64,000 nucleotides of DNA from Histomonas meleagridis (lineage: Eukaryota > Parabasalia > Tritrichomonadida > Dientamoebidae). Positions 1 through 64,000 of the stretch are shown in pieces. Below the pieces are notes generated by a model. The model worked only from the letters and a program-made list of their open reading frames with translations, did not search any database and had not been told where the DNA came from. The stretch lies in NCBI GenBank assembly GCA_020186115.1, contig WSYJ01000020.1, forward strand, positions 62,001-126,000. Direction: 5' to 3'. The translations under genes were made by a program, and so were the position numbers. The first letter of the stretch is position 1. Every line of letters starts with the position of its first letter.

Positions 1-15
1 TTTCGATTTTACATT

Positions 16-3000
16 TTATTTTGATTTAAGGAATACTGCAGTTTCCTTTGCCTCTTGGTGTAACTTTGGATATTTACTCCGAGTTCTTGCAATTCCAATA
101 CTTATTACTTCATGAATTTTTCTTCTATTTAATATCACGTTATTTCTCCTTGTGCAATGTTCACCGAATTGTCTTGCCGTCTTCATAAAAGCCAAAATTA
201 AATCGTCATCGATATTATCCCTACCAATTTGTAATATGCTTTGAGCCAAATTATCCAATTCCAATAGTTGTGTTCTTTCTTCTTGTAATTGCTCATGAGA
301 TCCATCACCTTCAAAAAGGATTGCATAAAAGTTCTTTGCATAAGCACTATAACAATTAGCGATTGATATATACAATTGATTTGCATATTCTATATCCGAT
401 TCATTTTCAAAGTTTAATACGCTTGAAGCTTTTCTAATTGTCGATAAAAGGTTTTCAAGTTTATGATGATGTTGTTGAAGAATACCAGCAGCTTCAGGTA
501 CATCACGTAAAGCTTCGAACATTGTCGCAATTGTTTGTATAATATATGGATGAATATCTTTTTTAGAAGGGTTATTCATAATTAAATCACATAATGAATT
601 AAATGCATCATCAAAAACTTTCATCATTAACATATTACGATTATATTTTTCGAATAATTCTCTTAACAATATAACACTTGCATTAATAACTCTTTCATTT
701 CGTGAACTTAATCCTTGTTGAATTAATCCTAAACAATGATTAATTTGTTGTTCATTAAGTGCAGGTGGGAAACATTTAACTAATAATGATAATGTCATTA
801 ATCCTTCTTCATAGATAAGACAATTTTGTTTTTGGATTAAACCAAATAGTAATTGGACAGTAGCTTGGAATTGATCTGGTGTAACAGTTGTTTTAATTTT
901 TAATATGAATGAAGTGATTATCGAACAAAGTCCTGCTTGATAAGAATATAAAACACCTTCAGACATAAAACCATTTGCTGATTTCGCTAAAGTTTGAAAT
1001 GTTTGTCCAAATAAGACTGATAACATTGGAATGTTCTCAGATTTCATATTCGATATTAAACCACAAACTCCTTCTGTTATTGATGTGATAGTACTAATTT
1101 TACTACTTTCATCACTACTTTCTGATTTGAGAACAAAATCTAACATACATTGGAACATATTATAAATTTGTTCAAAATATTGTGGTATGATTGATTCATA
1201 TGAATTCTTTTGAGAATATACACCTGATAAATAATATAATATCGTGGAATATCGTCCGATGATTATTAGTTCTTGTGGTGGTGGTAGTATAATGTCTAAT
1301 ATGATTTTAATTGCATGGCGTGGATCAGATGCATTAGTGACTAAATCTGGATAATATTTTAATATTAATGACAGAACAAATAACGCTGTTTCTCTTAAAT
1401 GTGGGGGTTGTTGTGACGAACAACATTCAACAACTTGATCAAGTACACTTGCTAAAAATGGTATAAATGCATTCGGATTTGTCGGACGTTCTAATATCGA
1501 ATATATAAGTAATAATGCTGTATGTAAGTGTACCCAATTTTGTCCATTATTAATTAATTCCTTTGCTCGATTAGTACATAGATTAAATACAATATCTGGC
1601 TCGACTTTATATATGGCTTGTAAAGTAGATGCAACAAACATATGTGGCTTTCGGGTTGTTTCGGTTTCAATCTCGATATCATTAGGATCAATTGAAAGTA
1701 AAATGTTATAAAAGTTTTCGAAATACTCTTGAACAGCTGTTCTTGATAAATGTAACATTTCGCATTTGAATGTTGGGTTTGTTCGATATGAATTTTCAAA
1801 TTTTGCAAGTTCTTTCCAGAAATATATCGAAATGCTTTGATAATTAGGATCGATCATACTCATTCCTTGTGATACATAACCACTTATAATATTCATGAAA
1901 TTAGGTGAAAGAGGATAAAATTTCTTAATAATAAGAAGCATAATTTGATGAAGCGTTTTGAAAAGGTTCAAACTTAAAATAGAAATTGAGGGCTGAATAC
2001 TTTGAAGAATTAGTGGAATCTTTGCTTGAACATTGTCATTAATTAATGAATCTGAAAGATGTAATATTGATAAATAGATTCCATGGCCTGCTGCTTGTCG
2101 AACTTCAGATGTTATAAGTTCTGGCATTTGTTCACTTGGTGTACTAAGTACTTTCAAAGCGCTAGCAAAAAAAATATTATAAATTGGCATGAGCTCATCA
2201 GTTTTAAGTTCTTGTTCGAAATTGGATAAATTAAGAATTTCCGTATAAATTTTGAACGATGTAATTAATGCATGAACGGAATTAACTGTGAGTGTCACAA
2301 CATTATTTGCAATTTGTTGAAGAGTTTCAACCCATTGACCTGCTTCAATACCAAAAATAAATGCAAAGATTTGACATGAAACTTCTTGAATAATTTTATC
2401 ATAATCATTAATTGTGGTGGTAATTAAGTTTTTAAGATTATCAGCAAAACCATTGATAGACCATAGTTGTTTAACAATGAAATCACGACGTTTTGGTGTT
2501 TGTGGATTGAGTAAATAAGATATAAATATTGCACAATATCGTCTTGTATTGATTGGATTATTAACATTTGATAATAAAATACAAAACTTTTGTGCTTCAT
2601 TTGGATTGTTATTAAGGATATCATTGATAATTACGTCGACTTGATCATACTCTTCTTTGTTATTAAGGTCAATAAGTTGCTCGAAAATTTTGTCAAAAAT
2701 TTGTCCTTCATTAGAATTAGTTTCTGGTGTAACTTGTTTAGCTTCTTCTTCTTGTTTCACTTGTAACCAAGCTTCAGGTGTAAGATCAGATTCCATATTT
2801 GGTAATGATAATTGAATTGGTCCATTTGCAACATCAAATTGTACACGTGAAATGGTATTGTTGGTAAGGAATAATGATAATGTCATTAAAGTTGTCCCAT
2901 TTGGTTTCTCATATAATGGTAATGCATTATACATAGAAACTTCATGTGTATATACTAATAAATCATTTAATGTGTTTCCATCAAGTAAATATACTTTGTT

Positions 3001-3738
3001 TCCATTGAAAGAACATGAAATGATAATGCCACTGAAATGTGATGTGACATTGAGTGAATTTCCTCCTCCATCAGAAAATTGGCGCTTCGCTTTTTCGGTA
3101 AGATTTTCATCATAGATACAAAGTTCTTGTTTACCATTCGCTGAATGTGATAAAAGAACACGACGTCCTGAAAGTGAATGAAGAAATCCTAAACTACTTG
3201 TTGGAGATGCTTTGATTTCATGGAATACTTTGTTTCCTCGAACATCCCAAACTTTAATTGTCATGTCAAGATAAAGAGCAAAAAGAAGTGTGCCATCATC
3301 TGACCATGAAATAGAATTTAAAAGATTAGAATGAACAAGATCAATAAGTGGTTTGGTAAGAGATTTGTCAAAGAGTTGGATGTGTCCATTCTTTAAACCA
3401 ACAGCAATAAGGTTTTTTGCTTGTGGATGAAATGAAGCACATTTAATTTCTTCTTTTGTGTCAAATTGTGAAAAAGGTTGAGTGATATCAGCATTAATAC
3501 CACTTTCTGGTATGTTCCAGAATGAAAGAATACCAGATGATGTTCCAATGAATAGAGTTGTTTGTTCAAATGGACTTAATGCAACAGCTGTTATTTTTTT
3601 GCCTGGTGGCTTTACACAAGGTTGTTTAAGGCCGAATTTGCTTGGATTATCATTACGAACAACTATCACATGTTGCTCTTGATTTGCTATTTCTGTTCCT
3701 GGAAAAGCACAGAATGTTTTGTTGATAGTAAAAAGCAA
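16..3738 (-). CDS. WD40 propeller fused to importin-beta-like HEAT solenoid
   Basis: The open frame encodes about 1240 residues. Residues 1-320 look like WD40 blades (for example FWNIPES, IKVWDVRG and SWSDDGTLLFAL) with a coronin/AIP1-like flavour. From about residue 350 to the end the protein is helical repeats resembling importin-beta HEAT repeats, notably a stretch beginning YEEGLMTLSLLVKCF and the NRRKIHEVISIG region near the C-terminus. A propeller joined to a karyopherin-type solenoid is unusual; a role in nuclear transport or as an actin-linked scaffold is only inference. The first codon of this frame is TTG and no in-frame ATG lies between it and the upstream stop near 3811. ATGs at 3785 and 3773 are in another frame and would reach this frame only through a one-base indel near 3740, so the true N-terminus is unsettled. 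The stop is TAA. Confidence 0.75.
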   Translation of the reverse strand: MLFTINKTFCAFPGTEIANQEQHVIVVRNDNPSKFGLKQPCVKPPGKKITAVALSPFEQTTLFIGTSSGILSFWNIPESGINADITQPFSQFDTKEEIKCASFHPQAKNLIAVGLKNGHIQLFDKSLTKPLIDLVHSNLLNSISWSDDGTLLFALYLDMTIKVWDVRGNKVFHEIKASPTSSLGFLHSLSGRRVLLSHSANGKQELCIYDENLTEKAKRQFSDGGGNSLNVTSHFSGIIISCSFNGNKVYLLDGNTLNDLLVYTHEVSMYNALPLYEKPNGTTLMTLSLFLTNNTISRVQFDVANGPIQLSLPNMESDLTPEAWLQVKQEEEAKQVTPETNSNEGQIFDKIFEQLIDLNNKEEYDQVDVIINDILNNNPNEAQKFCILLSNVNNPINTRRYCAIFISYLLNPQTPKRRDFIVKQLWSINGFADNLKNLITTTINDYDKIIQEVSCQIFAFIFGIEAGQWVETLQQIANNVVTLTVNSVHALITSFKIYTEILNLSNFEQELKTDELMPIYNIFFASALKVLSTPSEQMPELITSEVRQAAGHGIYLSILHLSDSLINDNVQAKIPLILQSIQPSISILSLNLFKTLHQIMLLIIKKFYPLSPNFMNIISGYVSQGMSMIDPNYQSISIYFWKELAKFENSYRTNPTFKCEMLHLSRTAVQEYFENFYNILLSIDPNDIEIETETTRKPHMFVASTLQAIYKVEPDIVFNLCTNRAKELINNGQNWVHLHTALLLIYSILERPTNPNAFIPFLASVLDQVVECCSSQQPPHLRETALFVLSLILKYYPDLVTNASDPRHAIKIILDIILPPPQELIIIGRYSTILYYLSGVYSQKNSYESIIPQYFEQIYNMFQCMLDFVLKSESSDESSKISTITSITEGVCGLISNMKSENIPMLSVLFGQTFQTLAKSANGFMSEGVLYSYQAGLCSIITSFILKIKTTVTPDQFQATVQLLFGLIQKQNCLIYEEGLMTLSLLVKCFPPALNEQQINHCLGLIQQGLSSRNERVINASVILLRELFEKYNRNMLMMKVFDDAFNSLCDLIMNNPSKKDIHPYIIQTIATMFEALRDVPEAAGILQQHHHKLENLLSTIRKASSVLNFENESDIEYANQLYISIANCYSAYAKNFYAILFEGDGSHEQLQEERTQLLELDNLAQSILQIGRDNIDDDLILAFMKTARQFGEHCTRRNNVILNRRKIHEVISIGIARTRSKYPKLHQEAKETAVFLKSK

Positions 3739-3800
3739 ATTGTCCTTAAAGATGGTACAACAGGTGCTTTCATGTTTGCATACATTGGTCGTATCTAGAG

Positions 3801-3806
3801 AAATGA
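3801..3806 (-). promoter_or_regulatory. Initiator-like element TCATTT
   Basis: On the minus strand TCATTT lies about 20 nt before the ATG at 3785. It fits the trichomonad initiator (TCA+1 pyrimidine T A/T), which normally sits a few to 20 nt upstream of the start. An exact TAACGATA, like the Myb-recognition element MRE-1 described for a T. vaginalis adhesin gene, occurs at 3849-3856. Confidence 0.4.
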
Positions 3807-3813
3807 GGTTTCA

Positions 3814-4433
3814 CTAAAAAATGACATTACAATTCTTGTCAAAAAATGTAACGATACGTTCAAATTGTCACAAGTGAAGTTGATGAAACCGTAAAAGTGA
3901 TATGACCGGGTGTAAAGTGAAAAAACAATTTGACAAATTTGTAATATTCAATTTTGATAATTAAAATGGTCTTATATTTGAGGTTGCAACTGGCTGTTGG
4001 ATCAATTATCATGGAATTTATTCATTTCCAATAAAAATCTTTCTCAATTTGAATCGTATATTGAATTTATCATAAAAAAGAAATATATAATAAATTTTTA
4101 TGTCAAGACAAAAGAAATCAATGATATTAAAGTTTTAAAAATATATTGTGTGTAATTATTAATCAAAAATAAATACAGCTAATGACACATTAGAATACAG
4201 AATCATTAATTTCTCATATTCATAATATAATAAATGGAGTATAGCCAAAGGGAACAAAAGAATTCAAATTTTAAAGATATTTTATACCAAAATTTTAATA
4301 AAATAATTTGTCTTTCAACACAGATATCAAAAATTATTAATTAGATTTATGTTATTTCTACATGAATCAATTTCTAGATCTAACCAAAGATAACATATTT
4401 TAATACACAAATCTTATAATAAAAATAATTATT

Positions 4434-4470
<37 letters not shown>

Positions 4471-4489
4471 AAATTATTCACAACATTTT
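3814..4489. other. Intergenic, AT-rich, poly(A) tract
   Basis: No credible gene is seen. The stretch separates two minus-strand genes and ends with an uninterrupted run of about 30 A residues (around 4434-4465), a slippage-prone homopolymer just beyond the 3' end of the next gene. Confidence 0.6.
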
Positions 4490-5635
4490 TTAATTATTAT
4501 TCAAACACTTTTGTGCATCATTTTCCAATTCATCAGCAATATGCTTAATTTCCATAATAATTTTACCAATTTCTTCATCCGATGGTTTTATTTCTTGTAA
4601 ATATTGGCACAGTTTAAACTTCTTTTGTTCCAAAGCATCCAAATATGGAAACGAATTATTTTTATCAATCAAATTTTCATTTAAATATGAACATTTTCGT
4701 GTTATTTCACTAATATATCTAGATAATATTTCCAAATCTTTTCTTGTAATTTTGAAGTTTTTAATTTCATCACAAAAAAGTTTTAATTCATTTGAAATTG
4801 TTATTAAATCATTCGGAAGTTTTGTAATGGATAAATTCGATGTTAAAATGTTATTACATTTCTGGACTTTTATTCGTTTGATTTCTTCCTCTTCTTGTGA
4901 TTGGCCTAATTGTAAAGTAATTTCATGAAGTTGTTCTTTTCTATTGTTTACTTCGGCAAAAAGTTTTTGCGCAATTGTATACATTGGAATTATGTTGTCG
5001 AGAATGGAATATTTCTCACATGAAACAAGAAGTTCAAGTGCTTCGTTTGGTATATTTTGGATGTCTTCATCAGTTAGAAATGTTTTCGTAAGATTAGGAA
5101 ATGAAATACAACATTCAAAATAAAAAGTGTATCTTGAAAGATCTGATGTAAACTTGGATTCAGTTGAGTGTTTGACAGAAATTAATATGGTGGGATCAAA
5201 TTGAGAGAGATTTGAACCGCTATAAATTTCTTCAATATGTTGATAAAGATAATTGAGATATTTATTTTCGTTTGGTTTCTGTATTAAACGAAAACATATG
5301 TTTTGTGGTGATAATGGGAGTTGAATTGATGTTTCTGTTAGCTTGATAAGTGATGAAATTTTAAGATGATCTGCAATTTGATGAATATATAAATCATTAA
5401 ATGGTGTTATATTAATTTTCTTTCCATGTAAATAATCGATGACAACAGGGAAACAATTGTACTTATCTTCAATGTTTAAATTAATTTCATTATTTGTTAA
5501 ATCTATCCCTGACAAGGTTTTAAACAAATCTTTGTTTACACTGTACTTTCTCCCGTTGAAATTTATTGTCAAGTCATCTGGTAAGGATGATATAAATTGC
5601 TGTAGTTGTTCAAAAGACAGTTGTTGTTTTTTCAT
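4490..5635 (-). CDS. BTB-like trichomonad family protein
   Basis: The start is the first in-frame ATG at 5635; the frame is open for four more codons upstream from a TTG. The product is 381 residues. The N-terminal 100 residues (PDDLTINFNGRKYSVNKDLF, then FPVVIDYLHGKKI) have the pattern of a degenerate BTB/POZ fold, a layout seen in large paralogous trichomonad families. The remainder is helical with an acidic/lysine coiled-coil segment near residues 240-270 (QEEEEIKRIKVQK). No catalytic motif is visible. It lies head-to-head with the ankyrin gene starting at 5939, leaving about 300 bp of shared upstream DNA. The function is unknown; a protein-interaction role is inferred from the fold only. 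Confidence 0.6.
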   Translation of the reverse strand: MKKQQLSFEQLQQFISSLPDDLTINFNGRKYSVNKDLFKTLSGIDLTNNEINLNIEDKYNCFPVVIDYLHGKKINITPFNDLYIHQIADHLKISSLIKLTETSIQLPLSPQNICFRLIQKPNENKYLNYLYQHIEEIYSGSNLSQFDPTILISVKHSTESKFTSDLSRYTFYFECCISFPNLTKTFLTDEDIQNIPNEALELLVSCEKYSILDNIIPMYTIAQKLFAEVNNRKEQLHEITLQLGQSQEEEEIKRIKVQKCNNILTSNLSITKLPNDLITISNELKLFCDEIKNFKITRKDLEILSRYISEITRKCSYLNENLIDKNNSFPYLDALEQKKFKLCQYLQEIKPSDEEIGKIIMEIKHIADELENDAQKCLNNN

Positions 5636-5938
5636 CAAGAATGCCAAAAATATTTCCTTTGAATTCTTGATTACAATATGAACTTTGAATGAGGTTATTA
5701 CTCATTTTTTCTAAAATTCTTTCTTTCATGATGTATTTATATAAATTTAGATCATTTTCAACTTATACCAATTTCTTATAATAAATTTAGTTAAATAAAT
5801 TTAAGTAAATCCTTAAACAAAGATAGAAATTATTTATACGAACAGACTTGAGAAATGAATGATGAAAATAAAATGTCATTTTGAGCTTATATAAATTGAA
5901 AGATAATATTTTTTCAATTTTTTTACCAAATCATTTTT

Positions 5939-7990
5939 ATGGAAGAAAACCAAAGTAAAGAAAATGAAGTTAATGTCCCTTATACTCAACAATCCCTACC
6001 TCCTTTTGGGCGAATATTAGAAATTCTTGAACAAATAATTTTCGATTTAAAAGAAGATCAAATAAATGAATCAGCTAACAAAATATTCAAATTATTTGAG
6101 TTTAATTTTCCTTGTTCACCTTATGATATTATTAGTCAAATAATTTATTCATCTTTTGTTTCACAAATGAATGATTTTAAACCATATTTTTCTTTGATTA
6201 AAATTATAAATGAAAATAATCATGAAATAATAAATGCATTTTCACAGTTTCTACTTTCTTTAGATTCACAAGAGTCTTTTTTTCTTCTCGAGAAGTTGAT
6301 TGATTATAAATTTATATCACCAAATTTGGTTACAAATAAAATGAAAATATTTTTTGCTCATCACATGTTAGAAGAAGACATAGATCGATTAAAATATAGA
6401 GCATTTAGTGGATATTTCTTTAAAAATATTGAAGAACTCAGAAAAAACAATTGGGAACTTCATAAGAAATTAATTGAAGAAGGAGTTAATACGAATGAAA
6501 TATCGAAAATAATTCGAAATGATGAAATCGAAAAACTTCAAGAAATATCATCACAAACAAAATTTGATTTTAATCAAACTATTGAGCCATCGCTTTATGA
6601 AAGATGTGACTTTATTAATCATGAAAATGTTACATTAATTGATTATGCAGCATTTTTTGGATCAATTAAATGTTTTAAATATTTACTTATGAATGGTTCT
6701 AATATAAAAAACTGTGGAAAATATGCTGTTGTGAGTGGAAATCTTGAAATAATTCATTTGTGTGAACAAAATCATTCTTCATTCGAAGGTTCTTTAGAAG
6801 CAGCAATTGAGTTTCATAGAAATGATATCTTTAAATATTTATGTGAAAATGAAGTTGTTGAACCTTTTGATAATATTTCTAAATTATTTTTGTTTTCAAA
6901 TAAACTTGTTAATGTTAGACTTTTTAATTATGTTCTTAGCCAAAAAAGAACTGACATAAATGTAAGAAATGTAAATTTGTTTTGTTTAAAATTTTTTAAT
7001 AAAATTTGGAAATTATTTTTAATATATAAAACTCCACTTATGTTTGCATCGGAACATGATAATATAGTAATTGCACAATTACTTCTTGAAAAAAAAGGAA
7101 TTGAATTAAATGCTAAAGAATTTTATTTGTTCTTAATGAAATTTAATTTGATTATTTAAAGTTAATATATGTATTTTGATGTTCCATAAAATTTTTTCAA
7201 ATTTATGTAAAATATTTTGGACTGCATTAATGTTTGCATCTGATAATGGACATTATAGAATGGTTAAATTACTTCTTGAGCAAAAAGGAATCGATATTAA
7301 TGCTAAAGATGTACATTTGTTACTTCTTGGATTTATTTTATTAATTCGATATTCAAAAAAATTAATTGGAATTTTATCAAATAATTTTCTACAGCACTTA
7401 TGATAGCTTCTGAAAAAGGTAGAAATGATATTGTTGAATTACTTCTTGAACAAGACGGAATTGATGTTAATGTTAAAAATATTTAATGTTTTTAATTCAT
7501 GTTTTTTTTAAATGTTTTGCTATATTTATATAAGATATAAGGAAATAATTTTAATTACTTGAAACAGCTCTTATGATTGCAATCAATCACAATCGAATTG
7601 AAATTATGAAATTACTTCTTAAACATAAAAAAATTGATGTTAATGCAAAAGAAATTTATTAATTTTATTCAAAGTTTAATTTCTCAATTTATTGCTATTC
7701 TAAAAATATATTTGGTGTTTTTTTATTTTATTTTGGACTGCTCTTATAAAGGCTACTCGATCTAATAAAGTTGAAATGGTGAAACTTCTTCTTGAACATG
7801 ATGGAACTGATATCAATATCAAATCTATGAATATAAAATATTTGATGTTTGTATTGATTGTTTAATTTTTCGAAATAATATTTGAAGTATATTCAATTTA
7901 TTTAAAACAGCATTAATGATTGCATCAGAAAGAGGTTACAATGAAATTGTTAAATTACTGACTAATTATGAAAAATTTAAGAAAAAGTAA
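5939..7990 (+). CDS. DUF3447/ankyrin-repeat protein interrupted by spacers
   Basis: ATG at 5939 follows an initiator-like TCATTTTT directly upstream. Codons 1-344 are continuous and encode the N-terminal helical domain and degenerate ankyrin repeats typical of the trichomonad DUF3447/ankyrin family (NVTLIDYAAFFGSIKCFKYLL, NLEIIHLCEQ). After DINVRN at about 6970 the gene continues as six ankyrin modules (TALMFAS..., VKLLLEQ..., DINAKD) at 7031, 7221, 7391, 7564, 7737 and 7907, with spacers of 60, 100, 80, 83, 83 and 80 nt. The first spacer happens to be open, so a plain reading frame runs on to 7159. The last module ends in KKK and a TAA inside a run of A, like a normal gene end. It is either an intron-containing gene with non-canonical junctions or a pseudogene. 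Scaffold-type binding is the likely role. Confidence 0.6.
7031..7990 (+). repeat. Tandem array: ankyrin module plus AT-rich spacer
   Basis: Module starts at 7031, 7221, 7391, 7564, 7737 and 7907 give unit lengths of 190, 170, 173, 173 and 170 bp. Each module is 30 codons without stop or frameshift, from ACN-GCN (or ACT-CCA) to the AAT-NNN-AAA codons of the NAK motif. The spacers are almost pure A/T with stops in most frames. Module frames differ (2,0,2,1,0,2), so the spacers must be removed or bypassed to make one protein. Confidence 0.8.
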
Positions 7991-8391
7991 AAAAAAATGT
8001 TTACTTACTTTCCCATACATATGTTCCAAATATTTTATATAATATCATTAAATTTTTATTCCCCAATACATTCTTTTGGTTTCAAAAAAAATGTTATATT
8101 TGTCTACATTAAACTAATACATTAAATTTTTTTCTTTTTGATAAGTTTTATAACTTTATTTTTATATTTTATTTGAAAATATTGGAAAAAAATTTTTAAT
8201 TTTTTAAATCAAATCATTTTATGGAAAAAAGAGAAAATTTCAAACCCCGTTCAACAACATCAAACCAATTTAGTAATCGAAGTTTTAATTCACAATGTAA
8301 TATCAAATCTTTCCATGGGTATTAATTGAATATTCATCCAAAGAGACCAATTTAAACAATCTCTCTCTCTCTCTATAAATATATATATATA
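7991..8391. other. AT-rich intergenic with CT and AT microsatellites
   Basis: This is A/T-rich DNA between the ankyrin gene end and the mariner. A short CT repeat followed by an AT repeat (about 8361-8391) abuts the left end of the transposon. The only gene-like signal is the 34-codon frame at 8221. Confidence 0.6.
8221..8325 (+). CDS. 34-codon frame with ankyrin-gene-like start region
   Basis: ATG at 8221 is preceded by AAATCATTTT, nearly the same as the AAATCATTTTT before the ankyrin gene ATG at 5939. The frame encodes a short basic, Ser/Asn-rich peptide beginning MEKRENFKPRSTTSNQF and stops at TAA. It could be a genuine small gene, but the shared start context also fits a duplicated promoter with a truncated gene behind it. 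No domain is recognisable. Confidence 0.3.
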   Translation: MEKRENFKPRSTTSNQFSNRSFNSQCNIKSFHGY

Positions 8392-9606
8392 CAGGGGGGG
8401 CAAAAAGTAATGAGCCCCCACCCTAACTCTAAATAATAAAATTATATAAATAAAACATATATTTTTTATAAGATTAGAAAGTGTATAAAATTTTTGTTTA
8501 TTATGACATTTGAATATATTTGCTATATAATGAGATTTTTTTGTTTAAATATGTCGATAGTCAAGAAAACGTTAAAATGTTACATTTCATGAATCCCTCC
8601 GAAAAGTGGGAACAGCGAATTATCATCAAATATTGCTCTATCTTTGAAGAGAAAGGCTTCAAAGGTTCAAAAATTGTAATTTTTCGTGTATGGACAAGGA
8701 ACGTGCGGAAGACCCCCTTCAAATCTTTTTTATTAATTTTAAATTACCTTCAAAAGTTTCCATATTATTTATGCCAAAAAATAGCACAGTACTTCGACAT
8801 CTCACATCACATTGTGAAAGAAATTCTACAAAGGGATCTGCAGATTAGAAAATATTCAGAGAAGTGAATGCCGTATTAATTGTCAAATGTTGACAAAAAG
8901 TGTTGAGTCGAAAGTGCAAATGGGATCCCATTCTCGAAGAACTTAGTTATGATGCACAAAATAATTATGAACATATATAAAAAAAAGATGAATCGTGGTA
9001 TATATAGTTAAATCAAGTTTAATGTTTGCACAATTCCGAGAAAAAGTAGATTTAAGAATTCATCAGACAATTCCATCGAAGGAAACTTTGATCACAGGTA
9101 CTAATTTGATTGCTATTGAAGACCTGCCAAAAGGAAGAAGGTTCACTCAAGATTATTTTATTGATAATATAAATAACATGATATCCAATGCAAATAGGAG
9201 ATTTCTGTAAAAAAAATTGTCTGAATTGTAGAATTAATCTGGACAATGCAAAATCTCACATTGTATCAAAAGTAACTCAATTTCTGGCCGATAAAGAACT
9301 AATTGAAATCCACACCAACCATATAGTCCAGACATGTGTTCTTGTGATTTCTGGTTTATTGGAAGATCTAAAAAACTCTTAAAGGATGTGGAAATAACGG
9401 ATTCTGAAATGATTGTCGATAAATTAATTGACATATGGAATGGGATCTATTTTGAGGAAAATTAAGTGGTATATAGGGAATGGGAAAAAAGATGTATATG
9501 AATTATTGAACACGAAATGGAGTAATATCCATTACAATAAGCAAAAACAATTTTTATATTATATTCATCAGAATAGGGGTGGGCTCATTATTACTTTTTA
9601 CCCCTC
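8392..9606 (+). mobile_element. Decayed mariner-family element
   Basis: Imperfect terminal inverted repeats are visible: the left end reads CAGGGGGGGCAAAAAGTAAT and the right end is its approximate complement, continuing into TGAGCCC...ACCCTA. Both ends are flanked by TA (8390-8391 and 9607-9608), the mariner target duplication. The length of about 1.2 kb fits a single-gene mariner. The enclosed transposase is heavily mutated, so this is an old insertion. Confidence 0.8.
8578..9535 (+). pseudogene. Mariner transposase remnant
   Basis: Fragments in several frames recall a mariner transposase. There is an N-terminal piece (HFMNPSEKWEQRIIIKYC), an LDNAKSH motif holding the second catalytic Asp near 9240, and, after a frameshift, a YSPDMCSCDFW motif near 9325-9350 holding the third. 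Counting across the frameshift gives about 34 residues between these two Asp residues, the D34D spacing of true mariners. Multiple stops and at least one frameshift exclude activity. Confidence 0.7.
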
Positions 9607-9608
9607 TA

Positions 9609-10246
9609 TATATATTGCAATTTTAATAAGAACATTGGAACGTCTTTGTAAACCATATATAATGGCATTGAAACGAATTAGATATCCAAACAAGAAAAAG
9701 CTATTCATTTTTATATCTGCAGAAACAAAGAAATTATTTATTAATAATTAGGTAATTTTATTAATAATGTGTTTATAAGTATTTCTAATGTGATGAGGCT
9801 TGTTTCAAAATTTAGTTATAACTAAAACAGAAAAAGTATTCATTTTAATAATTTGGAATTTTTTTAAATAATTTAAAATATGTTTTAATTATTTAGAATA
9901 TGTTTTAATAATTAAGGGAGACTTCATTTGCAGTAAAACATGAAATCAAGTTTCACTAAGCATAATATGTTTCAAAATAATTTAACAACATTAGAAAAAA
10001 TGCTCAAACTCCTTAAAACCCTCCTAATACATAAAAGATTGATTTCGTTTTTCTAAAAGTTTTGTTGTGATTCATCAAAAAATGATCGATAGCTTTTTTT
10101 GAATTGTTTATCAGACGACAAAAATTCAGTAAATATCAAATTTCTTCAACTGAGAAACAATCGTTCAAGCTTGAACGGCGAATTTTCCTAAAAAGTGCTT
10201 TTACACTTTTGTTCGTAAAGATTTTAACGTTTTTTAACACGAAAGA
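9609..10246. other. AT-rich intergenic
   Basis: No gene is seen. The segment just before the next gene carries AACGTT at about 10228-10233, less than 20 bp from the ATG. Confidence 0.5.
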
Positions 10247-13200
10247 ATGGAAGTATCAAAAATCGATGCAAATTTCAAAATAATGTTTGAATATGTACAA
10301 AAGAAAAATATACCAATTCCGGTTCTTAATCAAAGTATTATTTGTTTTCGACATAGTATTAATCTTCAATGGTTTAATCAATTTCTTGGAAAAGATTACA
10401 TTCAATATTTAACAGATGTTTGGATTGTACTACTCACTTTATCCACAGACGAGGATCCTAGTATTCGAATATCAACAACTAATACCATTGGTGCTTTATT
10501 ATTCGTTTTAATGCCATTTATTTCCAGAACCATTGTTATTTCTTTTCTTCATTCCCTCCATCAAATACATATTCAATCACCACATTTAACTTTAACAATA
10601 ATAGCATGTTTTTGTCATCTTTCCAAATATGTTTCAATTTCGGATAGCTCGTCTTTCTTTTCATACTTTCCAACATCCAAAGATTTTTTGATTGATTTTA
10701 CTGATTTCCTTAAATATTTACCAAAATTATTTCATGTCTTACAAACAACAGATACAACTTTTTTATTTCAAATTATCAAAACTTTAATAGATTCCTTTAG
10801 CCAAAAGCCAACAATTTCACTTATTAATTCCATTATTGAACTTTTAAAACATAATCCGAAAATTTTAATTCCAAATTTAATAAAATATATAAACGATAAT
10901 TCATTAACACAAATCTTATTAATGATTACACCGATTCTGCTTAAAAAGCAAACTACAGCGAATTATATTAATTCTGAAACACTTGAAAAACTTTTTACGT
11001 ATTCTATTTCAATTATTTCTAATCCAAATTCAACTTTAACTGAATTTGAACAATCGATTCGAACAATTTCATCAATTTTATTCATAACAAACAAAGAATT
11101 ACTTCCCGAAAAAATGTCAATAATTAAAAATTCACTTTCGAAAGAACTTCCAAAACATTTTCAAGTTTATGCATTACAAATATGTGATGATATAAGTGAA
11201 TTAATATTAAATGAAAATGATTCATTAAATATCAAAACAACAAAAATTTTAGGTTTGTCACATTTAATTCTTCGTGATTATAATAATGAAACAAAATTTG
11301 AGCAAGTTTTAAATATTTTTATTTCTCTTTTAAATCAAGGAGTCGAAATTGAAATCAAAACAAAAATTATTGAAATTTTTTCGAATTTATCATTAATAAT
11401 TACCAAAAATTTATTAACAAATGAAAAAATTTATAATTATTTGTCGAAAATTATTAAAACGTTTTTAAATGAAAAAAGTTCAAATTGGGTAATGAACATC
11501 GAATTACTTAAATTTATTCAAGTTTTCGATATCGAAATTGGTGAATTATTAATTAAAAACTATGAAAAGAAAGTTATAAACATAATTTTTAATCATTGTT
11601 TTTCTAAACAAACCCCATTAAGTTTAATTGCGTTAAAAACAATATCGAAAATAATTCGATATGATTCTGTTCCATATTTAACACATTTAATAATAACAAA
11701 AGTAAATTTTTTCGATGATTTTAATATGTATAAAGTTTTTCAATTAATTAATTTCGTTTCTAAATCTTTAAATCCTGAAATATTTGAATGCTTGGAATCA
11801 ATTATAGTTGAGTCGATATTAATTAATTCCAGTTCAATAAAAGGAATTTTCGAGGGAATAAAATATTTAAATAAAATTTCATCGAAATATTTATCGAATG
11901 AAATTATTGAAATTTGTTTTGATTTAATTAATAATATTTATAAGTCATTTACTGGTAAAAGTTTAAATATTAATTCTAAAATTAATTCAGAACCTTTACC
12001 ATTAATAACAATACTTATCGAAACTGATATTTTATTAAGAAATTTTGATGAAAATTTATATTTGTTAAAAACTATTAAACAATGTTTAAGATATATAATA
12101 CGAAATGAAAATTATAAAGAAAACCTAACAATGTTATCTTTACAACTAATTCAAATATTCCCAATTGAGTCATTAAAGTTAATTACTAAAAGTAATTCAT
12201 TAAATCAAATTCAAGCTGATTATTTTTTAGTACTTTTAAAAGATATAATTTTATCTTCAAATAATTTAAACGTTGTCAGTTTTTGCGTAAAGTATTATCA
12301 AAATTTTGTTAGTGATTTTGAGAATGATTCAATTATTGAATTAATTGAAAACTTTATAAATTCAAATATGATCCATAACGGTCGCCAATTATATATTTTT
12401 AATCAGTTTTTAACTAAATCTAAAAATTCAAACATATGTGAAAAATCTATACATAATTTAGATCAACCTAATAAAAATTTATTCTATTTTTTAAAGGAAG
12501 ATTCATCAATTAATAATTTTGTTGAATGGATTAAAGATATACCATTTCAATATTATCCATTATTTGATTCTGAGTTTAAACAATTTCTTGAAGAAAACAT
12601 AAATTTAATTGATACAATAATATGTGATTTACCACTTTCAACTGAACATTTTATATTTATCTCAAAACATATTAATTTATTTACTAAAGAAATAATTAAT
12701 GAAATAAATAAACAACATAAACAAATTATATTTAAATATTTTTATAATGAGAAAATTATTATTAATAATAATATGATAAACGATGAAATACCAAAAATTT
12801 CTTCAATAATTCCATTCATATATAACAAACAAAATATTCCAAAAAATATAATTTTAATAAATAATTTTTTTAAATTCGCAAATCTTAAAATTGATGATGA
12901 AATATGTAACAAATTAATTCAACACTTATTTGATTTAAACTTTTATAATTTAGAAAATTCATTTAAATATATATTAAATAATGATATTAAACTAAATAAA
13001 AATGTTTTAGAAATGATTTATCAGAATAATAATAATTTAACAACAAAAACATTATTATATTTATCTAAATATATAAATAAAAATAAAATTGAAATTCCAA
13101 ATTTTTTAATTAACAATAAAAATATTTCGATTGACTCAAAAATTACAATTTCGGATGCATATATACAGTTGAATCCACTTCAATACTTAAATGATCTCAT

Positions 13201-14347
13201 TAAGAATTATAATTTTAAGTCAAAACAATCACTTTCATTAATATATTTCATGAACAAATTCGAAATCTCAATTGATATAATGTTAACATTTATAAACAAA
13301 AAAATTAAAAGAATTACTTCTGTTTCATCGATAAAACAACTTTTATACTTCTTAAGAATTCTTCAAATAGTTTTTAATGAAATTATTACAAAAAATAACA
13401 AAAAAAACATCACAAAAATTATAAATAATATAATTTCGAATATCGATTTCCTTTCTACTTGTCAATACATTAGTATTCATCAAGAAATAGCTAATTTAAT
13501 ATATTATTTCCCTTTCTTTGATATAAATGATTTGATTTTTGATGAATTAATTTTATATTTAAATAATTTTCATTCAATTTTCGGGAATTCAATGGTTTAT
13601 TTGAAACCATCGGCTAATATATTTTTATATTCAAATAAATTAACAAAATGTTTATCTATTAATTCATTAAATGTATTTAATAATAAAATTCCTTCTTTTA
13701 TTCTTAAATCACATACTTCTTTGATGATAATATTGAAATCTAATGAAAATATAAATTCATATTTTAATGTTATTTATCAATCAGTTATTAATGTGATTAA
13801 ATCGATTGGCCGAAATCCAATTATCCAAAAAAGTATGTTAGAATTGATTAAAACAATTTTTTGGAATGATAAAAATAATCTGAAAGATTTAAAGAAAAAT
13901 GTTTTTCCTGATTTAAAATATTTCGCTATGATTCAAGTGAAAAATAATTTTAAATTAAAAAATTTTTGTGCTGAAATATTAAATGTGATTTTGAATAATG
14001 ATAATAACTTCGAAATTACGTTTTTTAATGAGATGAATTTAATAAATGGGAAGAAATTTGTTGACGAAATAAAAATGAAAGAGAATAATATTATTATTTG
14101 TATAAAGAAATTGTTCGGAAATATAAATTTAGTTAAAGAAAAATTTTTCTTGTTTTATGTTTTGTTTAATATTTTAATTAAAAAATTTAAAGAAGAACAA
14201 ATAATAGAAAATAAAGAAAATATATTTGAAATAATAGAATCATTAAATTTAGAAGAAATGGAAAAATATGTTCTGAAAAAAGGAGTAACATTGGAAAAAA
14301 CTGATGTTTTAAATGCTGCAATAGAAATAGAAAATAAAATGTTATAA
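10247..14347 (+). CDS. Large alpha-solenoid (HEAT/ARM-like) protein
   Basis: One uninterrupted frame of 1366 residues begins MEVSKIDANF and ends in a TAATAAA context. It is almost wholly alpha-helical, rich in Ile, Leu, Asn and Lys, with repeating 35-45-residue amphipathic helix pairs (for example SLINSIIELLKHNPKILIPN and KTISKIIRYDSVPYLTHLII). I see no catalytic motif, signal peptide or membrane span. The length and pattern fit a HEAT/armadillo scaffold, but I cannot assign a family; a role in transport, cytoskeleton or chromatin assembly would be a guess. The sequence is more Asn/Ile-rich towards the C-terminus than neighbouring genes, which suggests weaker constraint there. Confidence 0.7.
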   Translation: MEVSKIDANFKIMFEYVQKKNIPIPVLNQSIICFRHSINLQWFNQFLGKDYIQYLTDVWIVLLTLSTDEDPSIRISTTNTIGALLFVLMPFISRTIVISFLHSLHQIHIQSPHLTLTIIACFCHLSKYVSISDSSSFFSYFPTSKDFLIDFTDFLKYLPKLFHVLQTTDTTFLFQIIKTLIDSFSQKPTISLINSIIELLKHNPKILIPNLIKYINDNSLTQILLMITPILLKKQTTANYINSETLEKLFTYSISIISNPNSTLTEFEQSIRTISSILFITNKELLPEKMSIIKNSLSKELPKHFQVYALQICDDISELILNENDSLNIKTTKILGLSHLILRDYNNETKFEQVLNIFISLLNQGVEIEIKTKIIEIFSNLSLIITKNLLTNEKIYNYLSKIIKTFLNEKSSNWVMNIELLKFIQVFDIEIGELLIKNYEKKVINIIFNHCFSKQTPLSLIALKTISKIIRYDSVPYLTHLIITKVNFFDDFNMYKVFQLINFVSKSLNPEIFECLESIIVESILINSSSIKGIFEGIKYLNKISSKYLSNEIIEICFDLINNIYKSFTGKSLNINSKINSEPLPLITILIETDILLRNFDENLYLLKTIKQCLRYIIRNENYKENLTMLSLQLIQIFPIESLKLITKSNSLNQIQADYFLVLLKDIILSSNNLNVVSFCVKYYQNFVSDFENDSIIELIENFINSNMIHNGRQLYIFNQFLTKSKNSNICEKSIHNLDQPNKNLFYFLKEDSSINNFVEWIKDIPFQYYPLFDSEFKQFLEENINLIDTIICDLPLSTEHFIFISKHINLFTKEIINEINKQHKQIIFKYFYNEKIIINNNMINDEIPKISSIIPFIYNKQNIPKNIILINNFFKFANLKIDDEICNKLIQHLFDLNFYNLENSFKYILNNDIKLNKNVLEMIYQNNNNLTTKTLLYLSKYINKNKIEIPNFLINNKNISIDSKITISDAYIQLNPLQYLNDLIKNYNFKSKQSLSLIYFMNKFEISIDIMLTFINKKIKRITSVSSIKQLLYFLRILQIVFNEIITKNNKKNITKIINNIISNIDFLSTCQYISIHQEIANLIYYFPFFDINDLIFDELILYLNNFHSIFGNSMVYLKPSANIFLYSNKLTKCLSINSLNVFNNKIPSFILKSHTSLMIILKSNENINSYFNVIYQSVINVIKSIGRNPIIQKSMLELIKTIFWNDKNNLKDLKKNVFPDLKYFAMIQVKNNFKLKNFCAEILNVILNNDNNFEITFFNEMNLINGKKFVDEIKMKENNIIICIKKLFGNINLVKEKFFLFYVLFNILIKKFKEEQIIENKENIFEIIESLNLEEMEKYVLKKGVTLEKTDVLNAAIEIENKML

Positions 14348-14903
14348 TAAACATAAATGTTTTTATTCATTTGTTTATTTAAAAAACATATCAAACAACA
14401 TGAAATATATTATTCTTTTTCTTATATCAGTTATTACGAATTTTCCAAAGATAACCAATGCAATGAAGGCACACATGAAAAGCATAATTAACTTATTTTG
14501 TTTTAATTCAGATAGATTGAGAGATAAATGTTTGTTTTAAATTAGGACGACAAAAAGATAAAGAAAAATTAACAGAAGAAAAGACGACTGCAGAAGAGAG
14601 AGAAAAACAATTAGAAGAAAGTAAAAGTGTTCCTACTGAAGATCCACCTAAAAAGTTAAAAGAAAAATCACCAGGGGAACACAATAGTAAAAAAAAAATC
14701 GTGAACAACACTTTTCAAAAAGTGGTATCAATTTGTCAAAGTATCGTATTATTTTCACTACTTTACACCCTTGAGTTTACAGGTTTGGCCAAAGCCCGTA
14801 CTTTTTAGATATCTCACAATTTCTTGGGTTGATCAGAAATAATTGAATATCGGTCGAACTTTTTGATATATTATTCATACCGGTTCTATTCAATAATTTG
14901 ACT
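14348..14903. other. Spacer holding a start-less open frame
   Basis: This is the gap between the solenoid gene and the BspA-like gene. The only notable content is the ATG-less open frame at about 14521-14808. Confidence 0.4.
14521..14808 (+). pseudogene. Lys/Glu-rich open frame lacking an ATG
   Basis: About 95 codons are open without an ATG. They read as a charged coiled-coil-like stretch (QKDKEKLTEEKTTAEEREK), a Pro/Lys part (PTEDPPKKLKEKSPGEH) and a hydrophobic end (VVSICQSIVLFSLLYTLEF). The length is more than expected by chance in such AT-rich DNA and the charge pattern looks coding. It may be the remnant of an upstream gene or a lost exon. The function is unknown. Confidence 0.25.
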
Positions 14904-17900
14904 ATGTGGCAAGCCAATTATCCTGATTTCAAACTAAGTCTCATGCAGACTTCCCCCTTAATGAAATTAATTCCCGGATTTTTTTTGCTCTATGGATTAT
15001 ATGATTGGCACAAGACATTTGCCACTAGGAACAGGTTTGAAATTCAATTAAATTATTCTGACTCTAAGGTAAGCAAATTTTACTCACAAATGTCACATTC
15101 TGAGAAATTGTTCTCTCAAGGAATTAAGAATCTGCCACACATTATTTATAATATTTGGTTTCTTACGGGTGTACAACCATCTAATTCAAAATATTCTTTA
15201 AATTTAATGAGCTTTCTAAGCTTTTATTTTGGTTCATCACAAATTTTCTCTGATATTTTTTTAGTCAAAATCATTTTAACATTTTTTTTATTTATCTGTA
15301 TTTGTTATTTCTTGATCTCCAAAACAATAAAAAGTGTTCGAAATATCTTCAAAGAAGTCAATAACCAAAAAAATATGGCCTTTTTATTTATGATTCTATT
15401 TTTTGTGCATTCATTTGAAATATATAATTCAGAAACTCAAACGCTTACCATAACCAATTCTAGTGAATTTAATAAGAGAAACACATATAACACAGCATTA
15501 CAAGTTAATATTAATGGTATTGATGATATTGAAGATAATGCCTTTGTGAGATGGACAACTTTGATCTCTGTAGAAATCGGGAACTCAGTTTATTCAATTG
15601 GTGAATATTCTTTTGGATATTGTACTTCTCTAGAAAACATAACTATTGGAGATAATGTTAAATCAATTGGCGATTATGCATTTCGACAATGTAGTAAATT
15701 AAACGAAATTAATTTCGGGGAAAATTTAACTTCAATTGGAGTTTATTCGTTTTATTTGTGTATATCTTTAACTGAAATAATAATTCCAGATTTAGTTTCA
15801 TCGATAGGAAATTATGCATTCCGTGGATGTTCATCATTATTAAGTATTACAATCCCAGACTTAGTTAATGAAATTAATCTTTATACATTTCATTCATGTA
15901 CAAGTCTAGAAACAGTTTTACTTGGAGAAAATATATCATCAATTAAGAATTACGCATTTATTTCATGTTCTTCATTAAAAAGCATCACAATTCCAAAATC
16001 AGTAACTTCGATTGGAACAGCTGTATTTATGGGATGTATAAGTTTGCAGACAATTCAAGTATCAAATGAAAATGAAAAATATTCTTCAAGTGGTGGTATT
16101 CTTTATAATAAGGCTGCTACAACACTTATTTGTTTTCCTGCTGGAAATTCTTATGCAAGTTTTCAAGTACCAAATACAGTTACAAAGATCGATTCTTATT
16201 CATTTTATCAATGTTCTTCATTAGGAAAAGTTTCTCTTCCAGATCCATTAACATCAGTTGGTAATTATGCATTTTATCAATGCTATAAAATAGAATCATT
16301 TACATTTGGTGAAAAAGTAAAAACAATTGGAAATTATGCATTTTATTCATGTATTTTAATAGGATCAATTGTAATCCCAGATAAAGTTACTAGTATTGGA
16401 ACATATGCATTTAGTAATTGTACAAATATAGGAAAAGTTACACTTGGTGCAAAAGTTCAAAAAATTAATAATTTTGCATTTAGTCTCTGTATTTCATTAA
16501 AAACGATTCAAATTCCAGCCTCAGTTAATACAATTGGAACACACCCATTTATGGGATGTAAGTCACTTGAATTTATTGATGTATCAACTGAAAACTCTGA
16601 TTATACAAATGATGATAATGGAATTCTTTATAACAAAAATAAGACCACACTCATTTGTTATCCAGCAGGAGTTACACAGCAATCATTTCAAATTTCAAAC
16701 GCAATTATGACAATTAATGATTATGCGTTTTATCAATGTATATTTTTAGAAAATATAATAATTCCTGTTACAATAAATTCTATCGGTAATTATGTGTTTT
16801 ATGAATGTTCATCATTATTAAACATTGAAATCCCAAATCAGATTACTTCAATTGGAGATTATGAGTTTTATAATTGTTCTGATTTAGAAACAGTAATAAT
16901 CGGAACAAATGTAAAAACAATTGGAACTTATGCATTTTATTTTTGTACATCTTTAGCGAATATTAATATTCCAGAATCAATTACTTCAATTGGAAGTTAT
17001 GCATTCTCTGAATGTTCTTTGTTATTACAAATAACAATTCCAAATTTAGTTTCTTTAATCGAAACATATTCATTTTATTCTTGTTCCAATTTAGCAAAAG
17101 TTAATATAGGTGAAAGTGTTATAACAATTGGTCCATCTGCTTTTCAACTATGTGAGAAATTAGAAACAGTAACAATTGAATCAAATTTGAAAGAAATTCA
17201 AAATAATGCATTTCGATCATGTTCTTCCTTATTGTATATTAATATTCCAAATTCAGTAACAACAATTGGAGCAAATTCATTTTATTCGTGTTCTAATTTA
17301 ATGAATGTTACAATTCCTGATTCGGTTTTAACAATTGGAAGTTCGGTATTTTATCAATGTATAAATCTTGAAAAAGCAATTGTTGGTAATGGAGTTTCAA
17401 CAGTTAGTAATAGTGCATTTCGTTATTGTAATAGTTTATATAATGTTTCATTTGGTAAAAATATAACAACATTTGAAAATTATGCATTTAGTAATTGCAA
17501 ATCTTTATCAAACATTACAATTCCAATATCAACAACAACAATTGGAAATTATGCATTTTCTAAAACTATAATAACAAGCATCATAATTCCAAATTTAGTT
17601 ACTTCAATTGGAAATTATGCTTTTTATTCATGTTCTGAACTTAAAATCGTTAATATTGGAAATAATGTGATATCTATTGGAACTTCTGCATTTCGCTCAT
17701 GTATTTTATTAAAAAACATTTCTCTTGATGAAAATTTGGAAACAATTGGTCCATATGCATTTTATCAATGCCCTTTATTGACTTTAATTATTCCAAATTT
17801 AGTAACATCAATTGGAAATAATGCATTTTACAAATGCGTAGATTTAAAAACAGTTGTCATAGGAGAAAATGTTATAACGATTGGAAATAATGCATTTCAG

Positions 17901-18968
17901 CAATGTGAAAAATTAGAAGCAGTTCAAATTGGAAATAATGTAAATACAATTGGAACATCTTCATTTCAAGGATGCACTTTAATAACAAATATTACAATTC
18001 CCAATCTAGTAACATCAATTGGTAATTATGCATTTCAAAACTGCGAAGGTTTAGAAACAATAATCATTGGCGAAAGTGTTGAATCAATTGGAAGTTATGC
18101 ATTTCAAAACTGTAATAATCTTAAATGTGTTTATTACACAGGATATACATCACCGAAATCCATAAATTCAAATGCATTCGAAAATGTACAAATAGGATAT
18201 GTAATGACATCTGATTTATATGAAGAAACAACGTTTGGTAAATTTGATGTATCTAAAGGTTCATCAATTGAAGGATGTGCTCAATATCCTTGGCCAACGC
18301 ATACGTTCACAAATTCAAATTCATTTACAAATTCAAACACATTTTCAAATACATTTACTAAATCAAACACATTTACAAAATCAAATACATTTTCGAGTTC
18401 AAATACATATACAAAATCAAATGTATTTACAAAATCAAATGTATTTACTAACTCAAATACATTTACTTCTTCGAAACCATTTGGTTTAACATTTATTAAG
18501 ACACTAATTTATTCAGAATTAATTACACAAACAGTTATACCTAAAACTGTTACCACGAACACTATTACTCTTTCAATAATTAGTTCATCATATTCATATA
18601 TTGAAACAATGTTTATTTATTATAACTATACAGTTATTGCATATTCATCATATATTTCATATTATACGGGATTTTATTCAATTGTTAAGCAAAATGAAAA
18701 TATAACAAATAATGATCAAAGTAATTCTAATCTAATTATAATTATTGTTTGCGTTTGTGTGGCAGTAGTTATAATTGTTGTTGTACTTGTAATACTTTTA
18801 ATCAGAATTAGAAATAAAAAGGAACACAACGAAGAAAGTGCTGTTGATGAAAATATGGATAATGACTATAACCTTTCAACTAATAACTTGTCAATGAATA
18901 TATCCAATATTTCAGAAGATCCATTCGCTGAAGATTTCAAAGAAGATGAGTTCTTTGGTGCAATATAA
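14904..18968 (+). CDS. BspA-like leucine-rich-repeat surface protein
   Basis: Roughly three dozen 23-residue LRR_5-type repeats (IGNYAFYSCSSL, then IxIPNxVTS) fill residues 180-1100, the signature of the trichomonad BspA-like surface family. They are followed by a Ser/Thr/Asn hexad region (TNSNTFTKSNTF..., about 18,301-18,480), a single transmembrane helix (IIIIVCVCVAVVIIVVVLVI) and an acidic tail with EDPFAEDF and DEFFGAI. This is a type I topology with an ectodomain suited to adhesion. A classical signal peptide, MAFLFMILFFVHSFEIYN, begins at an internal ATG at 15375, which may be the real start. However, the 157 codons before it are open and include another hydrophobic segment (IILTFFLFICICYFLIS). 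The stop lies in TATAAAA. Confidence 0.85.
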   Translation: MWQANYPDFKLSLMQTSPLMKLIPGFFLLYGLYDWHKTFATRNRFEIQLNYSDSKVSKFYSQMSHSEKLFSQGIKNLPHIIYNIWFLTGVQPSNSKYSLNLMSFLSFYFGSSQIFSDIFLVKIILTFFLFICICYFLISKTIKSVRNIFKEVNNQKNMAFLFMILFFVHSFEIYNSETQTLTITNSSEFNKRNTYNTALQVNINGIDDIEDNAFVRWTTLISVEIGNSVYSIGEYSFGYCTSLENITIGDNVKSIGDYAFRQCSKLNEINFGENLTSIGVYSFYLCISLTEIIIPDLVSSIGNYAFRGCSSLLSITIPDLVNEINLYTFHSCTSLETVLLGENISSIKNYAFISCSSLKSITIPKSVTSIGTAVFMGCISLQTIQVSNENEKYSSSGGILYNKAATTLICFPAGNSYASFQVPNTVTKIDSYSFYQCSSLGKVSLPDPLTSVGNYAFYQCYKIESFTFGEKVKTIGNYAFYSCILIGSIVIPDKVTSIGTYAFSNCTNIGKVTLGAKVQKINNFAFSLCISLKTIQIPASVNTIGTHPFMGCKSLEFIDVSTENSDYTNDDNGILYNKNKTTLICYPAGVTQQSFQISNAIMTINDYAFYQCIFLENIIIPVTINSIGNYVFYECSSLLNIEIPNQITSIGDYEFYNCSDLETVIIGTNVKTIGTYAFYFCTSLANINIPESITSIGSYAFSECSLLLQITIPNLVSLIETYSFYSCSNLAKVNIGESVITIGPSAFQLCEKLETVTIESNLKEIQNNAFRSCSSLLYINIPNSVTTIGANSFYSCSNLMNVTIPDSVLTIGSSVFYQCINLEKAIVGNGVSTVSNSAFRYCNSLYNVSFGKNITTFENYAFSNCKSLSNITIPISTTTIGNYAFSKTIITSIIIPNLVTSIGNYAFYSCSELKIVNIGNNVISIGTSAFRSCILLKNISLDENLETIGPYAFYQCPLLTLIIPNLVTSIGNNAFYKCVDLKTVVIGENVITIGNNAFQQCEKLEAVQIGNNVNTIGTSSFQGCTLITNITIPNLVTSIGNYAFQNCEGLETIIIGESVESIGSYAFQNCNNLKCVYYTGYTSPKSINSNAFENVQIGYVMTSDLYEETTFGKFDVSKGSSIEGCAQYPWPTHTFTNSNSFTNSNTFSNTFTKSNTFTKSNTFSSSNTYTKSNVFTKSNVFTNSNTFTSSKPFGLTFIKTLIYSELITQTVIPKTVTTNTITLSIISSSYSYIETMFIYYNYTVIAYSSYISYYTGFYSIVKQNENITNNDQSNSNLIIIIVCVCVAVVIIVVVLVILLIRIRNKKEHNEESAVDENMDNDYNLSTNNLSMNISNISEDPFAEDFKEDEFFGAI
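18301..18480 (+). repeat. Ser/Thr/Asn short-period repeat in the BspA-like stalk
   Basis: Reiterated 18-nt units encode variants of FTKSNT. The segment lies between the LRR domain and the membrane helix, where a flexible, probably glycosylated stalk is expected. Confidence 0.8.
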
Positions 18969-19293
18969 AACAAAATTTTTATTTCTGCTACTTAGAAATA
19001 AATAAAATCGGATTAGTATTAATATTTTTTTTAGCATTTTTTTTTAAATTTTTATTAATTTTTAATATCATATAATTTTTAATAATTTTTGATCCCTTTG
19101 TTCTTATACATTTTAATTTTCATTTTACTTTTGCAATCCGAAATATTGATTCAATAATAATTCATTTTTTAGCATCATTTTTATATACATAATATTATTT
19201 TTTTTTGTTTATATTTGAAGAAATATGTTATTGAAACACTTTGTTCATTTTATTTCTTAAAAAGATTTTCAAAAAGTATTCAAAAACACATTT
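18969..19293. other. AT-rich 3' intergenic between convergent genes
   Basis: This is T-rich DNA between the ends of two convergent genes. No gene or structured element is seen. Confidence 0.6.
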
Positions 19294-19881
19294 TTAATAA
19301 GATGAAGATGACAATACAAAATCAGAACTCGATGAAATTAAGTTTCGTTTTTTCTCACGTTCTTTTTTAAACTCCTGCTGCGATATATCTACAAGCCTGT
19401 AAAGTGAAATATCATCATATCTTTGCGTATCTTGCGTTTGGAAATTGCGGTCTGATGAATTCATTTCTTCCTCTTCATAGTAATCCTCATCAGATTGAGT
19501 AGTCTGTGTCTCCAAAGCGCATTGTGATTCAATAAATTGATAAAAGCGAAGCTTGTCTTTTTTAAGCTGAGGAGGAGAACAACTTCCTGATGACAGATCT
19601 TTTTGATCATCATCATCATCAATGTTTTTGGTTTCATGGGAAAGAAACTTTGGATTTATTTGAGTTTGTGTGTGTGATGTATTTGAAATCAAAGAATAAT
19701 CACTTTCGTCTATTTGTTCTAACATATTTTCTTGTAATTCATCTGAGAATGAATCAATTACAAAATCTGATTCTGAAACAAAAGATTCGCTTTCAGAAAA
19801 TTCAAAATGTATTTTGCCTTCAGAGTTTGGTGAACTTGGAATTTCGATAATTATCTGTGGAGAAGAATTTTTTTGAAACAT
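19294..19881 (-). CDS. Acidic Ser-rich protein, unknown
   Basis: The frame has 195 residues and starts at ATG 19881. The product is strongly acidic and Ser-rich: an SESESFVSESDF stretch, a DDDDDQKD run, EDYYEEEEM and a C-terminal SSSSDFVLSSSSY. It has Ser-Pro and Thr-Gln sites but no recognisable domain and looks intrinsically disordered. It is divergently arranged with the PP1-type phosphatase, whose ATG is only about 60 bp away. A nuclear or cell-cycle phosphoprotein would fit the composition and the SP/TQ sites, but that is a guess. Confidence 0.55.
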   Translation of the reverse strand: MFQKNSSPQIIIEIPSSPNSEGKIHFEFSESESFVSESDFVIDSFSDELQENMLEQIDESDYSLISNTSHTQTQINPKFLSHETKNIDDDDDQKDLSSGSCSPPQLKKDKLRFYQFIESQCALETQTTQSDEDYYEEEEMNSSDRNFQTQDTQRYDDISLYRLVDISQQEFKKEREKKRNLISSSSDFVLSSSSY

Positions 19882-19942
19882 AAATTTCTTTTTAAACGGT
19901 TGCGAGTAAAGTATTTAATTCTTGTGGGCGCCATTTTTTAAA
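19882..19942. promoter_or_regulatory. Short divergent promoter with GGCGCC
   Basis: Only about 61 bp separate the two ATGs, so both core promoters must fit here. The palindrome GGCGCC at about 19927-19932 is conspicuous in this AT-rich DNA. A similar but better E2F-like site lies at the next gene cluster (21,216). Confidence 0.4.
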
Positions 19943-20947
19943 ATGGACGAAGTTGATTCCATAATTTTAAGTGTCCTTAAACTTCGAATGAACAAAACAC
20001 GTTTTAATAAAAAGTCAATAACAGTTGGTGAAGTTGTAAATCTTTGCAATTCAGCTCAATCAACATTATCAAAGGATCCATTTCTTCTCAAATTAAATGG
20101 AGATTTTGTCGTGTGTGGTGATATCCATGGAAGCGTTGATGACTTGATTCGAATTTTCCATCATTTTGGTTATCCGCCAAAGTCAAATTATTTATTTTTA
20201 GGCGATTATGTTGATCGTGGCTATGCTTCTATTGAAGTCCTACTACTTTTATTCTCTCTTAAAATAAAATTTCCACAAAACATATACTTACTTCGAGGAA
20301 ATCATGAATGCCATCAAGTTTGTTCAATTTATGGATTCCAAGCTGAGTGCTTTCGTAAATTGAATAAGCAATGTTATAACAAATTTTTAGAGTGCTTTCA
20401 ACAATTATCAATAGCTGCCATTATTAATAACAAGATCATTTGCCTTCATGGAGGAATATCACCACAGATCAAAAAACTCAGCGTTTTAGAAGAATTAAAA
20501 AAACCTAGAAACATTCCAGATAGTGGGCCAATAGCAGATATCTTATGGAGTGATCCTGACAGATCTGTTAAAAAATATACTCCAAGCGAAAGAGGTGTTG
20601 GTTATTTATTCGGTTTTGAGCCTTTGATTGAATTTCTTGATAATAATGATTTACAAAATTTAATCAGATCACATGAAGTCTGTGAAAGGGGGTTTGAATA
20701 TCCTTTTTTAGTACATAATAGTGGTAATGAATCACAACAAAAAAGACTTTTAACAATTTTCTCTTCATGTAATTATTGTGGAGATAGAAACGATGGAGCT
20801 GTTGCAAATGTGGTCAATCAAGATATTAATATCGTTACATTTAAATCTTTATCCAAAAACGAGTCCAAAAAATTCAGGGTTATTATCCCAGATTTCCTAT
20901 TGGATAAATCAAATCCAAAGAAAAAACCAGAATTTGATGAAAATTGA
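19943..20947 (+). CDS. PP1-type Ser/Thr protein phosphatase
   Basis: From the first in-frame ATG (MDEVDSIILSV) the product is 334 residues, the normal size for a PPP catalytic subunit. All metal- and phosphate-binding motifs are visible in order: GDIHG, GDYVDRG, RGNHE, HGGISP, and SHEV in the place of the usual RAHxV. The CNYCGDRNDGA near the C-terminus corresponds to the PP1 SAPNYCG segment. The overall arrangement is closest to PP1. It should dephosphorylate Ser/Thr, with targeting decided by regulatory subunits. The open frame extends seven codons upstream from a TTG, which I do not use. Confidence 0.9.
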   Translation: MDEVDSIILSVLKLRMNKTRFNKKSITVGEVVNLCNSAQSTLSKDPFLLKLNGDFVVCGDIHGSVDDLIRIFHHFGYPPKSNYLFLGDYVDRGYASIEVLLLLFSLKIKFPQNIYLLRGNHECHQVCSIYGFQAECFRKLNKQCYNKFLECFQQLSIAAIINNKIICLHGGISPQIKKLSVLEELKKPRNIPDSGPIADILWSDPDRSVKKYTPSERGVGYLFGFEPLIEFLDNNDLQNLIRSHEVCERGFEYPFLVHNSGNESQQKRLLTIFSSCNYCGDRNDGAVANVVNQDINIVTFKSLSKNESKKFRVIIPDFLLDKSNPKKKPEFDEN

Positions 20948-21210
20948 ATCAATTTAATTGATAGTTTTTTTTATAGAAATAAATTTCACCATAAAAAATT
21001 TTCTTGCTTTAGAACTCAACACATAAAATTGCCGATGACAGATGACATTTTGACAAACAAACATAGTCAAACACAAACTCTAAGTTTCATTTTTTGAATA
21101 GTTTATTCAATCCTTTTTTACTGTTTTTCGGTACAACAAAATTTACTTTTTATTTGGTACTCAAAAAAAAAGTTTTCAGTGCAAATAACCGAAAATAATT
21201 CAAAAATTGA

Positions 21211-21972
21211 ATGCATTGGCGCCAAATGAAAAATCAAATGGCTGAAGAAGTACCAAATACAATCCCAAATGGATGTAAACCTTCACTTCCTTGTAATATA
21301 CAACAGAAAAATATAATAATTTTTGAACCAAATCAATTCCAGAAATACAATCAATATCTAATGCAATCGTTTCCTTCAATTCACAACAAGAAACGATCTA
21401 TTCAACAAAAAGCAAGTAAACCCAAACAACTTCCTTCAATTCTTGATGTATCCGATTCTTCTTCTAATGAAGTATACAAAGCAGCAATTGAAAATCCTAA
21501 AATGGTATTTTTTCCGCAAACATTACATTTTCTTCCAACTAACTGTTGGACTAATTCTGAAATTACCTTTGGTGAATTAATCACGAAATTTTTCCAACGC
21601 AAGAATAATTCAAATTGTCGATTTCCACATAAACTCTACAATGCACTTGTCATTGTTGAATGTAACCCAAGCATGTGGTTTCTTGTAGGTGTGCGATGGA
21701 TTACAGATACAATCTTCAAAGTCGATAAATATATTTTTGGTCGACTTCTTGGTATCACCTCAATAGATGGTGGTTTGTTCCATTGCCAAGGGAACTTTGC
21801 GTCACATGGGTTTGTCGAACTTTCATATGATGAAGTCAGACAAATGCAAGAAAAGTCAATCAATTTATCTGATATTGACATGGACAGACTCCGTCTCATG
21901 AAGCATAAAAAGGGAACATTCACTAAGAACAGTAAAGAAGAAGAGATCGCAAAGTGTAAGTGGATGGAATAA
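21211..21972 (+). CDS. Initiator-binding-domain (IBD) transcription factor
   Basis: The protein has up to 253 residues. Residues 115-210 carry a block that I recognise as the parabasalid initiator-binding domain: ITFGELITKFFQRK, RFPHKLYNALVIV, VGVRWITDTIFKVDKYIFGR, LLGITSIDGGLFHCQGNF and SHGFVEL. In T. vaginalis the founding member, IBP39, binds the core initiator and recruits RNA polymerase II; paralogues may have other targets. The N-terminal 110 residues are Gln/Ser/Lys-rich and probably disordered. ATGs at 21211, 21226 and 21238 are all possible starts. An E2F-like palindrome TTGGCGCCAA at 21216-21225 would lie in the 5' leader if a downstream ATG is used. The stop is in GAATAAAA. Confidence 0.75.
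   Translation: MHWRQMKNQMAEEVPNTIPNGCKPSLPCNIQQKNIIIFEPNQFQKYNQYLMQSFPSIHNKKRSIQQKASKPKQLPSILDVSDSSSNEVYKAAIENPKMVFFPQTLHFLPTNCWTNSEITFGELITKFFQRKNNSNCRFPHKLYNALVIVECNPSMWFLVGVRWITDTIFKVDKYIFGRLLGITSIDGGLFHCQGNFASHGFVELSYDEVRQMQEKSINLSDIDMDRLRLMKHKKGTFTKNSKEEEIAKCKWME
21216..21225. promoter_or_regulatory. E2F-like palindrome TTGGCGCCAA
   Basis: The reverse strand reads ATTTGGCGCCAAT, containing TTTGGCGC, which matches the E2F half-site. It overlaps the first codons of the longest IBD gene model, so it is either regulatory with a later start or coincidental. Confidence 0.35.
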
Positions 21973-22008
21973 AATTTTTGTAAATAAAAAAGAAAAAAAT
22001 TTAATTCT

Positions 22009-22644
22009 TTAGCAGCACTTTTTATCTTCTTTTGTTTGCACTGGAACGCCAGGCTTTGGGTCGGGCGGGCTGAGTGCTTCTTTACCAGTTAGACCGTTCT
22101 TAGTGTACATTTCAACAATGGTAGTGATAAGTTGGTTAAATGCTTCTTCAACATTTGCGGTAGATTTGGCAGACGTTTCGAGAAAAAGAAGATTTTGGCT
22201 TTCGGCATATTTGATACCTTCTTCTTTACTGACTGAGCGTGAATCTTCCAAATCTGATTTATTTCCAATGAGCATTAAAATGATTTTTGGATCGGCTATG
22301 TCTCTTAATTCATTTAACCACCTGGAAACAGAATCAAATGATACAGAGGAGGTAATGTCATATAGAATCATTGCACCATTTGCTCCTTTGTAATAAGCAG
22401 ATGTTATTGCACGATAGCGTTCTTGACCTGCTGTATCCCATATTTGAGTTTTAACTACTTTTCCATTAATATTCATTGTTTTGGTCGTGAACTCAACTCC
22501 AATTGTAGTTTTATTTTCTTCTGAAAATTGATGTCTAACAAATTGTGATAATAAATTGGTTTTCCCAACTCCAGAGTCACCAATAAGAATGATTTTCAAT
22601 AGAAAGTCTGGGTCTTCCTCTTCGATTTGGGAAGAATCTTGCAT
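22009..22644 (-). CDS. RAB11: Rab11-type small GTPase
   Basis: The product is 211 residues from ATG at 22644. The GTPase motifs are complete: GDSGVGKT (P-loop), TTIGVEF (switch I, G2), WDTAGQERYR (G3), NKSD (G4) and ETSAK (G5). The switch regions, especially GQERYRAITSAYYKGA, match Rab11. The hypervariable tail ends in KKCC, a dual geranylgeranylation signal. Rab11 proteins direct recycling-endosome and Golgi-to-surface traffic. The gene is convergent with the IBD gene, leaving a 36-bp gap. Confidence 0.92.
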   Translation of the reverse strand: MQDSSQIEEEDPDFLLKIILIGDSGVGKTNLLSQFVRHQFSEENKTTIGVEFTTKTMNINGKVVKTQIWDTAGQERYRAITSAYYKGANGAMILYDITSSVSFDSVSRWLNELRDIADPKIILMLIGNKSDLEDSRSVSKEEGIKYAESQNLLFLETSAKSTANVEEAFNQLITTIVEMYTKNGLTGKEALSPPDPKPGVPVQTKEDKKCC

Positions 22645-22843
22645 GCTTGCAATGCCACTTTTGATAAAGATCGCTCAAAACGATAACGTCCACAGCGACG
22701 ATAGCGTGCACACAATATTGACTTAAACCGCAAAAATGAAATAATTCAATGCGCTATGGCTTGATGTGGTAACAAAGAATAAATATTTATTAATTCGCTA
22801 AGTCCGAAATCATTGCTTAATGACACCTGATTCCTTAAGACTT

Positions 22844-23977
22844 TTATTTGTCGGAATCATTTGATTTACTTGACTTGCTTGTGTCACTCGAATCTGAATT
22901 ATGTGACTTATCTGAATCCTTTGACTTCCCTGATTTACTCGAACGACTTGAGCTGCTTGACTTATTCACATCGCTTATTTTATCTGATTTATCCGAAGTA
23001 TTTGAATCACTATTTGACTTGTCCGCTTTAGCTGATTTGATTGAACCATTTGAACTCCTTAACTTATCGGATTTGTCTGAGCTATTTGAACTATTTGACT
23101 TATCCCTTTTATCCGATTTGTTCGAATGATTTGATTGATCTGAACTATTTGATTTATCTGAACTTGACTGTTGCGATTTGTCTGACTTATGCGACGCATT
23201 CGATTTCTTTGAGCTATCACTTTCGGAACTTGAAGACGAACTTTCTGATGCGACGGGTGTAATCTCGAGCTGCGCTATTCTGTTTACCTCCGGTATTATC
23301 TGAACTTTTTCCTCCATTTCCGTCTCCGCGATGATGTAATCATCTTTCGAAAGGGAAAGATTCTTTAACACGAAATTTGATCGAAGTATTCTTCCGTCAT
23401 ATTGTAATCTTATAGACTTAGTTCCAATGTTTACCCATTTCGAGAGCTCTTTTATAGCAGTTTCGACTGTTGCATCGTTATCAAGATAAATACAATATGC
23501 TTCGCCTTGCATCATAATGAAATACTTTGTCTTTTCATGATTGTCAGCAATGATTTGCACATTAATTGGGTCTCTGGGCGAAGAAGAAATGGAGTGAACG
23601 AGCATTGGATCTTGAAGTGTTTGATTCCTACGATTTAAAATTACACGATCAACTGGTAAATGAAGCCGCGCAGATATTCGACTTTTTGTCTCGCTAACAC
23701 TAGTGTTTGGACGCACAGGAAGAGATGATATTTCACCAGATGGAAGTGAATAATGAAACATATCATGATTATACTGTACTAATATTGGAATTCTATTTTG
23801 TAAAGATTTTAATGGCGTTGCGTCCTTTAGAACTTGGTTTTTTTGAGTAAGTTGGAAATTATTTGTTTTAATTAAATGCCTTATATCTTCGCGTATTGTT
23901 CGAACCGTGGAATTTAATGGGTACTTTCGCTTTAAAGGCTGATAAGATGGAATTTGGATTGTGAATTCGAAGCTCAT
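22844..23977 (-). CDS. Triple ubiquitin-like domains plus SDK-repeat tail
   Basis: From ATG at 23977 (MSFEFTIQIPSYQ) the first 230 residues look like three tandem ubiquitin-like folds. Each has a beta-hairpin start, a variable helix and an LxN/LQD turn (for example HLPVDRVILNRRNQTLQD and KSIRLQYDGRILRSNFVL). After EKVQIIPEVNR the last 130 residues are almost only Ser, Asp, Lys and Asn (repeated SDKS), a phosphorylatable disordered tail. Polyubiquitin-like proteins normally end in Gly-Gly; this one does not, so it is not a processed modifier. A shuttle or scaffold role is inferred. The family is not identified. Confidence 0.6.
   Translation of the reverse strand: MSFEFTIQIPSYQPLKRKYPLNSTVRTIREDIRHLIKTNNFQLTQKNQVLKDATPLKSLQNRIPILVQYNHDMFHYSLPSGEISSLPVRPNTSVSETKSRISARLHLPVDRVILNRRNQTLQDPMLVHSISSSPRDPINVQIIADNHEKTKYFIMMQGEAYCIYLDNDATVETAIKELSKWVNIGTKSIRLQYDGRILRSNFVLKNLSLSKDDYIIAETEMEEKVQIIPEVNRIAQLEITPVASESSSSSSESDSSKKSNASHKSDKSQQSSSDKSNSSDQSNHSNKSDKRDKSNSSNSSDKSDKLRSSNGSIKSAKADKSNSDSNTSDKSDKISDVNKSSSSSRSSKSGKSKDSDKSHNSDSSDTSKSSKSNDSDK
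22848..23260 (-). repeat. Low-complexity Ser/Asp/Lys coding repeat
   Basis: Reiterated hexanucleotide-like units encode SDKS/SNSS blocks. The tract is degenerate, so the repeat is at the protein level more than perfect DNA. Confidence 0.7.
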
Positions 23978-24089
23978 GAAGACTTCCAAACGGTTTCATG
24001 AAACCAGTGTTTTGGGGTGCCCTGGCCTAACGATTGTGAACTCCTTACTCCAGTCAAAAAGTTTAAACCGGTTTGAAATTTGTTGGTGG
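23978..24089. promoter_or_regulatory. Divergent promoter with two palindromes
   Basis: Between the two divergent ATGs lie GGTTTCATGAAACC (23992-24005), a perfect 14-bp palindrome, and AAACCGGTTT (24065-24074). Both share the AAACC/GGTTT half-site and are candidates for a dimeric factor acting on both genes. Confidence 0.4.
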
Positions 24090-24461
24090 ATGAATTCCAA
24101 AGAGGGTAATTCAGTTAAAGATTATCCTTTGCCTTCCCCTTTCTCGCCATTTAGGTTTCCTATGGACCCTGGTGGAATGCCTGATTCACCAATGAAATTA
24201 TATCCTTTTACTCCAAGAGATACCAATTGGAATCCAGAATTTGTTTCTCCAACATTATCTCCAAATGGTGACTTCTTCCCACTAAATACAGATGGTTGCC
24301 CTTCACCATCTAATATGTTATGTACTCAGGCAGAAAAAGAAAATACACAAAATACACAGACAACAACTGTTAATAATAACTTAGCTTTTAAGCCATTTGT
24401 ATCTTTACAGAGCGTTGAGGCATGTGTAATGGCTCTCAGAAAATCATCTCCCTATCAATAA
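24090..24461 (+). CDS. Pro/Ser-rich short protein, unknown
   Basis: The ATG at 24090 starts 123 residues (MNSKEGNSVKDYPLPSPFSP...). A longer open frame reaches back to 23961 but would overlap the divergent gene and its promoter, so I use the downstream ATG. The product is rich in Pro, Ser, Phe and Asn, with several SP and TP sites (SPFSPFRFP, YPFTPRDTN, FVSPTLSPN) and a small helical end (SLQSVEACVMALRKSS). It is probably disordered, perhaps a phospho-regulated adaptor. No family is recognised. The stop overlaps TAAATC with AATAAA following. Confidence 0.55.
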   Translation: MNSKEGNSVKDYPLPSPFSPFRFPMDPGGMPDSPMKLYPFTPRDTNWNPEFVSPTLSPNGDFFPLNTDGCPSPSNMLCTQAEKENTQNTQTTTVNNNLAFKPFVSLQSVEACVMALRKSSPYQ

Positions 24462-24871
24462 ATCAATAAACTTTTTTTACGATAGCAAAACATCATCCCA
24501 AACATTGTTGTAACTTAGGTATTTTTAGAAGGAGAAATAGCTTTGAATGTACATTGTTGTCAAAGATTTTTTTTAATTATCTAAACAAGTTTTTCTGGTT
24601 TTATTCCTCTTTTTTATATAAAGCGTATCAAGAAGTTTTGAACCATAAAAATATCTTTTATTATTACACAAAAAAAGAAGAAATGTTTATTTATGAATAT
24701 TTTATTTAAACGTTTTTTACTTTACCTTTTACCTTTCTTAGTCATGTAGTGATTATAAACATATGTTTTTTGATTAAACTTGAAGAAGATTTGGTTTCTT
24801 TTGCTGTGCTTGCAAAGAAGAATTAAATTCACTGAAACCGCTACGATAAACCGTTTACCAGTTTTCTCGCA
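24462..24871. other. AT-rich intergenic with AACGTT
   Basis: No gene is seen. AACGTT at about 24709-24714 lies roughly 160 bp upstream of the BTB gene. Confidence 0.5.
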
Positions 24872-25573
24872 ATGTCTTATCCATGGGCTTCTCAGATGAT
24901 TGAAGTCAGATCAAGAAGTGGGTGGTCTGCAAAAGTTTACGAACCTTTAATTCGCCATCGCTGGGCTTTTTATGCTCGTGATCCAGTTCAAGCATTAGCT
25001 AAGTTACAACAATTACCACCAAACACAATTCAAGCTATCTTAGAACACCTTTATGCAAATACCCCTGTTGCAAGAACAAACTTACCGGCCTTTAAAGCTT
25101 GCAAAATTGTTGATTCAATTCCATTCGAATCAACATTCCATCGAGACATGACAAGTCTCTTAGAAGACGAAACTTCTTGTGATTTTTCGCTTCTCCCAAG
25201 AGATTCTGAAGATCGTGTCAATGTTCATCGTTTTATGTTATTTGCGCGATCTGGTTTCTTCCGCCAGCAATTTGAACGAAATCCAACACTCTTCCAATTC
25301 AGAGATCCAAACATGGGCAAGACCGCTCTTCAAATGTTTGCTCGATATCTTTATACAGGAAAATTAGAACCTATTGATGTTGTTGGATTTGTTGATCTAT
25401 TTGGCGCTGGAAAGAATTATCAATTCCGAGACCCAGAAGAACTGGATTTTCTTGCAATGAATGCGCTTTCAAAATTGCTTTCACCACAAAATGCCGTTGA
25501 AGTAAAGGCAAGAGCAGAGGAACGTGGAATTAGAGAAGTTGTTGATCTTGTACAGCAACATTTCCCCTGCTAA
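24872..25573 (+). CDS. BTB/POZ-domain protein
   Basis: The product is 233 residues from ATG at 24872. Residues 95-190 have the BTB pattern: DMTSLLEDETSCDFSLL, VNVHRFMLFARSGFFRQQF and ALQMFARYLYTGKLEPI. The N-terminal 90 residues (WSAKVYEPLIRHRWAFYARD) are a conserved-looking helical region, and the C-terminal part resembles a BACK-like extension. The family dimerises and often recruits substrates to Cullin-3 ligases; no Kelch or MATH partner domain is present here. Its GC content is higher than that of most neighbours. Confidence 0.8.
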   Translation: MSYPWASQMIEVRSRSGWSAKVYEPLIRHRWAFYARDPVQALAKLQQLPPNTIQAILEHLYANTPVARTNLPAFKACKIVDSIPFESTFHRDMTSLLEDETSCDFSLLPRDSEDRVNVHRFMLFARSGFFRQQFERNPTLFQFRDPNMGKTALQMFARYLYTGKLEPIDVVGFVDLFGAGKNYQFRDPEELDFLAMNALSKLLSPQNAVEVKARAEERGIREVVDLVQQHFPC

Positions 25574-25641
25574 ACTAATGAATAAAAAATCAATTATTTT
25601 CAAAAAGTGACACCGACACTTTTTTAACTGATCGCAAAAAA

Positions 25642-26388
25642 ATGGAAACAATACAAAACAAAGGGAAAATGCTCATTATTGACTATTTAATGACTAACAG
25701 CTTCGATTTACAAGATACTGAAAAAGAGTATATGATTAAAGTTATTGAGAAATTGAAAAATATTTGGGAAATTGATCGTATATTTCCAACTCAGCAAAAA
25801 TTAATAGATTTAATTCCACCTAACTTATCAGATAATGACAACATCGAGCATTTAAAAGAACTTGGTAACAAATCGCTTGGATATGGAGATTTTGATTCTG
25901 CAATTGATTTTTTCACAGAAGCAATTGAAATTTCACCAAATGTACATGATTTACTCATAGGGAGAGCTGCTGCAAACTTAAAAAAGGGAAGTTTTATTCA
26001 AGCTATTTCTGATTATGAGCATGCAATCTCCATAAATCCATTAAATCCAATAACACATACTAAGATTATCTTTTGTCTTTATTCTCTCAACAGTCTCAAC
26101 GACTCTAGAATTGCATTTTATCGAGCATTACAAATGTGTCCAAATGATGAAACACTATTAGAGATGAGGACAATTGTAGGAAACTATCCAACAGATGAAG
26201 AAATACAGCATTTGACTAATGCTATTAAAGAGCAAATTCTAGCAGACAATGAAATGTTATCAAACTCAGAGTTAAGCTCTCTGGCGCACAACATTGATGA
26301 AAATCCATCACTTATATATAGTATTATCACGAACGAGTTTTATCGTGTGTATCAGTATCAGAAACATCAAAGTAATTCGGACCAATAA
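25642..26388 (+). CDS. SGT-like TPR co-chaperone
   Basis: The product is 248 residues. An N-terminal helical dimerisation-like part (GKMLIIDYLMTNSFDLQ to KLKNIWEI) is followed by three TPR units at about residues 73-175 (LKELGNKSLGYGDFDSAIDF, LLIGRAAANLKKGSFIQAIS and the HTKIIFCLYSLNSLNDSRIA region). The order of domains and the spacing match small glutamine-rich TPR proteins, which bind Hsp70/Hsp90 tails and tail-anchored membrane proteins before the GET pathway. The C-terminus lacks the usual long Gln-rich tail. The stop is in AATAAACT, a UAAA context. Confidence 0.65.
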   Translation: METIQNKGKMLIIDYLMTNSFDLQDTEKEYMIKVIEKLKNIWEIDRIFPTQQKLIDLIPPNLSDNDNIEHLKELGNKSLGYGDFDSAIDFFTEAIEISPNVHDLLIGRAAANLKKGSFIQAISDYEHAISINPLNPITHTKIIFCLYSLNSLNDSRIAFYRALQMCPNDETLLEMRTIVGNYPTDEEIQHLTNAIKEQILADNEMLSNSELSSLAHNIDENPSLIYSIITNEFYRVYQYQKHQSNSDQ

Positions 26389-26505
26389 ACTTTATAATTA
26401 AATTGAAATTTTGGAATAAAAGTTGAACATATATAGCTGCTTCATGAAGTTATTTTACTGATCCATTCGAACATAGAACAATAAGTTTATCATCTATTTA
26501 ATGCG

Positions 26506-27064
26506 ATGAATAGATACTTTAATAATCTTGAACATCGTTTAAATTCTTTATTTGCTGATGCATTTGATGAAGAATAATATGATTGAATATGATAAACCTA
26601 AAGAAGAAAAGTCTAAAGAAGAAGAACTTAAAAAAGAAGAAGAAAAGTCTAAAGAAGAAGAACTTAAGAAAGAATTAAAAGAAACACAACAAAAGATTGT
26701 TAAAAAGAATGAAAATTATATTCCACAAAATTATTATAGAACTTATTCATCACAAAGATACTTTAATGGTAATGAAAAATTCGAAGAAATTCGTGAACAA
26801 ACTAATGATGGTGATAAAACATATATTTCTAAAATTAAACGAATTGGTAATCGTTGGGTTCAAGTCGATGAAGTTGTAGATAAAGAAGGTAAGAAAACAA
26901 CTAAAGAAACATGGCATAATGTTGGTGAAGATGAAATTGATGCATTTGAAAATGAATGGTCTTTAAGACGTGGTATTGAAGCTATTGGTAGTAAAAATGA
27001 AGAAAAACCTGCAATTAAATCAGAAAATACAGAGAAAAAGGAAGAACCTAAAGAAGAAGAATAA
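26506..27064 (+). pseudogene. Myeloid-leukemia-factor-like gene with 5' frameshift
   Basis: The C-terminal 100 residues (YSSQRYFNGNEKFEE, KIKRIGNRWVQVDEVVDKEG, ETWHNVGEDEIDAFENEW) match the MLF family, whose members end with a DELHNMDEDE-like motif. The upstream ATG at 26506 opens MNRYFNNLEHRLNSLFADAF, a good MLF N-terminus just after an initiator-like TCATCT. This frame stops at TAA near 26575 and continues only after a +1 shift into the frame running from 26558. Between them lies a Lys/Glu repeat (KSKEEELKK twice). It is broken by a frameshift, by an unseen small intron or by a sequence error. Confidence 0.6.
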
Positions 27065-27366
27065 AATCATTAATTAAACATAGAACTATTTTAAATTTTT
27101 GATAAAAATGAAATGATACTATAAATAATGTATAGTGAGTGTTATCATAAAAGTGTGAGAAAAAATTTCTCACAAGTTCAAAAAATTTATTTTTATATAG
27201 ACGAAATGCATTTATTATTTCATTTATCTGAAGACGCAAATACACGAGCTTAGCGATATCATTCGACATCCAACAATATTTATATAAATAAATAAATAAA
27301 ACACTTTAAACATTCAAAAAATTCAAGCAATTCGAGATTTATTTATTAAATATTAAATATTTTTCT
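27065..27366. other. AT-rich intergenic
   Basis: No gene is seen between the MLF-like gene and the convergent surface protein gene. Confidence 0.6.
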
Positions 27367-29478
27367 TTACATAGAAGAAGAAACATCTTTGTTCTTCTTC
27401 GATTTCTTGATCACAATTGTTGCTATTACTGCAATTGCTATAACTGCCACCACAGCTATTACAATACCTGCGATTGCACCGTCAGACAGTCCATGCTTTC
27501 CATTAAATGCGTCATTTGTTATCCTCAGCCAAGTCACGTCCATTGCCGGCATGTGCAGCGTTATTGTTATGTTTGTTGTTTCTGTTATTTCTGAATCACC
27601 AGTCAAAATTTTAATTTTCGATGTTGTATTCGGCTTGAAGAACGTGCAATCTTTCTCATTACTTTTCCATACGTTGACAACTAATACATAATCATAGCCA
27701 TCGTAGTTAAAGAATCTCACTGCGCATTCTCTGCCTGAGTTTTCTTGCTTAGCATAAGTTGGTTGAGCATATCCTGGATCGACATCATTGCCAGACAAAA
27801 TTATTGGGACGTAATCGTTTTTAAGCTCATTAGCGATTTTCTTTACCTTTTCGAACTCGTTTTGCCAAGGTTGTTCTCCACATAAAGTTAATCCGAAATC
27901 AAAATATATTATTCCATTCGCACCTCCTGCTATCATTTGATATGTCATTTGTCTTTGTTGTTCATAAGTAGGTGGTAATTCATTCGGATATCGTGTAGCA
28001 TCAGTAGTTTTCCAACTAAAGAATTGTGGTATTCCCCAATTGGCTCGATTATTAATTACACTATTTCGTCCTTGATAAGTTACAATATAAACAGCATGAA
28101 AGTCATCGATGTTTTGGACGGGATATATATCACTTCCATAACAATCCAATCCTTCCTTAATAATATATAAATAATTTCGTTGGTTAACAGCTGTATAAAC
28201 AGGATGATCTGGATCTGCTTCTCGAAGTGCAATCAAGTTGTCATGTAAAAATGATACCATACTGGGACTTGGCTCATCCTTATGATAATATGCAAATAAA
28301 CCTGGTGAATCTTTGATTGTTTTTGCATAATCAGCAAGTTTTTGTGGAACTGCTTTTCGTTCTTCTTCTGTTTTATATGATAAAAGTGTTGTAGTTCCTA
28401 AATCAATAACACGGACTCTCCCTTCGGTAATATTATAAACACGATCTATGGCTGCTTTACTCCGGCTTCCACCAAAGACCATTATGTTAAATGGACTATC
28501 ACGTGCGCCAATATAATCTCGAACATATTCTTCTTTATATCCACATGCATCATAATACATGCCTAATGGAAAGAATGGCTTTCCATGATCAATAGTTCGC
28601 ATTTTTCGATCAACATATATTGCATAATCACGTTTTTCTGACAGTACATGTAAATATGTTTGTGTGTGCTCAGTGCAATTTAATAGTAAATTATGTAATG
28701 TAACACTGACATTGTAATACCCAGGTGAAAGAAGTGTTGAATCAAAAACAAAATCAGCAAATATGTTCTCAAGAGATCTGTTAATTGTGAAATCATGAAG
28801 TGTAAGTTCGGTTTGGTTTGTAGCTTGGTTAATGAAATCTACGTCAAATGCTAAGTAATCTCCATTCTCCCAATATGTATCTTTAATTGCAAGATCAACA
28901 ATAATACTAGAGTTTTCGCGATATACTTCTTGCCTCCATGAGGTCACATCGGCAGATTTAAGAAGTGTCGCACTAAGAATTGGTGAAAATGATATGTCAT
29001 CAATCCAATATTCACCAGTGCCTTTATCACGGAGACCAAAAGCATAGCTAATCGTTTGGGTTGATTGAACTGGTTTTGATGTTGTAGCTTCTATATAATA
29101 CCATTGATCATTGCAATTACCATCAGAGCAATTTTTATTTGCAGTGTTATAAACGTGAAGGTAAAGGGCATATATGTCCTGCTGACCAGAAACCACAACT
29201 ATTAAATTTGATGTACAATTTCTCATCATGATCCATGCTGAAAGTTTATAATAAAATCCACTTGCTAATTCTCCTTTATATCGAAATTGATATCCAAGTG
29301 AATTCCTAAGACCATTGGTATCATGACAATAGAGGGAAGAATTTCCTGAGTGTGATACATTTGTTGTAACCACGCATGTACTATAATCGAATTGCCAATT
29401 ACTTTTACCATTTTCAAATGACGGGTTAAGAACATAATTTGAGTCGAATGTAACGCAGATGATCGAAAACAGGAACAT
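27367..29478 (-). CDS. Surface glycoside-hydrolase-like type I membrane protein
   Basis: The product is 703 residues from ATG at 29478. An N-terminal hydrophobic signal (MFLFSIICVTF) leads into a carbohydrate-binding-like jelly roll (YVLNPSFENGKSNWQFD ... GEYWIDDISFSP). A beta-sandwich of about 120 residues and a TIM-barrel-like catalytic region (residues 300-600) follow. Motifs there include FPLGMYYDACGY, GLFAYYHKDEPSPSM, DCYGSDIYPV and GGANGIIYFDFG. The DEP motif holds a likely acid/base Glu. The end is a single membrane helix (IAGIVIAVVAVIAIAVIATI) and a short basic tail. Many NxS/T sites are present. This looks like a cell-surface enzyme acting on host or mucus glycans; the exact family and substrate are not determined. 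Confidence 0.75.
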   Translation of the reverse strand: MFLFSIICVTFDSNYVLNPSFENGKSNWQFDYSTCVVTTNVSHSGNSSLYCHDTNGLRNSLGYQFRYKGELASGFYYKLSAWIMMRNCTSNLIVVVSGQQDIYALYLHVYNTANKNCSDGNCNDQWYYIEATTSKPVQSTQTISYAFGLRDKGTGEYWIDDISFSPILSATLLKSADVTSWRQEVYRENSSIIVDLAIKDTYWENGDYLAFDVDFINQATNQTELTLHDFTINRSLENIFADFVFDSTLLSPGYYNVSVTLHNLLLNCTEHTQTYLHVLSEKRDYAIYVDRKMRTIDHGKPFFPLGMYYDACGYKEEYVRDYIGARDSPFNIMVFGGSRSKAAIDRVYNITEGRVRVIDLGTTTLLSYKTEEERKAVPQKLADYAKTIKDSPGLFAYYHKDEPSPSMVSFLHDNLIALREADPDHPVYTAVNQRNYLYIIKEGLDCYGSDIYPVQNIDDFHAVYIVTYQGRNSVINNRANWGIPQFFSWKTTDATRYPNELPPTYEQQRQMTYQMIAGGANGIIYFDFGLTLCGEQPWQNEFEKVKKIANELKNDYVPIILSGNDVDPGYAQPTYAKQENSGRECAVRFFNYDGYDYVLVVNVWKSNEKDCTFFKPNTTSKIKILTGDSEITETTNITITLHMPAMDVTWLRITNDAFNGKHGLSDGAIAGIVIAVVAVIAIAVIATIVIKKSKKNKDVSSSM

Positions 29479-29744
29479 GAGATGAAAATGTTTACCCTCA
29501 GAAATTCAATATTGAAAACCACCTGAAATTTCAATAGCGCTACAGACTGTTGAAATTTGAAAAGTTATTGGTTGTTAAACGTTAATCGGATGTTTTTCAC
29601 AGTTGTTCTAAAACAAGAAAATCAAATTAAATCCGATCAAACACTGTCAATTTCATGTTTGGCCCCCCAATTTCCCATCGTTTTCCGTACGTTAATATAC
29701 GTTTAAAATTTTTTTTCACCAATTTTCTAACAAAAGACAATTTA

Positions 29745-30890
29745 TTAATAATACTTTTTTGTTGATCCTTCCGAAATAACTTTTCTTCTTCCGCCTCTTT
29801 TCTTTGAAATTCCTTCATTTTCTCTTAATCCCAATTCATATCTATTTAAGTAGTAGAATTCTATCACATCTTTATATGACTTATCCGGTAATGCCTCCTT
29901 AATCTTCCGGAATTTTTTAGGGTTTTGTCGATATTTCTCCACAAATATTTGCTTCTCTTCTTCTGTCCAAGCCAATCTTTCTTTAAATCGATTATATGAA
30001 GCAATTGGATCATTAATAAATCCATTCGTATTATAATAACAATTATCAATTTTATCGCTTTTCATTAAAAACATTTCTTGGTCAGGCGATGCCCACTTCA
30101 GACGCGCCGCTTCATCAACAACTGGAGTCTCTTTTGGAAATTCAGGCGGCCAAACATTAGATTTAATATCAACACGTGACGAATAATCATCAATTGCGAT
30201 GTTTTGTTGCTCCCAAAGCATTCGACGTTTCGCATATTCGTCGGCTAAATTTTGTTGTTCTTCGATTAATAATCCTTTCTTTGCAAAACGATGCGCAAAT
30301 ATAGGGAGCGCATTAAGTCGCATCTGATCAATAGTCTGTTTATAAAGTGGTAATTCGGGTAGATTATGATATGTTTGATTATCTGATTGAATGGTTGTGG
30401 TATTATGTGATTCATCACGCCGTGATTTACATGTGGATATGACAGAATCTATAAGATTATCTGAAATTAAGAGACCGCGATATTGATGGATCCCTAATGA
30501 ATTGGGTAATGATGGAATTAATTGATTTGGAGTTTGTTGGAGTGAATTACGTTCATGTTGAAGTGAGGATAAATCTGCTTTATATCGTTGGATTTCTTGC
30601 TCTGTTTGTGATTTCATCTCTTGAACATCGCGGCGTGATGGTAAAGAAGGAAATGGTGCTGCTACTATCTTTTTGGACTCTTTGACATCACGAAAGTTAA
30701 TAGTAGAGACAGAGCGAATTGGAATGGGCCGAATATCACGCTTTGCGAGAGAATCAGAAACATTTGGTGTATTGGCAGTAAAGAGCCATTGAGATATACC
30801 TGTAGTTTGGGGTTGAGTCTGAACTTGTTGATCAACTTTAATATCGTCAATTATGTCATCAGTCTGTGTTTTTTGATTCGTGTTTTTCAT
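29745..30890 (-). CDS. NCoR/SMRT-type SANT-domain protein
   Basis: The product is 381 residues. Residues about 300-360 (RFKERLAWTEEEKQIFVEKY, NPKKFRKIKEALPDKSYKD, VIEFYYLNRYEL) match the first SANT domain of NCoR/Snt1 corepressors, which activates class I histone deacetylases; a helical segment precedes it as in the deacetylase-activating domain. The N-terminal half is Gln/Ser/Pro-rich and disordered, with a coiled-coil stretch (EMKSQTEQEIQRYKADLSSL). A basic end (KKRGGRRK) may be a nuclear signal. It is probably a chromatin corepressor subunit. The start ATG at 30890 is the only early one. Confidence 0.75.
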   Translation of the reverse strand: MKNTNQKTQTDDIIDDIKVDQQVQTQPQTTGISQWLFTANTPNVSDSLAKRDIRPIPIRSVSTINFRDVKESKKIVAAPFPSLPSRRDVQEMKSQTEQEIQRYKADLSSLQHERNSLQQTPNQLIPSLPNSLGIHQYRGLLISDNLIDSVISTCKSRRDESHNTTTIQSDNQTYHNLPELPLYKQTIDQMRLNALPIFAHRFAKKGLLIEEQQNLADEYAKRRMLWEQQNIAIDDYSSRVDIKSNVWPPEFPKETPVVDEAARLKWASPDQEMFLMKSDKIDNCYYNTNGFINDPIASYNRFKERLAWTEEEKQIFVEKYRQNPKKFRKIKEALPDKSYKDVIEFYYLNRYELGLRENEGISKKRGGRRKVISEGSTKKYY

Positions 30891-30951
30891 TTGTGATCTG
30901 ATCGTTTGGATTTTTTGGGGTGTACTATGTACGATTAATTTTCATTCAAAA

Positions 30952-31014
30952 ATGGAAGAGGTTCCAAAAAAAATGTCATTAATTGCTCATGAAAACCTAA
31001 AAAGATTTAAATAA
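30952..31014 (+). CDS. 20-codon ORF behind an initiator-like site
   Basis: TTCATTCAAAAATGG places an initiator-like TCATTC a few bases before ATG 30952. The frame encodes a peptide starting MEEVPKKMSLIAHENLKRF and stops in TTTAAATAA, a UAAA-type context. The signals at both ends are gene-like, but the length is too short to prove coding. It is divergent from the SANT gene. Confidence 0.25.
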   Translation: MEEVPKKMSLIAHENLKRFK

Positions 31015-31521
31015 CAATGATAAAACTTTTTTGTTTTCATATGGTATGTGATATTGTGCTTGTTTATCTTATGTTAATTCGATTTTTCATTCACATGTAT
31101 GGATAAACGTTTTTAATTTTTTTTAAATATTTCATATTGTTATGCTTTAAAACAAATATGTCATCATACTAACATGAAATTTTATTGACTTTATTATCAA
31201 TTAATGATTTTTCGAGATTAAAATCTTCGGAAATGATTCTATACTGAAAAAGTCGTAAATTTGAATAAGCTAAAATTTTAGCCTTACAAAAAAAAAACAA
31301 ATAAACCAAATTTTCTTTTTTATTACTTTCAAGAAGAATTCATCACCACCAATAGTATCTATAAGATTTTAAAGAAAATACTTATAAAATGAATGTGTGA
31401 AATGGAATTAAAAAAATTGAATCAATCATCAAATTTTTTTAACAATACGCCAACAAACTTATGTCAATGTTATAAATCATTACCGACACCAGCTTATTAG
31501 GAAGATAGACCAAGACATTAT
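31015..31521. other. AT-rich intergenic
   Basis: No gene is seen. It contains AACGTT at about 31106-31111 and several A/T homopolymers. Confidence 0.5.
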
Positions 31522-32712
31522 ATGTTTTCTATGAACATTTTATTGGAAGAGATATCAACCGTTAGTTTTTCAATTCATAACTGGTCAAAACAATACGAGC
31601 CAATGGAATCACGAACAATAGAATTTGATCCTTCGACTGTAAATCCCAATGAACTACTCGAAACCCTTGTCACCAAGAAGCACATTATTGGCGTTGTAAC
31701 AGCACTTGAAGCATATCACAACGATATCAAAAAATCAACTCTTTTCTCAGTTCTTGTTTATCTTGCCAAGAATTCTAATTATGCTCATCTTGTATCTCGT
31801 TATGTCACACCTATATCCAAAAGTTATCCTGCTCAAGTTGCTTCAATACGTGCTTTTATTCTCATTCATCGATGTCCACCAGATCAAGTTATGGTACGAT
31901 GTTCAGAGGCCTTAAAGATTCTTGAGAAAGCTCGCAAAAAAGACAAGAGAAATCCACAATTACTTGAAAACATTGCATATCTCCATGCCAAAATGCATGA
32001 CAAAGAGAAATCGCTTGAATACCTCAAACGGAATCTTACGTGGAACTCTGATTCCAATCATTCACGTCTTCAACTTTTATTAATGATACGAATTTTCCGA
32101 TCAAATTGTCAATTTGACGAAGCCCTTACATTAGCCAACAGTTCATATGACATATTAGGTCGCTACGACAAGTTTATACTTATCGAAGGGATGTTTTGTT
32201 CTGCCGAAAATGGCGATATGACACAAATGGAGTCATTTTTCCATAAACTTAAGAAATTGTTTAAAGCTGATGCGCACATTATGAGTGCCACGACACGTCT
32301 AAACATAATGTTAGGCAAATTACAAAACGCGTCCGAATGTTTCCAAAGTTGGGGCGAATTAGAATCGAATCAGCAATCGGCCGATTTCTTCTTCTGCTAC
32401 TCGCAGTTATGTCTAGCGCTAAAAGAGCATCAGGAGGCCGCTCGTTATCTTGCGTATGCTGTCGAAATGGACCCATGCAACGTCCAATATATGGCCGCGT
32501 TGGCGACAACATTATATAAATTGGGAACGAAGGAGAAGGCAAACGAAATCGCAAAGAGGGCGACGGCTGTGGACCCGTGGTGCTTCCACGCGTGGCTCGC
32601 GCTGGCAACAGTTTGCGAGGACAAAATTGAGGCTGAAGAAGCGCTGAAGAAGGCAATAGTATTAAGGAGAAAATCAGTCGATTTGACATCGATAAAGATG
32701 AGACTGAACTGA
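31522..32712 (+). CDS. TPR-repeat protein
   Basis: The product is 396 residues of helical hairpins. TPR-like units are clearest at residues 130-175 (ALKILEKARKKDKRNPQL, IAYLHAKMHDKEKSLEYLKR) and 285-385 (CYSQLCLALKEHQEAARYLA, ATTLYKLGTKEKANEIAKRA, AWLALATVCEDKIEAEEALK). The C-terminal block recalls TTC7- or APC7-like TPR proteins, but I cannot decide. It probably serves as a scaffold. The last 400 bp are clearly more GC-rich than the rest of the gene, although the TPR frame is intact across the change. Confidence 0.65.
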   Translation: MFSMNILLEEISTVSFSIHNWSKQYEPMESRTIEFDPSTVNPNELLETLVTKKHIIGVVTALEAYHNDIKKSTLFSVLVYLAKNSNYAHLVSRYVTPISKSYPAQVASIRAFILIHRCPPDQVMVRCSEALKILEKARKKDKRNPQLLENIAYLHAKMHDKEKSLEYLKRNLTWNSDSNHSRLQLLLMIRIFRSNCQFDEALTLANSSYDILGRYDKFILIEGMFCSAENGDMTQMESFFHKLKKLFKADAHIMSATTRLNIMLGKLQNASECFQSWGELESNQQSADFFFCYSQLCLALKEHQEAARYLAYAVEMDPCNVQYMAALATTLYKLGTKEKANEIAKRATAVDPWCFHAWLALATVCEDKIEAEEALKKAIVLRRKSVDLTSIKMRLN

Positions 32713-33249
32713 AAGTGTGTGGAAATCATTAAAAAAATTGTATTATAAACATTAATTAATGTTTTAAATATTTGTGTACAGAAAGAATTAGTAATTAGTT
32801 GATGATAACATGTTTCGGAGTTGATTTTTTGGTGTGTTCAACTCTTAGGTAATGTTGTTCATTGATGTTTTCGGTGTAATTTTTAATTTTCATTTGAATG
32901 AAAAGTTTTGGAAAATTCTTACAAAAAATTATTGAAGCTAATTTACAAATTTTTGTTTAAGGACTTACGGCATCGTTTTATAAAATACATTATTAAACCA
33001 GATAAAATTTTTCGAAGCACTTGATTTTTAATTAAATGTTTGGAAGAAAATAAGGAATTCTTTCCAAGTATGTCATGAGCATGGAACTGGAATATACCAA
33101 TCTAGATATTATTTGGCGATTGATTCCTAAAACTTTCTAATCTTACGCAAGCATTTATCATTTTTCCATAAAAAGTTATGAACAAAATTTACAAAAATCA
33201 CATATCAGAATTTGTTACCGAATAAAATGAATGTTCAATTTCATACATA
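32713..33249. other. AT-rich intergenic between convergent genes
   Basis: There is no reading frame with coding character and no RNA gene that I can recognise. Confidence 0.55.
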
Positions 33250-34407
33250 TTAATATTTATTCATTAATCGTATCCAAAATTCCTTTGGCACATTTGCCTT
33301 TCCTATTTCCCCGCTTGCGTACACGCATCCCTGCGCGAGTGCCGCCACTAATATCACAGGTAACAATTTCTTTACTCCTTTTTCATGAAGAATTTTTTCG
33401 AATCCGATTATGTATGCGAATACTTGCGCTGGCGCAATGAACTTAAACAAGAATTCATTGTTAATGAACAAACTGCATAATAACCAAATCAATGGAAACA
33501 CTCCGAGTGGAACAGAACGTAACAAAAGTAAAACGCTTCCAATAAACACTGTTCCATATAATAACATTAACGAATGAACATTTCGTAATTTACTTATTGA
33601 TTCGGCGTTTTGAAGGAAATATTTTAATATGTTAAAGCTAAAAGTTTCGTTATCATATTTAAATGGGAAATATGTAATATACATAAACTTATCGAATGTA
33701 ACGCCAATCATTTTTTGAACAAATATATAAATGATAATAAAAATGAAAATGAGAAGTGATTTAACAATGGAAAGGCTTAAAATATAAAGGATAAGGAAGA
33801 TAAATAACACAATTATACCTTCGTGTTTCGTGGTGAGACAAAGGAAAAGTGAAATGGTGAGAAAAATGAAGTGATCAATTCTATAGAAAATAAAACAAAA
33901 TGAAACAAATGAAAGAAATAAAGAGTCTGATGTGGCTGTGCTTTTAAGAAGATTCCATTTCAATGGTGCAAAACAAAGTATAATGCATGGATAAATGTAT
34001 TGCGATATGCCATATATTTTTAATAATCTGGAAAATGAATATAAAACAAGAATGAGAGAAATAAATATGGATAAAAATTGACCGCAAGTATAATTGTTGA
34101 TGCAAATAAGAGAACAAAGCTTTAAAAAAATGGGATGTGTTACAAGTATCGATTTAAACGAATCTTTTTTGATCTTAAAAGAATCATAAAAAGGATCAAT
34201 ATCTTTAGGGTTGAAAATTATTTTAGAAGTAGCTAATGAAATAATTGAATCTTGGAATAGTAATGGATCATAAATATCATTTTTAAGATAATAAGTAAAA
34301 AATAAGCATAACTGCGAGAAAATTCCTATGCCCCATAGTATTAAATCATTTTTGTTAATCTTCCAAAAACCTGGAGGGAGAATCCTTAAAGGCTTGTAAT
34401 GTTGCAT
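33250..34407 (-). CDS. Polytopic membrane protein, GT-C glycosyltransferase-like
   Basis: From the first in-frame ATG (MQHYKPLRILPPGFW) the product has 385 residues with about nine to ten membrane helices (for example LILWGIGIFSQLCLFFTYYL, FLSIFISLILVLYSF and LLIFIFIIIYIFVQKMI). After the first helix a luminal loop contains NDIYDPLLFQDS, similar in position to the acidic first-loop motif of GT-C enzymes, and STATSDSLFLS resembles the second conserved region of PIG-type mannosyltransferases. A role in GPI or N-glycan precursor mannosylation is plausible but not proven. The open frame runs 13 codons further upstream to a TTG. Confidence 0.55.
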   Translation of the reverse strand: MQHYKPLRILPPGFWKINKNDLILWGIGIFSQLCLFFTYYLKNDIYDPLLFQDSIISLATSKIIFNPKDIDPFYDSFKIKKDSFKSILVTHPIFLKLCSLICINNYTCGQFLSIFISLILVLYSFSRLLKIYGISQYIYPCIILCFAPLKWNLLKSTATSDSLFLSFVSFCFIFYRIDHFIFLTISLFLCLTTKHEGIIVLFIFLILYILSLSIVKSLLIFIFIIIYIFVQKMIGVTFDKFMYITYFPFKYDNETFSFNILKYFLQNAESISKLRNVHSLMLLYGTVFIGSVLLLLRSVPLGVFPLIWLLCSLFINNEFLFKFIAPAQVFAYIIGFEKILHEKGVKKLLPVILVAALAQGCVYASGEIGKANVPKEFWIRLMNKY

Positions 34408-34656
34408 CGATGAATCGAAACAGTTTAAAGGCACTGAAAATTTCAATTGAAACGATTACACTTTTTTATAAAACATGTTTTCCAACAAATAATTTTGTCA
34501 TGATTATCTTGAAATTAATTCTGAATAACAAAGTTTAAAACATTACTGTTATATCAGCGTAATATATTATATCTGCTTTTAATTTGTTATATTTAAAAAA
34601 AAATATTTTTTAATCAAATTAAAACTAAAGAAATTTTTATTTATAAACAAACAAAT

Positions 34657-37554
34657 TTATTTTCTTATATTCATATAAGCATTCAAAGATTCCGTTGGCA
34701 TCTTTTTCATACAAACGGATACAATCTTTGCTGATATGGCCGTTATTTCCCATGGGAATTCGTTTGGTGTGAAACACAACGCATTATAAATTATTTCCAC
34801 CATTTGCGCTTTTCTCTTTTTACCTTTCACATTTATTCCGAAGATTCGAAACATTTCGTCGAATCTTTTTCTACCGAAAATTTTCTTTTGTAATTTCGAA
34901 ATTTTCTTATATAATTTCTTTTGATTATTTTTCACCTTTTTTTTCATTTTTTTCGCCGAATAATTTAAGTTATAATTAAATTCATTTACTTCATTCATAT
35001 ATTCATTTAATATTTCACTTGAATTTATTCCATTATTTAACACATTAATTATTAATTCGGAATTTTGTTTGAGCAATTTATAATTATTTGAAGTAATTAT
35101 ATGTTGCGCTTTATGATGTATTATGTTCATAATTAATAAATAATATCGAACATTTGGAAGATTTGTAAACGTAACTGTTCGCGGAGTATATAATAGTTGA
35201 AATATTTTGGCAAAAATTTGTAGCGAAACATTCGACAATTGTTTACATTGTTGAAGATATTTACGAAATGTCGACTGAATTACAACAGCTGAATGCTGCA
35301 TTGCATGATATCGCTTCTTTTGCAGATACATACGAAACGTCGACTGAATTGTAACTGCGGAATGTTGCATTAACAAATAATGTTTCTTCTGTAAGTGCAT
35401 TCTGAATGTCGACTGAATTAATACTGCCGAATCCTTCATTAGAATATAATTCTTCTTCTTTAAGTACATTCTGAATGCTGACTGAATTACAACAGCGGAA
35501 TGTTTCATTAATGAATAATGTTTCTTCTGTAAGTACATTCTGAAAGTTGATTGGATTAATACTGCGGAATGTTTCATAAGTTTGTAATGTTTCTTCTGTA
35601 AATACATTCTAAATGTCGACTGAATTGTAACTGCGGAATGTCTCATTAACAGATAATGCTTGCGCTGTAAGTGCATTCTGAATGTTGACTGGATTAATAC
35701 TGCGGAATGCTTCATTAATGAATAATGTTTCTTCTGTAAGTACATTCGAACTACAGATTGGATTAATACTGCCGAGTGTTTCATCTTAAGGAAAATCATA
35801 CGGACTCTGTGCATGCGTATCATCGATTGTATCACAACAGCGGAATGTTTCATTATTTTGTAATGTTTCCTTTGTACGCTCATTCGGAATGTCGACTGTA
35901 TGACAATAGCTGAATTCCGCATTTCCATAAATTGCATTTTACATATGCACATTCTGGCAAAAGAGTTCATAACGATTGCAGCATTTTTCATATTTATAAA
36001 TTTACTCTTTTTCACAAACATTTTCATACTTTTCTGTATGATTAAAGCGGATTTCTTATCAATAAATTTCGACATGTAATGTGATTGGTTTGGAATGAGT
36101 GAATAAAATGATTGATTCCAAGAAGAAGGCGAAGATATATATGTATTATTTGTAATGTTAAGTTTTTGTGTAAATTGTTTTGAATATGTAACATCATTTA
36201 TACCTTTAATTAAATCGCATGGATGTTTTACGTTTGTCTTTGGACATGTATACATACGAGAAACACGCCATGACGCATTTGATATAAACGGAGTTTTAAC
36301 TTTTTTACGCTTTAAAATACTTCGGTTTTTTTTGGACTCAATTGATTCCTTAAAAAATAATATTTTTGCATCATCCATATCATGAACTACTTTACCTCTT
36401 TGGTTAAAATTAGTAACTTTGTCAACAAAAGATTGATAACATTGTGTATGAATAAAATCTTTGAAAAATGAACTGAACTCATTTTGAAAGGTATCGGTGC
36501 TATCGGCAATTTTCTGATCGTTCATCAAAACTTTTACAAAAAAGCGAAGAAATCCTGAACGGGTCTTATTAAAACACCTAAAAAGCTCATTTTTAGATGG
36601 AAAGTTTTTTATGTTAGGAAGCCCTAAGAAGTTTTTATCAACTTTGGTGACAGATTGAAGAATTGCTTTCCGATCATCATTATGAAATAATTTACACGTC
36701 TTATTTAAAGCTTTCTTGAGCTTATAACGAGCTCTATCTTGAATTGGAGGTGGTTTATTTGTTGATGGGTAAATTATGGTTGAAGTATCAAGATTGACAA
36801 TAATTACATTTGGATCAAGATTATCTAAAGATATTTCATCAGGATTAACACCAATTAGAAATGGTATTGGTGACTGTAAGATATCTTTGAGCTTATCGTT
36901 GAGACATGGAATATTAATAGAATATGATTGAAGGGGATACATAAGAGTAATAAGAGTCTCTATAAATGGTGAAATGACACCACTAATTTTAGAAGTGAAT
37001 ACTATTTGCTTTTCAGTAACAATTGAAAGAATAATTAAAATTAATTGCTTAGCGGAAAATAAGGAAAATGGAAGCCAAAACGGAAGATCCATTGATGGAA
37101 GAAGATTTGGTGGTGAACGGGAAACACAAAATTGGTATTTGTCTATTTCAAAAGTTACAGCAATTACTCCTGGAGGTGGCATTGGAATTTGGGTAAGTAA
37201 ATAATTAGCAATTTTGCAATCATTTGGTTGGCTATTAAATAGTACATAGAGGATATTTTTTAATGTTTGGAAATAAGGAAGAGTTGATACAAGAGCTATT
37301 GAATAAGTTTGATCTTTTGTTTTAAAAAAAACTGAACACCCATAATGACGAGTACCATCTCCTGTTGTAATCACAAAATAATGACAATTTGGTTGCATAG
37401 AAGCTTGTGGATTCATTGGAAATAAAAACGAAGGAAGAGTTTTTTTCAAATCTTCCTCATTTCCTTGAAACGATTCGGAGTGTTGATAATGTTCATATAT
37501 GTAATTACTTGGTATCTCGAAACGACAGCGAACAAAAAGATCGAAAAGCTTCAT
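34657..37554 (-). CDS. DENN-domain protein with 12 IQ motifs
   Basis: From ATG at 37554 the product is 965 residues. Residues 1-390 match the tripartite DENN module (uDENN: LFVRCRFEIPSNYIYEHYQ; cDENN: LILIILSIVTEKQIVFTSK and YPLQSYSINIPCL; dDENN: FLRFFVKVLMNDQKIADSTD), a Rab guanine-nucleotide exchange factor. Residues about 500-771 are twelve tandem 23-residue IQ motifs (SAVVIQSTFRMYLQKKHY), known calmodulin/EF-hand binding sites. A basic coiled-coil-like tail follows (KKMKKKVKNNQKKLYKK). DENN joined to a long IQ array suggests a calcium-controlled Rab GEF, perhaps with a stiff lever of bound light chains; this is inference. The sequence upstream of the ATG is open for 11 codons from a TTG. 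Confidence 0.85.
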   Translation of the reverse strand: MKLFDLFVRCRFEIPSNYIYEHYQHSESFQGNEEDLKKTLPSFLFPMNPQASMQPNCHYFVITTGDGTRHYGCSVFFKTKDQTYSIALVSTLPYFQTLKNILYVLFNSQPNDCKIANYLLTQIPMPPPGVIAVTFEIDKYQFCVSRSPPNLLPSMDLPFWLPFSLFSAKQLILIILSIVTEKQIVFTSKISGVISPFIETLITLMYPLQSYSINIPCLNDKLKDILQSPIPFLIGVNPDEISLDNLDPNVIIVNLDTSTIIYPSTNKPPPIQDRARYKLKKALNKTCKLFHNDDRKAILQSVTKVDKNFLGLPNIKNFPSKNELFRCFNKTRSGFLRFFVKVLMNDQKIADSTDTFQNEFSSFFKDFIHTQCYQSFVDKVTNFNQRGKVVHDMDDAKILFFKESIESKKNRSILKRKKVKTPFISNASWRVSRMYTCPKTNVKHPCDLIKGINDVTYSKQFTQKLNITNNTYISSPSSWNQSFYSLIPNQSHYMSKFIDKKSALIIQKSMKMFVKKSKFINMKNAAIVMNSFARMCICKMQFMEMRNSAIVIQSTFRMSVQRKHYKIMKHSAVVIQSMIRMHRVRMIFLKMKHSAVLIQSVVRMYLQKKHYSLMKHSAVLIQSTFRMHLQRKHYLLMRHSAVTIQSTFRMYLQKKHYKLMKHSAVLIQSTFRMYLQKKHYSLMKHSAVVIQSAFRMYLKKKNYILMKDSAVLIQSTFRMHLQKKHYLLMQHSAVTIQSTFRMYLQKKRYHAMQHSAVVIQSTFRKYLQQCKQLSNVSLQIFAKIFQLLYTPRTVTFTNLPNVRYYLLIMNIIHHKAQHIITSNNYKLLKQNSELIINVLNNGINSSEILNEYMNEVNEFNYNLNYSAKKMKKKVKNNQKKLYKKISKLQKKIFGRKRFDEMFRIFGINVKGKKRKAQMVEIIYNALCFTPNEFPWEITAISAKIVSVCMKKMPTESLNAYMNIRK
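35240..36055 (-). repeat. Twelve 69-bp tandem units encoding IQ motifs
   Basis: Twelve successive 69-nt units encode 23-residue IQ motifs. Units 5-11 are the most alike (HSAVLIQSTFRMYLQKKHY variants), while the outermost units diverge, a pattern expected from internal duplication. Confidence 0.9.
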
Positions 37555-37587
37555 GACGCTATCGGCTAGATAACAACTCAATTTCAA

Positions 37588-38178
37588 TAATATAAACTAA
37601 CGTTCGCTCAAAATCGCTGAAAAAATTTTTGTTATCAAATTTTTATTTTTATCAATCTACAATTATATTATGTCCACAAACGTATATGAACTATGGCTAA
37701 CGAAGTAATGATAAAGTATGTTTATAATTAAAATTAGAATTGAGAGTTGATTTAATAATCTTTTTTCCATCATTTAAATTGTTAATCCAGGATGGCGAAA
37801 TAAAAATTTTACCACCACATAAATATGTTTACATCAATAAGATCCAATATTTCTATTTGGAAGATGAAAAAATAAAGAAAAATCTCCACCGCATCAAAAA
37901 CTCGAGTTTTCTGGGCTAAGAAATTTTTCAATTATTAATAGCGGTTTTGATAACATTGAATGTTGAAAATAAGAATATTTTTCGATTAATATAATTAATA
38001 TTTGATTTTAATGCACAACACCTGTCAATATATATTTGTAATTGCAATAACTTAATATAGAATAAATAAATGGTGTATTTATTAAGATATAAATTTTTTT
38101 TATCATAACGCTCACTCTATTTACAGTTGATTACAACCGCTAAATTGAACGAGGATACGTTTTTTGGACTTGCAGAAA
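37588..38178. other. Divergent intergenic region with AACGTTCGC
   Basis: About 590 bp of AT-rich DNA lie between the DENN gene and the transporter. TAACGTTCGCTC at about 37598 is close to the DENN gene start. No gene is seen. Confidence 0.5.
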
Positions 38179-39459
38179 ATGATTGGGGGGAACCTGAACC
38201 TCCAAGATGTCCAAGATGAAGTTAGATCAAAAGGAAATGCTGTTGTATTTGATCAGAGACATCTTACGAAGAAAGACAAAATTTCGTTTTTTTCTGCATT
38301 ATCGATTCTTTTAAATACAGATTTTGGAAATGATCCTTTATTCAATGGAGCCATGCTTTCGGCAGGGTTTTATCCAACAATCATAAGCATGGTTGTTATG
38401 CTTTTTTATAATATGTTTACATTTCATGCATATTTATCAACATGGTTCTTCAGGAAATATAATTCATTTGCAGCAATATGGAAAGCCAGCGAAGTTAAAT
38501 ATTCTTCGGTTACTAATATAATCAACATCTTTTCATATCTTTGGCTCTCATTCACACTTTTCGATGAGATTCCAAAGTGTATCCGAGATTTTATTGGATC
38601 CTTCACTACACTTCCAGGCATTTTACAGAATGACATTTTTTGCATATATATATTCAACATTGTTTTATTATTTCCTATTTTCTTTGCCAAAGGCTTCAAT
38701 AAATTTATAATTTTATCCCACATTGGCAACTTTTGCAAGATAGTTTTGCATGTTTTAGTTGCATTTCTTCTCATCAGCTCAATTCATGTCAATGGAGTCA
38801 ATCCAAATGCCAATGTTTCTTGGTCCATAAGCAATAAAGCAGGCTTTTGCTTTAATCCCATTCTCATAATGTGCTCATACACCAATCACATCTTCACAGA
38901 GAAAGTAACTCGATATTTAGAACGGCCGACACCGAAGCGAATTATTCCGATTGCATGGATTGTCAATGTAATCAATTGTGCATTCCATCTTATTGTTGGC
39001 ATTCCTGCTTATCTTGTATTTGCATCACAAGATTCGACTACTAATGTTTTGTTTAGTTTTCCCAATTCTAATAATCCGATAATTATCATTGCAAAGGTCT
39101 GTAATCTAATATGTATAGTTACAACTGCGCAAATGTATTTGTATCTTGAAGGAACTGAAATGTCCGCATTCATTATGGGAAATGAAAAGTCATCAATTGG
39201 CCAACAATTAATGTGCGGAATCGTTGTCCTATTGTTCAATTGCGCTTATGCATTAATGACTGACATATTGAAATACGTCGTAAGGATAATATGTTTAGTT
39301 GCAATTTGCATATTAATATTTTTGGAGCCCGGAGTGACATTCTTCATTGTGTTTAGAAAAGGTCACATACCGTTTAAGGTATTGATATGTTTGTTATTTG
39401 CTGGGTTTGTTGCATTATTAATTCTTTCATTTACTCTGCAAGGGTCTGTCGAAGTTTAA
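38179..39459 (+). CDS. AAAP-family amino-acid transporter
   Basis: From ATG 38179 (MIGGNLNLQDVQDE) the product is 426 residues with about eleven membrane helices after a 45-residue cytosolic N-terminus. The pattern is that of the amino acid/auxin permease family (SLC36/38). It opens with DKISFFSALSILLNTDFGNDPLF, a variant of the usual first helix, followed by the FTEKVTRYLERPTPKR region before helix 6. Proton- or sodium-coupled neutral amino-acid uptake is the family role; the exact substrate cannot be read. The stop is in GTTTAAATAATAAA, a UAAA signal. Confidence 0.85.
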   Translation: MIGGNLNLQDVQDEVRSKGNAVVFDQRHLTKKDKISFFSALSILLNTDFGNDPLFNGAMLSAGFYPTIISMVVMLFYNMFTFHAYLSTWFFRKYNSFAAIWKASEVKYSSVTNIINIFSYLWLSFTLFDEIPKCIRDFIGSFTTLPGILQNDIFCIYIFNIVLLFPIFFAKGFNKFIILSHIGNFCKIVLHVLVAFLLISSIHVNGVNPNANVSWSISNKAGFCFNPILIMCSYTNHIFTEKVTRYLERPTPKRIIPIAWIVNVINCAFHLIVGIPAYLVFASQDSTTNVLFSFPNSNNPIIIIAKVCNLICIVTTAQMYLYLEGTEMSAFIMGNEKSSIGQQLMCGIVVLLFNCAYALMTDILKYVVRIICLVAICILIFLEPGVTFFIVFRKGHIPFKVLICLLFAGFVALLILSFTLQGSVEV

Positions 39460-39625
39460 ATAATAAATGTAAATCGTGCAAAAATATATTTGTATTTGAA
39501 GCAAATGAAATATTTTGTCGTTGTCTCAAATTTTCACTGTGATACAATCGTTAAGTGCATTTTTGAATACATTATTTCCACTTTTTGATTTTCATAGTAT
39601 CGGTAAAAGTGGAATTATCTCCAAA

Positions 39626-41011
39626 ATGATAGAATTGGAGAATGTTTCAGCGCTGCAAGAATTTGGATTAAGCTGTAATAAAAACCATTCCCAAGGTGAA
39701 GAGATTGATTCTAATTTGCTCGATTTATTTGTAGATCTCTTTTCAAAACTAATTGACTTTTGTCCAAGTGAAAAAGGTCCTCAAATGATGGCATTCCTTA
39801 CATGCATCACAAGCGACAAAAATAATTTGAGACCAGAATTATTTGTTGAGTATGATATTTCCAGCTTTTTTCAAAGTTTTTTGCAAATTCAAATTCCAAG
39901 TATATACACATCTTATACATTGAACCTTATAGTTATGATGATTGATTATAGTAAGGATTTTGCAATCTTTTTTATAAGCCAAGGATTTTTTCAAATTTTC
40001 CCAATTTTTTTTGATTCTACAGATGAAAACATTATCTTACAGCTTTCATCAATTTACTCTGTTTTAACTGACTATAAAGATATCAATCAAGATATTATTT
40101 TTGCGATTTCCAAAACGTTTTTCAAAACTGCTTACAACATCGTCAACAATATTACCAATATAAATACCGCAATTAACTGTCTCATATATTTTAATAATAA
40201 TTTTTCTTTTGATTTTGAAATTTCAGATGAAAATTTTTACTTACTTTTTCAGCTTTTTACTAAAACATGTAATTCACCTAATATTGAAGTTGTAAAACAT
40301 TCCATTAATTGCCTAACACAACTCATATCTTCTAAAGACCATCGTGATAAGGACTTTCCAATCGTCGATTTAACAAAAAACACATTTATTATCATTCGTA
40401 ATTTTGATAACACTGATATCAATCTTTCAATCGTATGTTTAAAATTCATTTGTTCAATGTTTTTGGTTTATCAAAACTCTCATAACTCTACTCTACCACT
40501 TGATCTCATTCCTTTTTTTGACTACGAGATTCTATATCATATGATGTTTCACTCTGATTATAATTGCCAACTTTTTTGTTCTCTCTTCTTTCAAACGGTC
40601 GCACATAATGGACCACTTTTTATACAGTCTTTGATCGTAAACCGCTTTCCGGAAGCTGTTCCAAATATTTACGAAACCGCCAAATACACACCGTCACTTT
40701 TTATATCGGCTGCCATAAAGGAAATTTTTTACCTGGGAACAAATGAACAAGTATATTTAATTCTTCAAACCCAAGTAATCCCACCTTTTTTAGCATTTAT
40801 TTCTAATTGCGATAATGAATTTTCGGAAACAGGCTTACACGCTTTGATTTGCGCAATCCAACGGTTCAATAATAATGAACAAAAGGTAATAAAACATGCT
40901 TTCGAAAATGAAACCACATTAGAAGCACTAGATTCAATGACAAAAAGCGAAAATCAACAGTTAGCTGAGTTAGCATTCAAGATTTTAGAGATTCTTGAAT
41001 TTGAGATTTAA
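39626..41011 (+). CDS. Armadillo-like helical-repeat protein
   Basis: The first in-frame ATG is at 39626 (MIELENVSALQEFG), giving 461 residues. The open frame begins just after a stop at 39506 but has only TTG codons before this ATG, and its 37 extra residues (SLSQIFTVIQSLSAFLNTLF...) also look coding, so the N-terminus is uncertain. The body consists of helical repeats with armadillo/HEAT character (EVVKHSINCLTQLISSKD, SIVCLKFICSMFLVYQ, FSETGLHALICAIQRF). No catalytic motif is visible. The function is unknown; it probably mediates protein interactions. The stop is in TTTAAAAT. Confidence 0.55.
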   Translation: MIELENVSALQEFGLSCNKNHSQGEEIDSNLLDLFVDLFSKLIDFCPSEKGPQMMAFLTCITSDKNNLRPELFVEYDISSFFQSFLQIQIPSIYTSYTLNLIVMMIDYSKDFAIFFISQGFFQIFPIFFDSTDENIILQLSSIYSVLTDYKDINQDIIFAISKTFFKTAYNIVNNITNINTAINCLIYFNNNFSFDFEISDENFYLLFQLFTKTCNSPNIEVVKHSINCLTQLISSKDHRDKDFPIVDLTKNTFIIIRNFDNTDINLSIVCLKFICSMFLVYQNSHNSTLPLDLIPFFDYEILYHMMFHSDYNCQLFCSLFFQTVAHNGPLFIQSLIVNRFPEAVPNIYETAKYTPSLFISAAIKEIFYLGTNEQVYLILQTQVIPPFLAFISNCDNEFSETGLHALICAIQRFNNNEQKVIKHAFENETTLEALDSMTKSENQQLAELAFKILEILEFEI

Positions 41012-41216
41012 AATCAGTAATAACAAACGTATCAATTATGGATTTGGTCATGTGACATCTCTCATTAATTAATTTGAAATGACCAACTTGGGATTTTTAT
41101 CCTTATGTTCAAATACTCCTCTGTTTTTTGTTTTATTAAATTGTAACATGTCTTATTTTTCATTTTAACACTTGTTTATTTTTATGATTTTTGTAAAAAT
41201 CTGCTTCTTTGATGTA

Positions 41217-41432
41217 ATGCTCACTGATATAGAACCACATGACAATGATTACATAAAAAAAGAATTTAGACCATTATAAACCAGATACAGATACGTATGT
41301 GATAAGACTCAGATTGTTAATGAGAATGATCATTTTTGTCTCAGTCATGAAGAAGACATTTTTTCACAGCGTCTTATTAATGTTTTATCATTTGAGAGAT
41401 TTAAAATTTATTCAAATAGAAAAATTCCTTAA
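41217..41432 (+). pseudogene. Short acidic frame with one internal TAA
   Basis: ATG 41217 opens a frame (MLTDIEPHDNDYIKKEFRPL) that meets TAA at 41277 and continues in the same frame for 50 codons (TRYRYVCDKTQ, NDHFCLSHEEDIFSQRLINV) to a TAAA-type stop. The composition is more coding-like than the flanks. It could be a decayed gene or part of one. The rest of the 41012-41605 gap is plain AT-rich DNA. Confidence 0.3.
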
Positions 41433-41605
41433 ACTCTTTTAACAACTAATATTTATAAAAAAATCTTTTGGCTTATTGTAAATTTTATTCCAAAAGTATT
41501 TACAGTAAATGGAAAACATCAAAATGTTATCTAAGTGCACAGTCAAATGTTATTTGAATGAATTAAAATCAAATCAACAAAACACGTTTATAAACAATTA
41601 CTTCA

Positions 41606-42646
41606 TTAAAGAAGTTTGCATGCGCAATTTGAGTGATTTGTATCATCCTTTGACGCAATTGATTGAGTTTCAGGTAGCACCAATTCGCTTGCCTTAGGCA
41701 ACTTTGGTATTGGAGAGTATCGTTCAATTTGTTCCTTTTTGAAGTATTCCCAATCATATCTCGAAAACAAATCGAAATTCATATTAACTAACGATTGGAG
41801 GATAAGTTGTATGATGTACTCATAGTGGGGTACACTGGTGAACGTTAGTGTGTTGATGTAACGATAGATTTCTTGGAATTCTTGTGGAAATCGCTTGAAA
41901 AGGCTTTTCGGAGACATGCGAGCCTTCGCGCGATGAACCTGCTCGTTGTCGTGGATCGTGGACCATGGGAGACGACCTTCAACAAGCTCAACGAGAGAGT
42001 AACACCATGAAATGAGATCATCTCGACGACATTGATCACGAGATTCATGGACATAAACTGAAGCATACTTGGCAGTGCCCCTAAAACCACATTTCTTACG
42101 CTCAGGAAATGGTTCATTTGTTTGTGGATCAATGAATTTACGTGATAAGCCAAAATCAATAAGAGCTAGTGGATTTTGGTGCCCGTAACGGAGAAGAAAG
42201 TTACCAGATTTGATATCGCGGTGGATAAAACCATGCTTATGGAAATCTTCAATACATTGAACCATGAATATTCCAATTCGAAGTGTTGTCCCAAGGCTAA
42301 GAGAATGACTAGGGGTTTGTCGACGAGTATTAGAAACAGATGGTCCAAGGAGTTCCATAACAAGATAACGTTCTGACTCTGTTTGACCGGTTTCATATAA
42401 TTTGGCGAAAAATTCGGAATCTTGAACTTGAGAAAGAATTGCAACCTCAGTCTCAAGGCCTTGTTTTTCAGCTGTGATGCTTTCAAGCTTCATTGCATAT
42501 ATTTCTTCAGATTCATCTTTTTGTACAGTGTATATATCGCCATAGCCTCCTTGACCAATGAGCTTAACAATCACATAATCTGCAATCGTGTCACCTGGGT
42601 CATGAGTTTTTCGAGAGGCACGTGATGATGTCCTGTGTGCAAACAT
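41606..42646 (-). CDS. Casein-kinase-1-family protein kinase with CaaL tail
   Basis: From ATG 42646 the product is 346 residues. Kinase motifs: GQGGYGDIY (Gly loop), YAMKLE (catalytic Lys), HRDIKSGNFLL (HRD loop), DFGLSRKF (DFG) and RGTAKYASVYVHE with the CK1-type SIN-like substitution in place of APE. The spacing and ERKKCGFRGT resemble the tau-tubulin-kinase/CK1 branch. The protein ends NCACKLL: the last four residues CKLL form a plausible CaaX box with Leu, favouring geranylgeranylation, and the Cys two residues earlier could be palmitoylated, as yeast membrane CK1 enzymes are lipid-anchored. It is divergent from a histone-fold gene 79 bp away. Confidence 0.85.
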   Translation of the reverse strand: MFAHRTSSRASRKTHDPGDTIADYVIVKLIGQGGYGDIYTVQKDESEEIYAMKLESITAEKQGLETEVAILSQVQDSEFFAKLYETGQTESERYLVMELLGPSVSNTRRQTPSHSLSLGTTLRIGIFMVQCIEDFHKHGFIHRDIKSGNFLLRYGHQNPLALIDFGLSRKFIDPQTNEPFPERKKCGFRGTAKYASVYVHESRDQCRRDDLISWCYSLVELVEGRLPWSTIHDNEQVHRAKARMSPKSLFKRFPQEFQEIYRYINTLTFTSVPHYEYIIQLILQSLVNMNFDLFSRYDWEYFKKEQIERYSPIPKLPKASELVLPETQSIASKDDTNHSNCACKLL

Positions 42647-42725
42647 CTTTTTCACTTCTGTCAAACAGATCTGAAAACGTTAGCAGTAAACGTTCATTTT
42701 TTGACAAAGTTTGTTCGATATTAAA
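42647..42725. promoter_or_regulatory. Short divergent promoter with two AACGTT motifs
   Basis: Only 79 bp separate the two ATGs. AACGTT occurs at about 42676-42681 and 42689-42694. Because the hexamer is palindromic, each copy can serve both genes. A Myb-type factor would be a candidate binder. Confidence 0.4.
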
Positions 42726-43109
42726 ATGAAAAAAACATTGTTTCCTCAATCAAAATGTAAGGATATTGCTACAAGTGACCCTGATGTAAAAGAAATATCA
42801 AAGCAAGCAGTAGATATTTTAAGAAAATCGGCTGAATTTTTTGCTGATCAGTTACTCCAAAAAATCTTTGAAGAAGCAAAAAGAAAAAAAAGAGTGACTG
42901 CAAACATTCAAGACTTCAATAACGTTGTAAGTAAAGATCCTGTCCTTTTACAAATGTTAGGACAATTCTTCTCACAATCAAAAACTGAAGACGAAGAAAT
43001 AAGAGAAAATGAGAATGAAGATTTAAACGAAAGCGAAAATGAAGAAAATGAATGGAATGAAGGAAATGAAGAAATTGAAGAAAATGACAGCACTACAGAA
43101 AATATGTAA
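42726..43109 (+). CDS. Histone-fold protein (POLE4/CHRAC1/NF-YC-like)
   Basis: From ATG 42726 (MKKTLFPQSKCKDIATSD) the product is 127 residues. Residues 5-80 have the CBFD/NF-Y-type histone fold: LFPQSKCKDIATSDPDVKEI, QAVDILRKSAEFFADQLLQK, then RVTANIQDFNNVV. It is nearest to POLE4/CHRAC1 or NF-YC subunits, which pair with a second histone-fold partner in DNA polymerase epsilon, chromatin remodellers or CCAAT-binding factors. The last 45 residues are Glu/Asn-rich. The stop is in ATGTAAATT. Confidence 0.75.
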   Translation: MKKTLFPQSKCKDIATSDPDVKEISKQAVDILRKSAEFFADQLLQKIFEEAKRKKRVTANIQDFNNVVSKDPVLLQMLGQFFSQSKTEDEEIRENENEDLNESENEENEWNEGNEEIEENDSTTENM

Positions 43110-43435
43110 ATTGATTCATGAAGAATCATATCTGTATTATTACATAAATTTTTATTTAAAATGGTATGGAATAAAAATAAATTAAACTTCGTTATATAAA
43201 TATTTTTACTGACTTATAAAAAATCTAATGAAAAACAAAAAACACTCAAAAAACAACTCACATTTTATTCTGATATCAAACATAAAGAGCTGACTAATTT
43301 GATCTAAGTATTTTACTTTTTGCACTTTAATTTTGAACCAAAACAGAACCCCTTCCCCGGGATGTTTAAACGTTCATTCTCACTTCACTTTTTTGATCCA
43401 AAATTGACTAGCTTTGTTTTATTTTAAAATAGATT
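43110..43435. other. Upstream region of the UBX gene
   Basis: TTTAAACGTTCATTCTCACTTC at about 43366 combines AACGTT with an initiator-like TCATTC. No other gene is seen. Confidence 0.45.
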
Positions 43436-44320
43436 TTGGAAATTTCCCCACCAGTTGACCAGCAAGCAAAATCATTTTTCCAAAGGTTTCTCCATCACTT
43501 TAAATATGGAAGCTTACCATTTGGAAATGATTATCATTCAAATCCATTTTTAAATTTTCCTTTTGAAGTTCATACAGGGCCAATTTCAGATGCAATAGCA
43601 CTAGCAAAATCTAATGGAAAACTTCTTTTTTTATATATTTATTGTAGTGATAGTCTCATTTCATCAAATGTGAATGAAATCTTATGTTTACCAAATGTTT
43701 CTGAATCAATACGTTTGAATTTCATTTTTTGTGCTATTGAATGTACTACACCTGAAGGCTGGGAAATTGCAATTAATTTCAAATTTGAAAAAATCCCAAT
43801 AATTGGAATTCTCAGACCACATGGCGATACGCTTAAACAATGTGACCTCCTTGTTAAGCACGAAGGTCCTATTGGTGAAGTTGGGATCATATCATATTTT
43901 TCAATTGTTCATCAAAATGAAACTAACTCAAGCATCATCCAACAACAAGACATTGAGTATCTCCGTGCTGTTCAGGAGGCAGAAGCCAACAATATGACCA
44001 CACAGGAAATCGAAGAAGAAGCTCTTCATAATGAGCAAATTCGAATTGAGGAAGAATTCAACAATTTGCCAGTGCTCTCCGAAGACGATGACGCCTCTGT
44101 TGTGCGCTTCAGGTTCCCGGATAGCACCACGCAGGTCCGAGCGTTTCCGAGAGATGGTCCCGCGAAAATGATGTACACATTTGTCAGGAAATTCATGTTT
44201 CCAAACCGGTTTAAGCTTCTGGTGGGATTCCCTATGCAAGAGATACAGGATGACAACACTCCCATTAGAATGCTTTCACCAATGAACCATTTTATTGTTT
44301 TGGTTGGCGATGATTCGTAA
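43436..44320 (+). CDS. UAS-UBX protein (FAF1/UBXD8-like), start unclear
   Basis: The frame encodes 294 residues. Residues 35-170 resemble the thioredoxin-like UAS domain (AIALAKSNGKLLFLYIYCSD, NFIFCAIECTTPEGWEI, KIPIIGILRPHGDT). A Glu-rich helix follows (TQEIEEEALHNEQIRIEEEF), then a UBX domain (VVRFRFPDSTTQVRAF, KMMYTFVRKFMFPNRFKLLV, NHFIVLVGDD). Such proteins recruit p97/Cdc48 in ER-associated degradation. The codon before EISPP is TTG, a TAG lies just upstream, and the next in-frame ATG is past residue 180, so the ATG is missing: an unseen intron, a mutation or a sequence error. The UBX part is unusually GC-rich. Confidence 0.75.
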   Translation: MEISPPVDQQAKSFFQRFLHHFKYGSLPFGNDYHSNPFLNFPFEVHTGPISDAIALAKSNGKLLFLYIYCSDSLISSNVNEILCLPNVSESIRLNFIFCAIECTTPEGWEIAINFKFEKIPIIGILRPHGDTLKQCDLLVKHEGPIGEVGIISYFSIVHQNETNSSIIQQQDIEYLRAVQEAEANNMTTQEIEEEALHNEQIRIEEEFNNLPVLSEDDDASVVRFRFPDSTTQVRAFPRDGPAKMMYTFVRKFMFPNRFKLLVGFPMQEIQDDNTPIRMLSPMNHFIVLVGDDS

Positions 44321-44721
44321 TAATTTTTATAGTGGAATAGTATTAAACATATGTTAATGTTTGAAACTGTATTTTATGTTCATAACTCTCATAAACCTTT
44401 CATTGCAAATGTGTGCACTCATTTTCATACAAGCAATGATTGTATTTACCATTTTTTTCAATAAGAGAAAACAAATTACCAATTTATCCACATTCACAAT
44501 AGATCTATAGATAAGATATAATTGTTTGAATAATTGGAGAAAAATATTTCACATTTTGTTCATTTAATAATACACAAACTTCAAAATACATTTGACTTTC
44601 TTCTTGTTTATAAAACATTCAACAACAAAGTTGCAAACGAACAGAAAAACATATTTAACTTCTTTATGTTTGTAAAAGATATTAAGAGAATTCGCATACA
44701 ATAAAATTTCATTATTATCTT
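44321..44721. other. AT-rich intergenic between convergent genes
   Basis: Nothing beyond A/T-rich sequence is seen. Confidence 0.6.
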
Positions 44722-46437
44722 TTATTGTTTTTCGAGGAATGGTTGGAATGCAATTTCGAATGCAGCGATTGGTGTTGTTAATCCGAAGTTAATTAACACC
44801 TGTGGATGTATTACTCCTATCCATCCTATTACGTTACCCTTAAACACAATTTTTGCTCTTTGCCCCGGTATGCACGTTGGGCAGTCTTCTCTTTCCAACT
44901 TAACATTTGCTCTATCGACTGCGTTCATTACGAAGAACCTATCCAAGAGTCCATGGATATCTTCGAACCTCGACTTTACGTCTGCGATTGAAGCAGCAAA
45001 ATGTCTTTCGTTTTGTGCATTGTTTTCCGCTTTATCATCTTTCTTACATACATCGTTGATTTCGAACAATCGTAATGGGAGTGGCTTCTTAATGTTTGGC
45101 TGATCGAATATATTTCGTGTAACTTTAAGAAGACCAGAAATAAGTTGTGTACGAACGACTTCGAAATCAGTTGTTTTAGCATTCGATATTCGGACCGCTG
45201 ATCCATCATCTTTAAGACATAACATATCGAAGTTTTCCTTCAATGAACATAATGAGAAAGTAAGGATTTCATTGTATAATGAAGCTGAAACTTCATGACG
45301 AACACGATCAGTTAATTCATTGATTGGTAATGCACGGCCTGATGGAATGCGGAATGTTTTATTCTTGGCAATGTTATCATAGCCATAACTGATTGCGACA
45401 TCTTCTGCAATATCACATGGATGGAGAATATCAGACCTTGATAATGGTGTTGTAACTTTAAGAATTCCATTATCAGATGCTTCGGCTGTGACCATCATTC
45501 GCTTAAGATGTGATATAACTTCAGTCTCTGTAAGTTCTGGTATACCACAAAGATTACGAATATAGTTAATGTCAACGTTGAAAGTTGAGACATCAAGTGA
45601 TGGTGACGCAACAGTTTTGCCGTTTTCAATGACATTAACTTGTTCAATTGTAAACGGCGTCTTTGAATAGAGTGAAAATGCGTGGCAAATGACAATGACA
45701 GCGTTGTTGGCGCGTGTGTAGTCAATGGCTGTGCATTCAATAAAGACATTGGTGGTGTCAAGTGTTATACGTGTCTTATATGAGTTGATGATGGGTGGTA
45801 GTGACATGACATCGCCTTCTCCATCTCGAACAACTGGCCAAAGTTTCTCATTTTCAATAAGTGGAAGATATTTGGAAAGTTGTTGATGTGTTGAAAGATT
45901 GGCAAAGAGTTGACGGCCATCAACTTCCTCTCCACCCATTAATGGAACAAATTTGATTTGCTCAGGTGGTTCAGCAGTGTATGTAAATGGTGTCTTGCAT
46001 TTGTCAAGATCATGTGTACCAATAGATGCAAGTTTCCTACGACGACAAAGACTTTGATGAAGTTTTTCTTGGTAATCTATGAAGGATTGATAAGATTCTT
46101 GAGTAAATGTAACATTACGAAGAACTGCACAAATAATGTATGGTCTAACACTGCCAATTTTGTCGTCCAAAGTCATATTAAGTTTTGGTGGAACAATTGT
46201 ATACTTTGGATGCTCACCACCAAGAAAAACTTTGAGTGCAATAGCAATGGATTCAACGCAAAGAAGATCTGGACGATTTGCTGGAACATCAATCTTGTAT
46301 GTGAGTTCTGGCTCAGTAATGACATCATCTAATTCGAGACCATAACGAAGGAGAAGAACACGAACTTCTTCCTGGGTCATGGGTTCAACTCCCATTAACT
46401 TGAATAAAGTTGGTGGGTGGACTGATACAATAGGCAT
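44722..46437 (-). CDS. FARSB: Phenylalanyl-tRNA synthetase beta subunit
   Basis: Starting at the ATG that aligns with eukaryotic PheRS beta (MPIVSVHPPTLFKLMG, 46437) the product is 571 residues, close to the usual 590. Landmarks: LLLRYGLELDDVI, YKIDVPANRPDLLCVES, the B3/4 domain (SIGTHDLDKCKTPFTYTAEP, KFVPLMGG), B5 (NYIRNLCGIPELTETEV, HPCDIAEDVAISYGYDNI) and the catalytic-like core (EILTFSLCSLKENFDMLC, ISNAKTTDFEVVRTQLISG). With the alpha subunit it forms the cytosolic heterotetramer that charges tRNA-Phe. An ATG at 46542 is also in frame and would add 35 residues. Confidence 0.93.
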   Translation of the reverse strand: MPIVSVHPPTLFKLMGVEPMTQEEVRVLLLRYGLELDDVITEPELTYKIDVPANRPDLLCVESIAIALKVFLGGEHPKYTIVPPKLNMTLDDKIGSVRPYIICAVLRNVTFTQESYQSFIDYQEKLHQSLCRRRKLASIGTHDLDKCKTPFTYTAEPPEQIKFVPLMGGEEVDGRQLFANLSTHQQLSKYLPLIENEKLWPVVRDGEGDVMSLPPIINSYKTRITLDTTNVFIECTAIDYTRANNAVIVICHAFSLYSKTPFTIEQVNVIENGKTVASPSLDVSTFNVDINYIRNLCGIPELTETEVISHLKRMMVTAEASDNGILKVTTPLSRSDILHPCDIAEDVAISYGYDNIAKNKTFRIPSGRALPINELTDRVRHEVSASLYNEILTFSLCSLKENFDMLCLKDDGSAVRISNAKTTDFEVVRTQLISGLLKVTRNIFDQPNIKKPLPLRLFEINDVCKKDDKAENNAQNERHFAASIADVKSRFEDIHGLLDRFFVMNAVDRANVKLEREDCPTCIPGQRAKIVFKGNVIGWIGVIHPQVLINFGLTTPIAAFEIAFQPFLEKQ

Positions 46438-46754
46438 GGCTTGAAGTGGCTGGTCGCCAATTCTCAATTTTTCAGAAGTTAAGAATTTTTCTGTCGATTG
46501 AATGGGAAATGATCCAAGACGATATAATTCGATTGAATGCATACTTATCGTCGACCAGCAAAAAAGAGTCAAATTATTGTGTAAAAAAAAATAAAAAATT
46601 AGCTATATCAGAAGTGAAACGTAAAAGAAATAGTTGGTTCGAAATAAATTATGAAGCTAGATTAATAATTTAAAAACTTTCATTGCAGTTGATTAAATTC
46701 GCCACTTTTTAATAATATGATAATTGACTATGTTCGTTTGGTTAACTATACAAA

Positions 46755-47369
46755 ATGTCAAACCAAATTCCTTTAATTGCTGAACTTTCGAATTGCCTTT
46801 TTGCATACAAAGAAACATTCCTAAGAATTTTAACTTGTATTCAAAACGCATGTGATTCTCACAAAACATACGATTCGTCAATAATTATTCAAGTACAAGA
46901 TCTCTTAAGCATCGATGCTGAATTAAAACGTCATTTATCAAAGGTGGATCAATGGAATGAACGGCAAGCCCAAATTAAGGCACTAGAAGAAGAATTGTCG
47001 CAATTATCTGGAAGAGTGAATAAATTTGCCAAAACACTTTCATCAACAGAAACTGCTCTTCAAGGATGTCTCATGCTAGCCAACAAACTTCAAAAAGGTG
47101 TAATACAGAGACGCCAATTATCAACGATAGACGAAATCTTCAACACAGCAAAGTTGATTGGTCCTGCTGCTTCTGGTTCATGGCGTACAGATTTTACTTA
47201 TCCATGGATGCCTGATCCAATGCAAATGCAGAGTGGCGCTATTAAAACAGAAACAGTTGCTATTACAACACCAAATGTTGCAGCTCACTCAGTCTCAATG
47301 GATCCAATTATGACAAAACGTGAACTTGCGCTTCCAGAAGATTATGAAAGCACATCAACTGAAGAATGA
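46755..47369 (+). CDS. MED4: Mediator complex subunit 4
   Basis: The product is 204 residues from ATG 46755. An N-terminal coiled coil (IIIQVQDLLSIDAELKRHLS, QAQIKALEEELSQLSGRV) is followed by a LSSTETALQGCLMLANKLQK stretch. The characteristic Med4 segment is PAASGSWRTDFTYPWMPDP, equivalent to the conserved TSAPPGW ... PWP motif. Med4 is a core subunit of the middle module linking activators to RNA polymerase II. The C-terminus is short and disordered. The stop is in GAATGAATAAAA. It is the last intact gene before the transposon-rich region. Confidence 0.75.
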   Translation: MSNQIPLIAELSNCLFAYKETFLRILTCIQNACDSHKTYDSSIIIQVQDLLSIDAELKRHLSKVDQWNERQAQIKALEEELSQLSGRVNKFAKTLSSTETALQGCLMLANKLQKGVIQRRQLSTIDEIFNTAKLIGPAASGSWRTDFTYPWMPDPMQMQSGAIKTETVAITTPNVAAHSVSMDPIMTKRELALPEDYESTSTEE

Positions 47370-48430
47370 ATAAAATGATTTTTGTTTTTATATCACATAT
47401 TATGTGTTTGGTATTCTTAGATTCTAGAATTTTTAACATTTGTTAACAATTGTTTAAATTTAAACACCAAAAAATTAATGTAATAAATATTTGCTTGGAA
47501 TATGTATCGTTCTTCCACTTTTTATGTATTTTACTTTTATCGTTTAGTTTAATTCGAATTCATTCGTTTTTTGCTCTTTTGGGCTCTCTTTTCACATTAA
47601 GTTCTTCAATTATTACAGTTAATGAATATTTGACTTTTGTTTATATAAAGACCCTACATCTGTTGATGAACAATGATTCAACATGATAGAATAATTTTTG
47701 AAGGCCCAATATTTTTATATATAGCAGAGATATAATAAAAATTTCTTTAACATTTTTATTTTTAGTATTGTATCTAGTGGTTACATTGTTATAATGATAT
47801 TAAGATTTTTGTCGACGTATAATCAAATTTATTGTATATATGTACATATGTGTTAATATTGATATTTTATATATATGAGTTATAGTTACTTTTATTTCAT
47901 ATTTTTAATTTAAGCTAGCTAATATATATGAAGAGATATAATAATAGTGTGAGGTGATCCATAATGTGCTCTCAAAGTGAACGTTTAATGATTGTTTACC
48001 GTTTGCTATTTAATTATTCGAAGACTAAAGAATTAAGCCAAATTTATGAAATTTTAAATAACAATTAACTTTTGTTAAATGGATATATATTACTGATATT
48101 TTGAAAAGAAAAATTTAGATATAATAATTCTATGCCAAAATAAAAGGCTATGATTAATGTTGATGTAGCTAATTTGACAAAATCTTCAAAAATTTTCAAA
48201 ATTTAGACAGTTTCAGGTATGATAAAAATTTTTAATGTTACTTAAGAGTAACTAAATACAATACAAAATTCTTATCAAAAATTTGAACAATTTATTATAA
48301 ATAACTTCAAAAATTCTATTGATTCCGAATTTGTTTTTCAACTTCAGCCAATTAACCATTCAAATCCTTGTATTTTAATGTAATTTCTTCCAATTGTAGC
48401 AATACAGATATTACCAAAAAATTAGATGAA
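47370..48430. other. AT-rich transition into the transposon region
   Basis: There is no credible gene. Short hydrophobic open frames here (for example around 47450-47686) lack any domain and look like chance. AACGTT occurs at about 47984. The density of stops in all frames rises sharply from here rightward. Confidence 0.5.
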
Positions 48431-48464
48431 TTAAAAATTAATATTTAAAATTGAACTAATTTCA

Positions 48465-48858
48465 GTATAAATGGATATGCTGCAGACGGTGATAATTCTT
48501 ATCGGCACTTTTCGAGAGATCAAGTTTTGAATGAAAAAATTAATCCATTGATATTAAAAAGAAGTAGGTATTGGTTTTTATAGCATTAAAATCAATATAC
48601 ACCAGATATTGACCAACTTAAAAATGATTTTTGCAAGGAATACAATTTGCCATCAATTATTATGTCAAATGAAAAAATTACGAAAATGCATGATTATTTA
48701 CCAATTAAACGATTTGACATTAATGTATTAATTAATACATTAATAAAATCTGTTGACAAATCTCAATATCAAATTTTAAATATTTTCTCCCATGGTCACT
48801 TTTTATTATTTCAATTAATAACTATCACATTACTGTCAAAAGTTAATGTAAATATCTG
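48465..48858 (+). pseudogene. Fragment of an unidentified mobile-element gene
   Basis: Interrupted pieces in one direction look coding: NGYAADGDNSYRHFSRDQV near 48475, then DFCKEYNLPSIIMSNEKITK and KRFDINVLINTLIKSVDKSQ near 48630-48770. The AADGDNSYRHFSR stretch recalls transposase-like catalytic regions, but I cannot name the family. Several stops interrupt it. Confidence 0.3.
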
Positions 48859-48969
48859 AAACTAGCATTGGCGTATTTCAAACAATTTTCTTATCTTTGA
48901 TGTAATAATTTGATGATTGAAAAGGCACCATAATTAGTTTATTGAAATTTGAAAAAATTCGGGCACGGA

Positions 48970-48990
48970 AACCGCCGCGTAGCGGCGGTT
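48970..48990. repeat. GC-rich hairpin with 3-nt loop
   Basis: AACCGCCGC, loop GTA, GCGGCGGTT: a perfect 9-bp stem of almost pure G/C within DNA that is about 75% A/T. It is similar in style to the three-base-loop hairpins at 61,437-61,487. Confidence 0.7.
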
Positions 48991-49108
48991 AAGTTTAAAT
49001 TTTTTGATTCTCATACAAAGATAAAATTTTCGCGCACCAAAACCGTTCAGTTTTTGAATGAAATAATCGGCCATTTAATCTAATGGATTTCGAAAATTCC
49101 TCAATGCA

Positions 49109-50030
49109 ATGGAAGCTGATTCAGCTTTCGTAATCGCAGCTAAAACTCGAGAGCAGTACGAAAATATTCTAACACTCTATCAAGCAATCAATATTATTTC
49201 AAATACACCTCAGCTATTCCCCGATCACAGTACAAACTCTAAGAGCATTTTTAACTTATAGAAAACGTTGTGGATGTCGTTACTGAAGCTGAAAAATACG
49301 TGTTCAGCAAGTGCATTTTATTGCGAAAAAAATAATTTAGAAGATATTATGAAAGATAAAAAAAATTAAAAATTAAATGAAAAGTTAATTACATATATTA
49401 AATGATGAAGATTATCCTTGTGCTGCTGATACATTAGCATATAACGTACTAATCAAAATTATTGCGACCGTTAAGGAAAATAACACCGAAAGTTTAAGAG
49501 ATGTTGCAATGATGTTTCTACAATTTCGACTGATGTTGAGAATTTCAGAAGTAATTAATTTGAATTCTGAAGATATTGATGTTGCAGGGGATATTTATAA
49601 AATTAGAATAAAAAAATCAAAAACTGATCAATCAGGAATAGGACGATTAATAATATATAAAATCAAAGCAAAATGCGAACAATTAATTTTACTATCAAAT
49701 AAATATTGTGTGGATGTCGAACGAACAGGGCCATTATTCAAAGCTTTCAATATTTATCACCAGCCTCTAAATAATCGCAGAATTAGTGATTCAACAATTA
49801 GGAGAAAATACAAAATATTATCCGAAGCTCCTGGATCTGATGCGACTATGTTTTCCACTCATTCTTTACGAAAGGGTGGTGCAAGATATGCTGCCTTGAA
49901 CTGAGCGATTTCGGCAACAATACAATATACTGGAGGATGGAGATCTTCCTGTATTTCAAGGTATACCGCAGTTAATGCCGAAGAAGCATTTAAAGATTTG
50001 GAGAAAATTTATCAACAAACAATTGGTTAA
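49109..50030 (+). pseudogene. Tyrosine recombinase pseudogene 1
   Basis: ATG 49109 opens a helical core-binding domain (FVIAAKTREQYENILTLYQA). After a frameshift near 49215 it continues as TVQTLRAFLTYRKRC. The catalytic domain lies at 49400-50030: LMLRISEVINLNSEDI (box I Arg), FSTHSLRKGGARYAA (box II His-x-x-Arg) and, after a TGA at 49902, GGWRSSCISRYTAV with the probable nucleophilic Tyr. All catalytic residues are still recognisable, but at least two stops and a frameshift make it a pseudogene. Such recombinases move Crypton- or DIRS-type elements and some viruses. Confidence 0.75.
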
Positions 50031-50137
50031 AAACAAACTTTTTGTATTCAGAAACTTCCATTCTATGACGAGATTTAATAATTTTCGGAAAACCGTAAAA
50101 TCCCATTAAAAATGTCGTGACCGAGGTCGGTCACAAA

Positions 50138-50505
50138 ATGAACTTTGAAGACTTCATTGAGGCAACAAAAAAATCGGAAGCATTCTCTATTATGAATCCT
50201 TTATATATTAGCACATATAAATCATATTTAAATGATTATGAAAAAACAATGAAAGAAATACACAGAGCTCCTTCACAATTTCCTCTGACAGAAACAAAAA
50301 TTAGAGAATTATTACGTATCAAATTAAATGTTTGTCAACCACCAATACAATATAGCACATTTGAATCATTTATTTCTAGTTATTCTTATTACTTCGATTC
50401 TCTATAACAAAATAATGAGGCAAAATCACTCGAATTCCAAAATTACATTAAATCAATTAATGAAAACTTGGAGTTTTTTATATAAAAGCAAAAAAGTCAA
50501 TTATA
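50138..50505 (+). pseudogene. Tyrosine recombinase pseudogene 2, 5' part
   Basis: ATG 50138 begins a core-binding-like domain (MNFEDFIEATKKSEAFSIMN, ISTYKSYLNDYEKTMKEIH, IRELLRIKLNVCQPPIQYS). It runs to a TAA at 50405 and continues in the same frame (NNEAKSLEFQNYIKSINEN) up to the left end of the mariner. The catalytic part lies on the other side of the mariner from 51823. Confidence 0.55.
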
Positions 50506-51781
50506 GGGGGTGGAAAAAGTCCGTTCGTCAGGCTCTCTTTTTGATTTATAATATTAGATATTTATAAAATCAAGTTATATAAATAAATTCATGATGAATA
50601 TATTATCATTTTTATTATAATACTTTTTCCCAAATGGCTATGATGCATTAAGTAAAACAACTTTTTTTCAGGATACCCTTCGAAAGAGAACGTTCAATCA
50701 TTCTTATGTCAGTCCCAATTGAGGAATTACGTTCTGTTGTCCATTTCCTTTGGTTAGAATCAAATGAAAATCGAGATGTATATAGACGATTATGTGCTGT
50801 ATATGATGATAATATTATTACACTTCGAACAGTTCAGATATGGACAAAAAAGATGAATGAACATACCTTCTCAATTTTCGAATCGAAAAAAACAGGGAGA
50901 CCAAGAAGATCAGATTTAGATCAAAAAATAACCAATTTTATATGAAGTTATCCATATGCATCGACGAAGAAAATTGCGAAAAATGTAGGTGAGGATCCAA
51001 AAACAGTGAAAAATATTATGGTTAATATTTTAGGGATGGAAAAATTTAACTTCAAATGGATCCCACATAAGTTGACTCCAGAAATCAAAGCCAAAAGAGC
51101 CGCCATTGTTTCTGAATTATTCGAATTCCTTTCTAGTTCAAATGACCACAGACTAAGGCATATATTGACACAAGATGAAACCTGGATTTATTTTGTCAAC
51201 GGGAGAAACTCGATGTGGATCGAATTTGGAGTGCAAAAATCAGACAAACCCAAACTAACTATTGCCTCCAAAAAAGTAATGATATTCGTTATATAATCTA
51301 TAATTGGTATCAAATCAATAACAATGCTTCCAATAGGTCAAAAATTTAATCGAAATTTTTTTTCTGAAATTGTACTTGGAGATTTGGCAAAAAGAATTTC
51401 AACTGAGGGGTATTTTTTGCATATGAATAACTCCCGTCCTCATTTGGTTCATGAAAAATTGAATGAATTGGGCATTAAATTGCTTCCGCAACCCCCGTTT
51501 TCGCCAGATCTCGCACCGTCTGACTTTTTTCTGTTCAAATATCTAAAAAAAATACCCGAAGATGAGGAGTTTGAAGATGAAGATCAACTTTTTCAAAAGG
51601 TTGAGGCATTATCGAATAGTATTCCTAAAGACACCTGCAGAGCCGTATATAATGAATGGATGAACAGACTTTTAATTACAATTGAAACTCAAGGTGAATA
51701 CATAGCATAATAAATAAACAAATTTTCTTTTACTTTTTTATTTTTCGAAAAAAGGCTGACGAACGCACTTTTTTCACCTTA
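50506..51781 (+). mobile_element. Mariner-family transposon, dead, nested insertion
   Basis: Terminal inverted repeats are clear: the left end includes GGAAAAAGTCCGTTCGTCAG and the right end, reversed, GAAAAAAGTGCGTTCGTCAG. Flanking TA dinucleotides (50504-50505 and 51782-51783) are the mariner target duplication. The length is about 1.28 kb with one transposase frame. It has inserted between the two halves of a tyrosine recombinase gene. Confidence 0.9.
50706..51710 (+). pseudogene. Mariner transposase with two nonsense codons
   Basis: A single reading frame of 335 codons is broken by TGA at 50943 and TAA at 51294. The N-terminal HTH region includes VQIWTKKMNEHTFSIFESKK and the GRPRRS linker. 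Catalytic region: TQDETWIYF (first Asp present), HMNNSRPH (Asn where the second Asp is expected) and FSPDLAPSDFFLFKYLKK (third Asp). The gap between the second and third catalytic positions is 31 residues, not the usual 34. With both the stops and the Asp-to-Asn change, the enzyme cannot be active. Confidence 0.9.
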
Positions 51782-51822
51782 TATATATACAAAAGAAAAT
51801 ATGATCAAAATTTTTCAAAACC

Positions 51823-52347
51823 ATGAATCAGAATCAATATCCAGATGTAGAATTTTTTGCTGCAACTTCTCTTTCATAATTTGATTTTCTAAGATTTTCT
51901 GAATTATCAAATCTTGAGTTTAATGATATTAAACATGAAAAAGATGGAATTTTTTTGGATATTAAACAATCATAAAATAATCCATTATCATGTGGTACTA
52001 TCTATTTCATATTAAAGAATGACCCTATCAAACAATCGCATAATCCATTTAATTGGGTTAAACTTCTTTTTTCGCTTAAACAATTCGAACAAAATGAAAA
52101 AGTTCTTAAATTTTCTAATAAAACATTATCGAGAAAAATTAAAAGTATCATGATGAAGATTAAAATTAAAGAACACAATGAATATTCTTCCTATTACCTG
52201 AAAAAAGGCGGAGCGAATGCTGCCGCAAAACTGGGAATTTAAGATAATGTAATTCAACGCCAGGGAAGATGGCGATCCACGATATTTATGGAATACACCA
52301 AAATGGAACGAAAAGATGCTGGAACAATAATATCAAGCTCAATTTAA
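51823..52347 (+). pseudogene. Tyrosine recombinase pseudogene 2, catalytic part
   Basis: One frame from ATG 51823 with three internal TAA codons encodes FDFLRFSELSNLEFNDI (box I), YSSYYLKKGGANAAAKLGI (box II) and QRQGRWRSTIFMEYTKME (box III with the Tyr nucleophile). In box II the expected His and Arg are Tyr and Lys, so it would be inactive even without the stops. It is the continuation of the fragment ending at 50505. Confidence 0.7.
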
Positions 52348-53067
52348 TAAAAATCATCTAAAAAAAAATTGTATAATTTTAGTCGACATTTTGAATGGGA
52401 TTTCATGGTTGTCCAAAAATTATTAAATATTATCATAGAATTTTATGTCTATAAGAATTTTAGAATCTGAGCAAGGTAACATTTCTCTAAATAGACCTAG
52501 CTCAAATCTATTTGAACATTCTTTTGATGTTTTAAGAATGAAAGCTAGAAAGAATGATTCTATATGTAAATTTATTAATGACATTAAAAGGGTCAACTTC
52601 ATGAGGTTACACAAAAGCAAGCACATAAAAACATAGATCAGACACAGAATAACTGATTTTGGAAAAATTATTGAGCTTGATGGTACTTTCTATGATGAAA
52701 ATTTGAATAGTTTATTATATTCAATTGTGAGATTTATACTTCAATGTGAAAGATTCATGTTATGAAGCTTTCATGAATGAAATTAGGGAAATTTTCGGAA
52801 AATAACAAAATAATAATAAGGATACCATATGCAGCACAAAGGACATTATGTTGAATCCATCTTCTTAATCTCATATACGAGGAAGACAAGAACCGGATCA
52901 ATATGAAAGAAAATATCGTGCTTGGACGAAAAAAAAAAAAAAATTTAAAGATTTAAACAGCGACTTTGGTGGTGATCCCAATAAATAAATGATATATTTT
53001 CCTGATCGCTCTCCAGAGTCAATAATAAAGAAAATAATTGACCTCAAGTAAAATTTTTGACTATAGA
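52348..53067 (+). pseudogene. Degraded gene fragment of unknown type
   Basis: A coding-like stretch at 52445-52720 (NRPSSNLFEHSFDVLRMKAR, KFINDIKRVNFMRLHKSK, HRITDFGKIIELDGTFYDEN) is cut by stops. It reads like part of a mobile-element protein, but I do not recognise the family. A poly(A) run follows near 52930. Confidence 0.3.
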
Positions 53068-53716
53068 GTACCGGGCAAAATACCTTTAAGTCGGGAAAAA
53101 CCCTTTTAAGGGTGTCTCTATGAAACACTGGAGTAAATCTCACAAAGAGTGATGAAAAGAATACATTGTCATGATTCATATATTGTGAATATTTTCCATT
53201 AGTCTATTCAATTTTCGATCTTGTGAGAAGAGTATAAGATCACAACAGATTCTAAACCTTTTTAGTTGTCTTATCAAATGGGAAATCGATTTCTAAAACA
53301 ATCTTATCATGATGAATTCGCAAAAAATAAGATAAATTAAGAAATCTGCTTTTTAGTGAGCCTCCGCTATCGGTCACCCGATAGACTCATCTAGGTGCCC
53401 TGTTTTTCTAAGGAACGAAAAAGATCAATTTAGACATTACTATTGAGTATTTTATCGATTGCATACAATCAATTAATCATTTTTATACTAAAAAATCAAA
53501 TATATTGTGTTTTTAAAAATCTTTGTTCTCATTTCGATGATGAAAAAAAATATAAAAAAATTTGCAAAACCTGGTAGGTTTCGAACTATCTACTTTTACA
53601 TGTAAAAACTGTTGATTAAAATGGAAATATTTCAAATAAGCTACAAAGGATTTCTAATTTCCAGTCTTGATGCTAAATATAGTTATTCGATTTAAAGGGG
53701 TTTTTCCCGGTACTAT
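53068..53716. mobile_element. Short TIR-bounded element (MITE-like)
   Basis: The left end reads AGTACCGGGCAAAATACCTT and the right end, reversed, AGTACCGGGAAAAACCCCTT, continuing TTAA. This makes an imperfect terminal inverted repeat of about 27 bp around 650 bp without a gene. A hairpin CTATCGG-TCAC-CCGATAG lies near 53361 and a tRNA-like stretch near 53560-53650. It is probably a non-autonomous DNA element. Confidence 0.55.
53560..53652 (-). other. Possible decayed tRNA-derived sequence
   Basis: Read on the minus strand there is an A-box-like TAGCTTATTTGA and, 58 nt later, a B-box-like AGTTCGAAACC with a short palindrome TTTTACATGTAAAA between. The spacing would suit a tRNA with a long variable arm. 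The stems pair poorly, so a functional tRNA is unlikely. Confidence 0.2.
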
Positions 53717-53847
53717 CTTATGATAAATATTTATCTATATTATCTTGATAAAACAAGTGACAACCTGCATTCAAAATTCGCTACTCTACTCCCCATTATT
53801 TTGTGCATAATTAGTCGGAACCACTCTACTATTATTTCTGAAAAAAT

Positions 53848-55110
53848 GAATTTAGATGATAATCAAACGAACAACAATTGCGCATCCGTAGAAAACAGTC
53901 AAAAATATATTGTATTACAATTGGAATATGAAAATCCTATAAAAAATTCGAAGATTTACAAAATTCAATAAGAACATCAAGATAATATCAAATACTTTAT
54001 GGCTGAAAAATCAAAATTATCAGCACTGTTTGTTTTTGAATTGCAAACGAATCAAACTGTTCTCAAAGCCACTAGACATAGTGTCAGTTACTTGAGTGAA
54101 ATATCAAGTAAGTTAACTAATGGGAATAACATATTAAAATCGAAAAATAATAAATTAAAATGTGAAAAATCGGAAATATTCTATGAAATAAATAATGTAA
54201 AAAGTAAAATTACACAATGAATTATAAATTTGATAATCAAAATTTTATATGAAAATTCTTAAAAAAATAAAATTAAATTATGTGGAATTGAAGAAAATTT
54301 AAAAAAATTAAAAGATCATAATGAAATGGAAAAAGAGAAATTAGTTAGTGCATTTATAGATAAACATTATGAAAACTCAAGGAAAAAACTAATTCGAATT
54401 ATATTATTATTATTATTATCCAGATTTGAAGACATTTTATACAATGATAAGTTATATCGGGAAATATCGGTATTCAATATCACAACAAATTTTTGAGTTA
54501 GTTTGATGTCGTACAACATAAAGATATCGAAATAAATTCTCAAATAAAATAGGAATATCATTCGATATATTTGATGGAAATCCACAAAATTTGCAAACTT
54601 TATCTAATATTTATTGTAAAAATAATGACGATAGAAGATATGTTTTATTTATTGATGCGATATTTTCGAAATCATATGTAATAAATCAAAAAATGGTATC
54701 GTTAAAGGATTGAAATATACAAAGTCTATAAGTAGAGGGAAGAAGCAATTAAAATTATAATAGAAGATGATAATGAATTTAATATATTTATTGAATCTAA
54801 ACAAAATAAAATCGAAAATTATATCTTCGCAATTTATATGTGTTCAGTTAATTTATTAGCAATATCATTTCCTATTATTTTAATACCAAGTCCAATCAGA
54901 AATTATTCAAATACATTATTAAATATCTCATATAATATAAAAAACACATCAATCAAAAATAATTGAAATAACATAATTGGAACGTCTTTTGTCTATAGAA
55001 ATCCCGAATATTATGAATTATTGAATTTCGTATACAAAAAAATTATCGAAATCGAATAATATAATTTTAATTATCCTGTAAATATCGGAAACTTTTTTTC
55101 ACCACATGAA
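53848..55110 (+). pseudogene. Decayed open frames, unidentified element
   Basis: Discontinuous coding-like pieces run left to right: MNLDDNQTNNNCASVENSQK, KYIVLQLEYENPIKNSKIY, a Lys/Asn helical stretch, GISFDIFDGNPQNLQTLSNI, RRYVLFIDAIFSKSYVINQK near 54640 and GTSFVYRNPEYYELLNFVYK near 54990. The middle parts resemble the catalytic half of a DDE-type transposase, but this is weak. A run of about 13 C (around 55122) lies just after. Many stops and frameshifts are present. Confidence 0.3.
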
Positions 55111-55871
55111 TTTGATTTTAGCTCCCCCCCCCCACTTTTTTTTCTGAAATGTATACGCTATAGACTCGTAAAAAATATTTCAATATATTACTCTTTATCT
55201 TGTCATAAAGCTACAATATACACTGATTCTTATATTAGTATAGGAATCCCAAATTATTTACTTGATTTACATCATTCCAGAAGAATGGAGGTCAACCTTG
55301 CTCTTCTCAGCATATGAAAAAATCAAAAAACTGTAAAGGATTAACACTGTTAGATGAACAATCATGTGTGAAATATTTCACTTTAACACTTTTTCTGATG
55401 GGAAATATAATACAAGAATCTAGAACTTCATTATAAGCATTGGGAACACATTATACTGAACACTTTTTTGCTTAGTTAAGAAGAATTTCACATTATGATA
55501 GCAGAACAGCTAAATTTTTATGAGCCCTAGTTTCTGATCTCTTATTTGAGTTAAGCTACAAAAACAATCGAAATGTTAGTTCACCAATAAGGGCATCATC
55601 AAATGCTGCAATATTCTCACCAGATCCAAATTTTTATTTCAAAACTTTATATATTTCAATAAATGAAGTTTCAAATTTTTATATTAATTATACTGATTTT
55701 TCGAATTATGTTGTAAAAAATAATTCGCCCTTTAAAAATGCATTCCACTTTTGAATACTTTACATATTTGTTAAAAAAAATAATTAGGTCCAACAAATGA
55801 ACTTATTTTTTGAATGTTCTACAAATTCATTTATTTTGATGAACGCTCCATTAAATAACCAACCTATCTAG
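55111..55871. other. AT-rich decayed sequence
   Basis: No frame with coding character longer than about 30 codons is seen; it is probably further transposon debris. Confidence 0.4.
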
Positions 55872-56054
55872 TTGGAGGATCAACTTCGTCAAGAAATTCC
55901 AAATCTTGGAGTCGAAGGTATGATGCAAAAGTACCATGTAGGAATCAAAATGGTATATAATCTTTGCATCGAACTAGGAATAGAAATTCCTAGAAGAGGT
56001 CAACGGCCTCATGACATTCCAACTGAATTTGTGGATTATATCCAAAGATTCTAA
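55872..56054 (+). pseudogene. Transposase N-terminal HTH remnant
   Basis: About 60 codons without an ATG read EDQLRQEIPNLGVEGMMQKY, HVGIKMVYNLCIELGIEIPR and RGQRPHDIPTEFVDYIQRF. This is a helix-turn-helix followed by an RGxRP linker, as at the N-terminus of pogo/Tc1-type transposases. It stops at TAA and does not continue. It may come from the same family as the element at 56,918. Confidence 0.45.
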
Positions 56055-56093
56055 TTTTTAATCAATCTTTTTTTCTTTTGTATGAGGCTTTCG

Positions 56094-56335
56094 CCAGGCT
56101 TGTTAATCGAAGCCTGGAGTCCGATGTTAGAGATCGATCACTATGATGGAAGGGTACCCTTCTTGCATTTTTTGTATCGATGCACTTTATTTTTAGTTTT
56201 TTCGTTGCTATTGTTGTACCACAACCGTCAGTTCAATCAAAACAGCCCAAACACTGCAGGCCCGAATCGATGGCTATGATCGGTATATATTGAAAACGCT
56301 ACGTTTTTTCAATATATACCGATCATAGCCATCGA
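56094..56335. repeat. Cluster of three inverted repeats, one 30-bp hairpin
   Basis: CCAGGCTT, 8-nt loop, AAGCCTGG (56094-56117); the perfect palindrome GAAGGGTACCCTTC (56149-56162); and a 30-bp perfect stem with a 9-nt loop (arms 56267-56296 and 56306-56335, beginning TCGATGGCTATGATCGG). The long hairpin has no mismatch, so it is recent or maintained. Confidence 0.85.
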
Positions 56336-57060
56336 CAGTGCCCATATATCTACTAACTTGACGATATTGATATAAACTACTCAATTAATTTTTTGAGGTT
56401 ATCAAAGTCATCAAAAAGTTCGAATAACCTTTTGCTATAGATTTTTCAAATTATATGATTTTATATAGAAATGTTCAATAACAGATAAAGATTATGATTT
56501 TTAAAAACAGAAATTTAGTGTTGAATAAATTCTCTAATGCATGAGTACAAGAAACACAGGAATGGTTGCAGCAGGAGGCTGAAAAATGTCTTTGGTTACA
56601 TATCATCTGTTCTGATGATTATAAACAAAAACCTGACCCACTCAATAGCCTGCTACAGCTATTTCTTTATCATAGTTCTATCTATTCGATATTATCATTA
56701 GTGTAATTGTACTCCCTGCCATCGATGTTGCTGCAGTGAATATCAACCATAAGATTCATTAAGTCGATTTGTTAGAAAAATTAATGAAGTATTTGAAAGC
56801 AACAAATTAATTAATAAAACTGTAGTATTTAACCCAACTAAAGAACTTACATAAAAAGATGTTTTGAATGATTAATTTTATACATTTAACGTAAATCAAT
56901 TAGATAGAAATAATATACCCTTCAGTCGCTTCATTTCGTAATTTTTTAGAATATTCAAAAACTTCATTGAACTTTGACTTTTGTAAACATTTTCAAATTT
57001 GAGTTAAATCTTCTTGTTTTTTCATTATAAAAGAGAACCAAATGTCACAACAGAACAAGA

Positions 57061-57709
57061 AATAATGTGGATAAATAAAATTACTAATTTGTTAACAACT
57101 GTACCACATTCTCGAATAATCAATTGCGACAAAACTTCTTAATGCCTCTATCCCAAAGGTTTATTAACCTGGGTCATAATTGGGGAAGACAATATTAAAA
57201 CTTTGATTCGTGGAAATGAAAAAGACAACATCACTGTTTTGGCAAGTATAACTGCAGACGGGCAGAAACTACCATTAATGTTCGTAGCGCGTGGTAAAAC
57301 TGAGAGAGTTGAAGATTCGCAGATCGGTGATATAAGTCCTCATTGGCGAACACCAAATGGATGGATGACTAATGAAGCATTTGAGATCTATTTGAAAAAA
57401 CTGAGGGAACACTTTGAAGACGAAGAACCCATTTACCTAATTTTATATAGCTATTCTATTCACAAAAGTGAGATGACCAAGAATTTGGCAGAGAAATTGA
57501 AGATATTTCTGTACTTTATTCCACCCGGAATGACAGATGCTTTTCAACCTTTGGATCGAAAAATATTTGGTATAGTAAAAGCGCATGCCAAAAGATTTTA
57601 TCGCCTAAGGGTAAAAGAATCAAAAGGGCTAGTTGTTAAGCCGGATGCATGTCAAGACATGATCAAATCGTGGAACCAAATCCATGATTCTTTCTTTATA
57701 GATGCGTGA
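57061..57709 (+). pseudogene. DDE_1 (pogo-like) transposase, truncated and broken
   Basis: From about 57061 the frame reads RIINCDKTS, a TAA at 57140, then CLYPKGLLTWVIIGEDNIK and, from 57203, an unbroken stretch of 168 residues. Features: VLASITADGQKLPLMFVARG, WMTNEAFEIYLKKLREHFE, LILYSYSIHKSEMTKNLAEK and FIPPGMTDAFQPLDRKIFG. The second catalytic Asp (LILDxYSxH in relatives) appears as Tyr or Ser; the third, in QPLDR, is kept. The N-terminal DNA-binding domain is absent inside the TIRs. The element cannot make a working enzyme. Confidence 0.75.
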
Positions 57710-58474
57710 GATATCTACTTCTAATTAAAGATAAATCTAAAATTGGATGTGTTTTGTGTTTTATTCGTCTTATTTATAAATATATTCATATTTTATGACT
57801 GAGTTCACTTCTATAAATATCATATTGCATTCAAAAAGTTAAAAATAATGATCTAATGAAGTCTTAAAAAACAAAAATAAGAGGGAAAAAATTCTAATAA
57901 TTTTTTCTTCTTAATAATCGCAAGTATGTAATATTTTTATAACATCGTAGGGGTATTCTCGCAAAAATATCAGTTAGATGATGTGAAAAAATATAAACAA
58001 AAGATCTGATCACATTAAAATTCTTGAATTTATTAAATCTTTTGATACCATTAGAAAGGAACTTCATAATATTTTTTATTTATAAACTCTAATTTGGCAT
58101 AAACTTATTTTTTTAGGGGTAATAGTTTCAGAGAATTTGAACGCAAAAACTAACATTGCTATTTTTATTAATTATATTAAATATTATCTTAAACGAATTA
58201 GAAAATTGTTGGGGGGAGGATTCATAAAGCACAGTTCATTATTTCAAATTTCGAAATTATTTCATGAAAAAGTAAAAATCAAAAATTTTAAAATTTACAT
58301 AATCATTATCAAAATTTAACTCAATAAGTAATAAATATTTTTATATGAATTGCTAATAAAAATATATAGTATAGTTCAGTAAATAAGGTTTTATAAGAAT
58401 GATAAATTTTCTTTTATATGTGATTCAAAATTGAAATATTTTGTACGTTAAGTGCGTAGAAAAAGTTGATATTG
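57710..58474. other. Element interior, 3' non-coding part
   Basis: This is AT-rich DNA between the transposase remnant and the right terminal repeat. A short open frame near 58137-58319 has no coding character. Confidence 0.4.
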
Positions 58475-58506
58475 AAAAAATTACGAAATGAAGCGACTGA
58501 AGGGTA

Positions 58507-61048
58507 TTAGCTTCTTTATGTCTTTATCTTAAGGAGTACTGTAACCGTTCTTGGGAATGAAATGAAAAAAAATGATCCTAAAATAATATGTAAACATTTT
58601 TGATATATGAGTTTATTGAATCAAATAAATATTTTCTAGTGAATAATTTGGTGAAGAAATATTTGATTTAAATAAATAATCAGAGGTCAAAAATTTTATC
58701 GAAAAAAACTCGACGTACTTTTATGGTAGATTTTATGCTATTCTCAATGAACCTAGTCTCATGTCTATAAGTCTAACCAATCTTAAGTTATTTTTTCGCG
58801 AACCTAACATGTTATTATTATAATTTTTATCGAGAAAAATAACATGTTATATCATATTTATTACTTTGAATACCTAGGTATTCAAAAAAAAAAAAAAAAC
58901 TATGTTTGGAAAATATGAGCTTCTGATATGTAAATGAATCATTATCACAAAGATACCCTATTAGCATGTGGTATTCCTAATAATATTTTTAGAAGTTTTA
59001 ATTACATTGAAGAATATATGACTGAACAATTAATGAGATAAGATATTGAACAAAATATGATTTCATTCATAAGCCTGTGCTCCACATGTTGCGTCTGCTA
59101 TTGCAAATATCAAAAATTGGAACACATGCTGCGGTCATATAAGATTCTGAGAAATATGAGAAGGGTATTATTAATTTTTCGAAATTAAATTTTAATCATT
59201 TTTCTGATTGAAGAAATATTGAAGAAAGTCACTACAAAGAAAAGATTAACTAATTAAATGATCATATTTCAAAATTCATTAAGAATAAAATTAATAAACA
59301 ACGAAACAAAAAAGGAAAGTGGTTGAAATGATAGTAGGTTGTATATTATATATATATCAAAAAGAATAAGATTTGATTTTGTTGGCTTAAAATAAAGATG
59401 GAATTTATTTATGATCGGTTTTTTCGATATTTTTACATAGGAGATTATTCAAATAACTTTTGATGCACGATGCAGTTCAATCATTGATGATTGGGCTTTT
59501 TATATATTGCTGCGAAAATAATTGTAGAAGCTGTAATTCCCAAATATATTCTATAGTTTTTATCTTGCCAACGGCCTATGGCAAATCCATAAAATTGAGC
59601 ATTCCTCAAAATATTTTTTATTTATTCTTTAATTGAAATAAATAATTTATGTACTTCACGTACTAAAATAGAACTTGATTGAAGTTCAATCAATCACTTA
59701 AGTATGTTAAAAATGGATGGCCATATAGAATAACAAAAACTTTCAGACGATAAATTGTTTTTGTTATAATATTTCATTCAATAATTCATTATTATCATCA
59801 TTTAAATCATCATAATTACGATACACTCTCACAGTGACCAGAAATATTTGAAATTGTATTTGAAATTTTTAGCCATTTTCTACATTTCGTGCAATAGAAA
59901 ATTTGTTTTTCTCTATTATTTCATGGATCAATATATTTGAGTATTTGATGCTTTAATATGAGTAAATTTTTCGATTTTTGTCTATTGTAGGTCTGACTGG
60001 ATTAGTAAATTCATCATAAGGAAGATCATGTAAATAGCCTTTTGATTGTGATATGATTAATGGCTTGATGTACGTTAAAATGTCATTTTTATTAAGGGTT
60101 CCCGAAAAAATTTTCTATCAAATTCTCCTATCGATAAGGAGAAAAAAATTTGATCAATGACGAAAATAGAAGTATCCATGTATCTGTGTCAAAGTATTGA
60201 AATTTGATACTTATTTCATTTTTGAAAAAGTGGAAATATGGCTCCAAGTATTTGGTGGTTGTAGTAGTGCACTATGGGTACCAGTATATTTTTTCCCTGT
60301 GCAAGACGGAACGAAAAACACACCTCGCAAATTTGGTATCCTCCTGACTCGAATGAGAATAATACAGGAACACTAGATTCTATGTAATTATCATAGACAC
60401 TTATTAAATTAAAAAATAAAAAAAATTAATACGTTCACAATTTTCAATATCGTTTGGCGGCTTCTTTTATGTTTCAAAATTTAAATGTTATTAATGCAGT
60501 AATTACTAGCTGAAGCTGACACAATATCATTAGCAAATGTTTCAACTGGAGCAAAAAATACATATAATTGATTATTTATTTATCTGTGCAGATTTGTATG
60601 TAATGATAAATTTAATCGATGTAGAAATTGAAATGAAAATTTCATAAGCTCGTTATAAATAAACATCATGATATTGAAAATTCTAAATTAATCGAAAATT
60701 GTGACCGAAATTATTTTTTTTTCATTTTTAAATACAAAAAGTGGCATGATGTGAATTTAAAATATGCATTTGAAATAATTCAAAAAGTTGAAAGTCAAAA
60801 AGTGCTCTTCTTTTGATTGCGACATTTTTGAATTTCTTCTCATTTCTACAATCATATGGTTAATTAGTTGATGATGTAAAATTAGTCATATAACTGGAAA
60901 ATGAGTGATTTTTCATACATCATTTGAATAATTAAGTATGCGGTGGTTTCGTTTTGATGTATTGGTATACAGATAAAATCGAAAGATTTATCTTAGTGTT
61001 TTAGTTCTTTTATCTTCCATATTCATTTAAAGCATTTTCGAGACGGTA
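58507..61048. other. AT-rich degraded region
   Basis: No intact gene is seen in 2.5 kb. A 12-bp inverted repeat TAACATGTTATT is present at about 58805 and 58839, an A run at about 58886, and scattered coding-like scraps such as HKPVLHMLRLLLQISKIGTH near 59080. Confidence 0.45.
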
Positions 61049-61408
61049 ATGAGAAAATTTAGAACAGTTACGAAAATAATAAACGGTTATAACAGTCGTT
61101 TTAAAAAAGGAAATAAAATCAATCCTGATCATCCAAGAATCATATATCAGGCATATCTCACATAGCCAAAAGGTTATGCCAAAGAATTATGTATAATATC
61201 GGAATATAAATTAACCAATATATACTCAGATAATAAATTCTAAGGTAATATTGAGAATCATTATGGAAACTAAATGAAAAAATGGTCACCACAAATGATT
61301 TCGATTGTCATTGACTATACAGAAAACATTAACACGCAGGTAACTCTAAAAGAACCTCGTGATATTATGGTTAATGATTTCTATTTCAACATTATGGAGC
61401 TATTTGAC
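61049..61408 (+). pseudogene. Decayed frame upstream of the polymerase
   Basis: A single frame from ATG 61049 with three stops (TAG and two TAA) keeps coding character throughout: MRKFRTVTKIINGYNSRFKK, NPDHPRIIYQAYLT, PKGYAKELCIISEYKLTNIY and MKKWSPQMISIVIDYTENIN. It ends where an AC microsatellite and the GC-rich cluster begin. It may be part of the same large element as the polymerase. The function is unknown. Confidence 0.35.
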
Positions 61409-61530
61409 ACACACACACACAAGTCCTGGCTAGCTTGGGTAGCACCCTGCGCTTTAGCCTACGGCTTGCTCTTCGGCGCCTTGCGCCTCGGTGTGTTGGT
61501 TCGCTCAGAGCTAGTCAAGCAAAACCACCC
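61409..61530. repeat. GC-rich cloverleaf-like hairpin cluster
   Basis: After an AC microsatellite (about 61408-61421) comes roughly 100 bp of strikingly GC-rich DNA. It holds CTAGCT (61430-61435) pairing with AGCTAG (61509-61514). Enclosed are GGGT-AGC-ACCC (61437-61447), AGCC-TAC-GGCT (61456-61466) and GGCGC-CTT-GCGCC (61475-61487), each with a 3-nt loop. The shape resembles a miniature cloverleaf. Confidence 0.6.
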
Positions 61531-61885
61531 TTTCAATTTATTATCAAAAAGTGAAAACAAAAACAATAATATCTTGTTATTTGATAGACATTAAAATATA
61601 TATTATAGATTGCAGAGCATAAAATTAAAAATAATTATGTGTTATATCATTATAATAACAATATTATTTGTATACATGTTGAAATAAAAAAAGGCATTTT
61701 TCTTAATAATTGCTCGTGGAATCAATTTTTATTTAAAAATATATTATAATAATCACAATATAGAGCATTTCAAACACTCAGAATGCTCATATTTTTCGTG
61801 TTGTTTTTGAGATATATCTATTTTAAAAATAAATTTAATTTTTAATGGTTTATTAGAAGAACGTTTAAATCCACTTTTTGATTTC

Positions 61886-62486
61886 ATGCAAGCAAATATC
61901 AAAATAATGGATTTGAGCAAACAAAATAAGCATTTAATGAAGGAAAACAAATACCTCAAGATGAGCATTGCTAAATTACAAAGTGATTTACAAGTTTTGC
62001 AAGACCAAAAGATGAATTTATTACTGGAGGTTCAAATGTACTCGAATATTGAGCAAAATTGGTTTCTTTCAGAATGTTTGAAAAATGATTGTCTTAGTTC
62101 TCACAGAAGATATTCTAATAAAATGATTAAATTTTGTGAAGCTTTATACATAATATCTCCCAAAGCTTATAAGTTACTTCGAGAAATAATTAAAATTCCA
62201 AGCAAAGCAATCTTATTCAAAAACTTTTCCAGTACCATTTCAAATATTAAAAATTCCTTTCTATCAAATGAATTGAATCAAAAATACATTTTAATTCAAA
62301 AGCTTTGTCTGTCACAAAAAATTCCAGTTTCAATCTCTATCGATGCAACAGTTGCATCACCTCATCCTTTGTTTACTCATGACAATGTTAATAATGTTTT
62401 TTTAATTCAAATTCAGCCAATATGTCATGATTTTAAGTGTATTCCTGTTTCTGTTATTCCTTCGAAAGGAGGACAAATGAACAATG
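61886..62486 (+). pseudogene. P-element-like transposase N-terminal fragment
   Basis: ATG 61886 opens a coiled coil (KQNKHLMKENKYLKMSIAKL) followed by HRRYSNKMIKFCEALYIISP, KAYKLLREIIKIPSKAILF and ISIDATVASPHPLFT. The YS...LY..SPKAY..LR...LPS pattern is that of P-element/THAP9-type transposases, and IDA could hold a catalytic Asp. The similarity ends near 62480, where the sequence runs directly into polymerase-like coding in another frame. Confidence 0.4.
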
Positions 62487-64000
62487 ATATGAAATTTCGG
62501 TTTTTAAAGGACCTAATTGTGGTGAAGATTTATTGAATTATTTACCAAATAGTTCAACAATATATTTCCATAATTTAGCTTATGATTCAAAATTAATAGC
62601 AAAATATGGTATTAAAAAATCAACTATTAAAGGGACAAAGGTATTATCAATGGATGTAGAATTTAACAAAAAAATAATTTACTTTAGAGACACTTTACCA
62701 ATATTAACTTGTAAACTTAAGTTATTGCCTTCAATGTTTGGAATTGAAGGTGTTAAAAAAGAAATATTCCCCTATCGTTATTACACTTTACAACGATTAG
62801 AGTCAGGGGTAGGTTTAATTGATGAAGCAGGCATTTACGAGGATAAGCCTTGAAATGAAAACAATTATACAGAATTCTTTAATAACATTATCAACATTGA
62901 TGAAGCCACTTTTAATATGTGGGAACATGCGATCTTTTATTGTAGACAAGACGTAAGAATATTACGTGAAGGCTTTAATCGTTTTTGCTTAGGCTTTCAA
63001 GAATCATTCGATATTTTATTTTTTCATTATTTATCAATATCATCTTTAGCTAATGCAGTATTTACACAAAAAGTTTATTCAACAAACAATAATTTATTCC
63101 AAGTTGGGGGTCATGTTAGACACTTTATAGCCAGAGCAGTTTATGGTGGAAGATGCATGACTGCATATAATAAAAAGTGGCACATTAAAGAAGAATTATG
63201 TGACTTTGATGTTGTATCATTATACCCATCAGCAATGGCTAGAATAAGTGTCATTAACGGACTTCCAAAAGTAATTAAAGAAGAACAATTAAATCTAAAT
63301 TATTTAAATAATAATACTAACGCTTATGTAGTTGAAATCATCATTACTAAAGTCAGAAAACATTACCCATTCCTATTAATAGTACAAAGAATTAATGAAT
63401 TAAATTTAAATGATAATAATAATATTACTGAAGACAACCCCGTTACTATGGTTGTTGATAATATAGACGATTTAATTTAATATCAACAAATTCAATTTAA
63501 ATTAGTAAGAGGTTATTACTGGGATGAGGGTTATGATTCCACAATTCAAAATGTAATCAAAGATATATTTCAAAAACGTGTGGAATACAAACAACAAAAT
63601 AACCCTCTCCAACAAATATACAAATTAATTATGAATAGTTGTTACGGCAAAACAATTGAAAAGCCGATCAACAAGGAATGGAAGTACTTGACAAAAGGTA
63701 CTCGGGCAGATAACTATGCCATAGAGAATTACTTTCGAATAATAAAAAGAATTCTGATTAATGATTCTAATATAAAATCATTTGATATAAAGCGTCCTAT
63801 AGATAAGCATTTTAACTTATCGTTGTTAGGCGTTCAAATATTAAGCATGTCAAAAAGAATCATGAACGAAGTGATGTGCTTAGCATATGACATTGGCTGT
63901 AAAATTTTTTATCAAGATACAGACTCAATGCATATAGTAAAATCGGATTTACCTAAATTAGAAACAGCCTTCGAGGCTAAATATAATAGAAAACTAATAG
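62487..64000 (+). pseudogene. Maverick/Polinton-type protein-primed DNA polymerase B, partial
   Basis: One frame to the window edge carries family-B motifs in order: ExoII FHNLAYD (about 62567), ExoIII YCRQD (62938-62952), Pol A DFDVVSLYPS (63202-63231), Pol B KLIMNSCYG (63622-63648) and Pol C YQDTDS (63910-63927). The motif set and spacing fit the protein-primed polymerase of Maverick/Polinton elements, abundant in trichomonads. It is broken by TGA at 62851 and TAA at 63478 and lacks the ExoI region, where a P-element-like fragment abuts. The rest lies beyond the window. Confidence 0.85.

Follow-up and report, generated by a model that had tools for sequence, protein, structure and literature searches.

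Ankyrin arrays with length-quantised spacers in Histomonas meleagridis: a candidate family of non-canonical introns

An ankyrin gene in pieces

How can a gene keep a row of ankyrin repeats as protein code when stop-containing, A/T-rich DNA lies between one repeat and the next? The question is raised by a gene of Histomonas meleagridis, a parasite of poultry. The gene lies in a window of 64,000 nucleotides (G000:C17:62001-126000; contig WSYJ01000020.1, positions 62,001 to 126,000), and the genome searched along with it was the H. meleagridis assembly of 43.28 Mb in 121 contigs. The genome report on a virulent strain gives 43.4 Mb, 187 contigs, a GC content of 28.66% and 11,119 genes, and introns in it are scarce, numbering 573 with at most one per gene (PMC8529796).

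The gene, on the forward strand, is made of an N-terminal DUF3447 domain followed by six ankyrin modules (7031-7990). The candidate N-terminal exon (5939-6964, within an open reading frame at 5939-7159) codes for DUF3447 and a partial ankyrin domain and has relatives P0001-P0014; together with module 1, it matches the Pfam DUF3447 and Ank profiles, the ankyrin ones (PF00023/PF12796) above cut-off, as ankyrin sequences do throughout the genome. The modules, located with a module profile, start at 7031, 7221, 7391, 7564, 7737, and 7907 and end at 7114, 7304, 7474, 7647, 7820, and 7990, respectively. The sixth is C-terminal according to the terminal-module analysis and brings its own natural stop at 7990.

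Measured from the end of the “N-A” codons to the “T” codon, the six spacers are 66, 106, 86, 89, 89, and 86 nt long and make up 522 nt in all. Spacer 1 (6965-7030; 6 + 3x20 nt) is open in frame and is 67% identical to the class B consensus minus one codon (the classes are described below). Spacer 2 (7115-7220; 6 + 5x20) reaches 72% identity to the 86-nt consensus, the best of 87 single 20-nt omissions. Spacers 3 (7305-7390) and 6 (7821-7906), both 6 + 4x20, match the 86-nt class A consensus at 72% and 69% of positions, compared with a mean of 39-41% and a maximum of 58% for shuffled sequences. Spacers 4 (7475-7563) and 5 (7648-7736), both 9 + 4x20 by the length grid and a frame check, contain stops and have a raw identity to the consensus of just 58-59%. 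In the diverged spacers of the window, the self-similarity peak at 20 nt persists (0.48 versus 0.33-0.46 at other lags of 8-30 nt).

Much of what the first-pass annotation had seen in this gene holds. Its six ankyrin modules are real, and they belong to a pattern far larger than one gene. The spacers it gave as 60, 100, 80, 83, 83, and 80 nt are the lengths above minus 6, that is, 20k or 20k+3, and the last four (86, 89, 89, and 86 nt) are all 2 mod 3. A GT at the 5' edge, after 6 nt, can indeed be read in just two of the six, spacers 1 and 3. The description of the spacers as unpreserved, on the other hand, was wrong, given that the lengths follow a grid which holds throughout the genome and that the 86-nt spacers of the window are 72% and 69% like the consensus.

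A genome-wide family on a 20-nucleotide grid

The spaced ankyrin family comprises about 100 or more genes in H. meleagridis. An ankyrin search of the genome returned many module pairs with stops in between, and forty loci (L009-L048) were picked for such spaced matches, so the share of interrupted genes cannot be read from these loci. In the window and the loci examined, the module profile gave 323 matches and none in the reversed control; the modules are therefore not due to chance. The annotation had proposed a genome search for similar ankyrin genes, with the spacer edges aligned. A search with the edge words AATGCWAAA..ACAGCACTT at a gap of 56-86 nt found 2,473 matches genome-wide and 0 in the reversed control. 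The same words at a gap of 3-33 nt matched just 4 times: one ordinary 18-nt linker (C77:71230), one single-unit spacer of 26 nt, and two others of 34 and 13 nt. Both counts demand the exact edge words.

The lengths of the spacers are quantised: 66, 86, and 106 nt, or 69 and 89 nt, each being 6 or 9 nt plus whole units of 20 nt. The class A spacer (86 nt) consists of K-D and four such units, the class B spacer (69 nt) of K-D-x and three, and class C spacers of K-D and two or more units of about ATATGTTTTAATAATTTGGA. The 20k+6 or 20k+9 rule fits 107 of the 116 spacers labelled A or B, a label that rests on module type, so that some of the spacers carrying it contain class C units; the 9 that lie off the grid are kept in the count. 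Among 100 matches listed of the 2,473, which can show just spacers of 59-89 nt, 95 fit and 5 do not, the latter again being kept in the count. In class C, the gaps between matches in L022, L031, L039, and L046 run mostly in 20-nt steps and reach 463 nt (L022 and L039), and the gaps may hide missed modules. A tandem array with a period near 69 bp and copies about 96% identical lies in L036 (4131-5858).

The edges of the spacers are also regular. Among 39 distinct 86-nt spacers, the codon before T takes 15 forms (E, K, N, W, D, R, and others), and the codon at this place is variable in ankyrin repeats generally. Directly before it stands TTT, in 35/39 distinct 86-nt and 30/37 distinct 69-nt spacers, and a near-invariant TTT beside a highly variable codon marks the 3' edge. 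The 5' side begins with a K codon in 35/39 and 32/37 of the same two sets, followed by D or N in 33/39 and 33/37.

This rigidity of length is unexpected for introns, which as a rule put up with small insertions and deletions. The rigidity relative to other non-coding DNA is suggestive, the alignments used for comparison being largely arrays or possibly coding. It may point to a step that reads length, or it may just reflect descent from 20-nt units with few small indels. One otherwise ordinary ankyrin gene, L004 (G000:C55:498684-501971, minus strand), has some linkers of 18 nt and others with 17 or 51 nt more, and the extra nucleotides all sit at the linker. It is possibly an early stage of spacer gain.

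The beginnings and ends of the arrays were examined as well. The N-domain of the relative P0002 has 104 matches in the genome (103 candidates scored), with an internal stop in 6 rows and a best identity of 55% among the long matches listed first, in a list that favours intact copies. Each of the 34 N-domain rows from the loci examined and the window has a module 38-278 nt beyond the N-domain match. In 27 of them, the frame runs open through the whole match and meets a stop 0-117 nt later, mostly inside the first spacer; the other 7 have an early stop in the tested N-domain frame and are damaged copies. At the other end, 8 of 38 array rows close with a recognisable terminal module that carries its own stop, and the terminal type is the same in several class C arrays. 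The terminal module of L045 carries an internal stop.

Relatives in other genomes

The relatives P0001-P0014, from ENA contigs of 1.3-2.4 kb, are 42-52% identical, and most of them end at the first spacer; they probably belong to another species with the same gene design. One of them, P0004 (42-45% identical), reads through the first spacer, and the tail of its protein implies a spacer of exactly 86 nt. In P0008, there is an uninterrupted join, K-N-V-M-F-E-S-A-L-M. The DUF3447-ankyrin proteins P0160 and P0163 of Tritrichomonas foetus have a related N-domain (44-45% identical across roughly one third of the query) followed by ankyrin repeats, as in H. meleagridis, but their repeats are uninterrupted. 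This suggests that the uninterrupted state is probably the ancestral one.

The modules are kept as protein code

Are the modules still read as protein? Since the module profile favours intact modules, a frame-blind DNA model was added. It found 280 full-length modules, of which 275 differ in length from the model by a multiple of three; none of the 5 exceptions is among the 251 internal modules in loci with at least three. Those 251 contain no frameshift and 2 with stops, while 2 of 12 last modules are frameshifted. Outside these two sets stand 17 full-length matches from loci that have fewer than three, as well as 91 partial matches. The 38 partial matches in mid-array include 29 that are intact, 9 with a stop, and none split by a frameshift.

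Stops are distributed very differently in the modules and in the spacers beside them. Modules before 69-nt spacers have no stop in 41 cases, whereas a neutral simulation by codon, with mutation at the divergence of the modules’ own spacers, gave a mean of 13.3 and a minimum of 6 in 1000 runs. The adjacent 69-nt spacers have in-frame stops in 21/41 (neutral mean 15.3), and the open consensus of that class serves as an internal control for the stop counts. At framework codons, a set defined by the general ankyrin consensus, pN/pS is 0.68 (0.33-1.08), 0.55 (0.41-0.82), 0.52 (0.41-0.62), and 0.49 (0.41-0.60) in bins of rising spacer distance, compared with 1.23 to 1.06 at variable codons over the same bins, where each interval includes 1. 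Below 10% divergence, the value for all codons is 0.63-1.02. In class C, the modules are near-identical, with framework pN/pS of 1.24 and 0.92 at low divergence, so selection is neither shown nor excluded there.

For classes A and B, then, the flanking modules are kept in frame and under selection, and the spacers are not. Stops and frameshifts at the neutral rate, as a decayed pseudogene would have, were not found in the modules. Protected modules beside unprotected spacers make decay unlikely and mean that the spacers must be bypassed. The distance between spacers correlates with pS and pN of their modules (r = 0.43/0.41 for 86 nt, 0.50/0.35 for 69 nt, and 0.32/0.47 for 89 nt), from which it appears that the units were probably duplicated whole, with selection acting after the spacers had arrived.

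Splicing signals and the spliceosome

A spliceosome seems present in H. meleagridis. There are two copies of U2 snRNA with GUGUAGUA (80.5 and 79.3 bits), a U6 snRNA with ACAGAGA (43.7 bits, 0.3 under its cut-off of 44), and a Prp8 domain inside an open frame of 2333 aa. The U6 search also brought up L057 (G000:C79:35052-38102), a further array that resembles the one in the window.

The signals that such a spliceosome would use are another matter. In 22 of 41 69-nt spacers there is no GT anywhere to serve as a U2-type 5' end, and GT-AG edges were rejected on this ground. The trichomonad branch and 3' motif, ACTAACACACAG, whose absence had been pointed out in the window gene, occurs 3 times in the genome versus 2 in the reversed control, which is the chance level, and GTATGT with this motif 3-33 nt downstream has no match in the genome. 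The ACAG in the Thr-Ala codons was considered as a 3' splice site and is not a rule, as ACT-GCA and ACA-CCA occur.

A fold common to the spacers was not seen either. RNAalifold gave 0.0 for the 37 distinct 69-nt and the 39 distinct 86-nt spacers, no pairing of the spacer ends in RNA being conserved. Against mononucleotide shuffles, the mean MFE z is 0.14 and 0.29 for the two classes (25 spacers each) and -1.26 and -1.43 (n = 16 and 14) for class C. With many spacers lacking GT and no conserved fold, there is no known signal by which they could be recognised.

Translation of the spacers was also considered. The upstream frame runs open through only 17/37 distinct 69-nt and 13/39 distinct 86-nt spacers, which is too few, and 19/37 of the former are open in a third frame too. 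The lengths fall in all three phases (66, 86, and 106 nt) and stops are frequent, which excludes read-through as the rule. A deletion between direct repeats at TTATTTG was worked out by hand; it takes 69 nt from the 86-nt class and leaves the wrong frame.

Explanations for the spacers

How, then, might such genes make their protein? The cell probably removes the spacers by a route that has yet to be described. No joined modules turned up in the assembly, so removal at the level of RNA would be the most economical explanation, and on balance we consider it reasonably probable, judging from sequence, that the spacers are non-canonical introns. They would sit at one fixed place of the ankyrin linker, after K-D and before the variable residue that precedes T-A/P-L, and would have spread along with the repeat exons, by duplication, through a family of about 100 or more genes. 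Their removal from the RNA would join ankyrin repeats of 31 to 34 residues in frame. Candidate edges are a 5' one after K-D(-x)-I-Y and a 3' one at the near-invariant TTT before the variable codon, and the agent of removal could be the spliceosome or another activity. Of the three readings that the first-pass annotation had offered, it is the non-canonical intron class spread by exon duplication that seems to fit best, as modules and spacers co-vary, the same spacers recur throughout the genome, and GT-AG and the trichomonad motif are both absent. The young pseudogene fails, the coding constraint on the modules having persisted after the spacer arose.

The evidence from proteins counts against the intron reading. 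Two chimeric probes of limited length range found no joined array named Histomonas in the protein database. For the 12-module probe, five of the best 120 of 3,257 matches were examined (7,992 candidates scored), and the matches may include unlabelled Histomonas entries. The N-domain probe gave 23 matches there, P0015 being the sole one named Histomonas. The published annotation was made with AUGUSTUS trained on a transcriptome, and that neither probe found a joined Histomonas protein in spite of this is a point against introns. One proteomics study names a KANK1-like ankyrin protein that cannot be linked to the spaced genes (PMC10063853). In the open-licence literature, no paper on interrupted ankyrin linkers in Histomonas was found.

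Could the arrays be relics instead? Only the N-domain and the first ankyrin repeat would then be made, up to a stop near spacer 1, and the modules further downstream would be non-functional tails kept alike by recent duplication or recombination. The N-domain frames that stop 0-117 nt past the match in 27/34 rows, mostly in the first spacer, speak for this, as do the ENA relatives that mostly end at the same place, the lack of a joined protein with either probe, and a module pN/pS near 1 in class C. Such tails would hardly be expected to show 251 internal modules with no frameshift and just 2 stops, stops in 0/41 modules compared with 21/41 neighbouring spacers of the same age, a framework pN/pS of 0.49-0.68, or a terminal module with its own stop in 8/38 array rows, of one type in several class C arrays, and we regard relic arrays as rather unlikely. 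Far less probable is that the modules are silent donor cassettes, DNA templates from which intact ankyrin genes are assembled, in the way that lamprey VLR genes are built from cassettes. Intact modules, variable spacers, and diversified surface codons would suit such a system, but no intact acceptor was seen, the five matches of a protein search that take in both of its two modules all span an insertion of about 50 nt (150 of 9,277 candidates scored), and joins with a short gap number 4 versus 2,473.

Precise excision from the DNA of an expressed copy, as with the internal eliminated sequences (IESs) of ciliates, could account for quantised lengths with substitutions in between if the lengths were set by helical phase, 20 bp being about two turns. 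No joined copies were found in the assembly, however; there is no fixed 3' TA (T is the last base in fewer than half of the codons before ACA), the grid may merely reflect descent from 20-nt tandem units, and we know of no nuclear dimorphism in trichomonads, all of which makes excision a very long shot. Ordinary GT-AG spliceosomal introns with misplaced edges are likewise very improbable. A spliceosome is present, ACAG opens the T-A codons after 113/139 spacers in seven length classes, and the 86-nt class has a GT where the junction can slide; that GT and the ACAG taken as ends break the frame when worked out by hand, though, and GT is missing from 22/41 69-nt spacers and AG from T-A codons written ACT-GCA or ACA-CCA. 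Least probable of all is that the ribosome skips or shifts over the spacers by bypassing or frameshifting. The 17/37 distinct 69-nt spacers that are open in frame would make this easier, but ten or more events would be needed in some arrays, across spacer lengths of all phases, and no conserved take-off or landing codon and no conserved fold was seen.

Comparison with known systems

Non-canonical introns at the ankyrin linker would have parallels in several known systems. Introner elements are very many similar introns in one genome, scattered over unrelated genes. The spacers of H. meleagridis are likewise numerous and alike; they differ in that they are seen in ankyrin linkers, the sole place searched, and move with the exon. 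The internal eliminated sequences of ciliates are A/T-rich inserts in genes with preferred lengths, a description that suits the spacers as well, but those sequences have TA ends, whereas a fixed TA end is missing from the spacers, and the assembly yielded no joined DNA copy.

To our knowledge, the non-canonical introns of diplonemids are neither confined to one repeat linker nor quantised in length. They are many per genome, lack GT-AG ends despite a conserved spliceosome, as is the case here, and have ends that base-pair (PMC12621601); the H. meleagridis spacers have no conserved fold. Closer in lineage are the introns of Trichomonas vaginalis, types A and B, which are also short, trichomonad, and in some cases found in ankyrin genes. 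There, GT/AG ends and a branch site fused to the 3' motif characterise 63/63 active introns, and no transcripts with several introns are reported (PMC12316389), whereas neither signal turned up in the spacers, which are many per gene.

The spaced ankyrin arrays are a real, genome-wide, and puzzling feature of this parasite. Should the spacers be introns, they would number, from the 2,473 pattern matches alone, more than four times the published 573, with no known signal. A further idea is that several thousand A/T-rich inserts are taken out of the RNA of a single ankyrin family through a mechanism guided by their length or by the 20-nt repeat unit rather than by GT-AG or a branch site. The inserts would then form a class of introns distinct from the spliceosomal, group I/II, and tRNA types known so far, and would do so in a lineage that has been called intron-poor; we put the idea forward tentatively, as doubtful but worth considering. 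The system lends itself to a sharp and inexpensive test of how a metamonad that bears a spliceosome recognises introns without GT-AG. If the spacers stay in the mRNA, what needs explaining is why unread modules keep their code. The family is nearly invisible in the annotation, with one named H. meleagridis relative, P0015, in two length-limited protein searches.

Two other features of the window were noted. At 14898-18968 lies an uninterrupted BspA-type leucine-rich repeat gene of 1356 aa, which has internal DNA repeats and no spacers. In the stretch 8380-9470, short broken frames (8520-8867 and 9428-9751) adjoin a CT/TA repeat and a G-run followed by C-runs, and the whole looks like a decayed transposon.
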